The translations under genes were made by a program, and so were the position numbers. A DNA stretch of 64,000 bases, taken from assembly GCA_944324965.1 (NCBI GenBank), contig CALUYH010000007.1:1-64000 (forward strand). Reading direction: 5' to 3'. The notes beneath the pieces are model-generated. The model saw only the letters and a list, made by a program, of their open reading frames with translations, was not told where the DNA came from and made no database searches. The DNA is from Candidatus Avelusimicrobium gallinaceum. Lineage in GTDB: Bacteria; Elusimicrobiota; Elusimicrobia; Elusimicrobiales; Elusimicrobiaceae. This document shows positions 1 to 64,000 of the stretch, piece after piece. Numbering within the stretch: position 1 is the stretch's first letter; the number at the start of each line of letters is the position of its first letter.

Positions 1-26
1 GCAGTTTGCCCTGCTCCAACTCCAAT

Positions 27-51
27 AAAAAAGCACCCGTTCGGGTGCTTT
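27..51 (-). terminator. Rho-independent terminator of tRNA-Ser
   Basis: Read on the minus strand, arms AGCACCC and GGGTGCT close a small GAAC loop and are followed by a run of six T. It lies directly after the 3' end of the tRNA-Ser gene and would end its transcript. Confidence 0.85.
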
Positions 52-55
52 GTAA

Positions 56-144
<89 letters not shown>

Positions 145-187
145 AATTACGCCGTCGCCGAGTGGCGGGCATCAGGCGTCTACTCCT

Positions 188-217
188 ATTATACCAAACT
201 TCCGGGTTCTGTGTCGG
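188..217 (-). promoter_or_regulatory. Promoter of tRNA-Ser
   Basis: On the minus strand a perfect -10 box TATAAT (188-193) lies 43 bases before the mature 5' end of the tRNA. A weak -35 (CCGACA, 212-217) is 18 bases upstream of it. No other gene start explains the box. Confidence 0.5.
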
Positions 218-226
218 CTGTGTTTC

Positions 227-249
227 AAAACCGCTTAATCGGCGGTTTG
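227..249 (-). terminator. Weak hairpin after the alpha/beta hydrolase gene
   Basis: Arms AAACCGC (228-234) and GCGGTTT (242-248) form a 7-bp stem with a 7-base loop, followed on the minus strand by a short T tract that runs out into GAAA. It is the only plausible terminator between the hydrolase stop and the tRNA-Ser promoter. The rest of 145-271 shows nothing else. Confidence 0.4.
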
Positions 250-271
250 TTGGGGGGAACGACCCAACCTG

Positions 272-1099
272 CTATTTTTGCGGGAGCGCTTTAATAAATT
301 CATCCACGGCTTGGACGGGCCAGGCAAATTCGTCGTGCCCGCCGACCGGGGACAAAAAGCGTTTGGCGTGGGGGATAAAATCCGTCAGGCGCGCGCTCAT
401 CCGCCAGGGGATGGTGGCGTCCGCGCGGCTCATGCAAGCCAGCACCGGCAATTGCAGCCGTTGGGCCGGGGCCGTATTTTCAAACCGGTTGAAATACAAA
501 AACGGCGTAACAAACGCGGCCGACAGACGGTAGAACCAGGAGGACGGATCGTAGGCGTGCGTCCACAGGCACACGGCCATATCGGGCGTACTTAAAAACG
601 GGCTTTGCAAAATAAGCGCTTTAAACGGCAGTTTGCCCAGCGCGCTGGCGGTGTGCATGGCCGGCGCGTTGCCCAGCGAATGGCCGTAGAGCACGATGTC
701 CTGCGGGCGAATTTTTTTAACGCTCATTAAATAGCGCGCGGCGCAGGCGGCGTCTTCAAACACGGTTTTTTGCGAAGGCGTCCCTTTGGACAAACCAAAG
801 CCGCGGTAGTCAAACATCAAAATACCGTACCCCAACGGGGCGTAGGCTTCGGCAAATTGTTCAAAATGCGATACATTCCCGCCGCGTCCGTGGAAAAACA
901 ACATCGTCGGGCAGCCGGTGCGGGCGGGCAGATAGACGGCGGTAATTTTTTTGCCGTCCGGCGCGTCAAAAGCGATGTTTTCAAACGGCAGTTTAAGCGG
1001 CCAGCGTTTTTTTTGCGGGCGAAATACGATATGCGCCCCCAACCGGGAAAGCCCATACCACACGCACGCCAGCACGGCCAACAAAATTACCCAAATCAT
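272..1099 (-). CDS. Membrane-anchored alpha/beta hydrolase
   Basis: This 275-residue protein has an N-terminal membrane anchor (about residues 2-20) and an alpha/beta hydrolase domain. The oxyanion-side HGRGGN motif is at 70-75, the nucleophile is Ser141 in GHSLG, and Asp227 (SRADATIP) and His255 (GGHDEF) complete a triad. It resembles the BEM46/YfhR-type serine hydrolases, whose substrates are mostly unknown, so no reaction is assigned. The frame is open upstream to 1288, but I chose the ATG at 1099: it follows a TATAAT by six bases, begins the anchor, and the upstream extension is basic, non-family sequence overlapping the divergent gene. No Shine-Dalgarno sequence precedes it, so the message is probably leaderless. 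It is transcribed away from the DUF2157 operon. Confidence 0.88.
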   Translation of the reverse strand: MIWVILLAVLACVWYGLSRLGAHIVFRPQKKRWPLKLPFENIAFDAPDGKKITAVYLPARTGCPTMLFFHGRGGNVSHFEQFAEAYAPLGYGILMFDYRGFGLSKGTPSQKTVFEDAACAARYLMSVKKIRPQDIVLYGHSLGNAPAMHTASALGKLPFKALILQSPFLSTPDMAVCLWTHAYDPSSWFYRLSAAFVTPFLYFNRFENTAPAQRLQLPVLACMSRADATIPWRMSARLTDFIPHAKRFLSPVGGHDEFAWPVQAVDEFIKALPQK

Positions 1100-1105
1100 A
1101 CTTAT

Positions 1106-1111
1106 ATTATA
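1106..1111 (-). promoter_or_regulatory. -10 box abutting the hydrolase start (leaderless)
   Basis: On the minus strand TATAAT ends six bases before the ATG at 1099, so transcription should begin at or next to the start codon. No clear -35 is visible and no ribosome-binding site fits between. Confidence 0.6.
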
Positions 1112-1139
1112 GCTTTTCCCCGGCCCGGAAGGCATTTGG

Positions 1140-1145
1140 TATAAT
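1140..1145 (+). promoter_or_regulatory. -10 box abutting the DUF2157 start (leaderless)
   Basis: TATAAT is followed by six bases and then the ATG at 1152. The spacing places the transcription start at or within a base or two of the start codon. It mirrors the divergent -10 box at 1106-1111 within the same 52-bp gap. Confidence 0.6.
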
Positions 1146-1151
1146 GAACGT

Positions 1152-2012
1152 ATGACCAAAAAACAACGGGTTTTTCGTACCCTTCTAACCAATTTGTTTG
1201 CTTCTACTCCCGCCTGGGTGGGCCCGCTGTGCGGCCTGACAGGCGCGGCGCTGTTTTTGGCGGGCACGGTATGCTTTGTGGCATACAACTGGGCCGCGTG
1301 GGGCGCGCTTTATAAGTTTGCTCTGCCGCTGGTCGGGTTGTTGGCCTGTGCCGTGGGCGTGTACCGCACCGGGCTGGAAAACAACGCCGGGCGCGTGCTG
1401 TCGTTTGCGTGCGGGTTGTTTATCGGGCTGTTTTGGGTGGTGTTCGGCCAAGTGTACCAGACGGGGGCTTTTGTGTATGAATTTTGCCTGGCCTGGGCAA
1501 TCACCCTGTTGCCGCTTGTCATGCTGGCGGGGAACCGCTGGCTGTGGCTGTTGTGGGCGGCGGTATGCAACGGCTACATTCTTTCGCGCTTTAGTTTGTG
1601 GATGACGGACTATCCTTATATGTGGATCCTGATTGCTTTTAACGTAGTGTGCTTTGCCGTGAGCGAATGGGTCGCCCAGCGCCGCGGGAAAGGCGGTTGG
1701 TTTTCGCTTTTCTTTTTGGCGGCGGTGTTGTGGTTCGGCCTGCTGGAAGGCATAGGCCACGATTGGGAATGGCACTTTTGGTGCAGCTTCGGGCTGATGT
1801 TGTTTTTGGGGCTGTATGCCTGGTGCTTACGCCGCGGGGCGGCGCAGCTGGGCTTTTGCGCGCTGGCGCTGGACGTATTGTTGGCGTCGCAGGTGATTTC
1901 TTCTTTAAATATCGGGGACGGGATTTTGACGGTGCTAATCATAATGGTGCTGTTTGTCGGCAGCGGGGGTGCGGTGTACGCCCTTAGCCGCGGGGAGGTT
2001 GACCATGACTAA
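1152..2012 (+). CDS. DUF2157 multi-pass membrane protein
   Basis: The protein has 286 residues and is almost entirely hydrophobic, with eight or more predicted membrane helices after a short basic N-terminus. Sequence character (CFVAYNWAAWGALYKFALP near residue 40) and the two genes that follow match the DUF2157 family (PF09925). In other bacteria this family is found beside DUF4401 and GDYXXLXY proteins, as here. The function of the trio is not known; an integral membrane complex is an inference from the conserved operon. The start follows a TATAAT by six bases and there is no Shine-Dalgarno sequence, so the operon message looks leaderless. The stop overlaps the next start by eight bases. 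Confidence 0.85.
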   Translation: MTKKQRVFRTLLTNLFASTPAWVGPLCGLTGAALFLAGTVCFVAYNWAAWGALYKFALPLVGLLACAVGVYRTGLENNAGRVLSFACGLFIGLFWVVFGQVYQTGAFVYEFCLAWAITLLPLVMLAGNRWLWLLWAAVCNGYILSRFSLWMTDYPYMWILIAFNVVCFAVSEWVAQRRGKGGWFSLFFLAAVLWFGLLEGIGHDWEWHFWCSFGLMLFLGLYAWCLRRGAAQLGFCALALDVLLASQVISSLNIGDGILTVLIIMVLFVGSGGAVYALSRGEVDHD

Positions 2013-2913
2013 TGCGGAAACGAAATTGCCTTTTATGGTGTCGGCTCTGGTAACCGTAGGGGCGTGGCTGTCCTGCCTGATAGGTATTTTGCTGTTGGGG
2101 TGGCCCTCCTTTTTGGGCGCGGGGGTATGGATTTTGCTCTTGGCGCTGGTGTGGACGTATGCGGCCGGGCGTACGCACGGCGTGGCCGGTGCCTTTTGGG
2201 CACAGGCGGCGTTGGCGTTTTCGCTCTGTGGCAAAGGGATGGTACTTTGCGGTCTGTCCATGTTGTGGCACTTAAACACCGGGGAGGCGTTCTGGCTGGT
2301 GTTGGCCTTTACGGTTGCCGGGTATCCGATTTTTACGCAAAAAATAGACCGCACCGTGATGAGCTTTGCCAGTGCGATGGTCCTTTTGATGTGGGTGTTC
2401 CAACAGCGGACCGTGGCGTGGCCGTGCCTGGAAAGCCTGAGCGTGTTGCTTTTTATGGGGGCGTATTTGTTGTTTTTCGTGCCGAGCGAAAAGGTCCGCC
2501 CGGTGGCATGGGGGCTGTTGCCGGCGTGCGTGGCGGCGTTTGGCTTGGCGTGGATGAGCGGAAACGTGGCGACGCTGCGGATCAACGTACTTTTCTTGGC
2601 TCTTTGTCTGGTCGGCGTGTACTTGTGGCGCGCGCGGAAGCATTTTAATGTGTGTCTGGCGGTGCTGATTTTGGTGCTTGCGTATTTGACGAATGTGGGT
2701 ACGGTGATGGGCGTGGCGCTTTTGGCGTTGGCGTTTAGCCAAAACCGGTTGAGTTTAAAAATAGCCGGGGTGGCGGTGTTTGCGCTGTCGCTGGTGTGGT
2801 TGTACTATCATATGCAAACGACGCTGCTGGTAAAAAGTTTTTACCTGTGGGCGGCGGGGATGATACTGCTGGGGGTATATTTTGGGCAGAAAAGGGGGAT
2901 GTATGCGCGCTAA
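2005..2913 (+). CDS. DUF4401 multi-pass membrane protein
   Basis: This 302-residue integral membrane protein has about ten hydrophobic segments, many with Gly/Trp/Leu-rich helices. I assign DUF4401 (PF14351) from its position between a DUF2157 and a GDYXXLXY gene and from its similar topology; no catalytic motif is visible. I chose the ATG at 2005 rather than the in-frame ATG at 1954 because GGGGAGG at 1992-1998 is correctly spaced for 2005. The gene overlaps the upstream stop by eight bases and the downstream start by eleven, so the three are almost certainly translationally coupled and made in fixed ratio. Confidence 0.8.
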   Translation: MTNAETKLPFMVSALVTVGAWLSCLIGILLLGWPSFLGAGVWILLLALVWTYAAGRTHGVAGAFWAQAALAFSLCGKGMVLCGLSMLWHLNTGEAFWLVLAFTVAGYPIFTQKIDRTVMSFASAMVLLMWVFQQRTVAWPCLESLSVLLFMGAYLLFFVPSEKVRPVAWGLLPACVAAFGLAWMSGNVATLRINVLFLALCLVGVYLWRARKHFNVCLAVLILVLAYLTNVGTVMGVALLALAFSQNRLSLKIAGVAVFALSLVWLYYHMQTTLLVKSFYLWAAGMILLGVYFGQKRGMYAR

Positions 2914-3340
2914 AATGTTTTTGGGGGTAGCGCTGGTGCTGGCTGTTGTGTTGGGCGGCTATGCGTGGTACATGCAGGCCACATTGCCGGGGGCGCCCGT
3001 CATGTATTTTAAAATGGCGCCGGTGGACCCGCGGGCGATGTTAAGCGGGGATTATATGGCACTTGCTTATGAGGTGGAAAGAGCACTGCCCGATGAAAAC
3101 GGACGCAAAACCGTTACGTTTTACGCACTGCCGAACGGCGTGGTGCAGACGAAGGAAACGGACCGCCCGGTGTCGGTGGCGTGTTTTGAAAGACAGTTGC
3201 GCCTGCCGCACCAATTTTATTTTCAGGAAGGCACCGGCCGCAAGTACGAAACGGCCGTTTATGCCAAAATGCAGCAATTGCCCGGCGGGCGTTTTGTGCT
3301 GAACGCGTTGACGGACGAACAATTTAACGAAATCAACTAG
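2903..3340 (+). CDS. GDYXXLXY-domain protein
   Basis: The protein has 145 residues: one N-terminal membrane helix or uncleaved signal (about residues 5-22), then a small extracytoplasmic domain. It holds the signature GDYMALAY, exactly the G-D-Y-x-x-L-x-Y motif that names the family (PF14345). This motif also secures the identity of the two upstream genes, which usually accompany it. The start at 2903 is preceded by AAAGGGGG and overlaps the DUF4401 stop. An in-frame start at 2882 would only add seven residues and lacks a good ribosome-binding site. The biochemical role is unknown. Confidence 0.9.
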   Translation: MRAKMFLGVALVLAVVLGGYAWYMQATLPGAPVMYFKMAPVDPRAMLSGDYMALAYEVERALPDENGRKTVTFYALPNGVVQTKETDRPVSVACFERQLRLPHQFYFQEGTGRKYETAVYAKMQQLPGGRFVLNALTDEQFNEIN

Positions 3341-3348
3341 AGGTTATT

Positions 3349-4176
3349 ATGAGCGAAACTTGCAACCACGATTGCAGCTCCTGCAGTGCCAACTGCTCCA
3401 GCCGCAACCCGGGCGAAATGCCCAAAGACAAACCGCATTTGAGAAGCCGCATCAAGCATGTCATCGGCGTGGTGAGCGGCAAAGGCGGCGTAGGCAAATC
3501 CTTTATTACCGCTTTGCTCGCGACGGAAATGACCCGCCGCGGCTACTCCTGCGGTGTGTTGGACGCGGACATCACCGGCCCGTCCATTCCCAAAATGTTC
3601 GGCATTCACGAACGCGCCACCGGCGACCAGGACGGCATTTACCCCGTCAGAAGCCAAGAGGGCGTGCAGGTAATGTCGTTAAATTTGCTGTTGGAAAAAG
3701 AAACCGACCCCGTCATCTGGCGCGGCGCGCTGATTACGGGTACCGTGCGCCAGTTTTGGACGGACGTGATTTGGGAAGACGTGGACTATTTGTTTATTGA
3801 TATGCCGCCCGGCACGGGGGACGTGACGCTGACGGTGTTCCAAAGCCTGCCGGTGGACGGGATTGTGATTGTGTCTTCCCCGCAGGAACTCGTGCAGATG
3901 ATTGTGGGCAAGGCCGTCAAAATGGCGCAGATGATGAAGGTGCCGGTGTTGGGGTTAGTAGAAAATATGAGCTATTTAAAATGCCCCGATTGCGGCAAAG
4001 AAATTGAACTCTTCGGCAAAAGCCACGCGGAAGAAATGGGCAAGGAATTTAACATTTCGCCCGTGATGCGCGTGCCGTTAAATCCCGCCGTGGCCCGCGC
4101 CGCGGACGAAGGCCGCATCGCGTTTGTGCGCGAGGACGCCGTCGCCCCGCTGGTGGGTAAATTGGCCGCTTTATAA
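3349..4176 (+). CDS. mrp: Mrp/ApbC/NBP35-type Fe-S cluster carrier ATPase
   Basis: This 275-residue P-loop ATPase of the Mrp/NBP35 family carries and delivers iron-sulfur clusters in the cytoplasm. The deviant Walker A motif GKGGVGKS is at 44-51 and the switch region DMPPGTGD at 151-158. The metal-binding pair C212-x-x-C215 (KCPDCGKE) is the dimer-bridging cluster ligand pair of the family. The N-terminus adds four clustered cysteines (C5, C9, C12, C16), which resembles the N-terminal ferredoxin-like motif of NBP35 rather than short bacterial ApbC. It starts nine bases after the GDYXXLXY stop with RBS GAGGTT and probably belongs to the same transcript, which a strong hairpin then ends. Confidence 0.95.
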   Translation: MSETCNHDCSSCSANCSSRNPGEMPKDKPHLRSRIKHVIGVVSGKGGVGKSFITALLATEMTRRGYSCGVLDADITGPSIPKMFGIHERATGDQDGIYPVRSQEGVQVMSLNLLLEKETDPVIWRGALITGTVRQFWTDVIWEDVDYLFIDMPPGTGDVTLTVFQSLPVDGIVIVSSPQELVQMIVGKAVKMAQMMKVPVLGLVENMSYLKCPDCGKEIELFGKSHAEEMGKEFNISPVMRVPLNPAVARAADEGRIAFVREDAVAPLVGKLAAL

Positions 4177-4194
4177 AAGGCCTACTTTTTCCCT

Positions 4195-4239
4195 GGGACC
4201 ATTAGCCCTTTTCGCTGGGGCTAATGGCCCTTGTTCGTT
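4195..4239 (+). terminator. Hairpin terminator after mrp
   Basis: Arms 4195-4208 and 4218-4230 pair over 13 bp with a single bulged A at 4198 (core CCATTAGCCC/GGGCTAATGG). A T-rich but interrupted tract (TTGTTCGTT) follows. It separates the mrp operon from the secreted-protein gene. Confidence 0.75.
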
Positions 4240-4259
4240 GGGGGGATTTTTCCCATAAT
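4231..4259 (+). promoter_or_regulatory. Possible promoter of the 971-residue secreted protein
   Basis: TTGTTC (4231-4236) and CATAAT (4254-4259) are 17 bases apart and would start transcription near 4266, giving a leader of about 26 bases with GGGG at 4277-4280. Match to consensus is moderate. Confidence 0.4.
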
Positions 4260-4291
4260 GTAAATAAGACTTTTATGGGGATGAAAACCGA

Positions 4292-7207
4292 ATGAAAAAA
4301 ATACTTTTTTATGCAGCAGCCGGTCTTTTGATGTGCCAAACGGCTTTTGCCCAAACGCCCGCCAAGGCAGGCGCCGCGGCGGCGAAAGCCGTTACAAACG
4401 GCGGGAAAATCGGCGTTTTGAAAGGCGCGCGGGTGCCTGCCATCAAACGGCAGGGCAAACTCCCGGCGCAAACGGGTCGTACCGGGGTAATGTCCGCCTC
4501 GGGGCGTTTAAACACGGCCGTACTGGAAAGAACAGTGGCCCGGCAGGCTGCCGCGGCTCGGCAGGCCGCCTCGGCCCGGAAAAGGGACGCCCTTCGCCCG
4601 ACGGGTCCGGCGACCGACTTAGCCACCCTCCAATCTATTCGCCGCCAAGTAGCCGCAGGCAAAACCTCTTCCGCCTTAATAGACCGGATGTTGCGTGTTT
4701 CGCCGCCGGCGGTGCGGGCGGATTTGCTGCAAGATGAATTTTTGACCCTGACACTTTTTAACGGTGCCGCCGTTTCGGCCGAACAAGCCCGCCTGGCGGT
4801 GCAGTTGCTGCGGGTGGATTTGTTGAACCGCACCGCACAGTTGCAACAAGCGGCCGAGCAGGAACTTTCGGGCACGCACGTGCAGCGTCTCGCGCGTGCG
4901 GTGGCCGATGTAAGCGCGTTGGGTTGGTTTGGCAAGGCACAGGACGGCCGCGCCATTTTGGATTTTTACCGCACGGTTTCTGCCACTGAATTGGAGCCCG
5001 TGGCGTTTGCGGCTTCGGCCCGCGCGTTGAGTGCCCTGAAAGCCTATCAGCCGCTTCAGCAGCTGTTGCAAACGGCCCGCCCCGGCTACGCCCAGGAACA
5101 ATTTGCCGCTTTTGCCGCCGAGCAGGAACTGCCGGTGTCGGTGCCGCTGGCCAAAGACGCGGCCCCCAAAGCTGATTTTTCCGCCTGGGAAAAGCCGTTT
5201 GCGCAAGTAAGCCGCGCGGCGGCCATGCAGTTGGACGTATCGGCGGACGCTACGCGCAAATGGCTGTCGTTAAAACCGCGGATGAGTGCGGCCCCCAAAA
5301 TTGCGGCTAAACCGTCAGCTGCCAAGCAGGCGGTTCCCAAGCCGGCCCCGCAAGCCCCCGCGGCCGAAGAACCTGTTTCTCAAATGCCCGCGGCCGAAGA
5401 ATTCGCCCCGCAAGAAGCCGTTTCCGCGGCGGACAATTCCGGCGTGTTGTATGCCGGTCTGCCCGTGATGGAATGGGGCAAGCGCATCAAAAATTGGTTT
5501 AAACCCGCCGATAAGCCGGCCCCAGCCGAGGCGGCTGCTCCGGCCGACGGCGCGTACAACCCGGTAGTGCCGGTGTTGGAAACGATGCCGCACACGGGCC
5601 TGATCAGCAAGGAATATCCTTCCGGATTAAAAGATGAAGAAAGCATCATCCGCGATTGGCTGGAGTATTTTAAAAACGGTTATTTCCGCCCGCGTGACCA
5701 GGTGGAAGCCATTACCGGCATGTCCGCCGCCAAGGCCAACAACGTAATGGAATACCTGTATTATATGCCGCTGGAAGAAGCCGAAAAAGTGATTTTGAAC
5801 CCCATCCGCGAAACGGGCCGCCTGCCGGACTTTATGTACGACGACCGTTTAATCGCCGGCACCAGGCGCCTGCCTGCGGGGTATTACAAAAATAAATTTA
5901 ACGAAAACGTCAGACGCTTTGTGGAACTGGCCGAAGAAGACGGCTCCATCTACACCCACAACGTGGAGCTGATTGACTTGGCGACCACGATGGCCGATTA
6001 CAGCTTTAAGCAAGGCTTCCGCTACACCAACGACCCGCGGCTGACGGCGGGCCTGCGGCACAACTGGAAAGAGCTGGTGGGCGAAATCCGCAAGCGCGGG
6101 CTGAAGGCGGACCGCGCGCTGATTAACCGGCTGTGGCGCAAACCGGTGGAATTGGACGGCGGGAAAACCGTCAGCCTGAAAGATTATTTTACGCAAACGC
6201 GCCCGACGGCCTTTTTTGCCGAGGGACGGATGCCGGAATTCTTTTTGAACAGCGAAAAATGGGTCGCGCTGGAAAACGAACGGCGCAACCTGGCCGCGGC
6301 GGAATACATCAACCGGGCGGCGCAAAAGAAAGTTTCGTGGTGGGAGAAATTCCAAAACTGGCTGGTGCTGGGCAAATCGTCCGACTACGTGACGCTGGAC
6401 CAGTTCGGCAAGGTGATGACGGCCCAATACCGCCAATCGTTCGGCACGCCGGTGCGCATTAACGAGCAAGAATATGTGGCCGGGGCGTCGCCCTCGCTGC
6501 TGGAAGACGTCAACCCCTCCTCGCTGACGGTGCAAATTAATAACTTTGATAAAATCGGCGGCGTGTGCCAAATGTCGTTTGCGGACGGCGGCTATGCCGG
6601 CCGCGTGCGCGAAGGGTACGACGGCACTTCCACCGTCAGCCGTTTTGAACCCGTGGATTTTCAACATGTCAAAGCGGTCACGTTTGACGTGGAAACGCTG
6701 CAACCGCAAGTGGTGACGTTAAATTCCGTGCCGTATTTGAAAGATTTAAAATCGCCGGATTTGGACCAGGTCCGCGCCGGCACGATGGTGAGCGACGGGC
6801 TGGACCCGACGCGCGATTTAATCGGCGTGCAGCAGGCCGAAGCGGCGCTGACCAAAATTCCGCATTTAAAAGCCACCATCTATCCGCACGCGCGCTTGGT
6901 GGGGTATGCAGGCCCTCGCCCGGCATATTTAAACGGCGGCGGTTTGGGCGGCTATTTGGCGTTGTTCACACCGCCTTTCTACCCGATTAAAACGGTGTAC
7001 CGCCTGCGCTTTAAAGGAATGAAACCGTATGTGGAAAAAGAATACTTCATCCGCAAAGAAGTGCCTGCTTTGGCCGGGCTCATCCACCGCGACCGCCTGA
7101 CATTTACGCAACAGGTGAAAGACCGCGTGGAACAGAAAGGTGCGTCGCCGCAGCAAAAAGGCGCGCAACCCCCGCAAGAGGCGCAAACCAAACAGCCGGA
7201 AAAATAA
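4292..7207 (+). CDS. Large secreted protein of unknown function
   Basis: I do not recognise this 971-residue protein. Residues 1-20 form a clear signal peptide ending AFA before QTPAKA, so it is exported. Residues 20-340 are Ala/Gln/Arg-rich and probably helical. About 340-425 is a low-complexity Ala-Pro-Glu-Lys linker with repeated APAAEEP/MPAAEEF units. From about 430 the protein becomes a folded, mixed-composition domain running to about 945 (key stretches SGLKDEESIIRDWLEYFKNG, KIGGVCQMSFADGG and YLNGGGLGGYLALFTPPF). The tail after 945 is Lys/Gln/Pro-rich. No catalytic motif stands out and only one cysteine remains in the mature form. It is monocistronic, between two terminators. A lineage-restricted periplasmic or surface protein is the most I can infer. 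Confidence 0.85.
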   Translation: MKKILFYAAAGLLMCQTAFAQTPAKAGAAAAKAVTNGGKIGVLKGARVPAIKRQGKLPAQTGRTGVMSASGRLNTAVLERTVARQAAAARQAASARKRDALRPTGPATDLATLQSIRRQVAAGKTSSALIDRMLRVSPPAVRADLLQDEFLTLTLFNGAAVSAEQARLAVQLLRVDLLNRTAQLQQAAEQELSGTHVQRLARAVADVSALGWFGKAQDGRAILDFYRTVSATELEPVAFAASARALSALKAYQPLQQLLQTARPGYAQEQFAAFAAEQELPVSVPLAKDAAPKADFSAWEKPFAQVSRAAAMQLDVSADATRKWLSLKPRMSAAPKIAAKPSAAKQAVPKPAPQAPAAEEPVSQMPAAEEFAPQEAVSAADNSGVLYAGLPVMEWGKRIKNWFKPADKPAPAEAAAPADGAYNPVVPVLETMPHTGLISKEYPSGLKDEESIIRDWLEYFKNGYFRPRDQVEAITGMSAAKANNVMEYLYYMPLEEAEKVILNPIRETGRLPDFMYDDRLIAGTRRLPAGYYKNKFNENVRRFVELAEEDGSIYTHNVELIDLATTMADYSFKQGFRYTNDPRLTAGLRHNWKELVGEIRKRGLKADRALINRLWRKPVELDGGKTVSLKDYFTQTRPTAFFAEGRMPEFFLNSEKWVALENERRNLAAAEYINRAAQKKVSWWEKFQNWLVLGKSSDYVTLDQFGKVMTAQYRQSFGTPVRINEQEYVAGASPSLLEDVNPSSLTVQINNFDKIGGVCQMSFADGGYAGRVREGYDGTSTVSRFEPVDFQHVKAVTFDVETLQPQVVTLNSVPYLKDLKSPDLDQVRAGTMVSDGLDPTRDLIGVQQAEAALTKIPHLKATIYPHARLVGYAGPRPAYLNGGGLGGYLALFTPPFYPIKTVYRLRFKGMKPYVEKEYFIRKEVPALAGLIHRDRLTFTQQVKDRVEQKGASPQQKGAQPPQEAQTKQPEK

Positions 7208-7222
7208 GCGTTTTTCCCTTAT

Positions 7223-7256
7223 AAATCCTCGTGTTTTTACAACACGGGGATTTTTT
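7223..7256 (+). terminator. Rho-independent terminator
   Basis: Arms AAATCCTCGTGTT and AACACGGGGATTT (one G-T wobble) are followed by six T. It ends the transcript of the 971-residue protein. Confidence 0.9.
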
Positions 7257-7281
7257 ATGCCCTTTTGTCTAAATTAAATGT

Positions 7282-7287
7282 TAGAAT
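7282..7287 (+). promoter_or_regulatory. Possible -10 box of the aminotransferase-pckA operon
   Basis: TAGAAT lies 18 bases before the aminotransferase ATG, just after the preceding terminator. No convincing -35 is seen. The ribosome-binding site AGAGGGA (7294-7300) follows at the proper distance. Confidence 0.35.
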
Positions 7288-7305
7288 GTGCGTAGAGGGA
7301 AAAAT

Positions 7306-8517
7306 ATGTCCATCTCATTAAGCAAGCTGGCGAACACCATCGGTGATTCGCCTACCCTAAAAATAAACGCCAAGGCCCGTGCTTTAAAGGCCGCCGGCGA
7401 ACCCGTCATCCATTTGGGCGGCGGGGAACCGACCTACCCCGCGCCGCAGGCCGCGGTGGACGCCATTATCCAAAAAGCGCAAAGCCGCAAAATCAAATAT
7501 ACGCCGTCTTCCGGCACGCCGGAATTAAAAGCCGCGGTGCTGGATTACACGCAGGCCCATTACGGCCGCCGCTACGAAACGGCCCACGTAATCATTTCGG
7601 CCGGTGCCAAACAGGCGTTGTACAATTTTTTGCTTTCCGTAGTGAACCCCGGCGACGAGGTTATCTTTCCGGCCCCGTACTGGGTGAGCTACCCGGAAAT
7701 GGTGCGCATGGCGGGGGGAACGCCCGTTATCGTACGCGGCGAAGGCAAACAGCTGGGGATGACGGCCGAACAGATTTTAAAAGCCGTAACGCCCAAAACC
7801 AAGGCGATTTTAATCAACAGCCCCTGCAATCCTTCCGGCCAGATTTACAGCGAAGACTTCATTAAAACCATTGTGGAATTTGCCGAAGCACACCAGATTT
7901 TTTTGGCGATGGACGATATCTACCATCAACTTGTTTTTGACGGCAAAAAAACACCCAACCCCTGTGTTTACGCCCGGGAAGGCAATAATTTGGTCATCAT
8001 TAACGGGGTGTCCAAATTGTACGGCCTGACGGGGCTGCGCATCGGCTGGGCCGTGTGCGCCAACCAGGCGCTCATCGCCGCGATGGGACGTATGCAGGCC
8101 CAAAGCACGTCTTGCAACTGCGACTTGTCCGAAGTGGCCGCGGCCGCCGCTTTAAAAGGCGACCAAAGCTGCGTGCAGGACTTGTGCCGCATCTTGCAGC
8201 ACAACCGCGACGTGCTGTTAAAAGAGGCCGCGCAAATCCCGCACGTGCACATGCAAAAGCCGGCGGGGACGTTCTATTCGTTTATGGATTTTAGCCACTA
8301 CAACGCCGATTCCAATGCGCTGGCGCAGTATTTGTTGGAAAAAGCGTTGGTGGCCGTGGTGCCCGGTGTCTCCTTCGGGGCGGAAGGGTACTTGCGCATC
8401 AGCTACTGTGCGGACGAATCCTCCATTGTGGAAGGCATGCGCCGCATCCGCTGGGCGCTTGATAAGAATGCTCCGAAAGAAATAAAAATCGGGGATAAAT
8501 TACTTACGAGGGATTAA
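7306..8517 (+). CDS. Class I PLP-dependent aminotransferase (aspartate aminotransferase type)
   Basis: The protein has 403 residues, the normal length for fold-type I aminotransferases of the aspartate Ib group. Lys237 in GVSKLYGLTGLRIGW is the expected Schiff-base lysine. Asn175 in NSPCNPSG and Asp203/Tyr206 in MDDIY hold the cofactor, and the C-terminal LRISY arginine would bind the substrate carboxylate. The probable reaction is aspartate plus 2-oxoglutarate giving oxaloacetate plus glutamate, but related enzymes use other amino acids. The ATG at 7306 was chosen for its RBS; a GTG at 7288 is in frame but would overlap that RBS. Only one base separates it from pckA, linking oxaloacetate supply to PEP, which fits amino-acid-linked fermentation. 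Confidence 0.9.
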   Translation: MSISLSKLANTIGDSPTLKINAKARALKAAGEPVIHLGGGEPTYPAPQAAVDAIIQKAQSRKIKYTPSSGTPELKAAVLDYTQAHYGRRYETAHVIISAGAKQALYNFLLSVVNPGDEVIFPAPYWVSYPEMVRMAGGTPVIVRGEGKQLGMTAEQILKAVTPKTKAILINSPCNPSGQIYSEDFIKTIVEFAEAHQIFLAMDDIYHQLVFDGKKTPNPCVYAREGNNLVIINGVSKLYGLTGLRIGWAVCANQALIAAMGRMQAQSTSCNCDLSEVAAAAALKGDQSCVQDLCRILQHNRDVLLKEAAQIPHVHMQKPAGTFYSFMDFSHYNADSNALAQYLLEKALVAVVPGVSFGAEGYLRISYCADESSIVEGMRRIRWALDKNAPKEIKIGDKLLTRD

Positions 8518-8518
8518 C

Positions 8519-10135
8519 ATGAAAACATTAAATGCTAAACCGGATTTTTTTAAACCGGATTACGGACTTGAACACGCTGGCATCAGCACTGCTAAAACCG
8601 TTTACTGGAACTATTCCACTCCGGCTTTGTACCAAGAGTCGCTTTCCCGCGGCGAGTCCAACATTGTTTATGGGGGCCCCTTGTGCGTGAGCACCGGCAA
8701 ACACACCGGCCGCAGCCCGAACGACCGCTATTTTGTGGAAACCAAAGATATTGAAGGCAAACTGTTCTACAACAAAAGCAACAAGGGCATTAAACCCGAA
8801 TACTTTGACAAAATTTTCGCCAAAGTAAAAGAATATGTAAAAGACAAAGACCTCTTTGTGCGCGATGCGTACGTGGGCTCCAGCGAGGCTTCCCGCCTCA
8901 AAGTGCGCGCCATTACCGAATGCGCCTGGACGAACCTGTTTGTCAAAAATATGTTCATTGAACCCAAACCGGAAGAACTCAAATCGTTCGTGCCGGAATT
9001 TACGTTAATCTGCCTGCCCAAAATGAAAGTGGACCCCGCCACCGACGGCACGTTAAGCGAAACCGCTATTTTGATTAACTTTGAGAAAAAGATGATTCTC
9101 GTCATCGGTTCCGAATACGGCGGCGAAAACAAAAAAGCCCTGTTTACGGTGATGAACTTCCTCTTGCCGCAGAAAGGCATTATGACCATGCACTGCTCCG
9201 CCAACGTGGGCGACAAGCAGGACAGCGCCATCTTCTTCGGTTTGTCCGGCACCGGCAAAACCACCCTGTCTGCCGACATTACCCGCGGCCTCATCGGCGA
9301 CGATGAACACGGCTGGGACGAAGACGGCGTGTTTAACTTTGAAGGCGGCTGCTATGCCAAGGTCATTAAACTGAGCCAGGAAGCCGAACCCCAAATCTAT
9401 TCCACCACGCACCGCTTTGGCACCGTGTTGGAAAACGTGGTGTTTGACCCCGAAACCGGCAAACTGGACTTGGACGACGACACCCTGACCGAAAACACCC
9501 GCGCCTGCTACCCGCTGAACTTTATTGAAAACGCGGTAGAATCCAAACGCGCTACGCACCCCAAGAACATCATCTTCTTGACTTGCGACGCTTTCGGCGT
9601 GATGCCGCCTATCTCTAAACTGACACCCGACCAGGCTTTGTATCACTTCATCAGCGGCTACACCGCCAAAGTGGCCGGTACGGAAAAAGGCGTAAAAGAA
9701 CCCACCAGCACGTTCTCTACCTGCTTCGGCGGGCCGTTTATGCCCTTGCACCCGTCCGTGTATGCCGAACTGTTGAAAAAGAAAATCAAAGAACACAACG
9801 TGGATTGCTGGTTGGTCAACACCGGCTGGATCGGCGGCCCCTACGGCGTCGGTCACCGCATCAGCATCAAGTACACCCGCGCCTTGTTAAACGCCGCCTT
9901 GGACGGCAAACTGGCCAAAGTGCACTTTATTACGGACCCGGTTTTCGGCTTCCAGATTCCGACGGAATGCGAAGGCGTGCCTTCCGAAATTTTGAACCCG
10001 ATGAACGCTTGGGAAAACAAGGAAGAATATATGGTAAAATATGAGTCCTTGGCCAAGTCGTTTATTGAAAACTTCAAAAAGTACGAAGACGGCTGCTCCA
10101 AGGAAGTACTGGCCGCCGCGCCGAAAGTGAAATAG
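8519..10135 (+). CDS. pckA: Phosphoenolpyruvate carboxykinase (ATP)
   Basis: This 538-residue cytoplasmic enzyme interconverts oxaloacetate plus ATP with PEP, CO2 and ADP. The kinase P-loop GLSGTGKTT is at 241-249, followed by the metal-binding GDDEHGWD motif (about 260-267). The N-terminal GKHTGRSPNDR stretch (60-70) is the substrate-binding region of the ATP-dependent family. Length and motifs are those of the bacterial ATP form, not the GTP form. In anaerobes it can run toward oxaloacetate with net ATP gain. It lies one base after the aminotransferase, with RBS GAGGGA inside that gene's end, and shares its promoter. Confidence 0.97.
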   Translation: MKTLNAKPDFFKPDYGLEHAGISTAKTVYWNYSTPALYQESLSRGESNIVYGGPLCVSTGKHTGRSPNDRYFVETKDIEGKLFYNKSNKGIKPEYFDKIFAKVKEYVKDKDLFVRDAYVGSSEASRLKVRAITECAWTNLFVKNMFIEPKPEELKSFVPEFTLICLPKMKVDPATDGTLSETAILINFEKKMILVIGSEYGGENKKALFTVMNFLLPQKGIMTMHCSANVGDKQDSAIFFGLSGTGKTTLSADITRGLIGDDEHGWDEDGVFNFEGGCYAKVIKLSQEAEPQIYSTTHRFGTVLENVVFDPETGKLDLDDDTLTENTRACYPLNFIENAVESKRATHPKNIIFLTCDAFGVMPPISKLTPDQALYHFISGYTAKVAGTEKGVKEPTSTFSTCFGGPFMPLHPSVYAELLKKKIKEHNVDCWLVNTGWIGGPYGVGHRISIKYTRALLNAALDGKLAKVHFITDPVFGFQIPTECEGVPSEILNPMNAWENKEEYMVKYESLAKSFIENFKKYEDGCSKEVLAAAPKVK

Positions 10136-10200
10136 GCCCGGCCGGAGCAAAATTTAACGGAGCCTCCTTGCAAGGCCACCCCTTACAACCGGGCTCCAAA
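10136..10200 (+). other. Intergenic segment after pckA with inverted repeats
   Basis: GGAGCC (10159-10164) can pair with GGCTCC (10192-10197), enclosing the palindrome CCTTGCAAGG (10166-10175). There is no T tract, so I do not call a terminator. It may be an attenuating or stabilising structure at the pckA 3' end. Confidence 0.3.
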
Positions 10201-10206
10201 TATAAT
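10201..10206 (+). promoter_or_regulatory. -10 box of the SWIB gene
   Basis: A perfect TATAAT lies 52 bases before the ATG at 10259. The leader contains an AGGAGA ribosome-binding site. A -35 box is not convincing. Confidence 0.5.
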
Positions 10207-10258
10207 AGAATCTAAGAAACGATATTTTTCGTATCAGTACAACAGGAGAATTAGCAAT

Positions 10259-10516
10259 ATGGCAAAAGCAAATGCAAAATTTATGGCCCCTTTAACCCCC
10301 AGCGCCGAATTGGCGGTAATCGTTGGTTCCGCTGCGCTGCCGCGCACCGAAGTCGTTAAAAAGATGTGGGACTACATCAAGAAAAACGGCTTGCAGGACG
10401 CCAAAAACAAACGCATGATCAATGCTGATGACAAATTGGCCGCCATTTTTGAAGGCAAAAAACAAATCAGCATGTTTGATATGAGCAAATACCTTTCCAA
10501 ACACCTTTCCAAATAG
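10259..10516 (+). CDS. SWIB/MDM2-domain protein
   Basis: This 85-residue protein consists almost wholly of a SWIB domain: FMAPLTPSAELAVIVGS, then LPRTEVVKKMWDYIKKNGLQD and the AIFEGKKQISMFDMSKYLSKHL end. In eukaryotes the domain occurs in chromatin remodelling complexes; free-standing bacterial versions occur in several phyla, including chlamydiae, and are thought to be DNA-associated, though their role is not settled. The basic N-terminus is compatible with nucleic-acid contact. It has its own promoter and terminator. Confidence 0.93.
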   Translation: MAKANAKFMAPLTPSAELAVIVGSAALPRTEVVKKMWDYIKKNGLQDAKNKRMINADDKLAAIFEGKKQISMFDMSKYLSKHLSK

Positions 10517-10535
10517 TGTGTGTTGAAGGCTTTGT

Positions 10536-10566
10536 AAAACCCCGCTCACGCCGAGCGGGGTTTTTT
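10536..10566 (+). terminator. Rho-independent terminator after the SWIB gene
   Basis: CCCCGCTC pairs with GAGCGGGG around ACGCC, followed by six T. The sequence is closely repeated after the next gene at 11134-11158. Confidence 0.9.
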
Positions 10567-10576
10567 GTTGCGGAAA

Positions 10577-10605
10577 TTGCTTTTTGGGGCATTAATTCAT
10601 ACACT
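10577..10605 (+). promoter_or_regulatory. Possible promoter of the pseudopilin gene
   Basis: TTGCTT (10577-10582) and TACACT (10600-10605) are 17 bases apart. The leader carries AGGAG (10628-10632) before the ATG at 10637. Confidence 0.4.
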
Positions 10606-10636
10606 ATAAGAAATTGCACGAAAAACAGGAGTCTGT

Positions 10637-11125
10637 ATGAAACGAGGTTTTACCCTGATAGAATTGCTGGTGGTGGTGTTGATTATCGGTATTTTGTCTG
10701 CCATTGCGTTGCCGCAGTATCAAATGGCGGTGTTAAAAGCCCGCTTTGCCGGGGTGCAGACGGTGGCGGAAACCCTGAAAAAAGCGGAAGAAGCCTATTA
10801 TATGGCTAATGGCTATTATGAAGCAAACACAGATAAGCTGGATATTGATTTTAAAGGTGCGTGTACGGGGACCGATGTGTTAAAATGCGAAAAATACTTC
10901 CGGGTGGATATTATCAATGGGGCCGGGGTAGTAACGGATCCTACGAAGCTGCTGATTACGGTGTCGTATTATCATGACGGTTATACGGGGGACTCTACCA
11001 GTGGCACAAACGATTTTTCCTACCAAATTTGGCTGGATAATTCGGCTAATCCCGGGATCCGCAGGTGCAGGGGTGCTTCGGATTTAGGCAAAAAGTTCTG
11101 CAAAAACCTCAATGCCTCCCTTTAA
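10637..11125 (+). CDS. Type IV pilin-like protein (pseudopilin)
   Basis: This 162-residue protein has the short basic leader MKRG, then FTLIELLVVVLIIGILSAIALP, which is the class III prepilin cleavage site (after Gly4) and hydrophobic helix, with the conserved Glu at +5. A PilD-type peptidase would cleave and N-methylate Phe5. The C-terminal domain has four cysteines (CTGTDVLKC and a CRGASDLGKKFC pair), which could make two disulfides. Elusimicrobium genomes are known for many stand-alone genes with this N-terminus; the role of most is unknown. It is monocistronic and lies between two nearly identical terminators. No pilus assembly gene of the type IV or type II system is near it. Confidence 0.93.
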   Translation: MKRGFTLIELLVVVLIIGILSAIALPQYQMAVLKARFAGVQTVAETLKKAEEAYYMANGYYEANTDKLDIDFKGACTGTDVLKCEKYFRVDIINGAGVVTDPTKLLITVSYYHDGYTGDSTSGTNDFSYQIWLDNSANPGIRRCRGASDLGKKFCKNLNASL

Positions 11126-11133
11126 ACCAAAGC

Positions 11134-11158
11134 CCCGCTCCCGCCGAGCGGGATTTTT
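11134..11158 (+). terminator. Rho-independent terminator after the pseudopilin gene
   Basis: CCCGCTC pairs with GAGCGGG around CCGCC, followed by A and five T. It is nearly the same as the terminator at 10536-10566. Confidence 0.88.
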
Positions 11159-11199
11159 GTTTGCCCAAACTGCTTTTACCGCAACCCCGCACAAACTGC

Positions 11200-11205
11200 T
11201 AAAAT
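11200..11205 (+). promoter_or_regulatory. -10 box abutting the carbonic anhydrase start (leaderless)
   Basis: TAAAAT is followed by six bases and the ATG at 11212. TTTACC (11175-11180) could be a -35 at 19 bases. There is no Shine-Dalgarno sequence before the ATG. Confidence 0.5.
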
Positions 11206-11211
11206 ACAAGT

Positions 11212-11826
11212 ATGACAGAAACAACCTATCCCAATGACGGTTTGCGCCAGCTGGTGGAAGGGTACCGGCATTTTTTTAAGGGTAATCCGCCGCGCAAAGG
11301 CTTTTGCGCCTTGCATGCGGAGCAAATCGCTCATACGCAAAACCCGCATTCTATGGTCATCAGTTGTTTTGACAGCCGCGTCTGCCCGGAGGCGATTTTT
11401 GCCACCAACGACGGGCATATTTGCGTGCACCGCAATATGCTCAACCAGGTGGACCCGAAAGACGCTTCTATGATGGCGTCCCTGCGCTTTGCGGTGGACA
11501 GCCTGCACGTGCAAAACATCGTGGTGCTGGGGCACAGCAACTGCAACGCCGTGGCCAAACTGAAAGATTTGGCCCCGCTGCCGCAGGAAATTTCCGCCTG
11601 GCTGGGCGGCTGCGGCGCCACCTACCGCGGCGAAAGTTACGAAGACGCCGTCAAAAACAACGTGTTGGACCAGTTGGATCGTTTGCACCGCTTGGATTTT
11701 GTGGCGCGGGCCGTGCAGGAAAAACGCCTGCATGTGGAGGGAATGTTGTTCCATATTCAATCGGGCCGGTTGGAGCGGTACGACGCTGCCCAAAACCGGT
11801 GGGAGTTTATTAAAACGGAGGAGTAA
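11212..11826 (+). CDS. Beta-class carbonic anhydrase
   Basis: This 204-residue enzyme interconverts CO2 and bicarbonate. Zinc ligands are visible as Cys52 (ISCFDSR), His108 and Cys111 (LGHSNCNAV), with the catalytic Asp54-Arg56 dyad, the standard beta-class arrangement. It would supply bicarbonate or CO2 to carboxylating enzymes such as PEP carboxykinase about 1 kb upstream. Its stop overlaps the ATG of the next gene (TAATG), so it is translationally coupled to a sugar permease, which is an unusual partner. The start follows a -10 box by six bases with no RBS. Confidence 0.95.
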   Translation: MTETTYPNDGLRQLVEGYRHFFKGNPPRKGFCALHAEQIAHTQNPHSMVISCFDSRVCPEAIFATNDGHICVHRNMLNQVDPKDASMMASLRFAVDSLHVQNIVVLGHSNCNAVAKLKDLAPLPQEISAWLGGCGATYRGESYEDAVKNNVLDQLDRLHRLDFVARAVQEKRLHVEGMLFHIQSGRLERYDAAQNRWEFIKTEE

Positions 11827-13238
11827 TGCCGGCTGATTTAAAAGCGATGTATGAAGGTATTTTGGCGGCTTGCGGCGGGGCGGATAACATCACCTCGCTG
11901 GGCTGCTGTATGACGCGCCTGCGCTTTACGGTAAAGAACGAGGCGCTGGTATCCCCGGACGCGTTGCGCCGGGTGAAAGACGTGGCGGGGTATTTTTATT
12001 CCGGCTCGCAGCATCAGCTGATTGTGGGGCCTTCCACGGCGGGCAAGCTGGCGGCGTATTTTAACGAACGCCACGCGTTTGCCCCGCTGAATGTGTCGGG
12101 CTCGTATGTGCCGCCTGCACCGGCGCCGGCGGCCGAAACGCCGGCCGTGGGCGAAGTGAAAGCCAACAAAACGGCCGTACGCAAAAAGTATTCCAGCCGC
12201 ATCAGCCGCGCCTGCGCGGTGATTGGCAACATTTTCCTGCCGCTGATTCCGGCGTATATCGGCTGCGGCCTCATCTTGGGGATTACGAACATCCTTTCCA
12301 AAACGCTCTTGGCCAACGACCCGAACCTGACGGCGCTTTTGGGTGTATTTGGTAACGGGATTTTCTTTTATTTAAACGCCATTGTGGGCTACAACGCCAA
12401 CAAGGAGTTCGGCGGTACGCCGGCGTTGGGCGTGGCGTTTGCCGGGATTTTAAATATGCCGGCTTTGGCGAACGTAACGCTGTTCGGCCATGCGCTGGTG
12501 CCGGGCAAAGGCGGCGTGATTGCCGTACTGCTGGTGTGCTGGGCCGGCAGCTGGCTGGAAAAACAGCTGCGCGCCCGTGTGAAAGGCAGTGCGGAAATGT
12601 TTGTAACGCCTACGCTTACGGTGCTGGTGGTGGGGATTGTGTCCCTGGCGGTCATCCAGCCGGTAGCGGGGTGGCTGTCCGACCAGTTGGCCGTGCAGAC
12701 GCAAAACGCGCTGAAGCATGGCGGCATCCTGGCCGGGGCGGTGTTGGGCGGAACCTTCTTGCCGCTTGTGATGATGGGCATTCACCAAAGCCTGGTACCG
12801 ATTCACCAGCAACTGGTGAATGCGTTGGGCTCCAACCCGTTGTTCCCCATTTTGTGTATGGCGGGGGCCGGGCAGGTGGGCGCCAGTATAGCGGTGCTGT
12901 TAAAAACCAAAAACACCCAATTAAAAACGATTGTCAAAAACGCACTGCCCGTGGGCATTTTGGGCATTGGCGAACCGCTGATTTACGGCGTTACGCTGCC
13001 GCTTTTTAAACCGTTTATCGGCGCGTGTTTGGGTGCGGCGTGCGGCGGCGCGGTGATTGCGGCGTTCCACGTTACTTCCGCCATTCCGTTTGGCGTGTCG
13101 GGCGTGGTGCTGTTTTTGGCGCTTTCCAATTTGCACAGTGTGATTTTTTACGGGGTTGGCTTTCTGGTGGCGTTGGTGGCCGGATTTGCCATCACCTGGA
13201 AAATGGGTTTTGACGACCCGCCCAACGAAGCAGCTTAA
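11826..13238 (+). CDS. PTS EIIBC permease, glucose superfamily (sucrose/MurNAc/trehalose type)
   Basis: The 470-residue protein couples uptake and phosphorylation of a sugar. The EIIB domain is residues 1-85, with the phosphocysteine expected at Cys28 in NITSLGCCMTRLRF (the preceding residue is also Cys). An Ala/Pro linker (about 95-120) leads to the EIIC membrane domain (about 130-460), which holds the GEPLIYG motif of the glucose superfamily. There is no EIIA domain, as in MurP-type N-acetylmuramic acid permeases, so a separate EIIA must serve it. The substrate cannot be fixed by reading; MurNAc, sucrose or a trehalose-like sugar are possible. It overlaps the carbonic anhydrase by one base and ends at a strong terminator. 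Confidence 0.9.
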   Translation: MPADLKAMYEGILAACGGADNITSLGCCMTRLRFTVKNEALVSPDALRRVKDVAGYFYSGSQHQLIVGPSTAGKLAAYFNERHAFAPLNVSGSYVPPAPAPAAETPAVGEVKANKTAVRKKYSSRISRACAVIGNIFLPLIPAYIGCGLILGITNILSKTLLANDPNLTALLGVFGNGIFFYLNAIVGYNANKEFGGTPALGVAFAGILNMPALANVTLFGHALVPGKGGVIAVLLVCWAGSWLEKQLRARVKGSAEMFVTPTLTVLVVGIVSLAVIQPVAGWLSDQLAVQTQNALKHGGILAGAVLGGTFLPLVMMGIHQSLVPIHQQLVNALGSNPLFPILCMAGAGQVGASIAVLLKTKNTQLKTIVKNALPVGILGIGEPLIYGVTLPLFKPFIGACLGAACGGAVIAAFHVTSAIPFGVSGVVLFLALSNLHSVIFYGVGFLVALVAGFAITWKMGFDDPPNEAA

Positions 13239-13241
13239 TTT

Positions 13242-13272
13242 AAAAACCCCGCGCAAAAACGCGGGGTTTTTT
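13242..13272. terminator. Bidirectional terminator between convergent genes
   Basis: CCCCGCG pairs with CGCGGGG around CAAAAA. It is flanked by A5 on the left and T6 on the right, so it can serve both the EIIBC gene and the convergent radical SAM gene. Confidence 0.92.
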
Positions 13273-13285
13273 GTGGGCTAAAACG

Positions 13286-14110
13286 TCAGCCGCCGGAGTA
13301 AGAACGGGAAGAGCCAAAGTAAATTTCGGCCCGGATGTTTTCCTGCCGGCAGTAGTTTTGTATTTCTTCGCCTAATTTTTGCCAATAATCGGTCGGCTCC
13401 TCCTGCACGTAAATTTCGCTGTAAAGCGGCACGAGCTGCGGGTAGTGTTTTTCCACAAAGGTAAGAACTTTGCGTTGGTAGGCCGGGCGCATATTTAAAC
13501 TGTCAAAGCCGTAACGGTCCGTGTAGGGGCGGGTGAGCTCAATCAGGGCTTTCCAATCGCTGATTCCGGGGAACAGCGGCGCACCCATTACGGCGGTTTT
13601 GATGCCGGCCTCGTGCAGGGTTTTTAAAGCGTTTGTTTTGTCCGCGGTGCTGCCGGCGCCGGGTTCGGCCAGCTGGCGGAAAGACTCGTCGGCCGACGAG
13701 TACGAAAAAGCCACCTCGCACGAGGGAAATTGTTTGAGCAAATCCAAGTCGCGCAGGATGAGGGGGGATTTGGTCAAAATATACACTTGCGCCTGGCAGA
13801 ACAGCAACTGCTTGAGCAGGCGGCGGGTCAGCTCGTATTGTTTTTCGTAAGGGTTGTACGGGTCCGTGACGGAGCTGAGCATCACGCGCGTGCGGAACAA
13901 TTTGGCGGGGCGGAGGGGAACTTCGCAGGTTTTAACGTCCAAGAAATCGCCCCATTCTTCCGGGTGGCCGGTAAATTTGCGCATATATTCGGCGTAGCAA
14001 TACACACACTTGTGCGGGCAGCCGATATACGGGTTTATCACGTAATCAAACCCCGGAATTTTGGATTTGGACAGGTAGGTTTTGACGGGTGCAGTAGCAA
14101 TGTTGATCAT
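13286..14110 (-). CDS. SplB-like radical SAM protein
   Basis: The protein has 274 residues. The radical SAM motif is C31-x3-C35-x2-C38 (GCPHKCVYCYA), preceded by the typical NPYIG stretch. The rest of the sequence (SSVTDPYNPYEKQY and LTKSPLILRD) fits the COG1533 group of spore photoproduct lyase homologues. Members carry a 4Fe-4S cluster and cleave S-adenosylmethionine, but most of the group have no proven substrate and are not spore-related, so DNA repair is only a possibility. The start is supported by GGGAGA a few bases upstream. It shares a short divergent promoter region with the Sel1 gene. Confidence 0.9.
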   Translation of the reverse strand: MINIATAPVKTYLSKSKIPGFDYVINPYIGCPHKCVYCYAEYMRKFTGHPEEWGDFLDVKTCEVPLRPAKLFRTRVMLSSVTDPYNPYEKQYELTRRLLKQLLFCQAQVYILTKSPLILRDLDLLKQFPSCEVAFSYSSADESFRQLAEPGAGSTADKTNALKTLHEAGIKTAVMGAPLFPGISDWKALIELTRPYTDRYGFDSLNMRPAYQRKVLTFVEKHYPQLVPLYSEIYVQEEPTDYWQKLGEEIQNYCRQENIRAEIYFGSSRSYSGG

Positions 14111-14146
14111 AACGGTGTCTCCCTAGCGAAATCTATTTATATAGTG

Positions 14147-14152
14147 TACAAT
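14147..14152 (+). promoter_or_regulatory. Possible -10 box of the Sel1-repeat gene
   Basis: TACAAT lies 20 bases before the ATG at 14173. The divergent minus-strand gene probably starts from the overlapping TATATAAAT stretch (14131-14146 on the minus strand). -35 boxes are not clear for either. Confidence 0.35.
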
Positions 14153-14172
14153 ATCTAAAAAAGGGGGACAAA

Positions 14173-14598
14173 ATGCTTTCGTCGGCGGGTACTTCGTGGT
14201 GGGAACGGGTGAAACGTTTTTTTGATATGTCGGCCCGCCGCCGCGCCTTGTACCAAAAGTGGGACGAACAAGCCTCCAACGGCGATCAGGACGCCCGCTA
14301 CAAACTGCTGATGCTTTACTACGACGAAGGCCCCGAATACTATCCCCTGGCTTTTAAGTGGACGGTGGCCGTGGCCAACCAGGGCGAAGATTGCGGCGTA
14401 ATGCTGCAAGCGGCCGAAATGTATGCCGCAGGGCACGGCGTGCCGCAAAATGACGAAAAAGCCCTCCTGTGGTTTGAAAGAGCCCTTTCGCTGCATATTA
14501 TGATGGGGAAGGATTCTCCCTTCTCCGTAGACGCCGCCAACTACATCCAGGAACAAATCCAAACTCTCCGCCGGAAATTGGGCAAAGAGAATCTGTAA
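14173..14598 (+). CDS. Small Sel1-like repeat protein
   Basis: This 141-residue protein has no signal peptide and is predicted cytoplasmic. AAEMYAAGHGVPQNDEKALLWFERAL (about residues 77-102) is a textbook Sel1/TPR-like repeat, and WDEQASNGDQDARYKLLMLYYDEG (about 35-58) is a weaker one. Such repeats form helical hairpins that bind partner proteins. No catalytic function can be assigned. RBS AAGGGGGA is well placed. It stands alone between the radical SAM and pirin-like genes. Confidence 0.82.
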   Translation: MLSSAGTSWWERVKRFFDMSARRRALYQKWDEQASNGDQDARYKLLMLYYDEGPEYYPLAFKWTVAVANQGEDCGVMLQAAEMYAAGHGVPQNDEKALLWFERALSLHIMMGKDSPFSVDAANYIQEQIQTLRRKLGKENL

Positions 14599-14677
14599 CT
14601 TCCCTTCCTCCGCGGCAGACTTCCTTTCCGCCGGCAACTAATCTAATTCTCCCCGTGCACGCGGGCTTTGGTTCGTG

Positions 14678-14683
14678 TACAAT
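14678..14683 (+). promoter_or_regulatory. Possible -10 box of the pirin-like gene
   Basis: TACAAT lies about 73 bases before the ATG at 14757. The leader contains GGAAT-tgccttg-ATTCC, a small hairpin (about 14720-14736), just before the ribosome-binding site CAGGAG. No good -35 is seen. Confidence 0.35.
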
Positions 14684-14756
14684 AAAAATAGCGCATTCTC
14701 TTGCGGAAAACGTGCTCCTTGGAATTGCCTTGATTCCGCCTGCACAGGAGTCATTT

Positions 14757-15539
14757 ATGGAAGAAAAGAAAGAAAGCCGTTCCGTGTGGTGGGAGGTTTC
14801 CTCCGCCGGGCCGTGCATGCTGATGAAGCGGCTGATTAACCGCCACAACAATGCCGCGTTTGACCCGTTTTCTTTATTGGCGGTTTGCTATTGCAGCCCG
14901 GAATTTGACCGGGCCGACATCATCCCTCCGCCCCCTCAAGATAACCGCGAAACGTTAAATTATTTGGTCACGGGCCTGGTGGACCCGCCGGACTTGGAGG
15001 ACGAACAACTCTCGCGCCCCGGCGCCTCGCGCTGGGTGACGGTAGTCGGAGGGTTGCAGCAGCTCTCGCCCACCGAAAGCGTGTACGTGCTGAATATGGA
15101 GCTGTGGATGCGCGTCATCCCCGGTACGGACGGCGGCGGCAAACGCTGGGAATTTGAAAGCGAAGACGTCCCGCTGGTGCGTACTTCCGGCGCCGAAGTG
15201 CGCGTGCTGTGCGGCCAATACCAACATCGCGAGGGCGCTATTTCGCAGCACCCGCTGGCCACCACTCTTTTTGACGTGACGCTTTTGCCCGGCGGGTCTT
15301 TTGAATATACGCTGCCCAAGGCCAACACGTCGTTTGTGTATGTGTTTGGAGGGAAAGTGTACTTCGGGCAGGACGAAGAAGTTTCCTGCGGGAAAGACTC
15401 GCTGGTGCGTTTGTGCGACGGGAAACTGGTGGCTTCTTCCCGCGCGTCCGGCGGGCGGTTTTTGCTGTTTAGCGCGCGCCCGGTCGTGCGCAAAGCGCCG
15501 CTTGTCTGCCCGTCCGGCCGCGAAGTGTGCCCCGCCTAG
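14757..15539 (+). CDS. Pirin-like bicupin protein lacking the metal-binding histidines
   Basis: The protein has 260 residues. The second half follows the pirin C-terminal pattern well: VRVLCGQY, then LFDVTLLPGGSFEYTLP, FVYVFGGKVYFG and a GGRFLLFSARPV end. The first half aligns in outline (RETLNYLVTG, then LNMELWMRVI) but the iron-binding HPHRGFETV motif is replaced by PPPPQDNRETL and the later HxE pair is replaced too. Pirins use these ligands for quercetinase or redox-sensing roles, so this copy is probably not an iron enzyme and may be a binding or regulatory protein. The ATG at 14757 was chosen for its RBS; the frame is open to 14655 but without a good start. Confidence 0.75.
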   Translation: MEEKKESRSVWWEVSSAGPCMLMKRLINRHNNAAFDPFSLLAVCYCSPEFDRADIIPPPPQDNRETLNYLVTGLVDPPDLEDEQLSRPGASRWVTVVGGLQQLSPTESVYVLNMELWMRVIPGTDGGGKRWEFESEDVPLVRTSGAEVRVLCGQYQHREGAISQHPLATTLFDVTLLPGGSFEYTLPKANTSFVYVFGGKVYFGQDEEVSCGKDSLVRLCDGKLVASSRASGGRFLLFSARPVVRKAPLVCPSGREVCPA

Positions 15540-15601
15540 CCAGGCTTGATTTTTGCGGGAAAGACAGTTAAATTAACCATATATTGCCAACGGGAGAGTG
15601 T

Positions 15602-16351
15602 ATGCGAAAAGGAACCGTGCTGTTGCTGCTGCTTTTGGCGGTATCGCCCTTGCAGGCGCAAATCCAGCGGACGTATCATTATGGCGTTGTGCCGACGGAA
15701 AACATCACCACGTTTGAAGTAAACCCCTCTACTACCGTGGTGGATGACAGCGGGGGCATTTCTTCCACCCAGCTGACGCTGAAAACGTACCGCGTCATTA
15801 ACGAACGTTTCAACTGGGGGGTGGAAGTGCCGCTGGTGCGTTCCGAGTCACCGGACAAATCGGTCAACGGGCTGGGGGATGTGTTGGCGAGCCTGACCTG
15901 GACGCTGCCCGCCGAAAATTTGTTCGGTTTCGGTGCCAAAATGGAGTTTTTCCTGCCTACGGCTACCGATAAACTGCTGGGCACGGGCCAGCTGCAGGCC
16001 AGTCCTTCCGCCTTTGTGTTATTAGCCTTGCCGGACGGCTTTTACGGAGCGGTGGGGTACAAGCATTATGTGTCCGTCGCGGGGGACCACGCCCGGGCCG
16101 ACATCAATATGGGGCGCATTCGCGTGAACATCGGTTATACGTCGCCCAATCAGTGGTGGGTGCTTACCAACCTGTACTACTATATGGACTACGAGCACAG
16201 CGGTATGGCGGAGTTTATCCCGGAGTTGGAAGTCGGAACGCTGGTGAACGACGGAACGGCGTTTTACGCCAACGCCAGTACCCACGCCGCCGGTAACTGG
16301 AAAACCAAAGATTGGAGTTTTGGCGTCGGGTTTAAATTACTGTATCTGTAA
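15602..16351 (+). CDS. Outer-membrane beta-barrel protein
   Basis: The protein has 249 residues with a signal peptide (about 1-20, cleavage after LQAQ or nearby). The mature part alternates polar and aromatic residues in about ten to twelve amphipathic strands, with internal GLGDVLASLTW and a terminal GVGFKLLYL strand, as expected for an outer-membrane barrel. The GLGD turn recalls the PF13557-type barrels (putative MetA-pathway family), whose members are often of unknown transport specificity. RBS GGGAGA precedes the ATG at 15602; the six-codon upstream extension from TTG is not needed. It is monocistronic with a strong terminator. Confidence 0.8.
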   Translation: MRKGTVLLLLLLAVSPLQAQIQRTYHYGVVPTENITTFEVNPSTTVVDDSGGISSTQLTLKTYRVINERFNWGVEVPLVRSESPDKSVNGLGDVLASLTWTLPAENLFGFGAKMEFFLPTATDKLLGTGQLQASPSAFVLLALPDGFYGAVGYKHYVSVAGDHARADINMGRIRVNIGYTSPNQWWVLTNLYYYMDYEHSGMAEFIPELEVGTLVNDGTAFYANASTHAAGNWKTKDWSFGVGFKLLYL

Positions 16352-16355
16352 ACAT

Positions 16356-16387
16356 AAAAAATCCCCGGTTGATCACCGGGGATTTTT
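16356..16387. terminator. Bidirectional terminator between barrel gene and tRNA-Arg
   Basis: ATCCCCGGT pairs with ACCGGGGAT around TGATC, with A-rich and T-rich flanks. It can end both the barrel gene on the plus strand and tRNA-Arg on the minus strand. Confidence 0.92.
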
Positions 16388-16390
16388 AAA

Positions 16391-16465
16391 TGGTGCGCTC
16401 GGCGGGAGTCGAACCCACATTTCCAGCTTCGGAGGCTGACGCTCTATCCATTGAACTACGAGCGC
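16391..16465 (-). tRNA. tRNA-Arg (anticodon CCG)
   Basis: On the minus strand the acceptor stem is GCGCTCG/CGAGCGC, the anticodon loop is CTCCGAA (anticodon CCG, reads CGG), and the T arm is GTGGG-TTCGACT-CCCGC. The discriminator is A and the terminal CCA (16391-16393) is encoded. Confidence 0.97.
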
Positions 16466-16482
16466 GCAAATCTGCTACTTTT

Positions 16483-16488
16483 ATTTTA
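16483..16488 (-). promoter_or_regulatory. Possible -10 box of tRNA-Arg
   Basis: On the minus strand TAAAAT lies 17 bases before the mature 5' end of tRNA-Arg. The -35 region would fall at the end of the antiporter gene and is weak. Confidence 0.4.
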
Positions 16489-16511
16489 TCAAAATTCGCC
16501 GCCGTGCGGAA

Positions 16512-17828
16512 CTAGGCTTCCATCGGCGTATCCGTACTTTGCGCATATTTGCGCGGGAACCCCAGCCAAATGGCCAAAAGCGCCCCAATGCCCAGCAAAT
16601 ACGGATAGTACAAATACTTCATAATGCTTACCGGCGACACACCCGACAGGCTGGCCGCCATCAACAGCTGCGCCCCGTAGGGAATGACGCCCTGTACAAA
16701 GCACGAAAAAATATCCAACAAACTGGCCGAACGGTTCGGCGCAATATGAAAGCGCCGGGCGATTTCTTTGGCGATGGGCCCCGCCATAATGAGGGCGATG
16801 GTGTTGTTGGCCGTGCAGAGGTTGGCAAAACTCACTACGCCGGCAATGCTCAGCTCCGCCCCTTTGCGCGAGCGGATGCGCGACGTCATTTTTTGGATAA
16901 TCCACGCCAGGCCGCCGTTGTAGCGTATCATTTCCAGCATACCGCCGGCCAAAATGGTTACGATGATCAGTTCCCCCATGCCGTTAATGCCGGCCCCCAT
17001 GGCGGTAGTCCAGCCCCACACGTTAAACGCGCCCGTCAGCAGGCCAATCAGCCCGCACAGCACCGTGCCGCCTAGCAGCACCACCATCACGTTCACGCCC
17101 ATCACGGTCGCAGCCAACACAATAAAATACGGCAATACTTTCACCCACGAAATTTCGCCCGCCGCAAAGGAGCTTTGTGCCCCGCTGCCCAGCAGTACGT
17201 ACAGAATCGTGGCCAAAACGGCAAAGGGCATTACGATATGAAAGTTGGTCCGGAATTTATCCGCCATTTTGCAGCCCTGTGTGCGGGTGGCTACGATAGT
17301 CGTGTCGGAGATGAAGGAAAGGTTGTCGCCGAACATGGCCCCGCTGACCACCACCGCGCTCATAAGGGCAGGCGAAATACCCGTCTGGGCCGAAAGCCCC
17401 GCGGCCACCGGCGTAAGCGCCACAATGGTTCCCACGGACGTACCGACGGAAACGGATATCACGCACGCGGCCAAAAACACGCCCGCCGCCAGCACATTGC
17501 CCGGCAGAATGGAAAGCGTTAAATTGACGGTAGCGTCCACCGCGCCCATCGCCTTGGCGGTTTGGGCAAACGCGCCGGCCAGGATAAAAATCATCACCAT
17601 CAGCATAATGTTGGAATTGGCCGCCCCTTTGCAAAACAGCTCAATGCGGTTGTGCAGTGCGCCGCCTTTGCTCATCCACACGGCCACCACGGAGGACAGC
17701 ACAAAAGCCACCGTAATCGGCATTTTGTAAAAATCCCCGGCCGCCAGCGATACCGCCAAATAGGACACTAAAAACACCGCCAGCGGAATTAAAGCCAAAG
17801 GATTAGGCGTAATGGGTTCTTGTTTCAT
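16512..17828 (-). CDS. nhaC: NhaC-family Na+/H+ antiporter
   Basis: This 438-residue inner-membrane protein has about eleven or twelve helices and would exchange sodium for protons. The central stretch with SVGTSVGTIVALTPVA and the following MFGDNLSFISDTTIVATRTQGC is the signature of the NhaC/YheL-type antiporters, where GDN-x-SFISDTTI lines the ion path. The C-terminal half repeats the fold with FANLCTANNTIALIMAGPIA. I chose the ATG at 17828, preceded by AGGAGA, over an in-frame start at 17885. It is a single gene; a tRNA follows it. Confidence 0.93.
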   Translation of the reverse strand: MKQEPITPNPLALIPLAVFLVSYLAVSLAAGDFYKMPITVAFVLSSVVAVWMSKGGALHNRIELFCKGAANSNIMLMVMIFILAGAFAQTAKAMGAVDATVNLTLSILPGNVLAAGVFLAACVISVSVGTSVGTIVALTPVAAGLSAQTGISPALMSAVVVSGAMFGDNLSFISDTTIVATRTQGCKMADKFRTNFHIVMPFAVLATILYVLLGSGAQSSFAAGEISWVKVLPYFIVLAATVMGVNVMVVLLGGTVLCGLIGLLTGAFNVWGWTTAMGAGINGMGELIIVTILAGGMLEMIRYNGGLAWIIQKMTSRIRSRKGAELSIAGVVSFANLCTANNTIALIMAGPIAKEIARRFHIAPNRSASLLDIFSCFVQGVIPYGAQLLMAASLSGVSPVSIMKYLYYPYLLGIGALLAIWLGFPRKYAQSTDTPMEA

Positions 17829-17899
17829 AAATCTCCTGCGCCGGGCAAAATAAATCCGTCGGGAAATGCGCCCGGCGGACGGCACATAAATATACTACT

Positions 17900-17905
17900 A
17901 TTATA
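17900..17905 (-). promoter_or_regulatory. Possible -10 box of the antiporter gene
   Basis: On the minus strand TATAAT lies 71 bases before the antiporter ATG within an AT-rich patch. No clear -35. The GC-rich inverted repeat just upstream (GCCGGG/CCCGGC, about 17912-17941) lies between the dehydrogenase stop and this box but lacks a T tract. Confidence 0.4.
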
Positions 17906-17947
17906 TAATTTTGCCGGGCCGGTTGGGGAACAAACCCGGCGGGCAGA

Positions 17948-19132
17948 CTATTGGTTGGCCGCGGTGTAAATGCGCAACAGGTCCTCTTTGCCCAGGGGCT
18001 TAAGCAGGCTGACGGTGCGGGTGCCCCCGCGGCTGCATTTATCGGCCAGTTCGCAAAGTTCTTCCACGCTTAGTGTGCGCCCCAGCAGCTGCGGCAGGCT
18101 GACGGGCATACCCAGCGAGGCAAAAAAGTTTACCGTGGCGTCTATACCCTGGCGGGCGGCGGTGTCAATGTCGGTGATGCTGTCCAGGTGCCACACATTG
18201 CAGGCGTAGCGCGCAAAGCGGGCCGGGTCCTCTTTGTACACATACATCGCCCAGGCTTTCCACACGGAGGATAAACTTTCCCCGTGCGGCACGCCGAAGC
18301 GTCCGCTTAATTCGTGCCCCAGCTGGTGGACGGCAAATTCTTTTTGGGCGCCCAGCCCCGTCAGGTTATTGTGCGACAAACTGCCCGCCCACATCAGTTC
18401 GCTTTGGGCTTGGTAATCGGTCGGTTTCTGCACGGCCATCGGCCCGTAGTGAATGACGGTGCGCATCAGGGCTTCGGCCAGCGCGTCGGTCAGTTCGTTG
18501 CCCTGCATCGGGGTAAAGTAGCGGTCCAAGGTGTGCATTAAAATATCCGTCACGCCGCAGGCAATTTGCTTGGGGGACAGCGTGAACGTCAGCGCCGGGT
18601 TCATCAAGGCAAATTTCGGGCGGTTAAAAGGCGTATTAATGCCGCGTTTGTCTTGGCGGGAGTCGTCGGTCAGCACGGCCGAGTCGCTCGTTTCGCTGCC
18701 GGAGGCGGAAATCGTCAGAATGCACCCTACCGGGAGCGCACGGGTGACGGCGGCTTTCCCCAGCCAGTATTGCCAAATGTCGGTTTTGGGGTCCGCCGCG
18801 CCGATGGCTACGGCTTTGGCCGTGTCAATCACGCTGCCGCCGCCGACGGCCAAAATAAAATCCGCCTGCAGGTTAAGCGCCGCCTGCACGCCCTGGCGCG
18901 CAAACGAAAGGGTGGGGTTGGGCTGTACGCCGCCCAGCAATTCAAAGGTAAGCCCCGCGGCCTGGAGCGAGGTTTTTACCCGGTCAATAAGGCCGCTTTT
19001 TACGGCGCTGTGCCCGCCGTACAACACCAGCACGCGCGTGCCGCCGTATTTTTTAATCTCTTCGCCCGCGTGTTCTTCGGCCAGGGAGCCGAAGATAATT
19101 TCCGTCGGAGCATAAAAAGTAAAATCACGCAT
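17948..19132 (-). CDS. Iron-containing alcohol dehydrogenase (YqhD/butanol dehydrogenase type)
   Basis: This 394-residue enzyme belongs to the iron-dependent alcohol dehydrogenase family and would reduce aldehydes to alcohols. The metal ligands are visible as Asp196, His200 (VTDILMH), His269 and His283 (HQLGHELSGRFGVPHGE). The nucleotide-binding GGGSVIDTAKA is at 97-107. The YGGHS turn (38-42) occupies the place where YqhD-type enzymes bind the 2'-phosphate of NADPH, so NADPH use is likely. In a fermenter it would dispose of reducing equivalents, for instance as ethanol or detoxified aldehydes. RBS GGGAGGAA precedes the start. It is divergent from cinA. Confidence 0.95.
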   Translation of the reverse strand: MRDFTFYAPTEIIFGSLAEEHAGEEIKKYGGTRVLVLYGGHSAVKSGLIDRVKTSLQAAGLTFELLGGVQPNPTLSFARQGVQAALNLQADFILAVGGGSVIDTAKAVAIGAADPKTDIWQYWLGKAAVTRALPVGCILTISASGSETSDSAVLTDDSRQDKRGINTPFNRPKFALMNPALTFTLSPKQIACGVTDILMHTLDRYFTPMQGNELTDALAEALMRTVIHYGPMAVQKPTDYQAQSELMWAGSLSHNNLTGLGAQKEFAVHQLGHELSGRFGVPHGESLSSVWKAWAMYVYKEDPARFARYACNVWHLDSITDIDTAARQGIDATVNFFASLGMPVSLPQLLGRTLSVEELCELADKCSRGGTRTVSLLKPLGKEDLLRIYTAANQ

Positions 19133-19162
19133 AGTGTGTTCCTCCCGCTTTTAGCAGCCTTT

Positions 19163-19168
19163 ATTATA
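19163..19168 (-). promoter_or_regulatory. -10 box of the alcohol dehydrogenase gene
   Basis: On the minus strand TATAAT lies 30 bases before the ATG at 19132. No strong -35 is present. Confidence 0.5.
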
Positions 19169-19204
19169 TAACACTTTGCCGCTTTTTGGCCCCGGCAAAA
19201 GTGA

Positions 19205-19210
19205 TAGAAT
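19205..19210 (+). promoter_or_regulatory. Possible -10 box of cinA
   Basis: TAGAAT lies 55 bases before the cinA ATG in the divergent region shared with the dehydrogenase gene. The -35 is weak. Confidence 0.35.
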
Positions 19211-19265
19211 ATGTCTACTGCCCCGCCGGACGTACCCGTCCGCCCGGGCTGACGCGGAGGAAACG

Positions 19266-20498
19266 ATGAAAGCTGTAATTCTTACCATTGGGGACGAAAT
19301 TTTACTCGGACAGATTTTGGATACCAACTCCCGCTTTATCGCGCGGGAACTGGCCCGCATGGGTGCGCAAACGGTGGAAATGCGCTCCGTGGCCGACGAA
19401 AAAGACGCCATTTGGCACGCGGTGGATGACGCCATGCACCGGGCCGATGCCGTATTTGTAACGGGCGGTTTGGGCCCCACCAAGGACGATTTGACCAAAA
19501 ATGTGCTGGCCGCTTATTTCGGCACGGAGCTGGCGTTTAACCCGCAGGTGTATGCGTGGCTGGAAGAAATTTTTGCCGCTCATCCCGAACGCTTGAACGC
19601 GTATAACAAATCCCAGGCGTGGCTGCCCAAAACGTGCGTGCCGCTGCGCAACTTGAAAGGCACGGCCAGCGGCATGTGGTTTGAAAAAGACGGCAAAGTG
19701 CTGGTTTCGTTGCCGGGGGTGCCGTTTGAAACGGAATACCTGGTGCCGGCGGAAGTGCTGCCGCGGCTGAAAGAAAAATTCCACGATTTGCTGCTCCGGT
19801 ACCGGATGGTGACGGTGTACGACATCCCGGAAGCGGAACTGGCGATGAAATTGGCCGCGTTTGAAAAAACGCTCACGCCGGGCCTGTCTTTGGCGTATTT
19901 GCCGTCGGCAGGGTTTGTGCGCTTGCGGCTGACGGCCAAAGGCGCGGCGGTGGATGAATTGGACGTGCGTTTTGAAACACTGCTGCAGGAATTAAAAGGC
20001 CTTCCGTATGAAGAACAACACGGGCAAACCACCGAGGAAGAAATCGCCCGCCGCCTGCGCCAAGCCCATACCACGGTGGCCTGCGCGGAAAGCTGCACGG
20101 GGGGAAATATCGCACATTTGATTACGTCCGTGCCGGGGGCGTCGGCCTATTTCTTGGGCGGGGTGGTGTCTTATTCCAACGAGGTAAAAAAGAATGTGCT
20201 GGGCGTGCGTTCGGTGGATTTAGAAAAATACGGCGCCGTCAGCGAGGCCGTAGCCGTGCAAATGGCGCAAGGCGCGCGGCGGGTGACGGGGGCGCAGTGG
20301 GCTGTGTCCACTACCGGCATTGCCGGGCCGGACGGCGGCACGCCCGAAAAACCGGTGGGCACGGTGTGGATTGGCGTAGCCGGGCCGAATGGCGCGAAGG
20401 CGCAAAAGTTTGTGTTCTCCCACACGCGCGAGCGCAACATCGGCCGTGCGTCGGTAAAAGCGTTGCAGTTGTTGTTGGCGGAAATGGAACGCGGGTGA
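19266..20498 (+). CDS. cinA: CinA family protein (NMN/ADP-ribose processing)
   Basis: The protein has 410 residues, the usual full-length two-domain CinA. The N-terminal MoaB-like domain (MKAVILTIGDEILLGQILD, then FVTGGLGPTKDD near 74) belongs to the COG1058 ADP-ribose pyrophosphatase group. The C-terminal CinA domain (about 255-410), with CAESCTGGNIAHLI and STTGIAGPDGGTPEKPVGTV, is the nicotinamide-nucleotide amidohydrolase. It recycles pyridine nucleotides in the cytoplasm. The ATG at 19266 is preceded by GCGGAGG; an in-frame start at 19176 would place codons over the promoter. Confidence 0.95.
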   Translation: MKAVILTIGDEILLGQILDTNSRFIARELARMGAQTVEMRSVADEKDAIWHAVDDAMHRADAVFVTGGLGPTKDDLTKNVLAAYFGTELAFNPQVYAWLEEIFAAHPERLNAYNKSQAWLPKTCVPLRNLKGTASGMWFEKDGKVLVSLPGVPFETEYLVPAEVLPRLKEKFHDLLLRYRMVTVYDIPEAELAMKLAAFEKTLTPGLSLAYLPSAGFVRLRLTAKGAAVDELDVRFETLLQELKGLPYEEQHGQTTEEEIARRLRQAHTTVACAESCTGGNIAHLITSVPGASAYFLGGVVSYSNEVKKNVLGVRSVDLEKYGAVSEAVAVQMAQGARRVTGAQWAVSTTGIAGPDGGTPEKPVGTVWIGVAGPNGAKAQKFVFSHTRERNIGRASVKALQLLLAEMERG

Positions 20499-20606
20499 AA
20501 TTTGCTGGGAGGCGGGAAATAAATAAAGGAAAAGGCCTGCTTGCACAGATGATATACATGAAACGGGAAAAACTCCCTGGGTTCCTTTAAACAATCTTTG
20601 GCACAC
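20499..20606. other. Intergenic, nothing recognised
   Basis: The 108 bases between the cinA stop and the terminator hold no ORF with family features, no RNA gene and no promoter that I can support. Confidence 0.5.
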
Positions 20607-20640
20607 AAAACCCCCTTGCCTAAGCACGGGGGTTTCTTTG
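20607..20640. terminator. Bidirectional terminator between cinA and thioredoxin
   Basis: AAACCCCC (20608-20615) pairs with GGGGGTTT (20628-20635). It lies between convergent genes and has T-rich sequence on both outgoing strands. Confidence 0.82.
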
Positions 20641-20685
20641 GATATTTTCTTTTATCGTTCGTTTGGCCCGGCAGCATTGGGCGGA

Positions 20686-21009
20686 TTACAGCAACGCATC
20701 CAACTGTTTGCGCAAATCCGCCTCGGAAAATTCACCGGCCATCCGGTGCACAATCTGCCCCTTTTTTACAAACACGAAAGACGGCACCCCGCTCACGCCG
20801 AATTGCCGCGCCGTGCGGGGGGATTGGTCCACGTCCACCACCAATAGGGCCACGCGGTTTTGATAGTCCTTGGCCAGCTTGTCTATGATGTCGGCCATAT
20901 GTTTGCAGTGCGGGCACCACGTGGCAAAAAATTCCACTACTTCGGCCTGCTCAAATTGTTTGAATGCCCGTGCAAACGAGTCGTCTGTTACGGTCAATTT
21001 GGTGTTCAT
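20686..21009 (-). CDS. Thioredoxin with a WCPHC active site
   Basis: This 107-residue single-domain thioredoxin has no signal peptide and is cytoplasmic. The active site is Cys32-Pro-His-Cys35 (ATWCPHCKHM) instead of the usual CGPC; CPHC is the DsbA-type dipeptide and is expected to make the protein more oxidising. The cis-proline loop GVSGVPSFVFVKKG is intact. It would act as a disulfide reductase or oxidant for unidentified substrates. RBS GGAGG precedes the ATG. It stands alone, divergent from the TetR-led operon. Confidence 0.93.
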   Translation of the reverse strand: MNTKLTVTDDSFARAFKQFEQAEVVEFFATWCPHCKHMADIIDKLAKDYQNRVALLVVDVDQSPRTARQFGVSGVPSFVFVKKGQIVHRMAGEFSEADLRKQLDALL

Positions 21010-21025
21010 AGCGCCTCCTTACTAG

Positions 21026-21031
21026 AGTATA
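21026..21031 (-). promoter_or_regulatory. Possible -10 box of the thioredoxin gene
   Basis: On the minus strand TATACT lies 16 bases before the ATG at 21009, leaving just enough leader for the GGAGG ribosome-binding site. No clear -35. Confidence 0.4.
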
Positions 21032-21094
21032 GTTTATTGCGTGTCCAACCGAACGTGCGTTTTCGGATTAGTAGGAACTAATACAAAAGGAGGC

Positions 21095-21123
21095 TTGACA
21101 AGATTTTTACACAGCTGTATAAT
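21095..21123 (+). promoter_or_regulatory. Consensus sigma70-type promoter of the tetR-export operon
   Basis: TTGACA (21095-21100) and TATAAT (21118-21123) are both perfect and 17 bases apart. It is the strongest promoter in the window, which fits a gene set held off by a repressor. Confidence 0.92.
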
Positions 21124-21139
21124 AATTATACAAGCGTGT
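21109..21139 (+). promoter_or_regulatory. Palindromic TetR operator overlapping the -10 box
   Basis: The 31-base site reads ACAC-nnn-TGTATAAT-w-ATTATACA-nnn-GTGT and is symmetric about 21124. It covers the -10 box and transcription start. Site size, symmetry and position directly before a TetR gene indicate autorepression. Confidence 0.85.
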
Positions 21140-21155
21140 AATAAAGGAGTGAACT

Positions 21156-21788
21156 ATGGGAAGGACGGCAGCCGGCAACGACGTGAAACTTTTGCGTGCG
21201 GGGTTGCGCCTGGCCCGGGCCAAAGGGCTGGGCGGGTTTACCGTGCGGGAAGTGTGCGCGCTGTGCCAGGTAAATTTGGGAATGTTCCATTATTACTTTA
21301 CCAACAAAGATAACTTTGACCGCGCCCTGTTAAGTACGCTGTACGAAAATCTGATGAAAAACATCCGCCTGGAAGTGTCGGAAAAACAATCCGCGCGGGA
21401 AAACGTACTCAACATTCTGCTGGCCATTCAGCGCTTCGTGCGGGAAAACCGGCGGCTGTTATCCTCACTGGCGGGGGACGTGTTCAGCGGCAACGCCAAA
21501 ATTATAGATTTTATCGGCCGCAATTTTACGCACCATATTTCGCTGTTGTTGGCCCAGCTGGAACGGGCCGAAAAAGAAGGCGTGCTCGTGCTGAAAGACG
21601 CCGCCAACGCCGCCCTGGTGCTGGCGATGCCGGTGGTGTTCCCGCAGTTGGTGGCGGGGCTGGACGAGCGGGTGCCTCTGCCGTGGAAAGGGCGCGTGCG
21701 CCCGTCGGTAGCGGTGCTGTTTTCGGACAAAGGCGCCGAGGAACGCATTAAAGTTTTGGTCAATGCCGTTTTTAAGGGGGACAAATGA
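21156..21788 (+). CDS. TetR/AcrR-family repressor of the downstream export operon
   Basis: The protein has 210 residues. The N-terminal TetR helix-turn-helix is clear (residues about 26-55: FTVREVCALCQVNLGMFHYYFTNKDNF, where FHYYFTNKDNF is the family hallmark). The remainder is the variable ligand-binding helical domain. It heads an operon of TolC, membrane-fusion, ABC and permease genes, so it probably senses an exported compound and represses the whole set through the palindrome at 21109-21139. RBS AAGGAG is spaced six bases from the ATG. Its stop overlaps the next start (ATGA). Confidence 0.95.
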   Translation: MGRTAAGNDVKLLRAGLRLARAKGLGGFTVREVCALCQVNLGMFHYYFTNKDNFDRALLSTLYENLMKNIRLEVSEKQSARENVLNILLAIQRFVRENRRLLSSLAGDVFSGNAKIIDFIGRNFTHHISLLLAQLERAEKEGVLVLKDAANAALVLAMPVVFPQLVAGLDERVPLPWKGRVRPSVAVLFSDKGAEERIKVLVNAVFKGDK

Positions 21789-23116
21789 AAAAGTTATGTA
21801 GCCTGCTGGCGTGTGTGCTGATTGGCACAAGCGTGTGGGGGGCCGATGTAAAAAATTTATCGCTGGAAATGTGCGAAACGTCCGCGCTGGATTTTTCGCC
21901 CGCTGTCAAAGCCGCCCAGGCGCAAGCCGCCGCGGCCCAGGCCGCGTACGAAGGCACGCGGGGCAATTTGTATCCGTCGCTGTATCTGGACGCGGCAGGC
22001 AGCTGGACCTCGGAAGTACCGCAGCTGCAGGTGGGGCCGCAAACGTTTGAATTCGGCAGCGAATGGGGCTACTCCGTCGGACCGACGTTGGAATACGTGC
22101 TGTTTGACAACGGGGCGCGGTCCTCGGCTTCGCACAGTGCGCAGGCCGCCTACCAAAGCAAACTGGCCGAGTACAATTTGGCCCGCAAGCAACTGCTGCT
22201 GCAAGTGCGCCAGGCGTATTTTTCCGTCCAGCGCGATTTGGAAAATTTGTTCCTGCTTTCCGAACAGTTAAAAGTAACGCGCAAGCAACTGGCCGATGTG
22301 CGCTCGGCCTATAAAGCGGGCGCCAAAAGCCGCCGCGATGTGCTGCTGGCGGAAAAACAATCTCTGCGCACCGCCGTGGATGCCAGTTCCGCCCGTGCCC
22401 AGCTGGCCGGCGATTTGCGCGACCTGTTTAAACTGACGGGCACCGATTACGGCATAGACCCGCACTACCCGCTGGATTGGCGCGTGCGCGAAAAATTGGA
22501 CGGGGAAACTTCCGCCGTCATCCGCGCCGACGACCCGGCCAAAACCGTGCAGCGCTTTGCGCCGTTTGCCCAACTTACGTTTGACGAAGACACCCCGCGC
22601 CTGGCCGCCTTTGACGGGCTGATTCAATCGTACGAATATGCCGCGCGCGGTTATGCGGCGGCGTTGTGGCCGCGGGTGGGGCTCAGCGCCGGGGCGTATG
22701 CCCAATACCCCAACGGGCCGATTCAGGAAGACGTTTTTCTGGGCAAGGCGGGGCTTTCCATGCGGTTCCCGTTGTTTGAAGGCAAGAAAAACCGCAGCCA
22801 AGCCCGCTCCCAGGAACAAGCGGCCGAAGCGGCGCGCGAACAGAAGCGCGACACGCAGGAAGCGTTAAAAGCGTTGTTCCTCTCGGCCAAGGACTCACTG
22901 GGCGCCCTGGATATAGAAACCCGTTTGGCCAACCAACTGGCCGACAAGGCCGACCAATCCGCCCGGTTGACGTACCAGGCGTATAACGCGGGGGTGGTGA
23001 CGTTTTTGGAAGTGGACGACGCCAACTTGTCTGCGTTGCAGAGCCGGATTATGTTAAACGAGCTGAATATCCGCCGGCTGAACGGCCTGGCGGTGCTGGA
23101 CAGTTTAGGAAAATAG
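21785..23116 (+). CDS. TolC-family outer-membrane efflux protein
   Basis: The protein has 443 residues with a signal peptide (about 1-19, ending SVWGA). The long alternating helical segments, Ala/Gln-rich repeats (KAAQAQAAAAQAAYEG and QARSQEQAAEAAREQK) and two internally similar halves are those of TolC-type trimeric channels (OEP family). It would form the outer-membrane duct for the exporter encoded downstream. It overlaps tetR by four bases and is followed within seven bases by the membrane-fusion gene. Confidence 0.93.
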   Translation: MKKLCSLLACVLIGTSVWGADVKNLSLEMCETSALDFSPAVKAAQAQAAAAQAAYEGTRGNLYPSLYLDAAGSWTSEVPQLQVGPQTFEFGSEWGYSVGPTLEYVLFDNGARSSASHSAQAAYQSKLAEYNLARKQLLLQVRQAYFSVQRDLENLFLLSEQLKVTRKQLADVRSAYKAGAKSRRDVLLAEKQSLRTAVDASSARAQLAGDLRDLFKLTGTDYGIDPHYPLDWRVREKLDGETSAVIRADDPAKTVQRFAPFAQLTFDEDTPRLAAFDGLIQSYEYAARGYAAALWPRVGLSAGAYAQYPNGPIQEDVFLGKAGLSMRFPLFEGKKNRSQARSQEQAAEAAREQKRDTQEALKALFLSAKDSLGALDIETRLANQLADKADQSARLTYQAYNAGVVTFLEVDDANLSALQSRIMLNELNIRRLNGLAVLDSLGK

Positions 23117-23123
23117 GTGAAAT

Positions 23124-23855
23124 ATGAAAAAAATAATTTCTGTGGTAGTAGCCGTACTGATTATCTTGGTGGTGGCGGGGCTGCTATTTCTGCGGCGTAC
23201 GCCGTTTGCATATAGCGGCGTGGTGGAAGCGGTGGAAGTGGACGTGCCCAGCCGTTTGTCCGACACGATAAGCGAAATCACCGTGCAGGAAGGCAGCGCC
23301 GTGCAAAAAGGCGAAGTGCTGGCCCGGCTGGATTGCCGCGATACGCGCCTGAAAGCCGCCATCGCGCAAAAGGAATTTAAGCGTGCCGATACGCTGCTGA
23401 AAACGACGGCCGGCTCGCGCGAAAATTACGATTTGAAAAAACACCAAAACGACCAGGCCGCCCTATACGAAAGCTGGTGCGACATTACCAGCCCCATTTC
23501 GGGCAAGGTGCTGTACAAATACTACGAACCCGGGGAATTTATCGCGGCCGGCCGCAAACTGCTGACCGTGGCCGATATGGCCGAAGTGGACGTGTGGGTG
23601 TATGTGGAGCACGATTTGTTGGCCCGCCTGGCGGTAGGCGACGCGGTGACCGCCCTGCTGCCCGAAACGGGGCAAACGTTTAAAGGCACGATTTTAAGCA
23701 TCAACGACGAGGCCGAATTTACTCCCAAAAACGTGCAAACCCGCCGCGAACGCGAACGGCTGGTCTACGGCGTAAAAACGCGCTTTCATAACGATGCCGC
23801 CCTCACCCTTAAATCGGGGATGACGGTGGAAGTGTCTTTTGCGGAGGAAAAATAA
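23124..23855 (+). CDS. HlyD/YbhG-type membrane-fusion protein
   Basis: This 243-residue protein has one N-terminal membrane helix (about 4-23) and then a periplasmic adaptor. The split biotinyl-lipoyl domain is visible as SGVVEAVEVDVPSRLSDTISEITVQEGSAVQKGEVLARLD and the returning CDITSPISGKVLYKYYEPGEF. The coiled-coil hairpin between them is short (about 75-115), so it reaches less far than in E. coli YbhG. It bridges the inner-membrane transporter and the TolC channel. RBS and a seven-base gap place it in the operon. Confidence 0.92.
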   Translation: MKKIISVVVAVLIILVVAGLLFLRRTPFAYSGVVEAVEVDVPSRLSDTISEITVQEGSAVQKGEVLARLDCRDTRLKAAIAQKEFKRADTLLKTTAGSRENYDLKKHQNDQAALYESWCDITSPISGKVLYKYYEPGEFIAAGRKLLTVADMAEVDVWVYVEHDLLARLAVGDAVTALLPETGQTFKGTILSINDEAEFTPKNVQTRRERERLVYGVKTRFHNDAALTLKSGMTVEVSFAEEK

Positions 23856-23856
23856 T

Positions 23857-24582
23857 ATGCCCGCCGTGCGCGCCCAAGTACATCAGGTAAGCAAAAAAAT
23901 GGGCCGCGCGCAGGCGCTTTGGCAGGTGGAGGACGTGTTCGGCGCGGGGCAGGTGCACGGCATTATCGGCCCCAACGGAGCCGGCAAAACCACGCTCATC
24001 CGCGTGCTGGCCGGCCTGCTGCACCCGGACGAGGGCACCGTATCCTACGACGAAGGCGGGACGGTTTTGTCCGCCGCGGATGTCAAACGCGTGACGGGTT
24101 ATTTCCCGCAGGAGCCCAGCCTGTACCCCGATTTGACGTGCCGGGAACATTTGGAATTTTTCCGCGATTTGTACGACTTGCCGCAAGCCGATTTTGAACG
24201 CCGCGCCGAGGAGCTTTTGCACGCCACGGGCATGGCCCCGTTTACGGACCGCCCGGCGGGGAAACTTTCGGGCGGAATGTACAAAAAACTGGGGCTGATG
24301 TGCGTACTGTTAAACCGGCCCAAGCTGCTGTTATTGGACGAGCCGACCATCGGGGTGGACCCCGTCAGCCGCCAGGAATTATGGGATTTGGTGTACGGGT
24401 TTGCCGGCGAGCAGATGACGGTCATCGTCAGCACGTCGTATATGGACGAAGCCGGCCGCTGCAGCCAGGTGCACGTGCTAAGCAGCGGGCAAATGCTGGC
24501 CGCCGGCACGCCGGAAGACGTGATGAAACACTTTGGCGTAACGGATTTTGCCGAGATATTTTTGAACCATGAACGAAAATGA
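23857..24582 (+). CDS. ABC transporter ATPase (first half of a YbhF-like pair)
   Basis: This 241-residue ATPase has Walker A GPNGAGKTT (about 37-45), signature LSGGMYKKLGL (about 137-147), Walker B LLLLDEPTIGVDP, and a switch His replaced by Ser in VIVSTSY. It powers export with the two ABC-2 permeases downstream. The switch-histidine loss suggests this site is degenerate, with the second ATPase as the active partner. E. coli YbhF carries two ABC domains in one chain; here the pair is split into two genes in different frames that overlap by 14 bases. The ATG at 23857 follows GGAGG. Confidence 0.93.
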   Translation: MPAVRAQVHQVSKKMGRAQALWQVEDVFGAGQVHGIIGPNGAGKTTLIRVLAGLLHPDEGTVSYDEGGTVLSAADVKRVTGYFPQEPSLYPDLTCREHLEFFRDLYDLPQADFERRAEELLHATGMAPFTDRPAGKLSGGMYKKLGLMCVLLNRPKLLLLDEPTIGVDPVSRQELWDLVYGFAGEQMTVIVSTSYMDEAGRCSQVHVLSSGQMLAAGTPEDVMKHFGVTDFAEIFLNHERK

Positions 24583-25495
24583 TATTGTAATCAGCGTAAA
24601 AAATCTGGTGGTGGCGTTTGGCGACTTCCACGCGGTGGACGGCGTGAGCTTTGACGTGCGCCGCGGCGAAATTTTCGGTTTTTTGGGGGCCAACGGCGCC
24701 GGCAAAACTACCACCATCCGCACCATTTGCGGCATTTTAAACCCGTCGGAAGGCTCGGTGACGGTGGACGGGAAAGACGTGTCCAGCTCCACGGCCGTGT
24801 TAAAGCCGCGCATCGGGTATATGTCCCAAAAGTTTACGCTGTACCCCGATTTAAGCGTGCGCGAAAATATGTATTTTGCCGGCAGCTTGTACGGCATGAG
24901 CCCCAAACAAATTGACGAACGCGCCCGCAAATTAATGGATTTTATCGGCCTGCCCCAGCGCATCCCGGACCCCGTCAGCCACCTATCCGGCGGCGTAAAG
25001 CAAATGGTGGCGTTGGCGTCCTCGCTGCTGCACGACCCGGAACTCGTGTTTTTGGACGAACCGACGGCCGGCACCTCACCGCAGACGCGTGTGGCGTTTT
25101 GGGCGCTGATTCGCCGCCTGGCCGAAATGGGCAAAACCGTATTTGTCACCACGCACTATATGGACGAAGCCGAATACTGCGGCCGCATCGCGCTGATGGA
25201 ACGGGGCAAAATTGTGGCCCTGGGTACGCCGCAAAAATTAAAAGAACAATTTTTCCCGGTCAAACCGCTGGAAATTGCTTTCCACGCACCGGTGCAGAAC
25301 GCCCTGCGCGAAGCGTTAAAACAGGCCGGGATTGAATCAGCCGTGTTCGGCAACCACCTGCGGGTGCGCGTGTCGGACCGGGCCGCCTTTGAACGCGCCT
25401 GCGCGCCGTTTGCGGGGCAATTTAGCGTAAAAGAAGTGGAGCCGACCCTGGAAGACGTATTTTTGCAGGCGGTCAGCGGGAGGGAAGCCAAATGA
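24569..25495 (+). CDS. ABC transporter ATPase (second half of a YbhF-like pair)
   Basis: This 308-residue ATPase has Walker A GANGAGKTTTI (about 37-47), signature LSGGVKQMVALASSLL (about 139-154), Walker B LVFLDEPTAGTSP, and an intact switch histidine in VFVTTHYMDEA. The extra C-terminal part (about 225-308) resembles the regulatory tail of DrrA/YbhF-type subunits. It begins 14 bases inside the preceding gene, with no strong RBS, so it is probably translated by coupling. It pairs with the degenerate first ATPase and the permeases. Confidence 0.93.
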   Translation: MNENDIVISVKNLVVAFGDFHAVDGVSFDVRRGEIFGFLGANGAGKTTTIRTICGILNPSEGSVTVDGKDVSSSTAVLKPRIGYMSQKFTLYPDLSVRENMYFAGSLYGMSPKQIDERARKLMDFIGLPQRIPDPVSHLSGGVKQMVALASSLLHDPELVFLDEPTAGTSPQTRVAFWALIRRLAEMGKTVFVTTHYMDEAEYCGRIALMERGKIVALGTPQKLKEQFFPVKPLEIAFHAPVQNALREALKQAGIESAVFGNHLRVRVSDRAAFERACAPFAGQFSVKEVEPTLEDVFLQAVSGREAK

Positions 25496-26646
25496 ACTTT
25501 TCCTGGCGCCGCGCCCGCAGCGTGGCTTTGAAAGAATACAAACACATTTTGCGCGACCCGTTCACCCTGGCCGTCACGCTTATTTTGCCGCTGGTGTTTG
25601 TGGGAATGTTCGGCTTTGTGATTGACCTGGACTACAAACATATGCGCGTGTACGTGCGCGACAACGACCAGACCAGCGTGTCGCGCCGGTTTTTGCAGGA
25701 AATGGCGTCTTCCGGTTATTTTGATTTAACACCCGTCCACTCCCCGGCCGAGGCCGACCAGGCCCTGGAGAAAAACGGCAGCCCGGCCCTGCTGATTATC
25801 AAGCGCGGTTTTGGCCGCAACGTCCGCTCCGGCAACCCGGAAACTCCCGGCCAAATCCAGCTGCTGGCCGACGGCACCGATAACGTGCAGGCCAGTATTA
25901 TGGGCACGTATTTGCAAGGGGTAATCCAAAAAGCAAACGCCGTTTTTGCCCGGGACAACCCGGAATTATCCGGCGGTGCCGAACGGGCACCGAACGGCGG
26001 GGACCAAATCCGCAGCCGTTTTTTGTTCAACCCGGAGCTCAACAGCCGCTGGTTTATCGTGCCGGCGTTAAGCACCATTATTATTGGATTTTTGGCCATT
26101 GTGCTTACGGCGCTGACGGTAGCGAAAGAGTGGGAAAACGGCTCTATGGAACTGCTGCTGTCTACCCCGGTACGCCCGGCGGAAATTGTGCTGGGCAAGC
26201 TGGTGCCGTATTTCCTGCTGACGTTCTTTGACGTGCTGGTGGTGTTTGTGCTGGCGGTGTACGTGTTCCGCATTCCGTTTTTGGGGAGCTTTTTATTCTA
26301 TATGGCGGCGTGCTGGGTGTACATCACGGGGGCGCTGGCGCTGGGGTTGGTCATTTCCGTCGTTACCCGCCAGCAGCAGGCAGCCATTCAGTTTGCGTTT
26401 GCGGTGGGACTATTGCCGTCGTTTATTTTCTCGGGGTTCATTTTCCCCATTGAAAATATGCCCGCGTTCTTCCAGTATTTTACGGCACTGTTCCCGCAGC
26501 GGTGGTTTTTGCTCATCAGCCGGACGGTGTTTTTAAGCGACGCCGCCCCAATGACCCTGGCCACGGCGTTTGGCGCCATCGGCTTGTTTGCGGCGGCGAT
26601 GATTTTGCTGGCCGTACATAAATTTAAAACGGATGTGGAACCATGA
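25492..26646 (+). CDS. ABC-2 type permease (YbhS-like)
   Basis: This 384-residue inner-membrane permease has an N-terminal helix (about 23-43), a large extracytoplasmic domain (about 44-185) and five C-terminal helices, the ABC-2 layout of YbhS/YhhJ proteins. VAKEWENGSMELLLSTPVRPAEI is the typical cytoplasmic coupling loop, followed by a family-like FSGFIFPIENMP re-entrant segment. It starts inside the ATPase stop (ATGA). Confidence 0.94.
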   Translation: MNFSWRRARSVALKEYKHILRDPFTLAVTLILPLVFVGMFGFVIDLDYKHMRVYVRDNDQTSVSRRFLQEMASSGYFDLTPVHSPAEADQALEKNGSPALLIIKRGFGRNVRSGNPETPGQIQLLADGTDNVQASIMGTYLQGVIQKANAVFARDNPELSGGAERAPNGGDQIRSRFLFNPELNSRWFIVPALSTIIIGFLAIVLTALTVAKEWENGSMELLLSTPVRPAEIVLGKLVPYFLLTFFDVLVVFVLAVYVFRIPFLGSFLFYMAACWVYITGALALGLVISVVTRQQQAAIQFAFAVGLLPSFIFSGFIFPIENMPAFFQYFTALFPQRWFLLISRTVFLSDAAPMTLATAFGAIGLFAAAMILLAVHKFKTDVEP

Positions 26647-27758
26647 AACTGCGCGCACGCACCTTGAAAGGTTTTTTTGTAAAGGAAATTATTCAGATCC
26701 TGCGGGACCCGAAGATGATTTTTGCCATTTTCTTCATCCCCGTGATGCAGACCATTATGTTCGGCCTGGCGCTGACCAGCGAAGTGAAAAACATCAAATT
26801 TGTGGTTGTTTCCAAGCCGGGCAAAATTGCCCAGGAAATTGAAAACCGTGCCTTGGCTTCGGGCTGGTTTAGCCGCGTGGAGGGGATAAACGGCGCCCAG
26901 GTGGAAGACCCGGAAGCGCTTATCGCTTCCCACCGGGCCGAAGCGGTGCTGGTGGCCCCGCCCGAAGGGTTTGAAAAAGCCCTGGAACGCGGCAACCAAT
27001 CCATCCAACTGTTGTTGAATGCCACCAACGCCCAGCGCGCCCAGCAGGTAAACGGATACGTGCAGCAAATCGTGGCCGAGGTGGCCCGCGCCAACGGATA
27101 CAGCGTGGGCGGCGGGTTGATTGATTTGGATATGCGGGTGCTGTTTAACCACTATATGGACACAACGTCGTATATGGTGCCGGCGCTGTTGGTGATGTCC
27201 ACCTTCATCGTGTTACTCGTGGTGGGGGGGATGGCCATCGCCAAAGAAAAAGAAACCGGCACAATGGAAAAGCTCATCGTGTCCCCCTGCAGCGTGGAAG
27301 AAATTATGCTGGGCAAAACACTGCCGTATTTTGTGATCGGCCTGTGCATTGTGGGGCTTATTTTGTTTATCGGCGTGGCGGGGTTTGGTATTCCGTTCCG
27401 CGGCAGTTTGTGGCAAATTACCGTCAACTCCGTGCTGTTTGCCGTGTCCGCCCTGGCGTGCGCGCTGCTTATCAGCACGGTGGTGCACACCCAACAGCAG
27501 GCCATGATGGCCAGCGTGCTGTATTTAATGCCGGCTATTTTGCTGTCCGGGGTGTTTTTCCCGGTGGCCAACATTCCGCCCGTGTTCCGCTGGATGTGCT
27601 ATTTGAACCCGATGACGTACTCCGTGGTCAACTTCCGCGCCATTATCCTAAAGGGGGGCGACGCGGCCTTCTTTTGGCAAAACTGCCTGTGGCTGGCGCT
27701 TATTTCCGCCGTATTGTGCGCGGCAGCCTACAAGAACTTCAAATCCAAACTCAACTGA
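26643..27758 (+). CDS. ABC-2 type permease (YbhR-like)
   Basis: The protein has 371 residues with the same topology as the gene before it: N-terminal helix, extracytoplasmic domain and five C-terminal helices, with coupling loop AKEKETGTMEKLIVSPCSVEEI and the LSGVFFPVANIPPVFRW segment. The two permeases would form the heterodimeric pore for the paired ATPases. It overlaps the previous gene by four bases and is the last gene of the operon. I see no strong terminator in the 52 bases after it. Confidence 0.94.
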   Translation: MKLRARTLKGFFVKEIIQILRDPKMIFAIFFIPVMQTIMFGLALTSEVKNIKFVVVSKPGKIAQEIENRALASGWFSRVEGINGAQVEDPEALIASHRAEAVLVAPPEGFEKALERGNQSIQLLLNATNAQRAQQVNGYVQQIVAEVARANGYSVGGGLIDLDMRVLFNHYMDTTSYMVPALLVMSTFIVLLVVGGMAIAKEKETGTMEKLIVSPCSVEEIMLGKTLPYFVIGLCIVGLILFIGVAGFGIPFRGSLWQITVNSVLFAVSALACALLISTVVHTQQQAMMASVLYLMPAILLSGVFFPVANIPPVFRWMCYLNPMTYSVVNFRAIILKGGDAAFFWQNCLWLALISAVLCAAAYKNFKSKLN

Positions 27759-27796
27759 CCCCCTTGCGCGCGCGTGCAGGAGCGGGGATAAATTAG

Positions 27797-27802
27797 TAAA
27801 AT
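27797..27802 (+). promoter_or_regulatory. -10-like box just before the M50 protease start
   Basis: TAAAAT ends eight bases before the ATG at 27811. The AGGG just before the ATG is too close to serve as a normal ribosome-binding site, so the message may start at the codon. No -35 is evident. Confidence 0.4.
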
Positions 27803-27810
27803 GATAGGGT

Positions 27811-28446
27811 ATGGAAGTAATTGTATATATACCCATTTTATTTTTCTCCATTGTGCTGCACGAGTTTGCACACGGCCTGGCGGCATACCGCCTGGGGGAT
27901 GATACCGCTTACCTCAGCGGGCGCCTGACGCTAAACCCCCTGCACCACATAGACCCGATTGGCACGCTGGCCGTGCCGGCCTTCTGCTGGTTGGTGGGGC
28001 TGCCGCTGTTCGGCTGGGCCAAACCGGTGCCGATTAACCCGCTGCGGATGCCTTCGCCCCGCCGGGATATGGGCAAGGTGGCGTTTGCGGGGCCGGCGGT
28101 GAACCTGCTGCTGGCGGTGCTGTGCGTGTTGGTGATGAAAATTTTTCTCGTGATGCAAACGTCTTTTTCGCTCCGGACGCTGGAACAGCTGTTTAATTTC
28201 TTGCAGTATGCGATATTTATTAATATCTTTTTGGCGGTTTTTAACTTAATCCCCATCCCGCCGCTGGACGGGGGGCGCATTGTGACGGCCCTGCTGCCGA
28301 TACGGGCGGCACTAAAGTATGATGCGTTCTTCGGCCGGTACGGCATGTATGTGGTGCTGGTGCTGATTTTAACCGGCGGCGTGAAATATATTTTGCTCCC
28401 TCCTACGATGCTTTTGGTGGGGGCTTTTTCCAAATTTTTAATGTAA
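27811..28446 (+). CDS. Site-2 protease-type membrane metalloprotease (peptidase M50)
   Basis: This 211-residue integral membrane protease has the zinc motif H17-E18-F-A-H21 in the first helix and the third ligand Asp153 in NLIPIPPLDGG. It is the small cytosol-facing M50 group without a PDZ domain. Such proteases cut transmembrane substrates, but those of the short group are mostly unknown. It lies 14 bases before trpS, an arrangement (M50-trpS-scpA-scpB) seen in several bacterial phyla, which suggests a common housekeeping transcript. Confidence 0.93.
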   Translation: MEVIVYIPILFFSIVLHEFAHGLAAYRLGDDTAYLSGRLTLNPLHHIDPIGTLAVPAFCWLVGLPLFGWAKPVPINPLRMPSPRRDMGKVAFAGPAVNLLLAVLCVLVMKIFLVMQTSFSLRTLEQLFNFLQYAIFINIFLAVFNLIPIPPLDGGRIVTALLPIRAALKYDAFFGRYGMYVVLVLILTGGVKYILLPPTMLLVGAFSKFLM

Positions 28447-28460
28447 TAACGAGGTAATTT

Positions 28461-29516
28461 ATGCAAACTGACAAAATTGTACTTTCCGGTATGCGCCCCA
28501 CGGGCAAGCTGCACTTAGGTAACTTTCACGGTGCGCTTAAAAACTGGGTGACGCTGCAGGATAAGTACAACTGCTATTTTTTCGTGGCGGACTTACACTC
28601 TTTAACCACGGCTTACGAACACACGGAAAATCTGGCCGAAAACAGCCACAGCATGCTGGTGGATTGGCTGACGGCGGGGCTGGACCCGAACAAATGTACG
28701 ATTTTTATTCAATCGGACGTGCCCGAAGTAAGCGAATTGAACACGCTTTTGGGTATGATTACGCCGTTGGGTTGGCTGCTTAGAAACCCGACGTATAAAG
28801 ACCAGATTCACGAACTTTTAAAACAAAAATACGCGGGGCAGCTGGATGATAAAACGCTGGCGGAAAAAGTAAACTCCATCGCCGGGGACGAAGATATTTC
28901 TTCTTTCGGCTTTTTGGGCTACCCGGTGCTGATGGCAACGGATATTTTAATCCAGCAGGCGGCGTATGTGCCGGTAGGAAAGGACCAAACCGCCCACTTG
29001 GAAATTGCCCGCTCCATCGCGCGCCGCTTTGCCGAAATTTACGGCGAACAAGTGTTCACGGAACCGGCCCCGTTGTTCACCACCGTGGCCCGCGTGCCGG
29101 GTATTGACGGGCGGAAAATGTCCAAGTCCTACAACAATGCCATTAGTTTGGGCGAAGATTTGGACTCCGTGCGCAAAAAAGTGATGACGATGTTCACCGA
29201 CCCCAACAAGAAAAAAGCCACCGACCCCGCCAACCCCGAAGGTTGTGTGGTGTACGCGTTCCACAAAATTTACAACCCCAACGCCGCCAAACGCTGCGAA
29301 GAATGCAAAGCGGGCGCCTTGGGCTGTGTGGCGTGCAAAAAAGAACTGTTCGCCTTGATGGAACCGGAACTCCAGGCGTTTGTGGAACGGCGCAAAACGT
29401 TTGACAACGACAACGCCTTGTTGGAAAAAATCGTAAAAGAAGGCAAAGAACGCGCCCGCGCCAACGCGGCCAAAACGCTGGCCGCCGCCAAAAAAGTAAT
29501 GCGCATTACGCATTAA
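28461..29516 (+). CDS. trpS: Tryptophanyl-tRNA synthetase
   Basis: This 351-residue class I aminoacyl-tRNA synthetase charges tRNA-Trp. The HIGH-type motif is KLHLGNFHG near residue 15, with GMRPTGKLHLG as family signature; the KMSKS loop is GRKMSKSYNN (about 216-225). A CEEC...CVACK cysteine cluster near 278-293 is seen in many bacterial TrpRS proteins and may bind a metal. The gene has RBS GAGG and lies in a run with scpA and scpB. Confidence 0.96.
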   Translation: MQTDKIVLSGMRPTGKLHLGNFHGALKNWVTLQDKYNCYFFVADLHSLTTAYEHTENLAENSHSMLVDWLTAGLDPNKCTIFIQSDVPEVSELNTLLGMITPLGWLLRNPTYKDQIHELLKQKYAGQLDDKTLAEKVNSIAGDEDISSFGFLGYPVLMATDILIQQAAYVPVGKDQTAHLEIARSIARRFAEIYGEQVFTEPAPLFTTVARVPGIDGRKMSKSYNNAISLGEDLDSVRKKVMTMFTDPNKKKATDPANPEGCVVYAFHKIYNPNAAKRCEECKAGALGCVACKKELFALMEPELQAFVERRKTFDNDNALLEKIVKEGKERARANAAKTLAAAKKVMRITH

Positions 29517-29525
29517 AGGGAATTT

Positions 29526-30290
29526 ATGTTAGCTCCTGCACCGATAAATGTTCATATCAACGTGTTTGAAGGTCCGATGGACCTGCTGCTGCACTTGATT
29601 AAAAAAGACAACCTGGACATTTGCGACATCAACATTGCGGAAATAACCCAGCAGTATTTGGATTATTTAAACGTGATGAAGGAGCTGAACCTGGAAGTGG
29701 CGGGCGAGTTTTTGGTAATGGCCAGCACGCTGATGCAAATCAAGGCCAAGACGCTCTTGCCTTCCCAAGCGCCGACGACGGAGGACGAAGGACCCAACCC
29801 CGTAAAAGAATTGGTGGCCAAGCTGGTGGAATACCAGAAGTACAAAGAAGCCAGCAAATTTTTGGAACAAAAGTTTGAAGAAAACAAAGACAGTTTTTAC
29901 CGTTCCGCACCGATTTTTGACAACGGGGAAAAGGTCATCAACCTGCAAATGTTTGATTTGCTCTCCGCCGTCAAGCGCGCGTTTGAACGCTTGGACGAGC
30001 GCAAACGCATTGAACTGCTCAAAGTGGAAGAATTCCCCATTGAAACCAAGATGGAAAAAATCGTTCATATGCTGGCCCACCGCGAATGGGTGCTGTTGGA
30101 CGATATTTTTGTGGGGGAAACCAAAAAACGCGGGATTATCACGTGTTTTATGGCGCTGTTAGAGCTGATGAAAATTAAAAAACTCATCGCGCGCCAGGAC
30201 GAAAAACTGGGCCAAATACGGATTTATTTGAACCCGGAAAACAAAGACAAAGATTTTAAAACCTTAATGCACGGCGAAGAAACCAAGTAG
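29526..30290 (+). CDS. scpA: Segregation and condensation protein A
   Basis: This 254-residue kleisin of the bacterial condensin bridges the SMC heads and binds ScpB. The N-terminal FEGPMDLLLHLIKKDNLDICDI (about 14-35) is the family hallmark, and the C-terminal winged helix (FMALLELMKIKKLIARQDE, about 211-229) is present. It acts on chromosome folding and segregation in the cytoplasm. It lies nine bases after trpS and 20 before scpB, its obligate partner. Confidence 0.95.
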   Translation: MLAPAPINVHINVFEGPMDLLLHLIKKDNLDICDINIAEITQQYLDYLNVMKELNLEVAGEFLVMASTLMQIKAKTLLPSQAPTTEDEGPNPVKELVAKLVEYQKYKEASKFLEQKFEENKDSFYRSAPIFDNGEKVINLQMFDLLSAVKRAFERLDERKRIELLKVEEFPIETKMEKIVHMLAHREWVLLDDIFVGETKKRGIITCFMALLELMKIKKLIARQDEKLGQIRIYLNPENKDKDFKTLMHGEETK

Positions 30291-30310
30291 CCGCCCGGAG
30301 GAATTGCTAT

Positions 30311-31501
30311 ATGCCAACCGAAGAAGAATTGCAAACTCAAGCCGCCGTTTCCGCTGCCCCGTCTGCGGAGGCGCAGAAACCGGCCGCCGAACCTCTTTCC
30401 TCCGATGCAGCGGTCCCGCAAACCGAAACGGCCGCCGAGGCGGTTGCCGAACAAACCGTGCAGACGCCGGAACAGGCGCCCGAACAAGCCGAACCGGCGG
30501 ATGAACACATGGCGCAACCGCAGGAATCAGCCGCCGAAACTACAACGGAACAAGCGGCGCAACCGACCGCCGAAAAAGAATCCTCCGCCGCCCGCAAGGC
30601 CCAAACGGAAGACGAAAAACCCTTTGAACTGGTGCCCACCAGTGAGTTTAAGCAAATTGTAGAAACGCTTTTGTTCATTACGGACCGCCCGCTAAAGCCC
30701 GGCCGCATTGCCGACGTGATTGACGGCGTGGACGCGCGCCGCGTGCGCGAAATGATTTTGGAAATCCAGGACGATTACCTCCGCCGCAACAGCGCCATCC
30801 AAGTGGTGGAAGTCGGCGGCGGGTTCCAAATGTCCACCAAGCCCGAATACGGCCGCTGGGTGCGCCGGTTATACAACGAAAAAATGACCACCAAACTTTC
30901 CAACGCGGCACTGGAAACACTGGCCATTATTGCTTACAAGCAACCGATCACCCGGGCGGAAATGGAAGCCATCCGCGGGGTGGACGTGGCCGGCCCGCTG
31001 GAAAGATTGTTGGAGCGCTCGCTCGTGCGCGTGGTGGGCAAGAAGGACACCGTCGGCCGCCCGCTGGTGTACGGCACGACCGATGAATTTTTGCGGATGT
31101 TCGGATTAAACAAAGTGTCCGACCTGCCCGATTTGCAGGTGTTTGCCGCCAAGTCCCTGCACGAAAAACAGGCCGATTTGCCGTTTGGCGAACCGCTGCC
31201 GCCGCTGGCGGAGCCGGGCATTATTCCGCTGGAAGAATTGGAAGGCGAGGAGCGCTTGGAAGCGCTGGACTCGTCGGCCGACCCGTTTTTTAAACACAAC
31301 AGCTATAACAAAGGTGATTTCTTTGGCGAGCCCGTCGCGCAGCCGGACGCACCGGCCGCAGGCGACGCCGTCCCGCAGGAACAACCTGCCCAACCGCCGC
31401 ACGCTCCCGCCGCTCAACCGGCCGAAGCGGCGCCGGAAACCGCACAAACCCCGGCTGAACCCCAGCCGCAAACGCAGGACGTACCCCAGGAGGAAAAATA
31501 G
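30311..31501 (+). CDS. scpB: Segregation and condensation protein B with long disordered tails
   Basis: The core (about residues 105-277) contains the two winged helices of ScpB: ETLLFITDRPLKPGRIADVI, then SNAALETLAIIAYKQPITRAEMEAIRGVD and TVGRPLVYGTTDEFLRMFGL. It dimerises and binds ScpA in the SMC complex. At 396 residues it is about twice the usual length. The additions are an N-terminal stretch of about 100 residues and a C-terminal stretch of about 115 residues, both rich in Ala, Pro, Glu and Gln and probably disordered. RBS GGAGGA sits before the ATG, so the N-terminal extension is real unless a start near residue 80 is used. Confidence 0.93.
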   Translation: MPTEEELQTQAAVSAAPSAEAQKPAAEPLSSDAAVPQTETAAEAVAEQTVQTPEQAPEQAEPADEHMAQPQESAAETTTEQAAQPTAEKESSAARKAQTEDEKPFELVPTSEFKQIVETLLFITDRPLKPGRIADVIDGVDARRVREMILEIQDDYLRRNSAIQVVEVGGGFQMSTKPEYGRWVRRLYNEKMTTKLSNAALETLAIIAYKQPITRAEMEAIRGVDVAGPLERLLERSLVRVVGKKDTVGRPLVYGTTDEFLRMFGLNKVSDLPDLQVFAAKSLHEKQADLPFGEPLPPLAEPGIIPLEELEGEERLEALDSSADPFFKHNSYNKGDFFGEPVAQPDAPAAGDAVPQEQPAQPPHAPAAQPAEAAPETAQTPAEPQPQTQDVPQEEK

Positions 31502-31503
31502 TT

Positions 31504-32952
31504 ATGAATATCGTTTTAGCCGCAAGCGAAGCCTTCCCGTTTTGTAAGACCGGCGGTCTGGCCGACGTGGTGGGCGCTTTGTGCCAACAGTTTGCCATGC
31601 GCAAAGGCAACAAAGTGCTGCTGTTCCTGCCGCATTACCGCAGCATTGTGCGGGTGTCTTCCTTAAAAGTCGTGCCCGGCGTGTATTTAATCCCGATCGG
31701 GGACCGCATTGAACAAGTTTCCCTTTCCTATATTAACTGGGGCAATGTGCTGGTGTTTTTTGTAGGCAGCCGCAAGTATTTTGACCGCCCCGAACTGTAC
31801 CGCACCAAAGCGGGCGAATTCCCGGATAACGACGAACGCTTTATTCTGTTCAGCCGTGCGGTATTGGAAGGGTGCAAATTCATCGGCTTCCGCCCGGACA
31901 TCATCCACTGCCACGATTGGCAGACGGGCTTAATCCCGGCGTATTTAAAAACCGTCTACAAGCTGGACGCTTTCTATACCCGCACCCGCAGCCTCTACAC
32001 CATTCACAACATCGCCTACCAGGGGCACTACCCCTATTCCACCTTTAAAAAAGCCGGCTTCCACCCCGTGGATTACACGCCGGACAAATTTGAGTATTAC
32101 GGCGGCATCAGCTTTTTGAAAAGCGGCATCGTGTTTGCCGATAACATCAACACCGTCAGCCCCAACTATGCGCGCGAAGTCCAGACGGACCCCGCCATGG
32201 GCTTTGGGCTGGAAGGGCTGCTGCGCTACCGCAGCAAAAACTTCTGCGGTATCGTCAACGGCATTGATACCGACGTGTGGGACCCGGAAATTGACCCCGT
32301 GCTCCCCATCGGCTACGACGCCAGCGAAGTCACCAAAGGCAAACTGGCCGCCAAACTGGCCCTGCAGCAACAGTGCAAACTGACGCAGGACCCCGAAAAA
32401 CCGCTCATCGGCATTGTGTCGCGCCTGGACTATCAAAAAGGGTTGGATGTGGTGGTCAGCCTGATTGAACGGCTGAAAGACCGCGCCCAATTTGTGGTGC
32501 TGGGTATGGGCGACCCGATGCTGGAAAAAGCCTACCAAAGCCTGGCGCGCAACAACCCGGCCAGCGTCAGCTACAACGGCCGCCTGGACGAAGATTTGGC
32601 CCACCGCATTTATGCGGGGGCGGATATTTTCCTGATGCCGTCGCGCTTTGAGCCGTGCGGCCTTTCGCAGTTAATCGCCATGAAGTACGGCACCCTGCCC
32701 GTCGTGTCCAAGGTGGGAGGCCTGGTGGATACGGTGCGCGGGTATCGCCCCGGCAACGAAGACACCGCCACAGGGTTCTTTATTGAAGAATTTAACGAAA
32801 ACGGCATTTATGCCACGGTGGACTATGCTTTGCGCATTTTTAACGACCGCCAACTCTGGACGCGCCTGGTGCGCAACGCCATGCGGCAGGATTTGTCGTG
32901 GGATAAATCGGCGCAAGCCTACCTGGACCTGTACCGCAAAACCATTAATTAG
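31504..32952 (+). CDS. glgA: Glycogen synthase (ADP-glucose type, GT5)
   Basis: This 482-residue enzyme extends alpha-1,4-glucan chains from ADP-glucose. The N-terminal K15-T-G-G-L-A-D-V motif binds the donor phosphate; HDWQTGLIPAYLK and the C-terminal SRFEPCGLSQLIAMKYG (GT5 E-x7-E region) are intact. The full GT-B fold is present. It indicates that the cell stores glycogen or a similar glucan. It starts two bases after the scpB stop with AGGAGG upstream, so it is in the same run although unrelated in function. Confidence 0.96.
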   Translation: MNIVLAASEAFPFCKTGGLADVVGALCQQFAMRKGNKVLLFLPHYRSIVRVSSLKVVPGVYLIPIGDRIEQVSLSYINWGNVLVFFVGSRKYFDRPELYRTKAGEFPDNDERFILFSRAVLEGCKFIGFRPDIIHCHDWQTGLIPAYLKTVYKLDAFYTRTRSLYTIHNIAYQGHYPYSTFKKAGFHPVDYTPDKFEYYGGISFLKSGIVFADNINTVSPNYAREVQTDPAMGFGLEGLLRYRSKNFCGIVNGIDTDVWDPEIDPVLPIGYDASEVTKGKLAAKLALQQQCKLTQDPEKPLIGIVSRLDYQKGLDVVVSLIERLKDRAQFVVLGMGDPMLEKAYQSLARNNPASVSYNGRLDEDLAHRIYAGADIFLMPSRFEPCGLSQLIAMKYGTLPVVSKVGGLVDTVRGYRPGNEDTATGFFIEEFNENGIYATVDYALRIFNDRQLWTRLVRNAMRQDLSWDKSAQAYLDLYRKTIN

Positions 32953-32960
32953 GAGATTGT

Positions 32961-34340
32961 ATGAAGAAATTTTACCGCGCGTTTGGCCTGCTGTTGGCGT
33001 GTCTGCTGTTGGGCGGCACTTTGCAGGCGGGGGACGTAAAAAACGTGATTTGGATTATCGGGGACGGTATGGGCCCCGACGCGATGGGCTTTTTTATGCA
33101 GGGGGTGCGCTACGGCGGACTGAAAGATTACCCGGATAAAGTATCCCACCTGGAACAATTTTTGCAAAACGCCCAGTGGGGGCTGTTTTTCAATAATACC
33201 TATGATACGGTGGTGACCGACTCCGCCGCAGCGGGCACGCAAATGGCCACGGGCCGCCTGTCCCGCCCGGAATCGGTGGGAGTGGATTACAACGGTCAGC
33301 CGGCCGAAAATTTGCTGGAGCTGGCCCGCAAACAAGGCAAAGCGGTGGGCGTCATTTCCGACGCGTACGTGACGGACGCCACGCCGGCCGCGTTTTTGGC
33401 GCATGTGCCCAACCGCAGCGAAAAAATGGAAATTGCCCGCCAGATTGTGGCTTTTGAGCCGGACGTACTGCTGGGGGGCGGACTTAAGTATTTTACCACG
33501 GGGGAAAACAAAAAATTATTGAGCGAAGCCAAAAAGAAAGGCTACCGCGTGGTGAAGAACAAAAAAGAGTTGGCCGCCGTCAAATCCGGCCGCGTGCTGG
33601 GCTTGTTTTCCGATACTTCCATGCCCATGGCGGTGGAAATGCACCGCTACCCCAAACTGCCCACGCTGACGGAGCAAACCCAAAAAGCGGTGGAACTGCT
33701 TATCCAAAACGAAGACGGCTTTGTGCTGGTGGTGGAAGCCGGCAAGATAGATTGGGCCGCCCACGCGCACGACGCCGGGGCCTGGTTCTACGAAATGAAA
33801 GAGCTGGATAATTTATTACAATATGTGCAGGCCTTCGCCGATAAAAACGGCGAAACGCTGGTTTATTTAAATGCCGACCATGACACCGGCCTGGGCGCCT
33901 TTGCCTATCGCCACGTGGGCAAGCAAAAAGCCATGCAAAAAACGGCGCAGGGCGAAGTGCTTTACGGCGGGGATGTGGATTACGCGTCGTTTAACACGTT
34001 TGCCCAGCTGGAAAAGCAGCAAAGCAGTTTGTACTATTTGGAAGAGGAACTCAAACAGCTGCCTGCCGAAAAATTAACGCCCGCGTATTTGCAGAAGCGC
34101 TTTGACGAGGCGTTGGGGATGAAAGTGGATATTTCCAAATTTGACAATTTGACCGACGTGAGCGGCCTGTTTGAACAATTAAACGAATCCCGCGGGCTGG
34201 TGTGGGCGACGCCGAACCACTCGTCGCTGGCTATTTTAAGCGCGGCGTACGGGCCGCAGGCGGATGAATTTGCAGGCGTATACCACAACACGGATATTTT
34301 GCCGCGTTTTAAACAAGCCTTGGGCTGGAGCGATAAATGA
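32961..34340 (+). CDS. Alkaline phosphatase, exported
   Basis: The protein has 459 residues with a signal peptide (about 1-23). The metal-site Asp35 is in IIGDGMG, and the nucleophile Ser88 is in VVTDSAAAGT, matching the DSA motif of classical alkaline phosphatases. Further metal ligands fall in EAGKIDWAAHAHD and LNADHDTG. A final His is in TPNHSS. It would release phosphate from organic esters in the periplasm. The next gene starts inside its stop (ATGA), which couples it to the ftsX-like gene. Confidence 0.94.
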   Translation: MKKFYRAFGLLLACLLLGGTLQAGDVKNVIWIIGDGMGPDAMGFFMQGVRYGGLKDYPDKVSHLEQFLQNAQWGLFFNNTYDTVVTDSAAAGTQMATGRLSRPESVGVDYNGQPAENLLELARKQGKAVGVISDAYVTDATPAAFLAHVPNRSEKMEIARQIVAFEPDVLLGGGLKYFTTGENKKLLSEAKKKGYRVVKNKKELAAVKSGRVLGLFSDTSMPMAVEMHRYPKLPTLTEQTQKAVELLIQNEDGFVLVVEAGKIDWAAHAHDAGAWFYEMKELDNLLQYVQAFADKNGETLVYLNADHDTGLGAFAYRHVGKQKAMQKTAQGEVLYGGDVDYASFNTFAQLEKQQSSLYYLEEELKQLPAEKLTPAYLQKRFDEALGMKVDISKFDNLTDVSGLFEQLNESRGLVWATPNHSSLAILSAAYGPQADEFAGVYHNTDILPRFKQALGWSDK

Positions 34341-35140
34341 AGGATAAAGAGTTGACCGAATTTTTTGAAGGGAAAAAACAAAAAAAATCCGCGCCGAAGC
34401 AGGTGTTTCGGCTGCACCGGCGGTTGTTTTTGCTGGTGTTTGCGGTGGCGGCGCTGTTGCAGAGCGTGGTGTTTGTGGACATGCGCCTGGGCAGCTACTA
34501 CCGGGAAATGGACGACAATTTTAAAGTATTGCTGACGGTGAACGGCGAAACCGACAACCAAAAGCTGGAAGAAATCGGCGAGTCCTTGAACCAAAAGCGG
34601 GACATTACGTCCGTGCGGCTGTTTTCCCCGCAGGACGCACTGGAAACGGTCAAACGCCAAAACCCGCAGCTGACGGACGCGTTGCTGCTAATGGGCAAAA
34701 ACAAAATGCCTGCGTATTTTGAACTGAAACTAAATTCCCGCGCGATTAATAACATCCGCCCGTTTATAGACAACCTGGCGGCGGAATATCCGTCGCTGGC
34801 GCCGCATTATAATTTTGAACACGCGCGGCTGTTATTCTTTACGGGGCTGTGCGCAAAACTGTTGCACATTGCGGTTATTTTTGCGCTGTTAATCTTTTTG
34901 GCCTTTATGTTTTTGGTGGAGGCCTATCCGTCCAACGAAGTGCGCGCCCATTATCTGGGGGGTGCGGTGTCGGGCGTGTTGGCGGGGCTGGCGTCGTGCG
35001 CGTTTTTTGCGGTGCTGGTGTTCCCCACCGGGTTTTTGGTGCAGGCCGCGGGCCAGTTTACGACGCTGGGCCGGCAGCTTTTGATGTTGGCCTTCTGCGG
35101 ATTATTCGGGTGGACGTTATCAAAATGGCAAAAATTTTAA
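34337..35140 (+). CDS. ftsX: FtsX-like membrane protein
   Basis: The protein has 267 residues: a basic cytoplasmic N-terminus, one helix (about 30-48), a periplasmic domain (about 50-165) and three helices in the C-terminal third. Order and size match FtsX. The periplasmic part has FtsX features: ITSVRLFSPQDALETVKRQ and KMPAYFELKL (compare NPLPxSFEV). In known systems FtsX with the ATPase FtsE controls a periplasmic hydrolase activator, and here the next gene is an EnvC-like activator that overlaps by 16 bases, which supports the call. No ftsE gene is adjacent; an alkaline phosphatase gene is in that place. Sequence conservation is modest. Confidence 0.8.
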   Translation: MKDKELTEFFEGKKQKKSAPKQVFRLHRRLFLLVFAVAALLQSVVFVDMRLGSYYREMDDNFKVLLTVNGETDNQKLEEIGESLNQKRDITSVRLFSPQDALETVKRQNPQLTDALLLMGKNKMPAYFELKLNSRAINNIRPFIDNLAAEYPSLAPHYNFEHARLLFFTGLCAKLLHIAVIFALLIFLAFMFLVEAYPSNEVRAHYLGGAVSGVLAGLASCAFFAVLVFPTGFLVQAAGQFTTLGRQLLMLAFCGLFGWTLSKWQKF

Positions 35141-36291
35141 GCGTATTTTTGGCACTGCTTTTTTGCACTTCGCCGCTTTTTTGCGACGAAGCGGCCGACC
35201 GTAAGCGCGAAATAGAAAAGCTGAAAAAGGAAGCCGCGCAAAAAGAGCAGGAGCTGAAAAAATACCGCGAACAGGAAAAGAAAATTTCCAAAGAAATTTC
35301 CGCCCTGGAAAGCCAAAAAGCACGTGCCGAACGGATGAAAAACAAGGTAGAGTCCGACATTACGTACGTGGAGCAGAATTTGCTGTCTATTGAAGACAAA
35401 CGCGCCGCGCTGGAACGCAGTATGCCCATGTGGCAGGGCGTGGTGAGCGAAGAACTGGAAAATTATTATTTCACGCCGTCCTGCCCGTATTGCCCGGGCG
35501 GATACAGCCTGGAGCAGGAAATTTTTGTGGACCGTATGCTCACGCACAAGGCTGTGTTTGCCGCCGAGCTGAAGAAAGAAAACGCCGAAGCCAAAAAACG
35601 CATTCATTCGTTTGAAGAACGCAACAAACAGCTCCTGGCGCAAAGCACTAAAATCAAAAAGGAACAGGCCGTTATTTCGCAATCGTTCAGCAAAAAGAAA
35701 AAAGATTTGGACGTCACCAAACGCAAGGCCGATGCCGTGCGCAAGGAACTCAACGAGTTGAACAAATCGGCCGAGGAATTAAACAAGCTGCTGGCCAAGT
35801 TTGAACGCAAACGCAAAGCCGATGACGCCAAAAAAGCGACGGCTTCCAAAACCAGCGGCAAAAAATCCACCGGGCCGAAAATTGACGTAGCCAAAAATTC
35901 GCTGCCGTGGCCGCTTAACGGCAAGGTGCTCAGCAAATTCGGCAAAGAATACCGCTCCGATTTGAATACGTGGATTTTCCGCGACGGCATTAAAATCGCG
36001 GCCCGCTTGGGCGCCCCGGTGCGCACGGTGGCGGACGGAAGCGTGATTTACGCCGGTCCGTTCCGCTCCTACGGCAACGTGGTGATTATGGACCACGGAA
36101 AAGGGTTCTTTTCCATTTACGGATTTTTGCAGCAAATCAGCGTGAGCGTGGGGGATAAACTCCCGCAGCAGGGCGTGCTGGGCACGGCCGGCAAAGACAC
36201 GCAATCTTCCTCCGGTACTGGCCAGAGCGCGGTGTATTTTGAAATCCGCCAAGGCACCACCGCGGTGGACCCGTTGCTGTGGCTGAACTAA
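35125..36291 (+). CDS. envC: EnvC-like murein hydrolase activator (coiled coil plus degenerate LytM)
   Basis: The protein has 388 residues: a signal peptide (about 1-20), a long Lys/Glu coiled coil (about 22-260) interrupted by a loop with a Cys120-Pro-Tyr-Cys123 motif, and a C-terminal M23/LytM fold (about 275-388). The zinc ligands of true M23 peptidases are missing: the HxGxD position reads FRDGIKI, YxHL reads YGFL, and HLHFEIR reads SAVYFEIR. E. coli EnvC has the same loss and the same YFEIR ending, and it activates amidases instead of cutting the wall. With FtsX upstream and CtpA downstream it probably works at the septum. I chose the ATG at 35125, which begins the signal peptide. Confidence 0.88.
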   Translation: MAKILSVFLALLFCTSPLFCDEAADRKREIEKLKKEAAQKEQELKKYREQEKKISKEISALESQKARAERMKNKVESDITYVEQNLLSIEDKRAALERSMPMWQGVVSEELENYYFTPSCPYCPGGYSLEQEIFVDRMLTHKAVFAAELKKENAEAKKRIHSFEERNKQLLAQSTKIKKEQAVISQSFSKKKKDLDVTKRKADAVRKELNELNKSAEELNKLLAKFERKRKADDAKKATASKTSGKKSTGPKIDVAKNSLPWPLNGKVLSKFGKEYRSDLNTWIFRDGIKIAARLGAPVRTVADGSVIYAGPFRSYGNVVIMDHGKGFFSIYGFLQQISVSVGDKLPQQGVLGTAGKDTQSSSGTGQSAVYFEIRQGTTAVDPLLWLN

Positions 36292-36306
36292 TTTGACGAG
36301 GTTATT

Positions 36307-37770
36307 ATGAAATCAAAAAAATTAAGTCGTGTAGCCGTTTTTGCGGCCGTCGTGTTTTTTGTGGGGACGCTGTTCCCGTATGCCTATGCGGCGGCGGATA
36401 CCAGCTTAAAACAGCTGCGCACGTTTGTGGACGTGCTGGAATTTGTGAAAGAAAACTATGTGGAAACGACCGATACCGATAAGCTCATCTCCGGCGCCAT
36501 CAAAGGCGTGGTGAACGAGCTGGATGATTTTTCCCAGTATTTGGAACCGCAGGATTATAAGGAATTGAAAAACGACACGCGGGGTGATTTCGGCGGGATT
36601 GGCATCCGCTTGCAAAAAGTGGACGGATTTATCACCGTGATGAGCCCCATGCCCGGCACGCCGGCCTTTAAGGCGGGGGTTATGCCCGGGGACCGGATTT
36701 TGTTTGTGGACGATAAAGATGTGTCGGAAATGAAGTTGGACGACGCCGTGGAATTAATGCGCGGCCCGTCCGGCAGCAAGGTAAAGCTGACCATGAGCCG
36801 CAAAGATAAAAACGGCGAGTATAAAACCTTGCCGGACCTTACGCTCAAACGCGCCAAAATCGTGCCCGAAGTGGTGTACTACCGGATGTTGCCGGACCAT
36901 GTGGGGTATTTGTATATAGTGGATTTTTCCGGCCACACGCCCGAAGAAGTCAAAAAAGCCCTGGCCGATTTGCAAAAACAGGGCATGACGTCCCTGGTGT
37001 TGGATTTGCGCTTTAACCCCGGCGGCTTGCTGACGGGGGCGGTGGATATCGCCAAATTGTTTTTGCAGCCGGACCAGATGATTGTGTACACCCAGGGCCG
37101 CAAGCCGGAGTATTACCAGGAATTTAAAACGTCCGCCAAGCCCGACTACCCCGACGTGCCGATGGCCGTACTGGTCAACCAGGGGTCGGCCAGCGCGAGC
37201 GAAATCGTTTCCGGCGCGCTGCAGGATAACGGCCGCGCCTTTGTGGTGGGCCAGCGCACGTTTGGCAAGGCCAGCGTACAGCAGGTCATGCCGCTTTCGG
37301 GCGGGGCGGGGCTGCGCTTGACGATTGCCCATTACTACACGCCTTCCGGCCGCTTGATTCAGCGCGATTACCGCGATAAATCCAAAGCCGATGAGGGGGG
37401 CATTGTTCCGGATGTGGAAGTGATTTTTGAACCGGAAGAAGAAGCCAAAGTGTTTATGCAGTACAACGACATTGTTTACACGCCCGGCAAAGGCAAGACC
37501 GAAGCCAAATTTACCGCCAAGGACCCGGTGCTGGATAAAGCGGTGGAAATTTTAACGGGCAAAATTTCTTTGGAAGAAGCCAAAGAAAAATCCCAACAGG
37601 CGGCTGCCGAACGCAAAGCCAAAAAAGAAGCTGCCAAAAATAAAACCGCTGCCCAAAAGAAAGACGCCGCGGCTGAAAAAGATGCCCAAGAAGCTAAAAA
37701 AGCAGACGCTTCCGCAGCCGAAAAAGAACCGGCCCAACCGGCAGAAAGCCAGAAAAAAGAAGGGAAATAA
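36307..37770 (+). CDS. ctpA: C-terminal processing protease CtpA (S41, PDZ)
   Basis: The protein has 487 residues with an N-terminal signal or anchor (about 7-29), a PDZ domain (about 95-180) and an S41 serine protease domain. The catalytic pair is Ser296 (GSASASEI) and Lys321 (TFGKAS), 25 residues apart as in known CtpA enzymes. It trims periplasmic proteins near their C-terminus. After residue 430 comes a Lys/Ala/Glu-rich tail of about 55 residues, probably disordered. The order ftsX-envC-ctpA recurs in many bacteria and suggests processing of division or wall hydrolase factors. Confidence 0.95.
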   Translation: MKSKKLSRVAVFAAVVFFVGTLFPYAYAAADTSLKQLRTFVDVLEFVKENYVETTDTDKLISGAIKGVVNELDDFSQYLEPQDYKELKNDTRGDFGGIGIRLQKVDGFITVMSPMPGTPAFKAGVMPGDRILFVDDKDVSEMKLDDAVELMRGPSGSKVKLTMSRKDKNGEYKTLPDLTLKRAKIVPEVVYYRMLPDHVGYLYIVDFSGHTPEEVKKALADLQKQGMTSLVLDLRFNPGGLLTGAVDIAKLFLQPDQMIVYTQGRKPEYYQEFKTSAKPDYPDVPMAVLVNQGSASASEIVSGALQDNGRAFVVGQRTFGKASVQQVMPLSGGAGLRLTIAHYYTPSGRLIQRDYRDKSKADEGGIVPDVEVIFEPEEEAKVFMQYNDIVYTPGKGKTEAKFTAKDPVLDKAVEILTGKISLEEAKEKSQQAAAERKAKKEAAKNKTAAQKKDAAAEKDAQEAKKADASAAEKEPAQPAESQKKEGK

Positions 37771-37773
37771 GGT

Positions 37774-38793
37774 ATGAAAAAAGATTTGATGATTTTAGGA
37801 ATTGAATCCACGTGCGACGAAACTTCCGCCGCGCTGTTAAAAGACGGAAAGGAAATTGTCACCAACGTGATTTATTCCCAGATTGACGAACACAAAAAGT
37901 ACCACGGCGTCGTGCCGGAGCTGGCCAGCCGTGCTCACGCGGCCAAAATCGCCACCGTCATTTCCGAGGCGCTGGGCGATAACCCCATTGACTATGTGGC
38001 CTTTTCCAGCGGCCCCGGCTTGCCCGGCGGGCTGATGGTGGGGCGAGTGGCAGCCGAGACGCTTGCAAATTTTAAAAAAGTCCCTATACTAGGTATTAAC
38101 CACCTGGAGGGGCATATCTTTGCGTGCGATTTTGAAGGAACCGAAGTCAAACATCGCTTGCAGTTCCCGCTGGTGGCTTTGGTCGTTTCGGGGGGACACA
38201 CCGAATTGTGGTACGTAAAAGACTACGGGAATTATAAAGTCCTGGGCCGCACGCGCGACGACGCCGCCGGCGAAGCCTTTGATAAAGTAGCCAAACTGTT
38301 GGGCCTTGCCTATCCGGGCGGGCCGCAGGTTTCCAAGCAGGCGCTTGCCGGCCGCAGGGACGCCATTCATTTCCCGCGCCCGCTGATGCCGGGCACGTGG
38401 GATTTTTCCTTCAGCGGCATTAAAACTGCCGTCAGCTACTATTTGCGCGACCATAAAGATTTCAGCGTCCCGGACGTGTGCGCCAGCTTTGAAGAAGCCA
38501 TGGTGGAAACCCTGGTGACCAAAACGCTGCTGGCCGCCAAAAAATACAAAGTGCACCACGTGGCCGTAGGCGGCGGCGTGGCGGCCAACACGCTCTTGCG
38601 CGAACGCATGCAGCAAGAGGGGGCAAAGGCGGGCATAGAAGTCCACTTTGTGGAACGGAAATTGTCTTCCGACAATGCCGCCATGATTGCCCTGGCCGCT
38701 TACAAGCAGTTGGAACGCGCCGAAAAGACCGGCAAACCGATTCGCAAAAATATAGACATCAATCCCAATATGAAGGTGCGCAACTGGGACTAG
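37774..38793 (+). CDS. tsaD: tRNA threonylcarbamoyladenosine transferase TsaD
   Basis: The 339-residue catalytic subunit of t6A37 tRNA modification transfers threonylcarbamoyl to A37 of ANN-reading tRNAs. The ASKHA fold starts with LGIESTCDETSAAL; the metal-binding His110 and His114 are in NHLEGH; LVSGGHTEL and VGGGVAANTLLRERM complete the family pattern. It is cytoplasmic. It starts four bases after ctpA and its stop is nine bases before the next gene, so it is part of the same run. Confidence 0.97.
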   Translation: MKKDLMILGIESTCDETSAALLKDGKEIVTNVIYSQIDEHKKYHGVVPELASRAHAAKIATVISEALGDNPIDYVAFSSGPGLPGGLMVGRVAAETLANFKKVPILGINHLEGHIFACDFEGTEVKHRLQFPLVALVVSGGHTELWYVKDYGNYKVLGRTRDDAAGEAFDKVAKLLGLAYPGGPQVSKQALAGRRDAIHFPRPLMPGTWDFSFSGIKTAVSYYLRDHKDFSVPDVCASFEEAMVETLVTKTLLAAKKYKVHHVAVGGGVAANTLLRERMQQEGAKAGIEVHFVERKLSSDNAAMIALAAYKQLERAEKTGKPIRKNIDINPNMKVRNWD

Positions 38794-38801
38794 GAGCTTA
38801 A

Positions 38802-40007
38802 ATGATTTTGTGGGCCATGCCCGATGCGGGCGATAAAACGAAAGAAACGTACGCTGCATTTATTGCATTGTTTAAGAAAGAAAATCCGTCTATAGACGTT
38901 TCCGTGCGCGTGTTTACGCGCAACGTACTGTGGCGGCGGATTTTTACCATTAAATACCCCACGCACGAAGAAGAAGTGCCGGATTTGATTCAAGTGCCGC
39001 ACTACTGGACGGCCCTGTTGGTGCGGGAAGGGGTGGCGGAAAATCTTTCCCAGCTGGACCCGGGCCTGTCCCTGGCCAACTGCCTGGTGCCGTTAAAGCC
39101 CCACTGCTACCAGCCCGGCACGAAGGACATTTATTCCTACCCCTGGTGGTTTGATTTAAGCGCACTGCACTACCGCGCCGACCATTTAAAGTTGGTCACC
39201 GCCAAGCCGGAACACGACCTGGCCACCTGGGACGGCCTGCTAAACGTGTGCGAGGCGCTGCGCGAACAATTTAAAGACACCCCCGGTTATTACCCGATGC
39301 AAAACAGCGATTGGCGCGGCTCGCTTTCCGTGCGCAACGCGCTACCGTGCATTTGGGGCCGCGGGGGGGCGTTATTGTCGGAAGATTTAACCTCCACGCT
39401 GGTGGGCACCAAAGCGTTTAAAGAAGGCATCCGCGATTACGTGAACCTGGCTTTAAAAAACTATATGCCCATTTTGCGCGAACGCGGCTCGCTGGGGACG
39501 GTGGTTTCCGGCAAAGCCAGTATGATGATTTCCCGCAAGCAGGGCGTCAGCACGTTTAACGCCCACCGCGGCATCCGCGTGCGCACCTTGCCTGTGCCCA
39601 CCACCGGCAAGACGTATTATTCCTACCTGTCCGGGATGAATTTGTTTATCAACAAACTGTCGCAGGAAAAGAAAAACGCGCTGAAGTTCATCAAGTTCTG
39701 CGCCCGGCCGGACAACCAGCTGCGCTACGCCGCGATGATTGACGCGTTCCCCGCGTTTGAAGACGCGTTTGAACAGTTCATTTTTTCTTCTTCCCAACGC
39801 TTGCAGACGTACAGCAACATTTTGGCCTCGGCCCGCACCTTGCCCAACATCACCATCACGGGCACGATTATGGAAATTCTAAAACGCATTTTGGCCGTAT
39901 GCGCCACGCAAATTGTGGAAGGACGTTTTACGCAGGCGTCTTTGGATAGGGAATTGGATTTAGCCGCCAAAGAAATTGAATACCTGCTGTCCATTTACCA
40001 GGGGTAA
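38802..40007 (+). CDS. Solute-binding-protein-like protein without a signal peptide
   Basis: The protein has 401 residues. It has the character of a family 1 extracellular sugar-binding protein: an N-terminal LWAMPDAGDKTKETYAAFIALFKKENPSIDVSVRVF beta-alpha unit, then PDLIQVPHYWTALLVREGVAENLSQLDPGL, GKASMMISRK and a C-terminal helical lobe. There is no signal peptide or lipobox, and the AGGAGC before the ATG leaves no room for one, since tsaD ends nine bases earlier. It should therefore stay in the cytoplasm. It lies four bases before a diguanylate cyclase gene, which suggests a ligand-binding partner or inhibitor for that enzyme. This link is inference. Confidence 0.75.
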   Translation: MILWAMPDAGDKTKETYAAFIALFKKENPSIDVSVRVFTRNVLWRRIFTIKYPTHEEEVPDLIQVPHYWTALLVREGVAENLSQLDPGLSLANCLVPLKPHCYQPGTKDIYSYPWWFDLSALHYRADHLKLVTAKPEHDLATWDGLLNVCEALREQFKDTPGYYPMQNSDWRGSLSVRNALPCIWGRGGALLSEDLTSTLVGTKAFKEGIRDYVNLALKNYMPILRERGSLGTVVSGKASMMISRKQGVSTFNAHRGIRVRTLPVPTTGKTYYSYLSGMNLFINKLSQEKKNALKFIKFCARPDNQLRYAAMIDAFPAFEDAFEQFIFSSSQRLQTYSNILASARTLPNITITGTIMEILKRILAVCATQIVEGRFTQASLDRELDLAAKEIEYLLSIYQG

Positions 40008-40011
40008 CCTT

Positions 40012-41511
40012 ATGTTTGATAAAAAATCCTATACGCTGTACAAATTCCACAAGCAGCTCAATCAATCTTTCCAAAATAAACGCGAACTGCTGGAATGCGC
40101 GCTGCCGGCCCTGCGCAATATGTTTAAGCTGGACCGCGTGTACTTTTTTGATTGGCAGCAGGAACGGGCGCTCTTGTCGCTAAAGATGATGTGCAAAAAA
40201 GAATACTGCATGGATATGCAGGAAGACATTTCCGTATTAAACGAACCCGTTTTTTTAAAACAGCTTTTGCAAAAAGGAATTACCGAATCAACGGATTTAA
40301 GCTACCCGGCCATTTACGTGCTGGTCAAATGGGAGCGCCCCAGCGTGGAACTCAAATCCGGGGAAATACACAATTTTATGCAGGAAAAAGTGGGCGTACT
40401 GCGCCTGGAACGCTTCCGCAAGAACCGCGTGTTTACGAGTGAGGAAAAGGAACTCATCAAGGCGCTGGGGGAAGAAATCTCGCACAATTTGCGCAACACG
40501 GAAATTGACCAGGCCAAAAACCAGCGGCTTAACATTTCCACCGCGCTGAACGATTTATCCACCATTTTTGCTTCGTCGTTGCGGTTAAACGACGGCTTGG
40601 AGCTGATTTTAAAAGGGGTGCAGCGCTACTTCCGTTTTGACCGCGTGCGCCTGTATTTAACCGACGCCGAAGGGAGCAAAATCAAATCCGTGCTGGGGGT
40701 GGATATCTCCGGCAAGGTTACCCAGCAGGACGGCAAAACCCTGCCCAAAGGCGAAGAAAACCTGCTGAAAGAAGTGTTTGATTCCGCCGCGGCCTACCGC
40801 TCCACCCGCAGCGTGATTTACATTCCCCTAAAAGTCCAGCGCAACAAAGTGGGCTTTTTGGCGTTTGACAATATCCTCTCCCGCCGCCGTATCGGGTATA
40901 TGGATTTTATTTCTCTGCAGCAGTTTGCGTCGCAGATGGCACTGTCTATTGATAACGCCCGCCTGTTTGAACGCGTGCAGGAACTTTCCAACTACGATGA
41001 ACTTACCAAATTGCCGGTTCGCCGGTACTTCAACGAAAAATTCGCCGAAGAAATCTACCGTTCCAAACGGTTTGATTTGACGATGTCCTTAATTATTATG
41101 GATATTGACTTGTTTAAACAAATTAACGACGGATACGGGCACCAAATCGGCGATTGGGCGCTTAAAGAAGTCAGCCGCGTCATTCGCACCAGCCTGCGCC
41201 AGACGGACGTGCCGTGCCGCTTCGGCGGGGACGAAATGGTGATTATGCTCCCGCGCACCAACAGCGAAGAAGCCAAAATTATCGCCAAGCGCTTAAAGGA
41301 CCGCATTTGCGCCATCACCCTGCCGGACCGCTACACCGAAGGCAAAGAAGTGCACTTGAGCATCAGCCAGGGGATATCGTCCTTCCCGTTTGACGGTGCC
41401 ACGCCAGACGTGCTTTTGGAAAAAGCGGATAAGGCGCTCTACGTCGTAAAACAGAACGGGCGCGGCAATTTTGCCGTCTACCGCGAAGTGGCCGACCAAG
41501 TAACCCAGTAG
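40012..41511 (+). CDS. GAF-GGDEF diguanylate cyclase
   Basis: This 499-residue protein has no membrane segment. Two GAF-like sensory regions (about 15-165 and about 180-325) precede a GGDEF domain (about 335-499). The active-site loop is GGDEM at 405-409, a functional variant of GGDEF, and an inhibitory I-site R396-x-x-D399 sits exactly five residues before it, so both synthesis of cyclic di-GMP and product inhibition are expected. Metal-binding DIDLFKQIND is intact. It directly precedes the promoter of the Tad-like locus, so it may tune surface structures; that is inference. The ATG at 40012 was chosen over 39976, which lies inside the upstream gene. Confidence 0.93.
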   Translation: MFDKKSYTLYKFHKQLNQSFQNKRELLECALPALRNMFKLDRVYFFDWQQERALLSLKMMCKKEYCMDMQEDISVLNEPVFLKQLLQKGITESTDLSYPAIYVLVKWERPSVELKSGEIHNFMQEKVGVLRLERFRKNRVFTSEEKELIKALGEEISHNLRNTEIDQAKNQRLNISTALNDLSTIFASSLRLNDGLELILKGVQRYFRFDRVRLYLTDAEGSKIKSVLGVDISGKVTQQDGKTLPKGEENLLKEVFDSAAAYRSTRSVIYIPLKVQRNKVGFLAFDNILSRRRIGYMDFISLQQFASQMALSIDNARLFERVQELSNYDELTKLPVRRYFNEKFAEEIYRSKRFDLTMSLIIMDIDLFKQINDGYGHQIGDWALKEVSRVIRTSLRQTDVPCRFGGDEMVIMLPRTNSEEAKIIAKRLKDRICAITLPDRYTEGKEVHLSISQGISSFPFDGATPDVLLEKADKALYVVKQNGRGNFAVYREVADQVTQ

Positions 41512-41586
41512 CCGCGGCGCGTGTGCGGACGGTTGCTCCGCCTGAACATTACCGCGTGGTAAGACGAAAAATTTTACAGAAAACAG

Positions 41587-41615
41587 TTGACAATTGCCCC
41601 AAAAGTTGCCAGAAT
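41587..41615 (+). promoter_or_regulatory. Promoter of the giant surface protein and Tad-like operon
   Basis: TTGACA (41587-41592) is perfect and CAGAAT (41610-41615) differs at one position from the TAGAAT variant. The spacer is 17 bases. Transcription would begin near 41622, after the cyclase gene has ended. Confidence 0.75.
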
Positions 41616-41621
41616 CTAAGA

Positions 41622-41735
41622 GTATTATGTCGGCGTCTGTTTATATAGATAACCAGTCGCCTACTTGCGCGCATTTTTTGGGAGCGCAAAAGATTTGTAC
41701 AAACTTAATTTTTAAGAAGGGAATTGGTCCCCAAA
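41622..41735 (+). other. Long structured 5' leader of the Tad-like operon
   Basis: About 114 bases separate the predicted start of transcription from the ATG. TTGCGC (41665-41670) and GCGCAA (41684-41689) form a stem with a 13-base loop. The ribosome-binding region AAGAAGGGA is at 41714-41722. The length is unusual here; a regulatory role is possible, but no known riboswitch class is recognised. Confidence 0.4.
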
Positions 41736-44700
41736 ATGGATACTTGCACAATGAAAAAAATAAACAGTTTACTTCGGGTTTTCCTGAGTAAAGCGGCGTC
41801 CTGCGCCGTTTTAACTGCATTACTCCTCGCGGCGGGTGCGCCGTTGTTTGCTCAAACGGCCGAGGTCCGCAATGCGGGTGTGTATTATAGGCCATCTACC
41901 ACTACCAACGGTATGTATTGCGATTGGAGTGCAGAAGGATTAGATGAATTGGTGGATAGTGTAAACGGATACAACCGCAGTTTTGTCACCTCTCCCGCGC
42001 CGGACGGCAATGCCAACCAAACGGACCCGTGGGTGAGCTCCGCCTTGATTGAGTACGACCAACCCTATCCGTCTACTACTCCGGCTGATAACAATTACCC
42101 GAACCATTGTTTGTCGCTGTGTATGCAGGTGGTATGTACCAACAAACCGATGGCGCAGAGTACGTATTCCATTTCGTTCCCGCTCCAACAAATTAAGTTT
42201 GATATCGTTAAATACTATAACGGCAAAAATATAGAAAACCCGGATGAAACGCCGGCTATTCGCACTATTTCTCTGTACCCTAATTTAGAAGAAGCCAAGT
42301 GCGGTTCCTATGTCTGCCCGGGCGGTCCGGCTGGCGAGTATACCTGCTCGGCCCCGAAATATGAATTAAGAAACGGAACTTGTTATGTTTTAGGAAAAAC
42401 TGAAGAGGCTCCCGGTGAGTGCAGCAGCAAATTGTCCACGGCTGAGGGCGGAAACTGCGAAAACCACAGCTGCAACTACATCATTTTTAACAACGACGGG
42501 ACGCCCACCAACCAGCCCATTACGTTCTGCGCGGCGTGGGACGGTTCGTACGAAATCGGCGGCGAATTTGGCAAGTCCAACGGGGATTATGCCTTCCGCG
42601 CCACGGTGGCGACGGATACTCCCGGCGATAACATCATCACCGATAAAATTGAATTTAACTCTACGATTGCCTACCCGGGCATGAATCAAATTCCGATACA
42701 GGTGGACGTGACGAACGTGCACTCTGTGCGCAGCACGCCGACCGTGGTGGGGGATATTACCGCCGTGTCGGCCCAGCCGTACACCTTTGCGTATCGCTTG
42801 AGCAAAGACTCCGATGTGCGTGTGGCCATTTTTGATGCGTCTAACAGCGATGACATTGACTATGGTGCGACCAATAATATCGACAATTTGGCCGCTACCT
42901 CATTAGTGCGCACGCTGGTGGATTGGCAGCCGCGCATGGGCGAAGGCATGAAAGGCACCGAAAGCGACACCCAGATTATTGAATTTGATTCGTGGGACGG
43001 CCGTAACGATTCCGGCATGCTGTTGCCGGCCGGCAACTATGTGGCGGCTATCCAGGCCAAAGCGCAAGACGAATGGCCGGGGGTGGACTTCTCCCGCGCC
43101 GTTACACGCCAAGTGTCTTTGGACCCGTTGAAATTGACGGATATCACGTCTACGGGCCTGAACAAAAAATCCACGGCGTATGCGTCCATCAATTACGTAC
43201 CGACGGAACCTTCCACCGTGTATTTGCAAATCTATACGCCCGGTACCACCTTTACGGGTGCTTCTACGCCCACCCAGGTGCTGACGGATTCTTCCACTCC
43301 CACGGGCACTGGCCCGACGGCGCAGGGCGGATCCTTGGTGTACAGCGCGTCCGAACAGCGCTCCGGCCGGATGAATTTTACGTCCAAATGGGACGGCTTG
43401 TGCGGTATGGAAGAAGGTTGTACCCGCACCTATGCCAAAGGGGAAGAAATGTCCAACGGTGTAGCGTGCGATCAAAACACCTGCACCGAAACCTTTGCTT
43501 ACGGCGCGCCGATGCCGGACGGCAACTATGTATATGTGCTGTGGGCGGAAATCCCGTACAACGGTTCTTATGTAAATGCCGTGGGCGGAAACGGTACCCC
43601 GGCGTTTACCGCGCAAGGAACCTGCGCAGCGGGGCAAAACGGCAAATGCTACACGGGTGTGAAAACGCTGAACTACTCCATCGGGCAGCTGCCGGTGGAA
43701 CGCGGGTTAGTGGATATCACCATTCAGCCCGTCAGCTATTCCACGGTAGGCTCCAGCCCGACGGCTTACGGCTTGGATCCGTTCATCTTTAAGTACGCCA
43801 TCGCGCGCGACGCCACGGTGATTGCCCGTGTGGAAAACGCCGCCGGCGTGCCGGTCAAACATTTAACGCCCGAAGAAGGCATCACGCAGGTTTCCCAACA
43901 GCTCAACACGCTGTCGTGGGACGGCCGCGACGACCAGGGCCGCATCGTCACCCCCGGTACCTATATGTTTACGGTACAAACCAAGGACGCGATGTTCCCC
44001 TCGGTCACCAACAAAGCCTCGGCGGTCTTCCCGGTGGATATGTACCGCGTGGTGGATGTTTCCACGACCGACGTGTATGGCGACAGTGAAGCCAAGGCCA
44101 CCATTTCTTATATGTTGTCCAAGGCGATGAACGTCCAAATCAACATCTATAATAAGGATGTCGTCATCCCGGCGTACAACGATACCACCGGCGATTATAA
44201 CGACTACACCGTTATTTCCACCCAGGTGGCTACGGGCTATACCAACGATTTAGCGTCCGTAAATGTGTACGAACAAGGCCAAACCGACATTTTTGCCACG
44301 TTAACAGCGGTGGATGTGGGTACGGTCGTGTCCTTAACGGGTACCAACAATCCGTACACGCGCGACACCATTACGGCGGCCGAAAACCCGAACTATGTGG
44401 AAGGCTCGGCCGTAGCGGGTGAAGAACAATATATCGTCACCTTAAAGCGCGAAAGCGTCAATGTCACGACCAACACCGCGACCACGTGGCCGCCCCGCAT
44501 CTGCGATAAGACGACCGATGCCAAATTATTCTGCCCGGCGGACGCTACCTGGACGGACGGCACCGGCGGTGCGGCGGGGACCTGTTCGGCCGCGTCGGTG
44601 GATTATGTGGTGCCTTCCCGCGCCACCTCGGCCAACGCTTGTATCTATGTGAACGATACGACGTTCACCAACTACCCGGCTACGGCGGCGCAAGCGGCCT

Positions 44701-46433
44701 CGGGCGTGGTGGATGTGCGCTTGCAGCCCGTCAAAACGTTTGACCGCTCGGCTACCAAAGCGGGCGAAGGCATGCCGATTACCGAAGAATGGGACGCGCT
44801 CTACTTCTACAACCCGACTCCGTCCACCGAACGCCACACGCAGGAAGAAATTACCGCCTGCACGGGCGCGACGGACCTGAAACAGTGCCCGTATGAAATG
44901 GTGCCGGACGGCCAGTATCCGTTCTTTATCTCGGCCCGCTCGGACGAAGCGTTCAACCGCTACTATGCCAACGGCGGTGAAACGATTGCGGGCAGTACGG
45001 GAACCTATCTGCCGGGTGCTCCGTTCAAAACGGCGGCCGAAGTGGAACAGCAGGATTACCTGTACGCGACGGAAAAACCCGTAAGCAAAATCAACGTCAC
45101 CCGCGGGCCGGTGTACTTCTTGGACGGCTCGGTGGTGGTGTATCCGAATGCGCCGCAGTTGTTTAACGCGTCTTCGGGCCCGGTGTTCATTCCGCCGTAC
45201 GAAATCAACTTTGCGGTGTCCCGTGCGTCTACCGTAGAAGTAGCCGTGGTGGCCTTGCAGCCCAATATGTGCTACGGCACCACCGGCACCCTCACCCAGC
45301 GCAACGCCGCTGCGGGCGAAGTGTGCAAATACCTCTCTACGATGACGATTGTCAACACCAGCGATTTTGACCCGAACATCACCCGCAAAATCTACTGGGA
45401 CGGTACGGACAACAACGGTATTTACGTCAAGCCGGGTATCTACGAAATCCGCCTGACGGCCAAAAACTACCCCGATCCGGGCTTGTACCAGGAAACGGTC
45501 AAGAGCGTCACCGTCAATGCCGACCTCTTGAAAGTGTTCGACTTGCTGGAAGCCGACGGCTATGCCATCTCCCAGCGCGGTACGGATATGAAGATTGGCT
45601 ACCAGATCTCGGTGCCGATGAAAGTGGCCATCCAAATCTTCAAACCCGGTACGACGATTTACGATTATCAGAAAGGCACCTTGCGTAACCCGACCACGGG
45701 TACGGAAGTGAAGGACATCCACGAAGTGCTGGTAAGAGCCATTGTGGGTATCCGCCCGGCCACCACGCTGATTGAAGAAGTGTGGGACGGCCGCGACTAT
45801 GCCCAGCAGGAAGTGCCGGACGGAACCTATCCGTTCCGCTTCGTAACGGCCCTCAATTCTGCCGATATTGACAGTGTAACCGGCGAAATTTTGGGCGGGG
45901 ACGATTCCAGCACCAACAGCCAGCTGTGGAGTGTGGATAAAGTGGCCGACACGTATCAATACCAGAACCTGCACAAGGCTACGGTGGCCATCGGTGACGG
46001 GCGCTTTGTCTGCGAGGATTGGGAGAAGACGGTATTCTTCTATCCGAACCCGCTGCGCGATGCTTCCAAAGGCACGCTGGAAATTACCAAAATGCCGGTG
46101 CCGGGCACGGTGTCTATCAAATTCTTCAACCTGGCGGGCGACTTGGTGCGCGACAGCAATTATACCTGCGTGGACGCCAATAACTACCAGATTACGATGG
46201 GCAGCAGCTTGCAGTTCAACCCGGACAACACGCCGGAAGGCGCTACCCAAATGACGGGCGACGACTTGGCCGCGTTCCCCAACCTCCGCAACGCCGCGTT
46301 GCGCTGCCGCTGGGACCGCACCAACCAACACGGCCGGAAAGTGGCCCGCGGCGTGTACTTCGGCCTGGTGGACTTTAAAGCCCAAAACGGCCGTGAGCAC
46401 TGCCAGAAAGTCGTCAAGATTTTGGTGCCGTAA
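41736..46433 (+). CDS. Giant secreted Cys-rich protein with about seven FlgD-like units
   Basis: The protein has 1565 residues with an N-terminal signal (hydrophobic helix about 22-40, cleavage near LFAQ). At least six units end in the FlgD-like pattern WDG-x-(D/N)-x-G-x-x-x-PxGxY: about residues 420, 551, 728, 1018 (degenerate), 1220 and 1350. The C-terminus (about 1425-1565) begins FYPNPLRDASKGTLEI and ends with WDRTNQHGRKVARGVYFG and KVVKILVP, which resembles the C-terminal sorting or FlgD-Ig domains of surface proteins exported in PorV-dependent systems. Many short CxnC loops suggest disulfides. I infer a surface fibre or adhesin. Start codons at 41736 (chosen for RBS distance), 41751 or TTG 41724 are possible. 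It heads the Tad-like operon. Confidence 0.88.
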   Translation: MDTCTMKKINSLLRVFLSKAASCAVLTALLLAAGAPLFAQTAEVRNAGVYYRPSTTTNGMYCDWSAEGLDELVDSVNGYNRSFVTSPAPDGNANQTDPWVSSALIEYDQPYPSTTPADNNYPNHCLSLCMQVVCTNKPMAQSTYSISFPLQQIKFDIVKYYNGKNIENPDETPAIRTISLYPNLEEAKCGSYVCPGGPAGEYTCSAPKYELRNGTCYVLGKTEEAPGECSSKLSTAEGGNCENHSCNYIIFNNDGTPTNQPITFCAAWDGSYEIGGEFGKSNGDYAFRATVATDTPGDNIITDKIEFNSTIAYPGMNQIPIQVDVTNVHSVRSTPTVVGDITAVSAQPYTFAYRLSKDSDVRVAIFDASNSDDIDYGATNNIDNLAATSLVRTLVDWQPRMGEGMKGTESDTQIIEFDSWDGRNDSGMLLPAGNYVAAIQAKAQDEWPGVDFSRAVTRQVSLDPLKLTDITSTGLNKKSTAYASINYVPTEPSTVYLQIYTPGTTFTGASTPTQVLTDSSTPTGTGPTAQGGSLVYSASEQRSGRMNFTSKWDGLCGMEEGCTRTYAKGEEMSNGVACDQNTCTETFAYGAPMPDGNYVYVLWAEIPYNGSYVNAVGGNGTPAFTAQGTCAAGQNGKCYTGVKTLNYSIGQLPVERGLVDITIQPVSYSTVGSSPTAYGLDPFIFKYAIARDATVIARVENAAGVPVKHLTPEEGITQVSQQLNTLSWDGRDDQGRIVTPGTYMFTVQTKDAMFPSVTNKASAVFPVDMYRVVDVSTTDVYGDSEAKATISYMLSKAMNVQINIYNKDVVIPAYNDTTGDYNDYTVISTQVATGYTNDLASVNVYEQGQTDIFATLTAVDVGTVVSLTGTNNPYTRDTITAAENPNYVEGSAVAGEEQYIVTLKRESVNVTTNTATTWPPRICDKTTDAKLFCPADATWTDGTGGAAGTCSAASVDYVVPSRATSANACIYVNDTTFTNYPATAAQAASGVVDVRLQPVKTFDRSATKAGEGMPITEEWDALYFYNPTPSTERHTQEEITACTGATDLKQCPYEMVPDGQYPFFISARSDEAFNRYYANGGETIAGSTGTYLPGAPFKTAAEVEQQDYLYATEKPVSKINVTRGPVYFLDGSVVVYPNAPQLFNASSGPVFIPPYEINFAVSRASTVEVAVVALQPNMCYGTTGTLTQRNAAAGEVCKYLSTMTIVNTSDFDPNITRKIYWDGTDNNGIYVKPGIYEIRLTAKNYPDPGLYQETVKSVTVNADLLKVFDLLEADGYAISQRGTDMKIGYQISVPMKVAIQIFKPGTTIYDYQKGTLRNPTTGTEVKDIHEVLVRAIVGIRPATTLIEEVWDGRDYAQQEVPDGTYPFRFVTALNSADIDSVTGEILGGDDSSTNSQLWSVDKVADTYQYQNLHKATVAIGDGRFVCEDWEKTVFFYPNPLRDASKGTLEITKMPVPGTVSIKFFNLAGDLVRDSNYTCVDANNYQITMGSSLQFNPDNTPEGATQMTGDDLAAFPNLRNAALRCRWDRTNQHGRKVARGVYFGLVDFKAQNGREHCQKVVKILVP

Positions 46434-46439
46434 ACCCGA

Positions 46440-46457
46440 GGGGGGCGCAAGCCCCCC
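46440..46457 (+). other. GC-rich hairpin after the giant gene
   Basis: GGGGGGC and GCCCCCC close a GCAA tetraloop. No T tract follows, so it is more likely an mRNA-stabilising or partially attenuating structure between the first and second genes of the operon. The remaining bases to 46539 show a second short inverted repeat (GCCCGGA/TCCGGC, about 46508-46524). Confidence 0.6.
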
Positions 46458-46539
46458 AAAGGCGTTGTAGTTGTTGCAGGGGCCCATGGGGCCGGAACTT
46501 AACTAAAAGCCCGGATAAGTCCGGCAGAAAACGGAATTT

Positions 46540-47511
46540 ATGAATATAAGATTAAAAGTTTTAATTGCATGTTTAACGGTCGGTCTGGCAAGCGCCAGCG
46601 CGTCGGCTTCGTCTATTGATACGTATGCCGGTACCAGCGCGAGTGCGTTTTTAAAGATTGACGCCGGCTCCCCCAGAGCCCAGGCCTTAGGCAATGCCTA
46701 TGTGTCCATTGCGGACGGGCCGGAAGCCCTGTTTTGGAACCCGGCGGGGGCGGCCTCGGCCACCACGCGCGAGCTCCAGTTTGCGTATTTGGACTATTTG
46801 CAGGGGTACAAAGCCCGTACGCTGGCCTATTTGCAGCCGATTGGCAAAACCATTATCGGCGTGACGCTGAACTATATGGATATGGACGGGTTTGATTTCC
46901 GCGATGATACGGGCCAGTTAAACCCCGAAGTCGGCACCCCGGTGCAGAACTTTGTGGGCGGATTATCCATTGCGCGCGGATTTTTTGACCAGAAACTCCA
47001 AATCGGCGGTACGGCCAAATATATTTCGGAAAAGTTGGACTCCAACCACTACAACAACGTCGGTTTTGACGTGGGCGCCAAGCTGCGTCTGGTAAATTGG
47101 TTGGGTTTGGGCGGTGCGCTTGTGAACATCGGCGACCGCGAAGAAATGCCCCGCGGTTTGCGCTTGGGGGCGGACATCAACACGCGCTATTTTACGATTT
47201 CGGGCGAATATATGGAATACCGCGATGATAAAGCCCGCTACGGCGTAGGGTTGGAAATCCACATCCCCGAAGATTTGCTCCAGGTCGCCCGGTTTGATTT
47301 GCGCGTGGGTTATTATACCCGCGACAACACCGGTGTAAGCACCGAAGATTGGGTAAGCAGCCTGGGGTTGGAAGAAACTTCTAAAGTATCGTTCGGGTTT
47401 GGTATTTACAGCTCGGAATTGTTCGGCTACGGTGCGTCTATTGACTATGCCGTCACGCCGTTCGGAGCGTTGGGCACGTCGCAGCAGATTGCGCTGGCCA
47501 TCCAGTTTTAA
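46540..47511 (+). CDS. PorV/PorQ (UPF0164)-type outer-membrane barrel
   Basis: The protein has 323 residues with a signal peptide (about 1-24, SASA). The mature N-terminus AFLKIDAGSPRAQALGNAYVSIADGPEALFWNPAG is the hallmark of the PorV/PorQ/UPF0164 family of FadL-like barrels. About 14 amphipathic strands follow and the last ends in AIQF. In Bacteroidetes PorV is the shuttle that takes type IX cargo at the outer membrane; related proteins occur in phyla without a classical type IX system. Here it follows a gene for a giant protein with a sorting-domain-like C-terminus, so a carrier role for that protein is a reasonable inference. Confidence 0.9.
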   Translation: MNIRLKVLIACLTVGLASASASASSIDTYAGTSASAFLKIDAGSPRAQALGNAYVSIADGPEALFWNPAGAASATTRELQFAYLDYLQGYKARTLAYLQPIGKTIIGVTLNYMDMDGFDFRDDTGQLNPEVGTPVQNFVGGLSIARGFFDQKLQIGGTAKYISEKLDSNHYNNVGFDVGAKLRLVNWLGLGGALVNIGDREEMPRGLRLGADINTRYFTISGEYMEYRDDKARYGVGLEIHIPEDLLQVARFDLRVGYYTRDNTGVSTEDWVSSLGLEETSKVSFGFGIYSSELFGYGASIDYAVTPFGALGTSQQIALAIQF

Positions 47512-47514
47512 CGT

Positions 47515-47700
47515 ATGACGAAAGAGGGCAAAACGAAAAAATGGTTGAACAATAAAGGCCAAACCGCGGTAGAATATATGGTAATAGCGGCGGGCCTGTT
47601 GACGGCGATTATTTCGTTTTATGTGCTCTATTCGTATATGGTTCCGCAGCAGTTTGAAGAAGGGGCCAAAGTCGTTTTGTCGGACTATGACGTGAGCTGA
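47515..47700 (+). CDS. Flp-type pilin-like protein (first)
   Basis: This 61-residue protein has a basic leader ending KG, then QTAVEYMVIAAGLLTAIISFYVLYSY, the Flp-type prepilin motif (G/QTAVEY) with Glu at +5 and Tyr at +6, and a hydrophobic helix. After cleavage the mature part would be about 46 residues. It starts four bases after the PorV-like gene. It differs from the next pilin and may be a minor or initiating subunit. Confidence 0.85.
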   Translation: MTKEGKTKKWLNNKGQTAVEYMVIAAGLLTAIISFYVLYSYMVPQQFEEGAKVVLSDYDVS

Positions 47701-47732
47701 AAAAGTTTTAAAAAAATCAGGAGGAATCTCAC

Positions 47733-47954
47733 ATGAAGTTTATCGTTGCTTTGCAAACCAGAATGGAAGCCTTGAAAGCGCAGGCTTTGGGCTGCCTGAA
47801 GAAACAAGAAGGCCAGAACACGATTGAATACGTATTGATGCTCGTAGTGGTCGTGGGCGTGGCTGGCTTGGCCGGTGTGTTGATTAAGAACTATATGCCT
47901 GAATTGTTTGAACAAATTAAAGGCAAAATCACCGGCAATATGGAAAGCATGTAA
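47733..47954 (+). CDS. flp: Flp pilin, probable major subunit
   Basis: The protein has 73 residues. The prepilin site is EG/QNTIEYVLML with Glu at +5 and Tyr at +6, then a helix to residue 52 and a short amphipathic tail with KNYMPELFEQIKGKITG. The leader is about 27 residues, long for the group. Size and sequence are those of tight-adherence (Tad) Flp pilins. The RBS AGGAGGA is the best of the operon, consistent with the highest translation, as expected for the major subunit. Confidence 0.92.
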   Translation: MKFIVALQTRMEALKAQALGCLKKQEGQNTIEYVLMLVVVVGVAGLAGVLIKNYMPELFEQIKGKITGNMESM

Positions 47955-47965
47955 TTTGAGGGTGT

Positions 47966-48454
47966 ATGAACAAATTTCGTAGGAAGTGTGGCGGGCAGGT
48001 AACGGCGGAGCTGATGTTTATTTTGCCGGTATTTATGTTGATGATTTTCTTCGTCCTTGAATACGGCAACATCGCCTACCACACGATTATTGCTAACCAC
48101 GCTTCCTATGAGTTTGCCCGTATCGGTTCGCTGGTAGCCGTCAAAAAGCCCAGCGGCCGGCCGGACAGAACGGTTATAACGCAAAAAATCAACCAAGCCA
48201 AGCAGAAAGTGTTTGGCACCAAATCGGGCGGTATTGCCGTAAACGTGAAGGTGGAAACCACCGGCACGGACCCGATGTATAAAAAGCACCGCCACGAAGA
48301 CGTGGTGGTTACGGTAACGTATCCCGTGCATTTGATGTTCCCTGGCACCAGCTATGTGCTGGCCAGCGAGCCCCGCCGGGAAGGCATCCGTAAAATAAGA
48401 GCTACGGCCCGGATGCCGATTGAAAAAGCGTATCTGAGTTCGGATACCAAATAA
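47966..48454 (+). CDS. tadE: TadE-like pseudopilin
   Basis: The protein has 162 residues. The processing site is GG/QVTAELMFILPVFMLMIFFVLEYGNIAY with the Glu at +5, as in TadE, and the mature domain is a beta-rich periplasmic part. TadE-type subunits are minor pilins needed for assembly, cleaved by the prepilin peptidase. It follows the Flp gene by 11 bases. Confidence 0.87.
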   Translation: MNKFRRKCGGQVTAELMFILPVFMLMIFFVLEYGNIAYHTIIANHASYEFARIGSLVAVKKPSGRPDRTVITQKINQAKQKVFGTKSGGIAVNVKVETTGTDPMYKKHRHEDVVVTVTYPVHLMFPGTSYVLASEPRREGIRKIRATARMPIEKAYLSSDTK

Positions 48455-48499
48455 TTGGGATTTGTTAATTTAAATAAAGCAGGTTTCTAAGGAGACGAA

Positions 48500-49255
48500 A
48501 TGAAAAAAGGAATCTTTCTTCCGTTGGTGATAGCCTTGTTGGCTGCCCTCATATACGGGATGATTGTGAACAGCGCGTCTAAAAAACTGAACGCGTCCAA
48601 AAACATCAAGCAGGTGTTTGTGCCTGTGCGCGATATTAAAGAACGCGAAGTCATCAAGCGCGACTACATCAAAACGGTGCCGGTGCCGGCGGCGTACCTG
48701 CAGAAGGATGCGTTTACCTACACGACGGATGCCGACTTTAAAGCGATTGAAAACGCCGTCGCGCGCATTCAAATTCCGAAAGGGAACCAGATTTCCAAAT
48801 ATGCCGTAACCTCGCTGTCTCCCGAGGCCGGCTTGTCCAGCAAAATCCCGGTGCAGATGAGAGGTTTCGTCATCAACAACATTCCGCTGGCTACCGCCAG
48901 TATGATTAAACCGGACGACAACGTGGATATTTTGCTGACGTTTGAAGCCGTAATGAAAAGCGGCGCCCGCCAGAAAGTGACGGTGACGCTGCTGCAGAAC
49001 GTAAAAGTATTGGGCGTCGGGGCCGACTTGGGCCAGGGGCTGGATGCCAAATCCGCCAGCGCGATGGAAGCCAAGGACGAAGATGCCGCCGCCTATTCGG
49101 ACAGCTCGGCGCTTTCGCTGGCGCTTTCGCCGCGTGACGCGCAGTATTTGGCGCTTGCTCAGGCGGAAGGGGATATTTCCGTCATCTTGCGTACGCCCGG
49201 CGACGTGACCAACTACTTGATGGAAATCGCGACCTTTGAGAAATTATTTCAATAA
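48500..49255 (+). CDS. cpaB: CpaB/RcpC-type pilus assembly protein
   Basis: The 251-residue protein has an N-terminal helix (about 5-22) and a SAF domain (VFVPVRDIKEREVIKRDYIKTVPVPAAYLQKDA, about 39-72), then the family RIQIPKGNQI and PDDNVDILLTFEA sections. RcpC/CpaB supports the outer-membrane secretin and may bind peptidoglycan. RBS AAGGAGA precedes it. A two-gene pair with the secretin follows the order found in Tad loci. Confidence 0.9.
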   Translation: MKKGIFLPLVIALLAALIYGMIVNSASKKLNASKNIKQVFVPVRDIKEREVIKRDYIKTVPVPAAYLQKDAFTYTTDADFKAIENAVARIQIPKGNQISKYAVTSLSPEAGLSSKIPVQMRGFVINNIPLATASMIKPDDNVDILLTFEAVMKSGARQKVTVTLLQNVKVLGVGADLGQGLDAKSASAMEAKDEDAAAYSDSSALSLALSPRDAQYLALAQAEGDISVILRTPGDVTNYLMEIATFEKLFQ

Positions 49256-49269
49256 CGTACAGGACTGAT

Positions 49270-50016
49270 ATGACGAATAAAAAGTTTATAGTTAATGTAT
49301 CCCTTGCGGTATTACTTTTCAGTGTGCTGCTGCCGTCGTGCGCGTTTGCCAAAAAAACGCGTCTGGTGGCCGTCAGCGCCGACGTGGTGGAAATCAGCGG
49401 AACCATGCAAAGCGTGAAAGGTTTTTCGTGGAACCAGCTGTTTGACTTTGAGGAAGCCTCCATTCCCGGCATATTGTCCTTGGGCGAGTTTGAACGCAAA
49501 ACCGCCGTTACGACGCGCCTGCGCTTGATGGAAACGGAAGGCCGTGCCCAGGTGCTGTCCAACCCGAAGATTGTTACTTCCTCCGGCAACAGCGCCAAAA
49601 TCACCGTCGGCGGCAAGGTGCCGATACCGATTGTAAACAATCAGGGTGTCGGTTCGCAGCTGGAAGAATACGGCATTTTGCTTAACGTATTGCCTACGAT
49701 TATTCCCGAACGCAACAACATCATTGATTTGCAGGTGCAGCTGTCCGTGTCCACGGTGGACTATTCCAGAACGGTAGTCATCGGTACGGCCACGGCGCCT
49801 TCTTTCACCAACCGCGACGTGGAAACCCACGTGGAACTCAACAGCGGCGAAACGCTGGTCATCGGCGGGCTGAAAAGCAGCTCGCGCAACGTGTCCGAAG
49901 ACCGCGTGCCGTTCTTGGGCCGCATTCCGCTGATTGGCTTGTTGTTTAAGAGCAAAGACGTAACGGAAGAACAACGCTCGTTATTCCTGTTTATTACGGT
50001 TGAAATTGTGGAATAG
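49270..50016 (+). CDS. cpaC: CpaC/RcpA-type secretin, short form
   Basis: The protein has 248 residues with a signal peptide (about 1-27; an LPSC sequence could also be read as a weak lipobox). Almost the whole remainder is a secretin C-domain: ILSLGEFERKTAVTTRLRLMETEGRAQVLSNPKIVTSSG, VGGKVPIP, then ETLVIGGL and VPFLGRIPLIGLLF, the end signature of secretins. RcpA/CpaC proteins usually have N-terminal ring domains before this part, and are around 400-500 residues; these are absent here. The channel would therefore have no normal periplasmic vestibule unless other proteins supply it. Confidence 0.9.
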   Translation: MTNKKFIVNVSLAVLLFSVLLPSCAFAKKTRLVAVSADVVEISGTMQSVKGFSWNQLFDFEEASIPGILSLGEFERKTAVTTRLRLMETEGRAQVLSNPKIVTSSGNSAKITVGGKVPIPIVNNQGVGSQLEEYGILLNVLPTIIPERNNIIDLQVQLSVSTVDYSRTVVIGTATAPSFTNRDVETHVELNSGETLVIGGLKSSSRNVSEDRVPFLGRIPLIGLLFKSKDVTEEQRSLFLFITVEIVE

Positions 50017-50021
50017 TTTTT

Positions 50022-52337
50022 ATGGCAGAAGAAAACGCAATCCAAAAAACTGATGCTAAGATTATTGCTTTTTCCGGTCCGAAAGAAGGGGCCGGAAAAA
50101 CCACGCTTGTGCTGAACTTGGCGTTGGGCTGGGCGGGCATTCAAAAACGCCCGGTGCTGATTGTGCCGCTGGACCCGTTGGCCCGGCAGGAACACAGCTT
50201 TTATTTGGATATCAAAAAGCCGGTCAGCGTTTCGGACATTTTGCGGACGCTGGGCAACACGTCTATTGCCGTAGTGGGCGGGTTGCTGCGCGGGAAGATT
50301 TCCATGTCCCAGTGGGGGGTAGGTGTATTGCCGCTGGGTAATACGCGCGCGCAGGTGGCGGCTATCAGCCCTAAAATTTTAATTCCTATTCTGTCGCGCC
50401 TGTCGCAGACGTTTGATATTTTCCTGGATGTGGATTCCAGCTTCCCCATGCAGGCTTTTGCCTTTGATATTGCGGACAAGGTGTTTTGGGTTTCCCAAGC
50501 CACCCGCACGCATTTAAATTCCACCGTACAGCTTTTTAACGATTACAAAGAACAGCGCTACCCGATGGACCGCGTGAGCATTATCTGCAACGCGTACGAT
50601 ATGCCCGGGTCTATCCCGTACGAAGAAGTAGAACGCTTTTATTCGTCTTTGGGGCGCGAAATTGACGTGTTTTTGCCCTGGGATGACGAGGTGATGGCCA
50701 CTTCCAACCGCAAAGAAGTGGAAATTATCACCAACCCCCAGTCGGAATGGGTGAAAGGCCTGCGCCTGGTGCTGGCCAAAATCCGCGATTTGAAACCGGC
50801 CCCGAAAGATTGGGTGGCCTCGGTGTCGGACGAAGAATTTACCCAAGCCGCCAAAGAAATTTGGAGCCCGATTCTGTTTGACGACGGCAAAACCACCAGC
50901 GTGGCGGAGCACGTGGCCGCGGAAGACGAAGGCAACCAGACCAAACTGTCGTTTTGGGACGATTTGAAACAGAAAATCCACAAAGAAGTGGTGCACACGC
51001 TGGAAATTGAACACATCGTGGTGAGCGACGAAAACACCGCCAGCGAACAAACCCGCAAACGGGTGGCCGCCATTGTGGACGATATTTTGCAAAAGCAGCC
51101 CAACTTGCAGTTCTCGCGCGACCAGCGCACGCGCTTCTCGTCGGAACTGTTGGACGAAATTTTGGGCTTGGGGCCGCTGGAAGTATTAATGCGCGACCCG
51201 GCCGTTACCGAAATCATGGTCAACGCGTTTGACAAAATCTTCATCGAACAAAAAGGTAAACTGACGCTGACCAAATACAAATTCCGCAACAACGACCAAG
51301 TGGTGCAGGTGATTAAACGCATCGTGGCGCCGCTGGGCCGCCGTATTGACGAATCCGTGCCGCTCGTGGACGCCCGCTTGAAAGACGGCTCCCGTGTGAA
51401 CGCCATCATCGCGCCGCTGGCCGTGTCCGGCCCGACGCTGACCATCCGTCGTTTCTCGCAAAAACCGTTCGGCCCGGAAGATTATTACCGTTTTGGAACC
51501 ATCAGCCCGGAATGTATGGCCTTTATTGAACAGTGCGTCCGTATCCGCAAGAACATCATCGTGTGCGGCGGTACGGGTACCGGTAAAACCACGTTCTTAA
51601 ACGCCATTTCCGGCTATATCGCCAACGATGAACGTATCATCACCGTGGAAGACACCGCGGAATTGCGCTTGCAGCAGCCGCACTGGGTGTCTTTGGAAAG
51701 CCGTCCGCCAAACGTGGAAGGCAAAGGGGCGATTACCATTCAGGATTTAGTCAAAAACTGCTTGCGTATGCGTCCGGACCGCATTGTGGTCGGGGAATGC
51801 CGCGGCGGCGAAGCACTGGATATGTTGCAGGCGATGAACACCGGTCACGAAGGTTCGCTGACCACCATTCACGCCAACACGCCGCGCGACGGGCTGTCCC
51901 GCTTGGAAGCCATGTGCATGCAGACGGGGGCCGAATTGCCGGTGTACGTAATCCGCGAAATGATTTCCTCGGCCGTAAACATGATTGTGCAGCTGTCGCG
52001 TTTTTCGGACGGTTCCAGAAAGGTAACCTATATCACCGAAATGCACGGCCAAAAAGACGGGGAAATCCAATCCACGGATTTGTTCCGCTACGTGCAGACC
52101 GGCGTGGACGAAAACGGCAAAGTGCAGGGCGTGTTTGCGCCTACGGGCCAACTGCCGACGTTTTTTGATGAATTTGCCTCCAAAGGGCACCCGGTGGATA
52201 AAAACATTTTCTTGAAAAATGCCGTCCCTCTGGACGAAAACGGCGAACCGGACAAACAGGCCGTAGCGCGCTTGCAGCAGCAAATGGCGGCCAAAAACGT
52301 TCCGCCTGCTCCGCCCGCGGCGCCGGTGCAGCATTAA
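50022..52337 (+). CDS. TadZ-TadA (CpaE-CpaF) fusion ATPase
   Basis: The 771-residue cytoplasmic protein joins two Tad ATPases. Residues 1-265 are a MinD/ParA-like TadZ domain with deviant Walker A K21-E-G-A-G-K-T-T and later IFLDVDSSFP. About 290-345 is a linker. From about 345 the secretion ATPase TadA/CpaF follows: RTRFSSELLDEILGLGPLEVLMRDPAVTEIMVN, Walker A GGTGTGKTT with Lys522, Asp-box EDTAEL, Walker B with Glu592 (DRIVVGECRG), and the His box GSLTTIHANT. In most Tad loci these are separate genes (tadZ, tadA). Fusion would hold the polar-localising ATPase in a 1:1 ratio with the motor. The motifs on both sides are intact. Confidence 0.92.
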   Translation: MAEENAIQKTDAKIIAFSGPKEGAGKTTLVLNLALGWAGIQKRPVLIVPLDPLARQEHSFYLDIKKPVSVSDILRTLGNTSIAVVGGLLRGKISMSQWGVGVLPLGNTRAQVAAISPKILIPILSRLSQTFDIFLDVDSSFPMQAFAFDIADKVFWVSQATRTHLNSTVQLFNDYKEQRYPMDRVSIICNAYDMPGSIPYEEVERFYSSLGREIDVFLPWDDEVMATSNRKEVEIITNPQSEWVKGLRLVLAKIRDLKPAPKDWVASVSDEEFTQAAKEIWSPILFDDGKTTSVAEHVAAEDEGNQTKLSFWDDLKQKIHKEVVHTLEIEHIVVSDENTASEQTRKRVAAIVDDILQKQPNLQFSRDQRTRFSSELLDEILGLGPLEVLMRDPAVTEIMVNAFDKIFIEQKGKLTLTKYKFRNNDQVVQVIKRIVAPLGRRIDESVPLVDARLKDGSRVNAIIAPLAVSGPTLTIRRFSQKPFGPEDYYRFGTISPECMAFIEQCVRIRKNIIVCGGTGTGKTTFLNAISGYIANDERIITVEDTAELRLQQPHWVSLESRPPNVEGKGAITIQDLVKNCLRMRPDRIVVGECRGGEALDMLQAMNTGHEGSLTTIHANTPRDGLSRLEAMCMQTGAELPVYVIREMISSAVNMIVQLSRFSDGSRKVTYITEMHGQKDGEIQSTDLFRYVQTGVDENGKVQGVFAPTGQLPTFFDEFASKGHPVDKNIFLKNAVPLDENGEPDKQAVARLQQQMAAKNVPPAPPAAPVQH

Positions 52338-52358
52338 GCAGGGTTGTAAAGGGTATAT

Positions 52359-53984
52359 ATGACGAAAAAAATTCAACTGTTAGTTTGGAGCATTTTGTGT
52401 GCAGTGGCTGTGGCTATGCCGCCTGCGGCAGCGGCCCGCGCGCTGGGAAAGCAGGATTTGGCGCGCATCCAGTGCGCGCAGGAAAAAATGCGTATTATGG
52501 CCGAATTTTTTGATGTCAGCATGCCGGCGAGCGAAAAAGTTTACACCTTGCCCAACGTGTGCGGTGCCCAAGCCGGCAAAACGGTCAAAATGCCCGAATG
52601 GTTTGCTGCCGAGCTGGACCGGATGGACAAAAATAAAGTCGTCTACGTCCCGAACGAAGGCACATACAGCGAAGTGGATTTGTGGCGCCAGGCGTTTTCC
52701 AACGTGTATTTGTATTTGGACCGGGCGGCTAAATCGCTGGACCCGAATCAGCCCGTGGTGATGGAACAGCTCTCGCGCGGTTTTGTGGGCAACCGCATTA
52801 ACCTGATGGCCACGCTGGACCGCCTGAATAAAGATTTGCTGCGCGGTCAGCAGCTGCTGATTATGAAGGACAGTATGGACGGCCGTGCGCGCTCCATGCT
52901 GGCCACGTTTGAACTGATTAACAGCGAATTTTTCAGCACGATTGAAGCGTTGTCCAGCCCTATTTCCCAGCGGGAAAACAAATACCGCCAATCGGTGATG
53001 GCGGTGGTGGTGTTGGCCAACCACTTGTACTCGCAATTTTTAAGCACGGCTATTCCGATGAATCCGCCGGACCCCAAAATTTATCGCACGACCGCGGCAG
53101 ACCGTGCCGTAAACTTTTTTATGCTGGTGTTGGGCTCGGCCTTGGCGGGGTTGGCGGTCTACCTGCTGTTGGAAAACAAACGGGAAGACATTTTAAAATT
53201 GGCCTCGGAATACAAACAAAAAAGCGAAGCGTGGGCCGAAGATTTCAACCGCCAGTTCGTAACGATTGACATTAAATACATCGTGTTCGGCACCATCGGA
53301 CTTTTTGCCATCATCGGGCTGATGTTCGGGCTGATGACGGGCGGATTTACGGGCGTGTTCTTTTTCCTGCTGATTGTATTTATCGGCGGGGTAATCAGCA
53401 TCCGGATGCCGATGGCCGTGCTGGACGCACTTAAAAAGAGCCGCGGCAAACGCGTCAACAAACAGCTGATGGACGCGCTGATTTTGCTTTCCAACTCGCT
53501 CCGTTCGGGTATGGATATCGTGCAGGGGTTTGAACTGGTGGCGCGGGATATGCTGCCGCCGATTTCGGACGAGTTCGGCCTGGTGATTAAAAACTACCAG
53601 CTGGGCACCCCGTTTGAAAAAGCGCTGGACGGCCTTTCGGAACGTGTGGAAAGCCGTATGCTTTCGTATATCATCAAAGCCATCATCATCCAGCGGCAGG
53701 TGGGCGGTAACCTGACGGTCATCTTTGCCCGCTTGGTGGAAAACATCCGCGAAGAAAGCAAACTGGAAGAAAAACTGCAGGCGATGACGGCCCAGCAGAA
53801 AATCCAATCCATCGTCGTCAGCGTGATGCCGTTTGTAATGATGTTTGTGATGTTTATTTTCAACCCGTCGCAGATGATTTCGTTCTACACCAGCCCGGTG
53901 GGAATGTTTGTATTCTTGTTCTGTATCATCTGGATCGGCATCGGTATGAAGGTGCTGAAGAAAATGGGTGAGGTACGGGTCTAA
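52359..53984 (+). CDS. tadB: TadB-like platform protein with an extra exported N-terminal domain
   Basis: The protein has 541 residues. The C-terminal half has helices at about 310-350, then the type II secretion F domain (about 370-500: LMDALILLSNSLRSGMDIVQGF and QRQVGGNLTVIFARLVENIREE) and final helices, which is TadB. TadB is usually about 300 residues. The first 245 residues here are new: a signal peptide (about 1-26), two cysteines (C39 and C68) and helical sequence, followed by a membrane helix (about 249-270). This part should lie in the periplasm. It may contact the secretin or the pilin entry, which is inference. Confidence 0.88.
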   Translation: MTKKIQLLVWSILCAVAVAMPPAAAARALGKQDLARIQCAQEKMRIMAEFFDVSMPASEKVYTLPNVCGAQAGKTVKMPEWFAAELDRMDKNKVVYVPNEGTYSEVDLWRQAFSNVYLYLDRAAKSLDPNQPVVMEQLSRGFVGNRINLMATLDRLNKDLLRGQQLLIMKDSMDGRARSMLATFELINSEFFSTIEALSSPISQRENKYRQSVMAVVVLANHLYSQFLSTAIPMNPPDPKIYRTTAADRAVNFFMLVLGSALAGLAVYLLLENKREDILKLASEYKQKSEAWAEDFNRQFVTIDIKYIVFGTIGLFAIIGLMFGLMTGGFTGVFFFLLIVFIGGVISIRMPMAVLDALKKSRGKRVNKQLMDALILLSNSLRSGMDIVQGFELVARDMLPPISDEFGLVIKNYQLGTPFEKALDGLSERVESRMLSYIIKAIIIQRQVGGNLTVIFARLVENIREESKLEEKLQAMTAQQKIQSIVVSVMPFVMMFVMFIFNPSQMISFYTSPVGMFVFLFCIIWIGIGMKVLKKMGEVRV

Positions 53985-53986
53985 TT

Positions 53987-54874
53987 ATGAGCATGGGATT
54001 AACTTTTGTTTTAATGTTGCTGGTGCTGATTGGGGCCGCTGCGGTAGGGTACGCGGTGCTGAACCTGCTTGCGCCGGCGCAGCCCAAGGAAAAGATTGTA
54101 GACGTGGATGTGCGGCGTTTTAAATCCGCCTCCAGTTTTGCGCGCTTGAAACCCGACGAAAAACTGATGGACCGGCTGGCGGTGTTCTGCCTGCACAACT
54201 TCCACCTGGAAAAAAGCCTGGAAACCATGCACATGCAGCTGGGCAGCCCGGATAATCCGCAGCCCGTGGATATTTTGTATTCCAAAATCATCTCCGCTTT
54301 GGCCATTCCGGCGGCGATGATGCTGTTGTTCCAGTCCGTGTGGCCGGTGGTGCTGGTGCCGCTGTGCTTTATGGTTCCGGACGTGATTATCAAAAGCAAA
54401 ATCCAAAAGCGCCAGGCGGAAATTTTGGGCAACTTTTCCACCACGGTGGATTTGGCGGCGCTGATTATTGAATCCGGCTTGGATTATTTAACCGCGTTTG
54501 AAAGAATCATCAAAATCGCCAAGGTTAAAACCGTGCTGGAAGAAGAACTGGACAAAACGATTAACGAAATTAAACTGGGGTACTCCCGCCGCGAAGCGCT
54601 GGAACGCTTTTCGGCCCGCACAGGGGTAGCGGAAGTGCGCTCCCTGGTGAGCTTGATTATTCAATCCGATGAACTCGGTACGAGCTTGGTGGACCTGCTG
54701 CGTAACTTCTCGTCGGATTTGCGCTCCACGCGTTTAAGCCGCGCCGAAAAACTGGCGGCCCAGGCGTCTACCAAGATGCTTTTCCCGCTGTTTATGTTTA
54801 TTTTCCCGACGATTTTTATTTTAATTTTAGCCCCGATGATTAGCGGTTTACTCAACGGAGGCATGGGCTTTTAG
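53987..54874 (+). CDS. tadC: TadC-like platform protein
   Basis: The protein has 295 residues: an N-terminal helix (about 4-26), helices near 105-130, a type II secretion F domain (about 148-270, GNFSTTVDLAALIIESGLDYLTAFERI and SLVSLIIQSDELGTSLVDLLRNF), and a last helix. It pairs with TadB as the inner-membrane platform that couples the motor ATPase to pilin addition. It begins two bases after the tadB stop. Confidence 0.93.
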   Translation: MSMGLTFVLMLLVLIGAAAVGYAVLNLLAPAQPKEKIVDVDVRRFKSASSFARLKPDEKLMDRLAVFCLHNFHLEKSLETMHMQLGSPDNPQPVDILYSKIISALAIPAAMMLLFQSVWPVVLVPLCFMVPDVIIKSKIQKRQAEILGNFSTTVDLAALIIESGLDYLTAFERIIKIAKVKTVLEEELDKTINEIKLGYSRREALERFSARTGVAEVRSLVSLIIQSDELGTSLVDLLRNFSSDLRSTRLSRAEKLAAQASTKMLFPLFMFIFPTIFILILAPMISGLLNGGMGF

Positions 54875-54885
54875 AGGATAAACTT

Positions 54886-56292
54886 ATGAAAAAGAACCTT
54901 ATTTTTATTTCGCTTTTGGTTTGCGCGGCGCTGAACGTGTACGCGGCGGCCAGTTTCCGCAAAGAAATCCCGGTGCGCCAGCACGGCAAAGAAGCCGGCA
55001 TGCTGTTGGATTTAAGCAAAATTTCCATGGGTACGCTTAACGACGTGGAAGAAAAGAAACAATACTTGTCCACCGTCCAGCTGGAAAAACAGCGCATCCA
55101 AAACTATACCTTGCGTATGGTGTACGAAAACGCCTACCTGCTCTACAAACACGGTGATTATCAGCGCGCGCAGGAAATGGCCCAAACCATTTTGAGCATT
55201 GACCCCAACTTTAAACAAGCCCAAACGTTGGCGCGCCAGGCCCAGCATATGGGTACGTACGGCACTATTTCCGAGGCGCAGGTGATTGAAGCCAAATTCC
55301 AGGAAACCATCCGCCTGTATGACAGCGGCCGCCTGGTGGAAGCCAACGATAAATTAAACGAAATTTTAACCATCCAGCCCGGCAACTCCAAAGCCCAGGC
55401 CTGGAAACGCAAAATTGATTACGATATTGCCAAAGAATATACCCGCCGCGGCGATGTGGCCTACGAAAAAGGCGACTATCAGGACGCGCTGGACGCGTGG
55501 TATAACGCTTTGCTGATGCGCAAGGACGACCCCAAACTGGTGGCCAAAATTTCCGAAACGGAAAACAAACTGCGCAAACAGCAAGTGGCCGATTCTATGA
55601 AACAGGCCCTGGATTTCTACAACAAAGGGCAGTTTGTGGAAGCGTACGCCGTGTTTGAGCGGATTACCAAAATCCAGCCCGGCGATCCGCGCGTGCAGAA
55701 ATATATGTCCCAGTTAAAGAACGAAATTGCGGCCGGATATTACAACGCGGGGAACAAATCGTACAATTCCAACCGGTTTGACCAAGCCGTTTCGTACTGG
55801 ACCAACGCCAAAAAATGGGGTGCCGATTCCGGAATGATGGACGCGCTGATTAAACGGGCGCGCAACGCCAAAGAAAACCACCTGCGCGTGAAACAGGAAC
55901 AAGCGCAGCAGGCGGAAGTCGCGGCCCAAAAGGCCGAAGAAGCGGCCCAGAAGGCCGAAGAAACGGCCCAGCAGGCCGCCACCGAAGAACCGATTGAAAC
56001 GGTGACGGTGGACAATTCGCTCATCCCCGGTGCCAGCAGCGGCGGCATTGGTACTTCTGTCGGTGCGGTAGGCACCAACGAAACGCTGCCCACGCTGGGC
56101 GGAACGACGACGAACCGCGTGTCGCCTGAAGCCAGTGCGGCTTCCCGCGCCAAATACATTGAAGGGCTGGACGCCTTCAACCAGGACGATTACGAACGCG
56201 CCCGCCAGGCCTGGATTGTGGCCAAACAACTGGACCCGGGCAACAGCGACGCCGATTTGGGCCTGCGCAAAGTGGAAGAATTGATGAGGTAG
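54886..56292 (+). CDS. Exported TPR protein (TadD-like)
   Basis: The protein has 468 residues with a signal peptide (about 1-21). At least five tetratricopeptide units are visible, for example LLYKHGDYQRAQEMAQTILSIDPN (about 85-108), GDVAYEKGDYQDALDAWYNALL (about 190-211) and LDAFNQDDYERARQAWIVAKQLDPG near the end. A coiled, Ala/Glu/Gln-rich segment (about 337-365, repeats of AQKAEEA) divides them. TadD is a TPR lipoprotein in many Tad loci; here no lipobox is seen, so it is an analogue. It probably scaffolds secretin or pilus proteins in the periplasm. Confidence 0.85.
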   Translation: MKKNLIFISLLVCAALNVYAAASFRKEIPVRQHGKEAGMLLDLSKISMGTLNDVEEKKQYLSTVQLEKQRIQNYTLRMVYENAYLLYKHGDYQRAQEMAQTILSIDPNFKQAQTLARQAQHMGTYGTISEAQVIEAKFQETIRLYDSGRLVEANDKLNEILTIQPGNSKAQAWKRKIDYDIAKEYTRRGDVAYEKGDYQDALDAWYNALLMRKDDPKLVAKISETENKLRKQQVADSMKQALDFYNKGQFVEAYAVFERITKIQPGDPRVQKYMSQLKNEIAAGYYNAGNKSYNSNRFDQAVSYWTNAKKWGADSGMMDALIKRARNAKENHLRVKQEQAQQAEVAAQKAEEAAQKAEETAQQAATEEPIETVTVDNSLIPGASSGGIGTSVGAVGTNETLPTLGGTTTNRVSPEASAASRAKYIEGLDAFNQDDYERARQAWIVAKQLDPGNSDADLGLRKVEELMR

Positions 56293-56299
56293 GAACAAT

Positions 56300-57409
56300 A
56301 TGAAACTGACTTCCAAATGGTTGTTGTGGTTCGTATTGGTAACGGTGTATGCGGCCGTTATCGGCGGGTTATTCTATTACAATTTGTTTAAGTTCGTGTT
56401 TGATAAAAAGCTGCAAAACGAAATGGTGGAAATGGTGCGTTTCCGCGCGCCGACTTTGGTGCAGTGGCTGGCCTCCCGCCCCAAAGGGGAAGCTACCTTC
56501 CGCGAAGCGGAAATTATGAAAGGGTTGCAGCGCAACGACGACCGCATCAAAAGCCTGGTGTACTTGAACTACGACGGTTCCATCCGCTGGCACGAAAACA
56601 CCAAGTTCTTGCGGATGTCGTATTCCGATTACAACAACTCCGTGGGCTTTGAAACCAATGCGGTGGTGCAGGCCATCCGCGACGGTATGCCGCGCGCCAT
56701 TTTGGCCGGTAACGGCGATTATTACGATATGGCCATCCCGCTTTTGGCCAAAGGCAACACCGTGGCGGGGGTGGTAAACGTGACCGTTTCGCGCGAGAAT
56801 GCCAAACAGTTGATTCAATCTTCCATGGTGCGCTATGCCATCGGGGCGTTTATTATGATTTTGCTGATTGGCGGGGTGCTGTATTTGTTCTTGCTCCTTA
56901 AAATTTTGCGCCCGCTGGAATCGCTGAAAGACAGTGTGGAGGCGGTTTCGTTAAACAACTTAAAGCTCTCGTTCCCGGCCCGCCGTGATGAAATCGGCGA
57001 CGTAGCCGTGGCTGTCAGTGCGTTGTTGGGCAAAATCCGCGAGGACATCAAGAGCCTGGAAAATGTGGAAATTATGTCTTTGGAAAAGGAACAGCGCTGG
57101 TGGAAAACCATCCTGGCCGTAACGGTGCCCAAAGGTTCCCGCGCCCTGGTGATTGACGAGAATAACAACATTTTGTATACCAACTTTGAACTGCATATGC
57201 CGGGCAAAGAAAAAGTGCATTTGCTGGATATTTTTGACGGAAGACAGCAAGAAATTATCCAGGTGGTGGGGGAAGCGCTGGAAAACCCGACCAAAGTTTT
57301 GCGCGGCACAGTAGTAAATAAAAATGTAAAATGTGTGGTGAAAGCTGTTCAGCTGCCGGACGACGCCGGGAAAAACCGCATCGTGTTGGTGCTGGAACCC
57401 GAAAAATAA
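56300..57409 (+). CDS. Membrane sensor with HAMP domain and no kinase
   Basis: The protein has 369 residues: helix 1 (about 8-28), a periplasmic sensor domain (about 30-170, Cache/PAS-like by length and YYDMAIPLLAKGNTVAGVVNVTVS), helix 2 (about 180-203), a HAMP linker (about 204-255, with LRPLESLKDSVEAVSLNNL and RRDEIGDVAVAVSALL) and a cytoplasmic PAS-like domain (about 275-369). No histidine kinase, methyl-accepting or cyclase domain follows. It could pass a signal to the histidine kinases about 1.4 kb downstream, or directly to the Tad ATPase. It is embedded in the pilus operon eight bases after the TPR gene. Confidence 0.82.
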   Translation: MKLTSKWLLWFVLVTVYAAVIGGLFYYNLFKFVFDKKLQNEMVEMVRFRAPTLVQWLASRPKGEATFREAEIMKGLQRNDDRIKSLVYLNYDGSIRWHENTKFLRMSYSDYNNSVGFETNAVVQAIRDGMPRAILAGNGDYYDMAIPLLAKGNTVAGVVNVTVSRENAKQLIQSSMVRYAIGAFIMILLIGGVLYLFLLLKILRPLESLKDSVEAVSLNNLKLSFPARRDEIGDVAVAVSALLGKIREDIKSLENVEIMSLEKEQRWWKTILAVTVPKGSRALVIDENNNILYTNFELHMPGKEKVHLLDIFDGRQQEIIQVVGEALENPTKVLRGTVVNKNVKCVVKAVQLPDDAGKNRIVLVLEPEK

Positions 57410-57433
57410 GGGAACTTGTTGTAGGAGAGGGAT

Positions 57434-57703
57434 ATGAGAGTAGAAATTAAAAAAATTGGCATTTCAACGGTGTTGTTTTCCGTTTTCCCGCTGGCCGTAT
57501 TTGTGGTGATGCTGCTGAGCGCTTTTATGGAAATTTTTAACCCGGACGTAGCTATCAGCATGGCCTATATTATGGGGTTGGTGATGCGCGCCATTCAAAG
57601 CACCTTGCTGTTCCTGGTGTCCACGGTGGTGTTCCTGCTGGCCTACAATTGGCTGTGTGCGTTGGGCATCCGCGGCGTGCGGGTGGATTTGGAAGATAAA
57701 TAA
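57434..57703 (+). CDS. Small two-helix membrane protein
   Basis: I do not recognise this 89-residue protein with certainty. It has a short basic start, a helix at about 10-32, a second at about 48-72, and a tail with GIRGVRVDLEDK. The pattern recalls DUF3566-type small membrane proteins, but I would not assign the family. RBS GAGAGGGA precedes the ATG. Its place between the sensor and the DsbA-like gene suggests that it belongs to the Tad-like operon. Confidence 0.75.
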   Translation: MRVEIKKIGISTVLFSVFPLAVFVVMLLSAFMEIFNPDVAISMAYIMGLVMRAIQSTLLFLVSTVVFLLAYNWLCALGIRGVRVDLEDK

Positions 57704-57717
57704 GGAGAATAAGGGTA

Positions 57718-58665
57718 ATGAAAAAGTTATTAAGCATCTTGCTCATTTGCGCGGTGGCGGGCTTGGCCTTTGCCGCCCCGGCTAAAAAAGCCGCCAAAGC
57801 CAAGGCTCCGGCCAAGACGAAGGCGGAATTCGTGATTGTAGAATCCGACGAATATGACGCGGGCAAAGAAGACCCGCAGCTGACGGCCGGCATTGCACAG
57901 TTTTTAAATGCGGAACCGACGGTGACGAAAGTGTCCTATAAAGACGCGGCGGCCGACCCGAAACTGGCCAACCTGGATTACAGCTTCCTGCCGCTTTATT
58001 TAATCAAAAAGACGGACGACATCCGCACCAAATTGGAAAAACACCTCCAGTACGGCTACGCCTTGGAAAACGAAGATTTCATCATTCTGCCGCACCAAAC
58101 CCGCTCGGGCGTGTTTAACGGCAAAACCGCTAAACCCGGCGTGATGGAAATTTTTGTAATGTCCCAGTGCCCCTACGGCGCCATGGCCGAAGGATTAGTG
58201 TTGCAGGCGCAAAAAGACGGCAAACTGCCGAAAGACAAAGAAATCAAAATCCGCTATGTGGTAAGCTATGACGAAAAGAACGGCTTTTCCAGCTTGCACG
58301 GCTCGGGCGAATGGGAAGAAGACATCCGCCAGCTGTTAATTGCCAAATACTATCCGGAAAAATTCTGGAAGTACCTGGAAATCCGCAACAAAGATTACCG
58401 CTCCAGCCGCTGGGATAAAGCGATGGAAGAAGCGGGCATCAACGTCAAAAAGATTATGAAGAAATTTGACAAAGAAGGCGTGGAACTGTTGAAAGAAGAA
58501 GCCAAATACGCCCAGGAATACGGCGTGAGCGCTTCGCCGACCTTCTTGTGGGAAGGCAAAGTGCAGTTGGATTTCGGCACTGCCTCGCAGTTGGAAGGGT
58601 TCTCGTTTTTGAACCCGAATGCGGCGGCTAACACCGGCGCGGCGGCTCCGGCCGGCAGCTGCTAA
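57718..58665 (+). CDS. Exported thioredoxin-fold (DsbA-like) protein with CPYG site
   Basis: The protein has 315 residues: a signal peptide (about 1-19), a Lys/Ala-rich stretch (20-36), a first part (about 37-135) of unclear fold, and then a thioredoxin/DsbA-like domain. The site that would be CxxC reads C151-P-Y-G154 (VMSQCPYGAMAEG), so the resolving cysteine is lost, while the cis-Pro loop VSASPTFLWEGK is kept. The last residue, Cys315, is the only other cysteine in the mature protein. It might act as an isomerase, chaperone or mixed-disulfide carrier. It follows Tad genes, and the Cys-rich giant protein is an obvious client. It is the last gene before the terminator. Confidence 0.87.
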   Translation: MKKLLSILLICAVAGLAFAAPAKKAAKAKAPAKTKAEFVIVESDEYDAGKEDPQLTAGIAQFLNAEPTVTKVSYKDAAADPKLANLDYSFLPLYLIKKTDDIRTKLEKHLQYGYALENEDFIILPHQTRSGVFNGKTAKPGVMEIFVMSQCPYGAMAEGLVLQAQKDGKLPKDKEIKIRYVVSYDEKNGFSSLHGSGEWEEDIRQLLIAKYYPEKFWKYLEIRNKDYRSSRWDKAMEEAGINVKKIMKKFDKEGVELLKEEAKYAQEYGVSASPTFLWEGKVQLDFGTASQLEGFSFLNPNAAANTGAAAPAGSC

Positions 58666-58685
58666 CCAAGCCACACTTTAAAGCC

Positions 58686-58721
58686 AAAACGGGGGCTGGG
58701 GCGTATCCCGGCCCCCGTTTT
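58686..58721 (+). terminator. Rho-independent terminator of the Tad-like operon
   Basis: AAAACGGGGGC and GCCCCCGTTTT pair, continued inward by TGGG/CCCG. It separates the pilus operon from the signalling genes. The stem is symmetrical, and the T tract is the four T of its right arm. Confidence 0.8.
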
Positions 58722-58767
58722 CGGAAGCCTTCGGATGATGAGCTGCCCGGCGGCTGATGACCCGAAC

Positions 58768-58789
58768 GTTTCGGACAGCGTTTCGGACA
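58768..58789 (+). repeat. Two 12-bp direct repeats before the histidine kinase
   Basis: GTTTCGGACA occurs at 58768-58777 and 58780-58789, a spacing of 12 bases (about one helix turn), and a similar ACGTTTCGG context precedes it. No sigma70 boxes are found in 58722-58796. The repeats sit just before the start codon of the kinase and may be a regulator site. Confidence 0.45.
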
Positions 58790-58796
58790 ACAGGAT

Positions 58797-60686
58797 ATGA
58801 AACGGTTAAACGGTTTATTTGCAAAAGCGGTTTTGGTGCTTATTTTTATTTCCATCGTGCCGGTGCTGATTATCGGGTACCACGTGATGGGGGTGGACAG
58901 CCGTGTTTTAAAAAATGAAATTTTGCAAAAGCAGCAAACGGTGGCCACTCGGCTGGCCTCGGTGGCACGGGCGCATATCAGCCGTAAGGCGCAGTTGTTT
59001 TCCACCTTTGTGGATTTGCATACCGATTTCGGCGGGCACAATTTTATTAACGAGCAGGACTTGCGCTACCTGTTGATGCGCAACCCGTCCATTTTTTATT
59101 TGGCCGTATTAAGCCCGCAGGGAAAGCAGCTTTTCTCCACGGGCAAGCCGGCGTCTTCGGTGAATTACCAAAAACTCCTGCCCGAAGTGCTGCGCGCCGG
59201 CGTACAAAATGGTCAGGAATACATCAGTAACGTTTATCAAATGCCGGGCGGTCTTTTTGTGCTGATGGCTTTCCCGGTGCGTCAACATTTGGATGCCAAG
59301 CAGGTATCCGGCATTTTGGTGGCGGAAATGAACTTGCAGGAAATGGGGGCCTCGCTGTCGCAGGCGTACCCGCTGGATATGAACGCCATTATTGCGTCGG
59401 ATGAGGGGGAAATCATTTCCTATAACGGTGCGCCGGACGGGCTGGCGCAGCAGCCTCAACCGGAAATGACGGAAAAAGTGCTGGCTATCAACAAACAGTT
59501 GGGTTACAGCCGCAGCGGTGAAGTGGAACTGCCCAACGGCGAACGTGTGTTGGTGGCGGTGGCGACTTTATCGCTGCCGGGCTGGAAAGTATATGTGGAC
59601 CAGCCGGCCAATGTGGCGGCGCAGCTGTTTGTGGAAAGCACATTCCACTCGTTTTGGGACGTATTGGTGCTGCTGCTGGCGGTGTTGGCGTTTGTGCTGG
59701 TGGTCAGCTATTGGGTGATTAAACCCATCACCCGCCCGTTGGAACGGTTGAGAAAAGCCGCCATTAAACAGCGGGAAAACGACGATTTTGTAGTGCGCAA
59801 GGAAGATGTGGAAATCCCCAATAACGAAATCGGGGAATTGGCCACCGCGTTTGTGGATATGTCGGCCGCGCTCCATACGCGCCGGCAGGAACTCATCCGC
59901 GCCCAAGCGGAATTGGCCCAGGTAAACCAGGCGTTGGAAAAACGCGTGGAAGAACGCACCCGCGAGTTAAAAAACGCCAGCAGCGAATTGGTCAAAGCGG
60001 AACGTTTGGCGGCCATCGGGCAGATGGCGTCCATTATCAGCCACGAAATCCGCAACCCGCTGGCGGTCATCAGCAACGCCACCCGGCTGATTAAAATGCT
60101 GGTTACGTCGCCGGACCCGAAGCTGACCAAACAGTTCGGCATTATTGACGCGGAAATCAAACAGGCCAACAGCATCATCAGCGAGGTGCTGGGCTATGCG
60201 CGCACGCGGGATTTGATGTTGACGACCGTGGATTTGAACAGTTACCTGCGCGAAATTTTGCTTTCGTATCCGTTCATTCCGGGCATTACGCTTAAGGAAG
60301 AACTGGACCCGGAAAGCGTGCGCATTAAGGTGGATGCGGAAGAAATCAAACAAGCCCTGCGCAACGTGATTTCCAACGCCATTGAGGCTATGCCCAACGG
60401 CGGCACGCTGACGGTGGGAACCAAGGTGGGCCGCCGGCTGGTGTGCATTTACATTGCCGACCAAGGCCCCGGCATTACCGAAGAAGTCCGCCACAAAATG
60501 TTTGCGCCGTTCTTTACCACCAAGGCCCGCGGTACGGGGCTGGGGTTGGCGGTCGTGGGCAAAGCCATCAGCCGCCACAAGGGCAAGCTGTTTATTACCA
60601 GCGAACCCGGCAAGGGGAGCTGCTTTCAGATTTATTTAAAAATTTACAGAAAACCCGGAGATACCAACTATGGAGAAGCAAGTTAA
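58797..60686 (+). CDS. Membrane sensor histidine kinase (Cache-HAMP-HisKA)
   Basis: The protein has 629 residues: helix 1 (about 8-28), a large periplasmic double-Cache-like sensor (about 35-280), helix 2 (about 287-309), HAMP (about 310-365), a coiled coil (about 368-400), HisKA with phospho-acceptor His416 (IISHEIRNPLAVISNATR), and a HATPase domain (N-box RNVISNAIEAMPNGG, G-box ADQGPGITEEV, and GTGLGLAVVGKAI). All catalytic boxes look intact. The architecture resembles NtrB/AtoS-type kinases. It overlaps the hybrid gene by 17 bases and so forms a cascade with it. Confidence 0.94.
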   Translation: MKRLNGLFAKAVLVLIFISIVPVLIIGYHVMGVDSRVLKNEILQKQQTVATRLASVARAHISRKAQLFSTFVDLHTDFGGHNFINEQDLRYLLMRNPSIFYLAVLSPQGKQLFSTGKPASSVNYQKLLPEVLRAGVQNGQEYISNVYQMPGGLFVLMAFPVRQHLDAKQVSGILVAEMNLQEMGASLSQAYPLDMNAIIASDEGEIISYNGAPDGLAQQPQPEMTEKVLAINKQLGYSRSGEVELPNGERVLVAVATLSLPGWKVYVDQPANVAAQLFVESTFHSFWDVLVLLLAVLAFVLVVSYWVIKPITRPLERLRKAAIKQRENDDFVVRKEDVEIPNNEIGELATAFVDMSAALHTRRQELIRAQAELAQVNQALEKRVEERTRELKNASSELVKAERLAAIGQMASIISHEIRNPLAVISNATRLIKMLVTSPDPKLTKQFGIIDAEIKQANSIISEVLGYARTRDLMLTTVDLNSYLREILLSYPFIPGITLKEELDPESVRIKVDAEEIKQALRNVISNAIEAMPNGGTLTVGTKVGRRLVCIYIADQGPGITEEVRHKMFAPFFTTKARGTGLGLAVVGKAISRHKGKLFITSEPGKGSCFQIYLKIYRKPGDTNYGEAS

Positions 60687-61791
60687 AATCTTAGTCGTGG
60701 ACGACGACAACAACCTGCGTGAAACACTGGTGGATTTGTTGGAAATTGAGGGCTACAAAGTGTATCAGGCGGGCAACGCCACCGAATGTTTGGAAATTTG
60801 CGCCAACGAGTTTTTTAACGTTATTTTGATGGACTACAACCTGCCCGGCGAAACGGGCTTGGAATTAATCCGCAAAATCCGCTCGTTCAACCAGGATACG
60901 CAGATCATTATGATTACGGCCTACGCTTCCTTAAACGCCATTATGGAAGCCATGCAGGAATCGGTGTACGATTTCCTGATGAAGCCGGTGGATTTTGATT
61001 ATTTAAAACGCACGATTAACCGCGCGCTGGACAAGTATTTTTTGGAACAAAGCAACAAGGAATTACTCGCCCAGCTGAAAACCCGCAACGCGGATTTGGA
61101 CCGGCTGAACAATATGAAGTCCAAATTCTTTTCCATCGTGTCGCACGACTTGTCCAACTCGCTGATGACGCTTAAAATGAGCTTTGATATGCTTAAGAAA
61201 AAGCTCAACCCGGATGAGGACCAAAAGAAAAAAATGATGTTTATGGACGAGTCCATCAGCCAGATTGAACACCTGATTAAAGACCTGGTGGATTGGGCCG
61301 CCATTGAAAAGGGCAAACTGCGTATAGAAAAAACACGCTTTGAACTGACGGAGAGCTTAAAGAAAGTGGTGGAAATTTTCCGCGCCAAGGGCGCCAAGCG
61401 CAACATCCGCGTGACGTTTGAAAGCTGCGGCGCGGTGCCCGTCTTCGCCGACGAGAAACGCATCCGCCAGGTAATTTCCAACATTTTGGAAAACGCCGTG
61501 CGCCATACGCCCGACAACGGAACGATTGAAATTGTCGTTAGCAAAATAGATGAAAAAAATGCTAAAGTGTCGGTAACGGACTCGGGCGACGGGATTGACC
61601 CGGAACAGGCTCCGAACCTGTTTACCAGCTTTACCCAGGTGGGCGACAAAAGCCGCGTGGGCCGGCTGGGATTAGGATTATCCATCGCCAAAGACATCGT
61701 GGTCAACCACGGCGGCCGGATTTGGGCGCATAGTGACGGATTGGGCAAGGGCGCCTCGTTTAATTTTACGCTGCCCATTACAAATTCTTAA
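60670..61791 (+). CDS. Receiver-histidine kinase hybrid (REC first)
   Basis: The 373-residue cytoplasmic protein begins with a receiver domain: acidic pocket D11-D12, phospho-acceptor Asp55 (VILMDYNLPG), Thr/Ala switch at MITAY and Lys near 105 (KPVDFDY). A HisKA domain follows with His159 in VSHDLSNSL, then a HATPase (NILENAVRHT, DSGDGIDPEQ, GLGLSIAKDIV). The usual RT after SHDL is replaced by SN. In this order a kinase activity is controlled by an N-terminal receiver, so it can take phosphate from the membrane kinase upstream and relay it. It has no output domain. Confidence 0.93.
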   Translation: MEKQVKILVVDDDNNLRETLVDLLEIEGYKVYQAGNATECLEICANEFFNVILMDYNLPGETGLELIRKIRSFNQDTQIIMITAYASLNAIMEAMQESVYDFLMKPVDFDYLKRTINRALDKYFLEQSNKELLAQLKTRNADLDRLNNMKSKFFSIVSHDLSNSLMTLKMSFDMLKKKLNPDEDQKKKMMFMDESISQIEHLIKDLVDWAAIEKGKLRIEKTRFELTESLKKVVEIFRAKGAKRNIRVTFESCGAVPVFADEKRIRQVISNILENAVRHTPDNGTIEIVVSKIDEKNAKVSVTDSGDGIDPEQAPNLFTSFTQVGDKSRVGRLGLGLSIAKDIVVNHGGRIWAHSDGLGKGASFNFTLPITNS

Positions 61792-61821
61792 CCGTTTTAA
61801 CATCGCGAGGGGAGTATGCCA

Positions 61822-62517
61822 ATGAACAAAAAGAAAAAAGTGACCGTACTGATTGCCGATGACCAAACACTGTTCCGCGAAGGCATTAAAGACGTGCTGA
61901 ACGGGGAAAAGTGGATTGAAGTGGTGGGGGAAGCCGCCGACGGAATTGAGGCGGTTGCCAAAGCCAAAAAACTCAAACCGGACGTGGTGCTGATGGACAT
62001 CAAATTGCCGAAGATGGACGGCATTAACGCCACGCGGCAAATCCGCCAATCGTGCCCGGAAGTGAACGTGCTGATGCTTTCCAGCTTTGAAGACGAAGCC
62101 CACGTGCTGGACGCCATTCAGGCGGGGGCCAACGGCTATTTGTCCAAAATGCTGCCGGCGGCCGAGTTGGTCAACTCTATCAAAACTTTTACCAGCGAAG
62201 GCTTGATGATTCCGCAGCAGTTGATGGGCAAGCTGCTCCACGGCCTGCGCAAAATGGGCAACAACGGTATGCCTTCCCAGGCCACGCTGACTAAGACGGA
62301 AATTAAAGTGATGGACTTTTTGGGCAAAGGGTTAAGCAACAAGGAACTGGCCAAAGAGCTCAACTGCAGCGTCAAAACGATTAAAAACCATTTGAACAGC
62401 GCCTTTCACAAATTGGGCGTAAGCAGCCGCACGGAAGCGGTGGTGAAAGCCATTGAAAAGGGGCTGATTTCTTCGGAAGGGACAATCGTCCCCGACGATG
62501 AAAATAACGGAGATTAA
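61822..62517 (+). CDS. NarL/LuxR-type response regulator
   Basis: The protein has 231 residues. The receiver domain has Asp13-Asp14, phospho-acceptor Asp59 (VVLMDIKLPKMDG) and the usual Lys near 110 in a GYLSKMLP loop. A linker leads to a LuxR-type helix-turn-helix (about 158-215: LTKTEIKVMDFLGKGLSNKELAKELNCSVKTIKNHL). I chose the ATG at 61822 rather than 61816, because GAGGGGAG ends at 61814, one base before the first ATG and seven before the second. Given the kinase genes before it and pilin genes five bases after it, it probably controls the pilus genes. Confidence 0.95.
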   Translation: MNKKKKVTVLIADDQTLFREGIKDVLNGEKWIEVVGEAADGIEAVAKAKKLKPDVVLMDIKLPKMDGINATRQIRQSCPEVNVLMLSSFEDEAHVLDAIQAGANGYLSKMLPAAELVNSIKTFTSEGLMIPQQLMGKLLHGLRKMGNNGMPSQATLTKTEIKVMDFLGKGLSNKELAKELNCSVKTIKNHLNSAFHKLGVSSRTEAVVKAIEKGLISSEGTIVPDDENNGD

Positions 62518-62521
62518 CGCC

Positions 62522-62698
62522 ATGCGCATCAAAAAGCCGGCTTGGCCTTTGGCCGCGCGCCGCGGGCAGGCAACCATTGAATATGTGTTGATGTTGGCCA
62601 CGGTGGTGGTGATTCTGTCGGCTTTTCTGACGGCGTTCCATACGGATATCGTGCGTTTCTTCTTTACGTTTGTGGGGCAATTGGTTTCCCCCAGTTGA
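62522..62698 (+). CDS. Flp-type pilin-like protein (third)
   Basis: The 58-residue protein has the prepilin site RRG/QATIEYVLMLATVVVILSAF, with Glu at +5 and Tyr at +6, a long hydrophobic helix and a short tail ending VSPS. It is a further Flp-type subunit, with a 15-residue leader. The start at 62522 is supported by CGGAGA, while the upstream in-frame ATG at 62498 lies inside the regulator gene. It starts a second group of pilus-subunit genes that runs off the window. Confidence 0.85.
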   Translation: MRIKKPAWPLAARRGQATIEYVLMLATVVVILSAFLTAFHTDIVRFFFTFVGQLVSPS

Positions 62699-62700
62699 TT

Positions 62701-63819
62701 ATGTCTATTCTCCATCGGACCGTTTGGAAGTTAAAAGACCGCAAAGCACAAATTCTGCTTCCTGCGGTGCTTTTGGCGCCCATTTTTATTTTGGTTATTT
62801 ATTTGCTGTTTGAAATGGCCAAAGTATCTATGACCAAGGTCCGCCAGCAGTTTGCGCTGGATAATGCAGCTTATACACAAGTGTCCGTGCTCAGCACCTA
62901 TTTAAACGCGGTGGCAATGATTAACGGGCCGCTCCCCTACCGTGTTATGCTGTATTACAAGGATATGAAAGTCACCCCCAAGCCTACCGCCCAGCAAGCC
63001 GGCAAACAACCGGTGAGCGTGTTTGAACTGTTCTACCACGGCGGCGGTATCCCGGCCCTGGGCCCGGATTACGGTACGGGCGTTAATGGGCCGCCCGATG
63101 CCGATTCCACGGATTGGGGCCTCCGCTACGACCCGTCTATCCAGGATTTTCCCCGCGGCGATTGGGAAAAAGAACAGCCGCGTGAACCCGATTCGGAAAC
63201 TTGGGTGCCGGTGATGAGCCGCTCCCTGGTGGACGATTATTACTTCCCGGCGCTTCGCTACGGGGTGGAAGTGATTAAAAACTATTTAACCACGTTTGCC
63301 ACCACGGGCAACATTTTTGAATCCCAGGAATATATTTACAAACAGGAAACCAAAAACGCGGTGGCTTTCCGCACGGGGTATTTTTTAAATACGAACGATT
63401 GCAAAAAGTCGGATTGCGCCCGCCAAAGTGCCGCCCAGCTGCGGCGGTTTTTGTCCATTAACCTGGACCCGTTTGAACTCAACAAACTGCGTTTTTACGC
63501 TTCCGACTCCGGTATGAGCGGCGAACACGGCGGCGCGTATAACATCGATTTTTCCGCGTCCGAAATTTTGCCTAACGGCAGCCATTTGTTCCAGTTTGCG
63601 TATGTGGATGCCAATTCCCGCAGCCGCCTGCGCTCGCTGGGTCGCGGCATTAAACTCAAACAATCGTTTAAATTGCCGAAGAATTATTTTAATATCAATT
63701 TGGAACAAAAATACAAACCGTACGTACGCAACACGGTGGTGCTGTCCTGCCCGCGCTCCAACAACAACTGCGTGTGGCCGAACCCGCTGCCTAAATACAA
63801 CGTAACGCTGGATCCGTAA
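62701..63819 (+). CDS. TadE/TadG-like protein with large extracytoplasmic domain
   Basis: The protein has 372 residues. The N-terminus RKAQILLPAVLLAPIFILVIYLLFEMAKVSMTK resembles TadE/TadG proteins, in which KGQ is often found instead of RKAQ; a clear prepilin site is missing (the glycine is replaced). After the helix (about 16-40) is a domain of 330 residues with a short disulfide-capable stretch CKKSDCARQ (about 232-240) and a final CPRSNNNC pair. I infer a pilus-associated minor or tip protein. The ATG at 62701 follows the pilin stop by two bases without its own RBS, so coupling is probable. Confidence 0.78.
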   Translation: MSILHRTVWKLKDRKAQILLPAVLLAPIFILVIYLLFEMAKVSMTKVRQQFALDNAAYTQVSVLSTYLNAVAMINGPLPYRVMLYYKDMKVTPKPTAQQAGKQPVSVFELFYHGGGIPALGPDYGTGVNGPPDADSTDWGLRYDPSIQDFPRGDWEKEQPREPDSETWVPVMSRSLVDDYYFPALRYGVEVIKNYLTTFATTGNIFESQEYIYKQETKNAVAFRTGYFLNTNDCKKSDCARQSAAQLRRFLSINLDPFELNKLRFYASDSGMSGEHGGAYNIDFSASEILPNGSHLFQFAYVDANSRSRLRSLGRGIKLKQSFKLPKNYFNINLEQKYKPYVRNTVVLSCPRSNNNCVWPNPLPKYNVTLDP

Positions 63820-64000
63820 TGATGAACAAACTTTTTTCTTTGCGCGGTAACAAAGGCCAGGCAACAACAGAAGTCGTGTTGTTGTTTCCGCTGTTTGTTA
63901 TTTTTATTTTGTTCATTATCAAAATTTTCGGGTTGCTGATTTTGAGCCAAAAAATGGAAATCGCCGGGTATTATGCGGCGCGGCGCTATCAGCTGCAGTC
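63819..64000 (+). CDS. TadE-like pseudopilin, cut by the window edge
   Basis: Only the first 60 codons are present; the gene continues past 64000. The leader ends NKG, then QATTEVVLLFPLFVIFILFIIKIFGLLIL, a TadE-type processing site with Glu at +5. The ATG at 63819 overlaps the previous stop (TAATG); a second ATG at 63822 is also possible. With the two genes before it this makes a second pilin/TadE group next to the signalling genes. Confidence 0.8.
   Translation, partial: MMNKLFSLRGNKGQATTEVVLLFPLFVIFILFIIKIFGLLILSQKMEIAGYYAARRYQLQ

Follow-up and report, generated by a model that had tools for sequence, protein, structure and literature searches.

A TadZ-type MinD/ParA domain as the putative N-terminal module of the CpaF/TadA motor in Elusimicrobiota

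The DNA analysed here (the window) is a stretch of 64,000 nucleotides from Candidatus Avelusimicrobium gallinaceum (Elusimicrobiota; Elusimicrobiaceae), positions 1 to 64,000 of contig CALUYH010000007.1 in assembly GCA_944324965.1. The host's closest named relatives are UBA1436 and further bins of the Elusimicrobiaceae, a Ca. Avelusimicrobium assembly among them. It contains a Tad operon in the order two Flp-like pilins, TadE, CpaB, secretin, fusion, TadB, TadC and a TPR protein (Table 1). The fusion, at 50022-52337 of the forward strand, is a frame of 771 codons that runs from ATG to stop without an internal stop. The first-pass annotation had read it as TadZ and TadA joined in one polypeptide, with the motifs KEGAGKTT at residues 21-28 and GGTGTGKTT at 516-524; motif positions and frame length are exact, and a domain search places Pfam CbiA (CobQ/MinD/ParA; residues 15-232, E 6e-7) and Pfam T2SSE (residues 382-661, E 3e-62, 210.7 bits) in this same polypeptide.

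Table 1. The fused gene, its parts and the surrounding Tad operon (positions in the window)
Feature	Position	Strand	Size, basis or remark
Flp-type pilin A	47515..47700	+	61 aa; weak match, below cut-off
Flp-type pilin B	47733..47954	+	73 aa; weak match, below cut-off
TadE	47966..48454	+	Pfam
CpaB/RcpC	48500..49255	+	Pfam, NCBIfam
Short secretin	49270..50016	+	248 aa; Pfam; ends 5 nt before the fused gene
Fused TadZ-TadA (TadZ-CpaF) gene	50022..52337	+	771 aa
TadZ/MinD-like domain, residues ~13-260	50058..50801	+	Pfam CbiA, AF2 model
Deviant Walker A KEGAGKTT, residues 21-28	50082..50105	+	sequence motif
Helix past the MinD fold, residues ~270-285	50829..50876	+	AF2 full-length model
Disordered linker, residues ~283-307	50868..50942	+	AF2 low confidence
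CpaF/TadA motor (three-helix bundle, NTD and ATPase), residues ~312-730	50955..52211	+	Pfam, NCBIfam, structure alignment, AF2
Motor Walker A GGTGTGKTT, residues 516-524	51567..51593	+	sequence motif
TadB platform protein, long N-terminal extension	52359..53984	+	
TadC platform protein	53987..54874	+	Pfam
TPR protein, TadD-like by position	54886..56292	+	

The operon order is kept throughout the Elusimicrobiaceae and their sister family. Some of its members are unusual in their own right. The Tad secretin comprises little beyond the secretin core, and its usual N-terminal ring domains would therefore be short or missing. TadB begins with an extension of ~250 residues that has a signal-like start and no Pfam match; the extension is kept in the Elusimicrobiaceae and their sister family, while alignments to TadB of most other families and phyla searched are confined to its C-terminal part. 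Directly 5' of the operon lie two adjoining genes, one (41724-46433) for a protein of 1569 residues that has FlgD-like Ig repeats, carries a weak C-terminal sorting signal of the CHU_C type and is possibly displayed on the cell surface, and one (46540-47511) for an outer-membrane-barrel-like protein.

The genome encodes four T2SSE proteins; the fusion is the sole CpaF match at E ≤ 1e-60, and the other three are found elsewhere. A separate TadZ elsewhere in the genome was considered and rejected, since the only match to an N-domain profile at E ≤ 1e-5 is the fused copy. Two ParA-type proteins (L055 and L056) were likewise discarded as TadZ candidates and are read as Soj/ParA and Mrp/ApbC.

The annotation of the C-terminal half as a complete CpaF/TadA motor holds. 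Apart from the T2SSE match, Caulobacter crescentus CpaF structures align to fusion residues 315-717 (403 residues; 8rkd and 9e24, the best solved matches, both at E 1e-114, the next best at 1e-40). The motor lysine Lys522 and the catalytic glutamate Glu592 do not vary in any of the 209 aligned rows, a set that includes near-copies, and the gene is placed within a Tad locus that has Flp pilin, TadE, CpaB, secretin, TadB and TadC. The score against NCBIfam TIGR03819, 328.7 bits, falls under the curated cut-off of 373.15, yet this is the best-scoring NCBIfam model; because of the cut-off we do not claim the strict NCBIfam TadA label for the fusion.

The N-terminal half is best read as a TadZ-type MinD/ParA domain. 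Its AF2 model (pLDDT 86) matches the folds of FleN, ParA (3ea0) and MinD at Z 22-24 (top 24.1; 3ea0 23.7), and TadZ (3fkq) at Z 20.3 over 3fkq residues 125-354, a range without the receiver-type domain. A profile built from fused N-domains only gives 62-165 bits to separate TadZ genes directly 5' of unfused CpaF and 52 bits to Soj/ParA of the source genome; it also gives 78 bits to MinD (1hyq) and 120 bits to ParA (3ea0), so that TadZ and MinD are not cleanly separated by sequence. It is the combination of position, operon and profile that makes TadZ the best reading. MinD homology starts at residue ~13 of the fusion and the receiver-type (REC/ARD) region is absent; in most separate TadZs the MinD homology starts only after ~130-190 residues, and a Response_reg domain is recognised in two of the four separate TadZs scanned. 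Lacking the receiver-type domain, the fused half would thus correspond to the ATPase domain of TadZ and not to the full protein.

The AF2 full-length model of the fusion consists of two folded parts joined by a linker of pLDDT <50 (model residues 271-295); with a pTM of 0.51, the relative orientation of the two domains is not fixed. The helix that follows the MinD fold is possibly a membrane helix. Only the Elusimicrobiaceae and most sister-family members have it in amphipathic form, and we rejected the idea of a membrane-targeting helix conserved across the phylum.

Fifty-three of 61 same-genus genomes encode the whole fusion in a single frame, at 85-97% identity. The remaining copies are cut by a contig end (n=5) or broken in frame (n=1, genome G037); one genome has the C-terminal piece alone (G021) and one has no copy (G025). 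An intact split pair of tadZ and tadA was found in none of the 61, and the fusion reading survives this search for split genes in close relatives, the pattern expected of a sequencing error. In the next family the fusion is whole in most of 40 genomes. Phylum-wide, matches to the N-domain and to CpaF coincide in frames of ~650-880 residues in most of the families with a Tad motor, and all N-terminal halves read across Elusimicrobiota contain a MinD-type domain, which in one family (f21) can hardly be recognised (profile E about 1e-9). Judged by this distribution, the fusion is not peculiar to the source genome: it is old and widespread in Elusimicrobiota.

Outside the phylum we examined a domain-wide sample of about 53 genomes, 13 of which have CpaF. 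The same fusion is present in two of these 13, from two small phyla. In the first of these lineages it is whole in four of five genomes, the frame of the fifth being cut short N-terminally, and in the second both genomes have it; the CpaB-secretin-fusion-TadB order is kept at the out-of-phylum loci opened, and both lineages also have unfused CpaF paralogues. In the other 11 genomes CpaF either stands alone or is preceded by an FHA domain or some other N-terminal extension. One out-of-phylum CpaF, a frame of 642 residues (L205), has its three-helix-bundle/NTD region apparently duplicated in tandem ahead of a complete motor. Several unfused out-of-phylum systems have a separate TadZ directly 5' of CpaF, and in plasmid Tad loci of Paraburkholderia, Rhodobacter, Pontibacillus and Burkholderia tadZ is separate and directly 5' of tadA. 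The survey of homologues thus bears out the first-pass statement that the two are normally separate genes: they are fused across Elusimicrobiota and split, with tadZ 5' of tadA, in several genomes from outside the phylum as well as at the inspected plasmid loci. Four records on named plasmids that matched at least 80% of the query had been candidates for further fusions; each match extends across two annotated genes, and the plasmid loci opened (H2, H3, H4 and H7) hold split genes.

In a tree of CpaF sequences, fused members are strongly clustered, with four label changes against 23 in shuffles. A strict single clade of all fused CpaF is rejected (AU p 0.009); a single fused clade allowing three nested unfused Elusimicrobiota paralogues, which this test treats as later losses, is not (p 0.097). 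The origin may lie in one ancient fusion followed by losses or transfer, or in more than one fusion. A second CpaF without the fusion (L241:4509-5564; L242:14388-15608) is found at two loci, near a secretin and at most about 10 kb from the fused copy. Both unfused copies nest among fused Elusimicrobiota CpaFs on the tree, which suggests duplicates that have shed the TadZ half and the three-helix bundle.

Within the genus both halves are under purifying selection of similar strength (dN/dS 0.009-0.042 for the N-domain and 0.013-0.041 for the motor). The deviant Walker A KEGAGKTT of the window protein is intact, and loss of P-loop residues within the class Elusimicrobia is sporadic. Among 16 distinct sequences from Elusimicrobiota families outside this class, 14 have the P-loop lysine replaced by Q or R and also miss the switch-I aspartate, and the remaining two have lost the signature lysine. 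Loss of the P-loop or signature lysine alongside an intact motor is seen at L184-L188, L190-L198, L252 and L253. Going by these residues, the degenerate fused domains outside the class are recurrent pseudo-ATPases. Their dN/dS is still low, 0.05-0.12 with dS near saturation, and together with the loss of the P-loop this points to the N-domain probably being kept in those lineages for something besides ATP turnover. The term 'localisation ATPase' used in the first-pass annotation is therefore not always literal, the P-loop being degenerate in many relatives.

We consider it likely, with good but not full confidence, that the TadZ-type domain is a permanent N-terminal module of the Tad motor that docks and positions it; most likely TadZ is present in the motor hexamer as an obligate subunit at a 1:1 ratio and docks the motor to the base of the pilus. 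The working form of CpaF is a hexamer (PMC12019362). In the in situ map of the C. crescentus machine, predicted models were fitted as six CpaE dimers ringing the CpaF hexamer, and the contacts between CpaE dimers were attributed to their REC domains (PMC13170226). We infer localisation, stoichiometry and ATPase activity for the fusion. Since CpaF is a hexamer and one gene encodes both parts, each ring would bear exactly six tethered TadZ domains, 1:1 with the motor subunits, provided that the protein is uncut. These would take over the job of the separate TadZ/CpaE ring and, on their flexible linkers, dock and position the motor beneath the TadB/TadC platform or the membrane, and the covalent tether would stand in for REC, by which separate CpaE dimers are linked. 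Where the deviant Walker A is intact, as in the window protein, neighbouring TadZ domains may pair on ATP and so gate docking; in members that have lost the P-loop they would form a nucleotide-independent scaffold. The broader proposal, a fourth CpaF architecture with TadZ as an obligate 1:1 ring subunit that in several lineages no longer needs ATP, we put forward tentatively, at somewhat short of even chances.

The N-domain could instead act chiefly in cis, regulating the ATPase cycle of the motor or its switching between extension and retraction, and not its position. It sits where C. crescentus CpaF has a disordered region that was proposed to modulate the motor, and the tether would hold it near the ring; however, C. 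crescentus CpaF without the disordered region retains ATPase activity, the direction switch has been argued against (PMC12019362), and P-loop lysine and switch-I aspartate are gone in many fused members. We regard such regulation as unlikely. A far slimmer chance attaches to separate TadZ and TadA being released in the cell through read-through or post-translational cleavage, which would make the fusion merely genetic: the linker, disordered and of variable sequence, is one that a protease could cut, but the junction has neither a stop nor a conserved internal start, no conserved internal start yielding a free motor was found in the fused genes, and the alignment holds no conserved cleavage motif. 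That sequencing or assembly joined two genes can be set aside, as the whole protein in one frame in 53/61 same-genus genomes speaks against chance or misassembly, the same fused frame recurs in many Elusimicrobiota families and in two further phyla, and nothing except a few MAGs with truncated or frame-broken copies speaks in favour.

A docking module remains our preferred reading. A 2025 survey of 292 CpaF orthologues distinguished the core only, the core with an IDR and the core with an IDR and FHA, with no MinD-fused class (PMC12019362); MinD-fused CpaF is an architecture absent from these three published classes. A 2019 paper noted Tad systems in Elusimicrobia, its relevant passages making no mention of the fusion (PMC6668835), and we found no description of a TadZ-CpaF fusion in the open-access full-text literature, a scope that takes in few subscription papers. 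For the question of how the Tad motor is engaged by TadZ/CpaE, this natural and deeply conserved fusion provides Rosetta-stone evidence of joint action and makes the link directly testable: it sets the ratio at 1:1, drops REC and offers natural P-loop-dead forms, which allows one to ask which part of TadZ matters, and it provides a single polypeptide for structural study of the coupled TadZ-motor complex. If the fourth architecture is real, the essential task of TadZ would be to dock the motor independently of nucleotide, and the CpaE:CpaF ring modelled at 12:6 in Caulobacter would not be universal.

Among the nearest solved folds of the N-domain are FleN/FlhG and MinD (Z 22-24), which are not fused to a secretion ATPase and act on flagellar number or cell division. 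With C. crescentus CpaF (PDB 8rkd, 8rjf and 9e24) the fusion shares the three-helix bundle, the NTD and the ATPase, to which it adds a MinD-like domain of ~270 residues and a linker. FHA-CpaF (class III; for instance a Moraxella bovis plasmid protein, L222) likewise has a globular domain on the CpaF N-terminus; however, its appended FHA binds phosphopeptides and is no component of the Tad machine itself. With TadZ/CpaE (Eubacterium rectale TadZ, 3fkq; C. crescentus CpaE) the fused domain has in common the MinD/ParA fold, the deviant Walker A and the place immediately 5' of TadA. It differs from them in having no N-terminal receiver-type domain, in a P-loop that is degenerate in most sampled fused members outside the class Elusimicrobia, and in being covalently joined to the motor.
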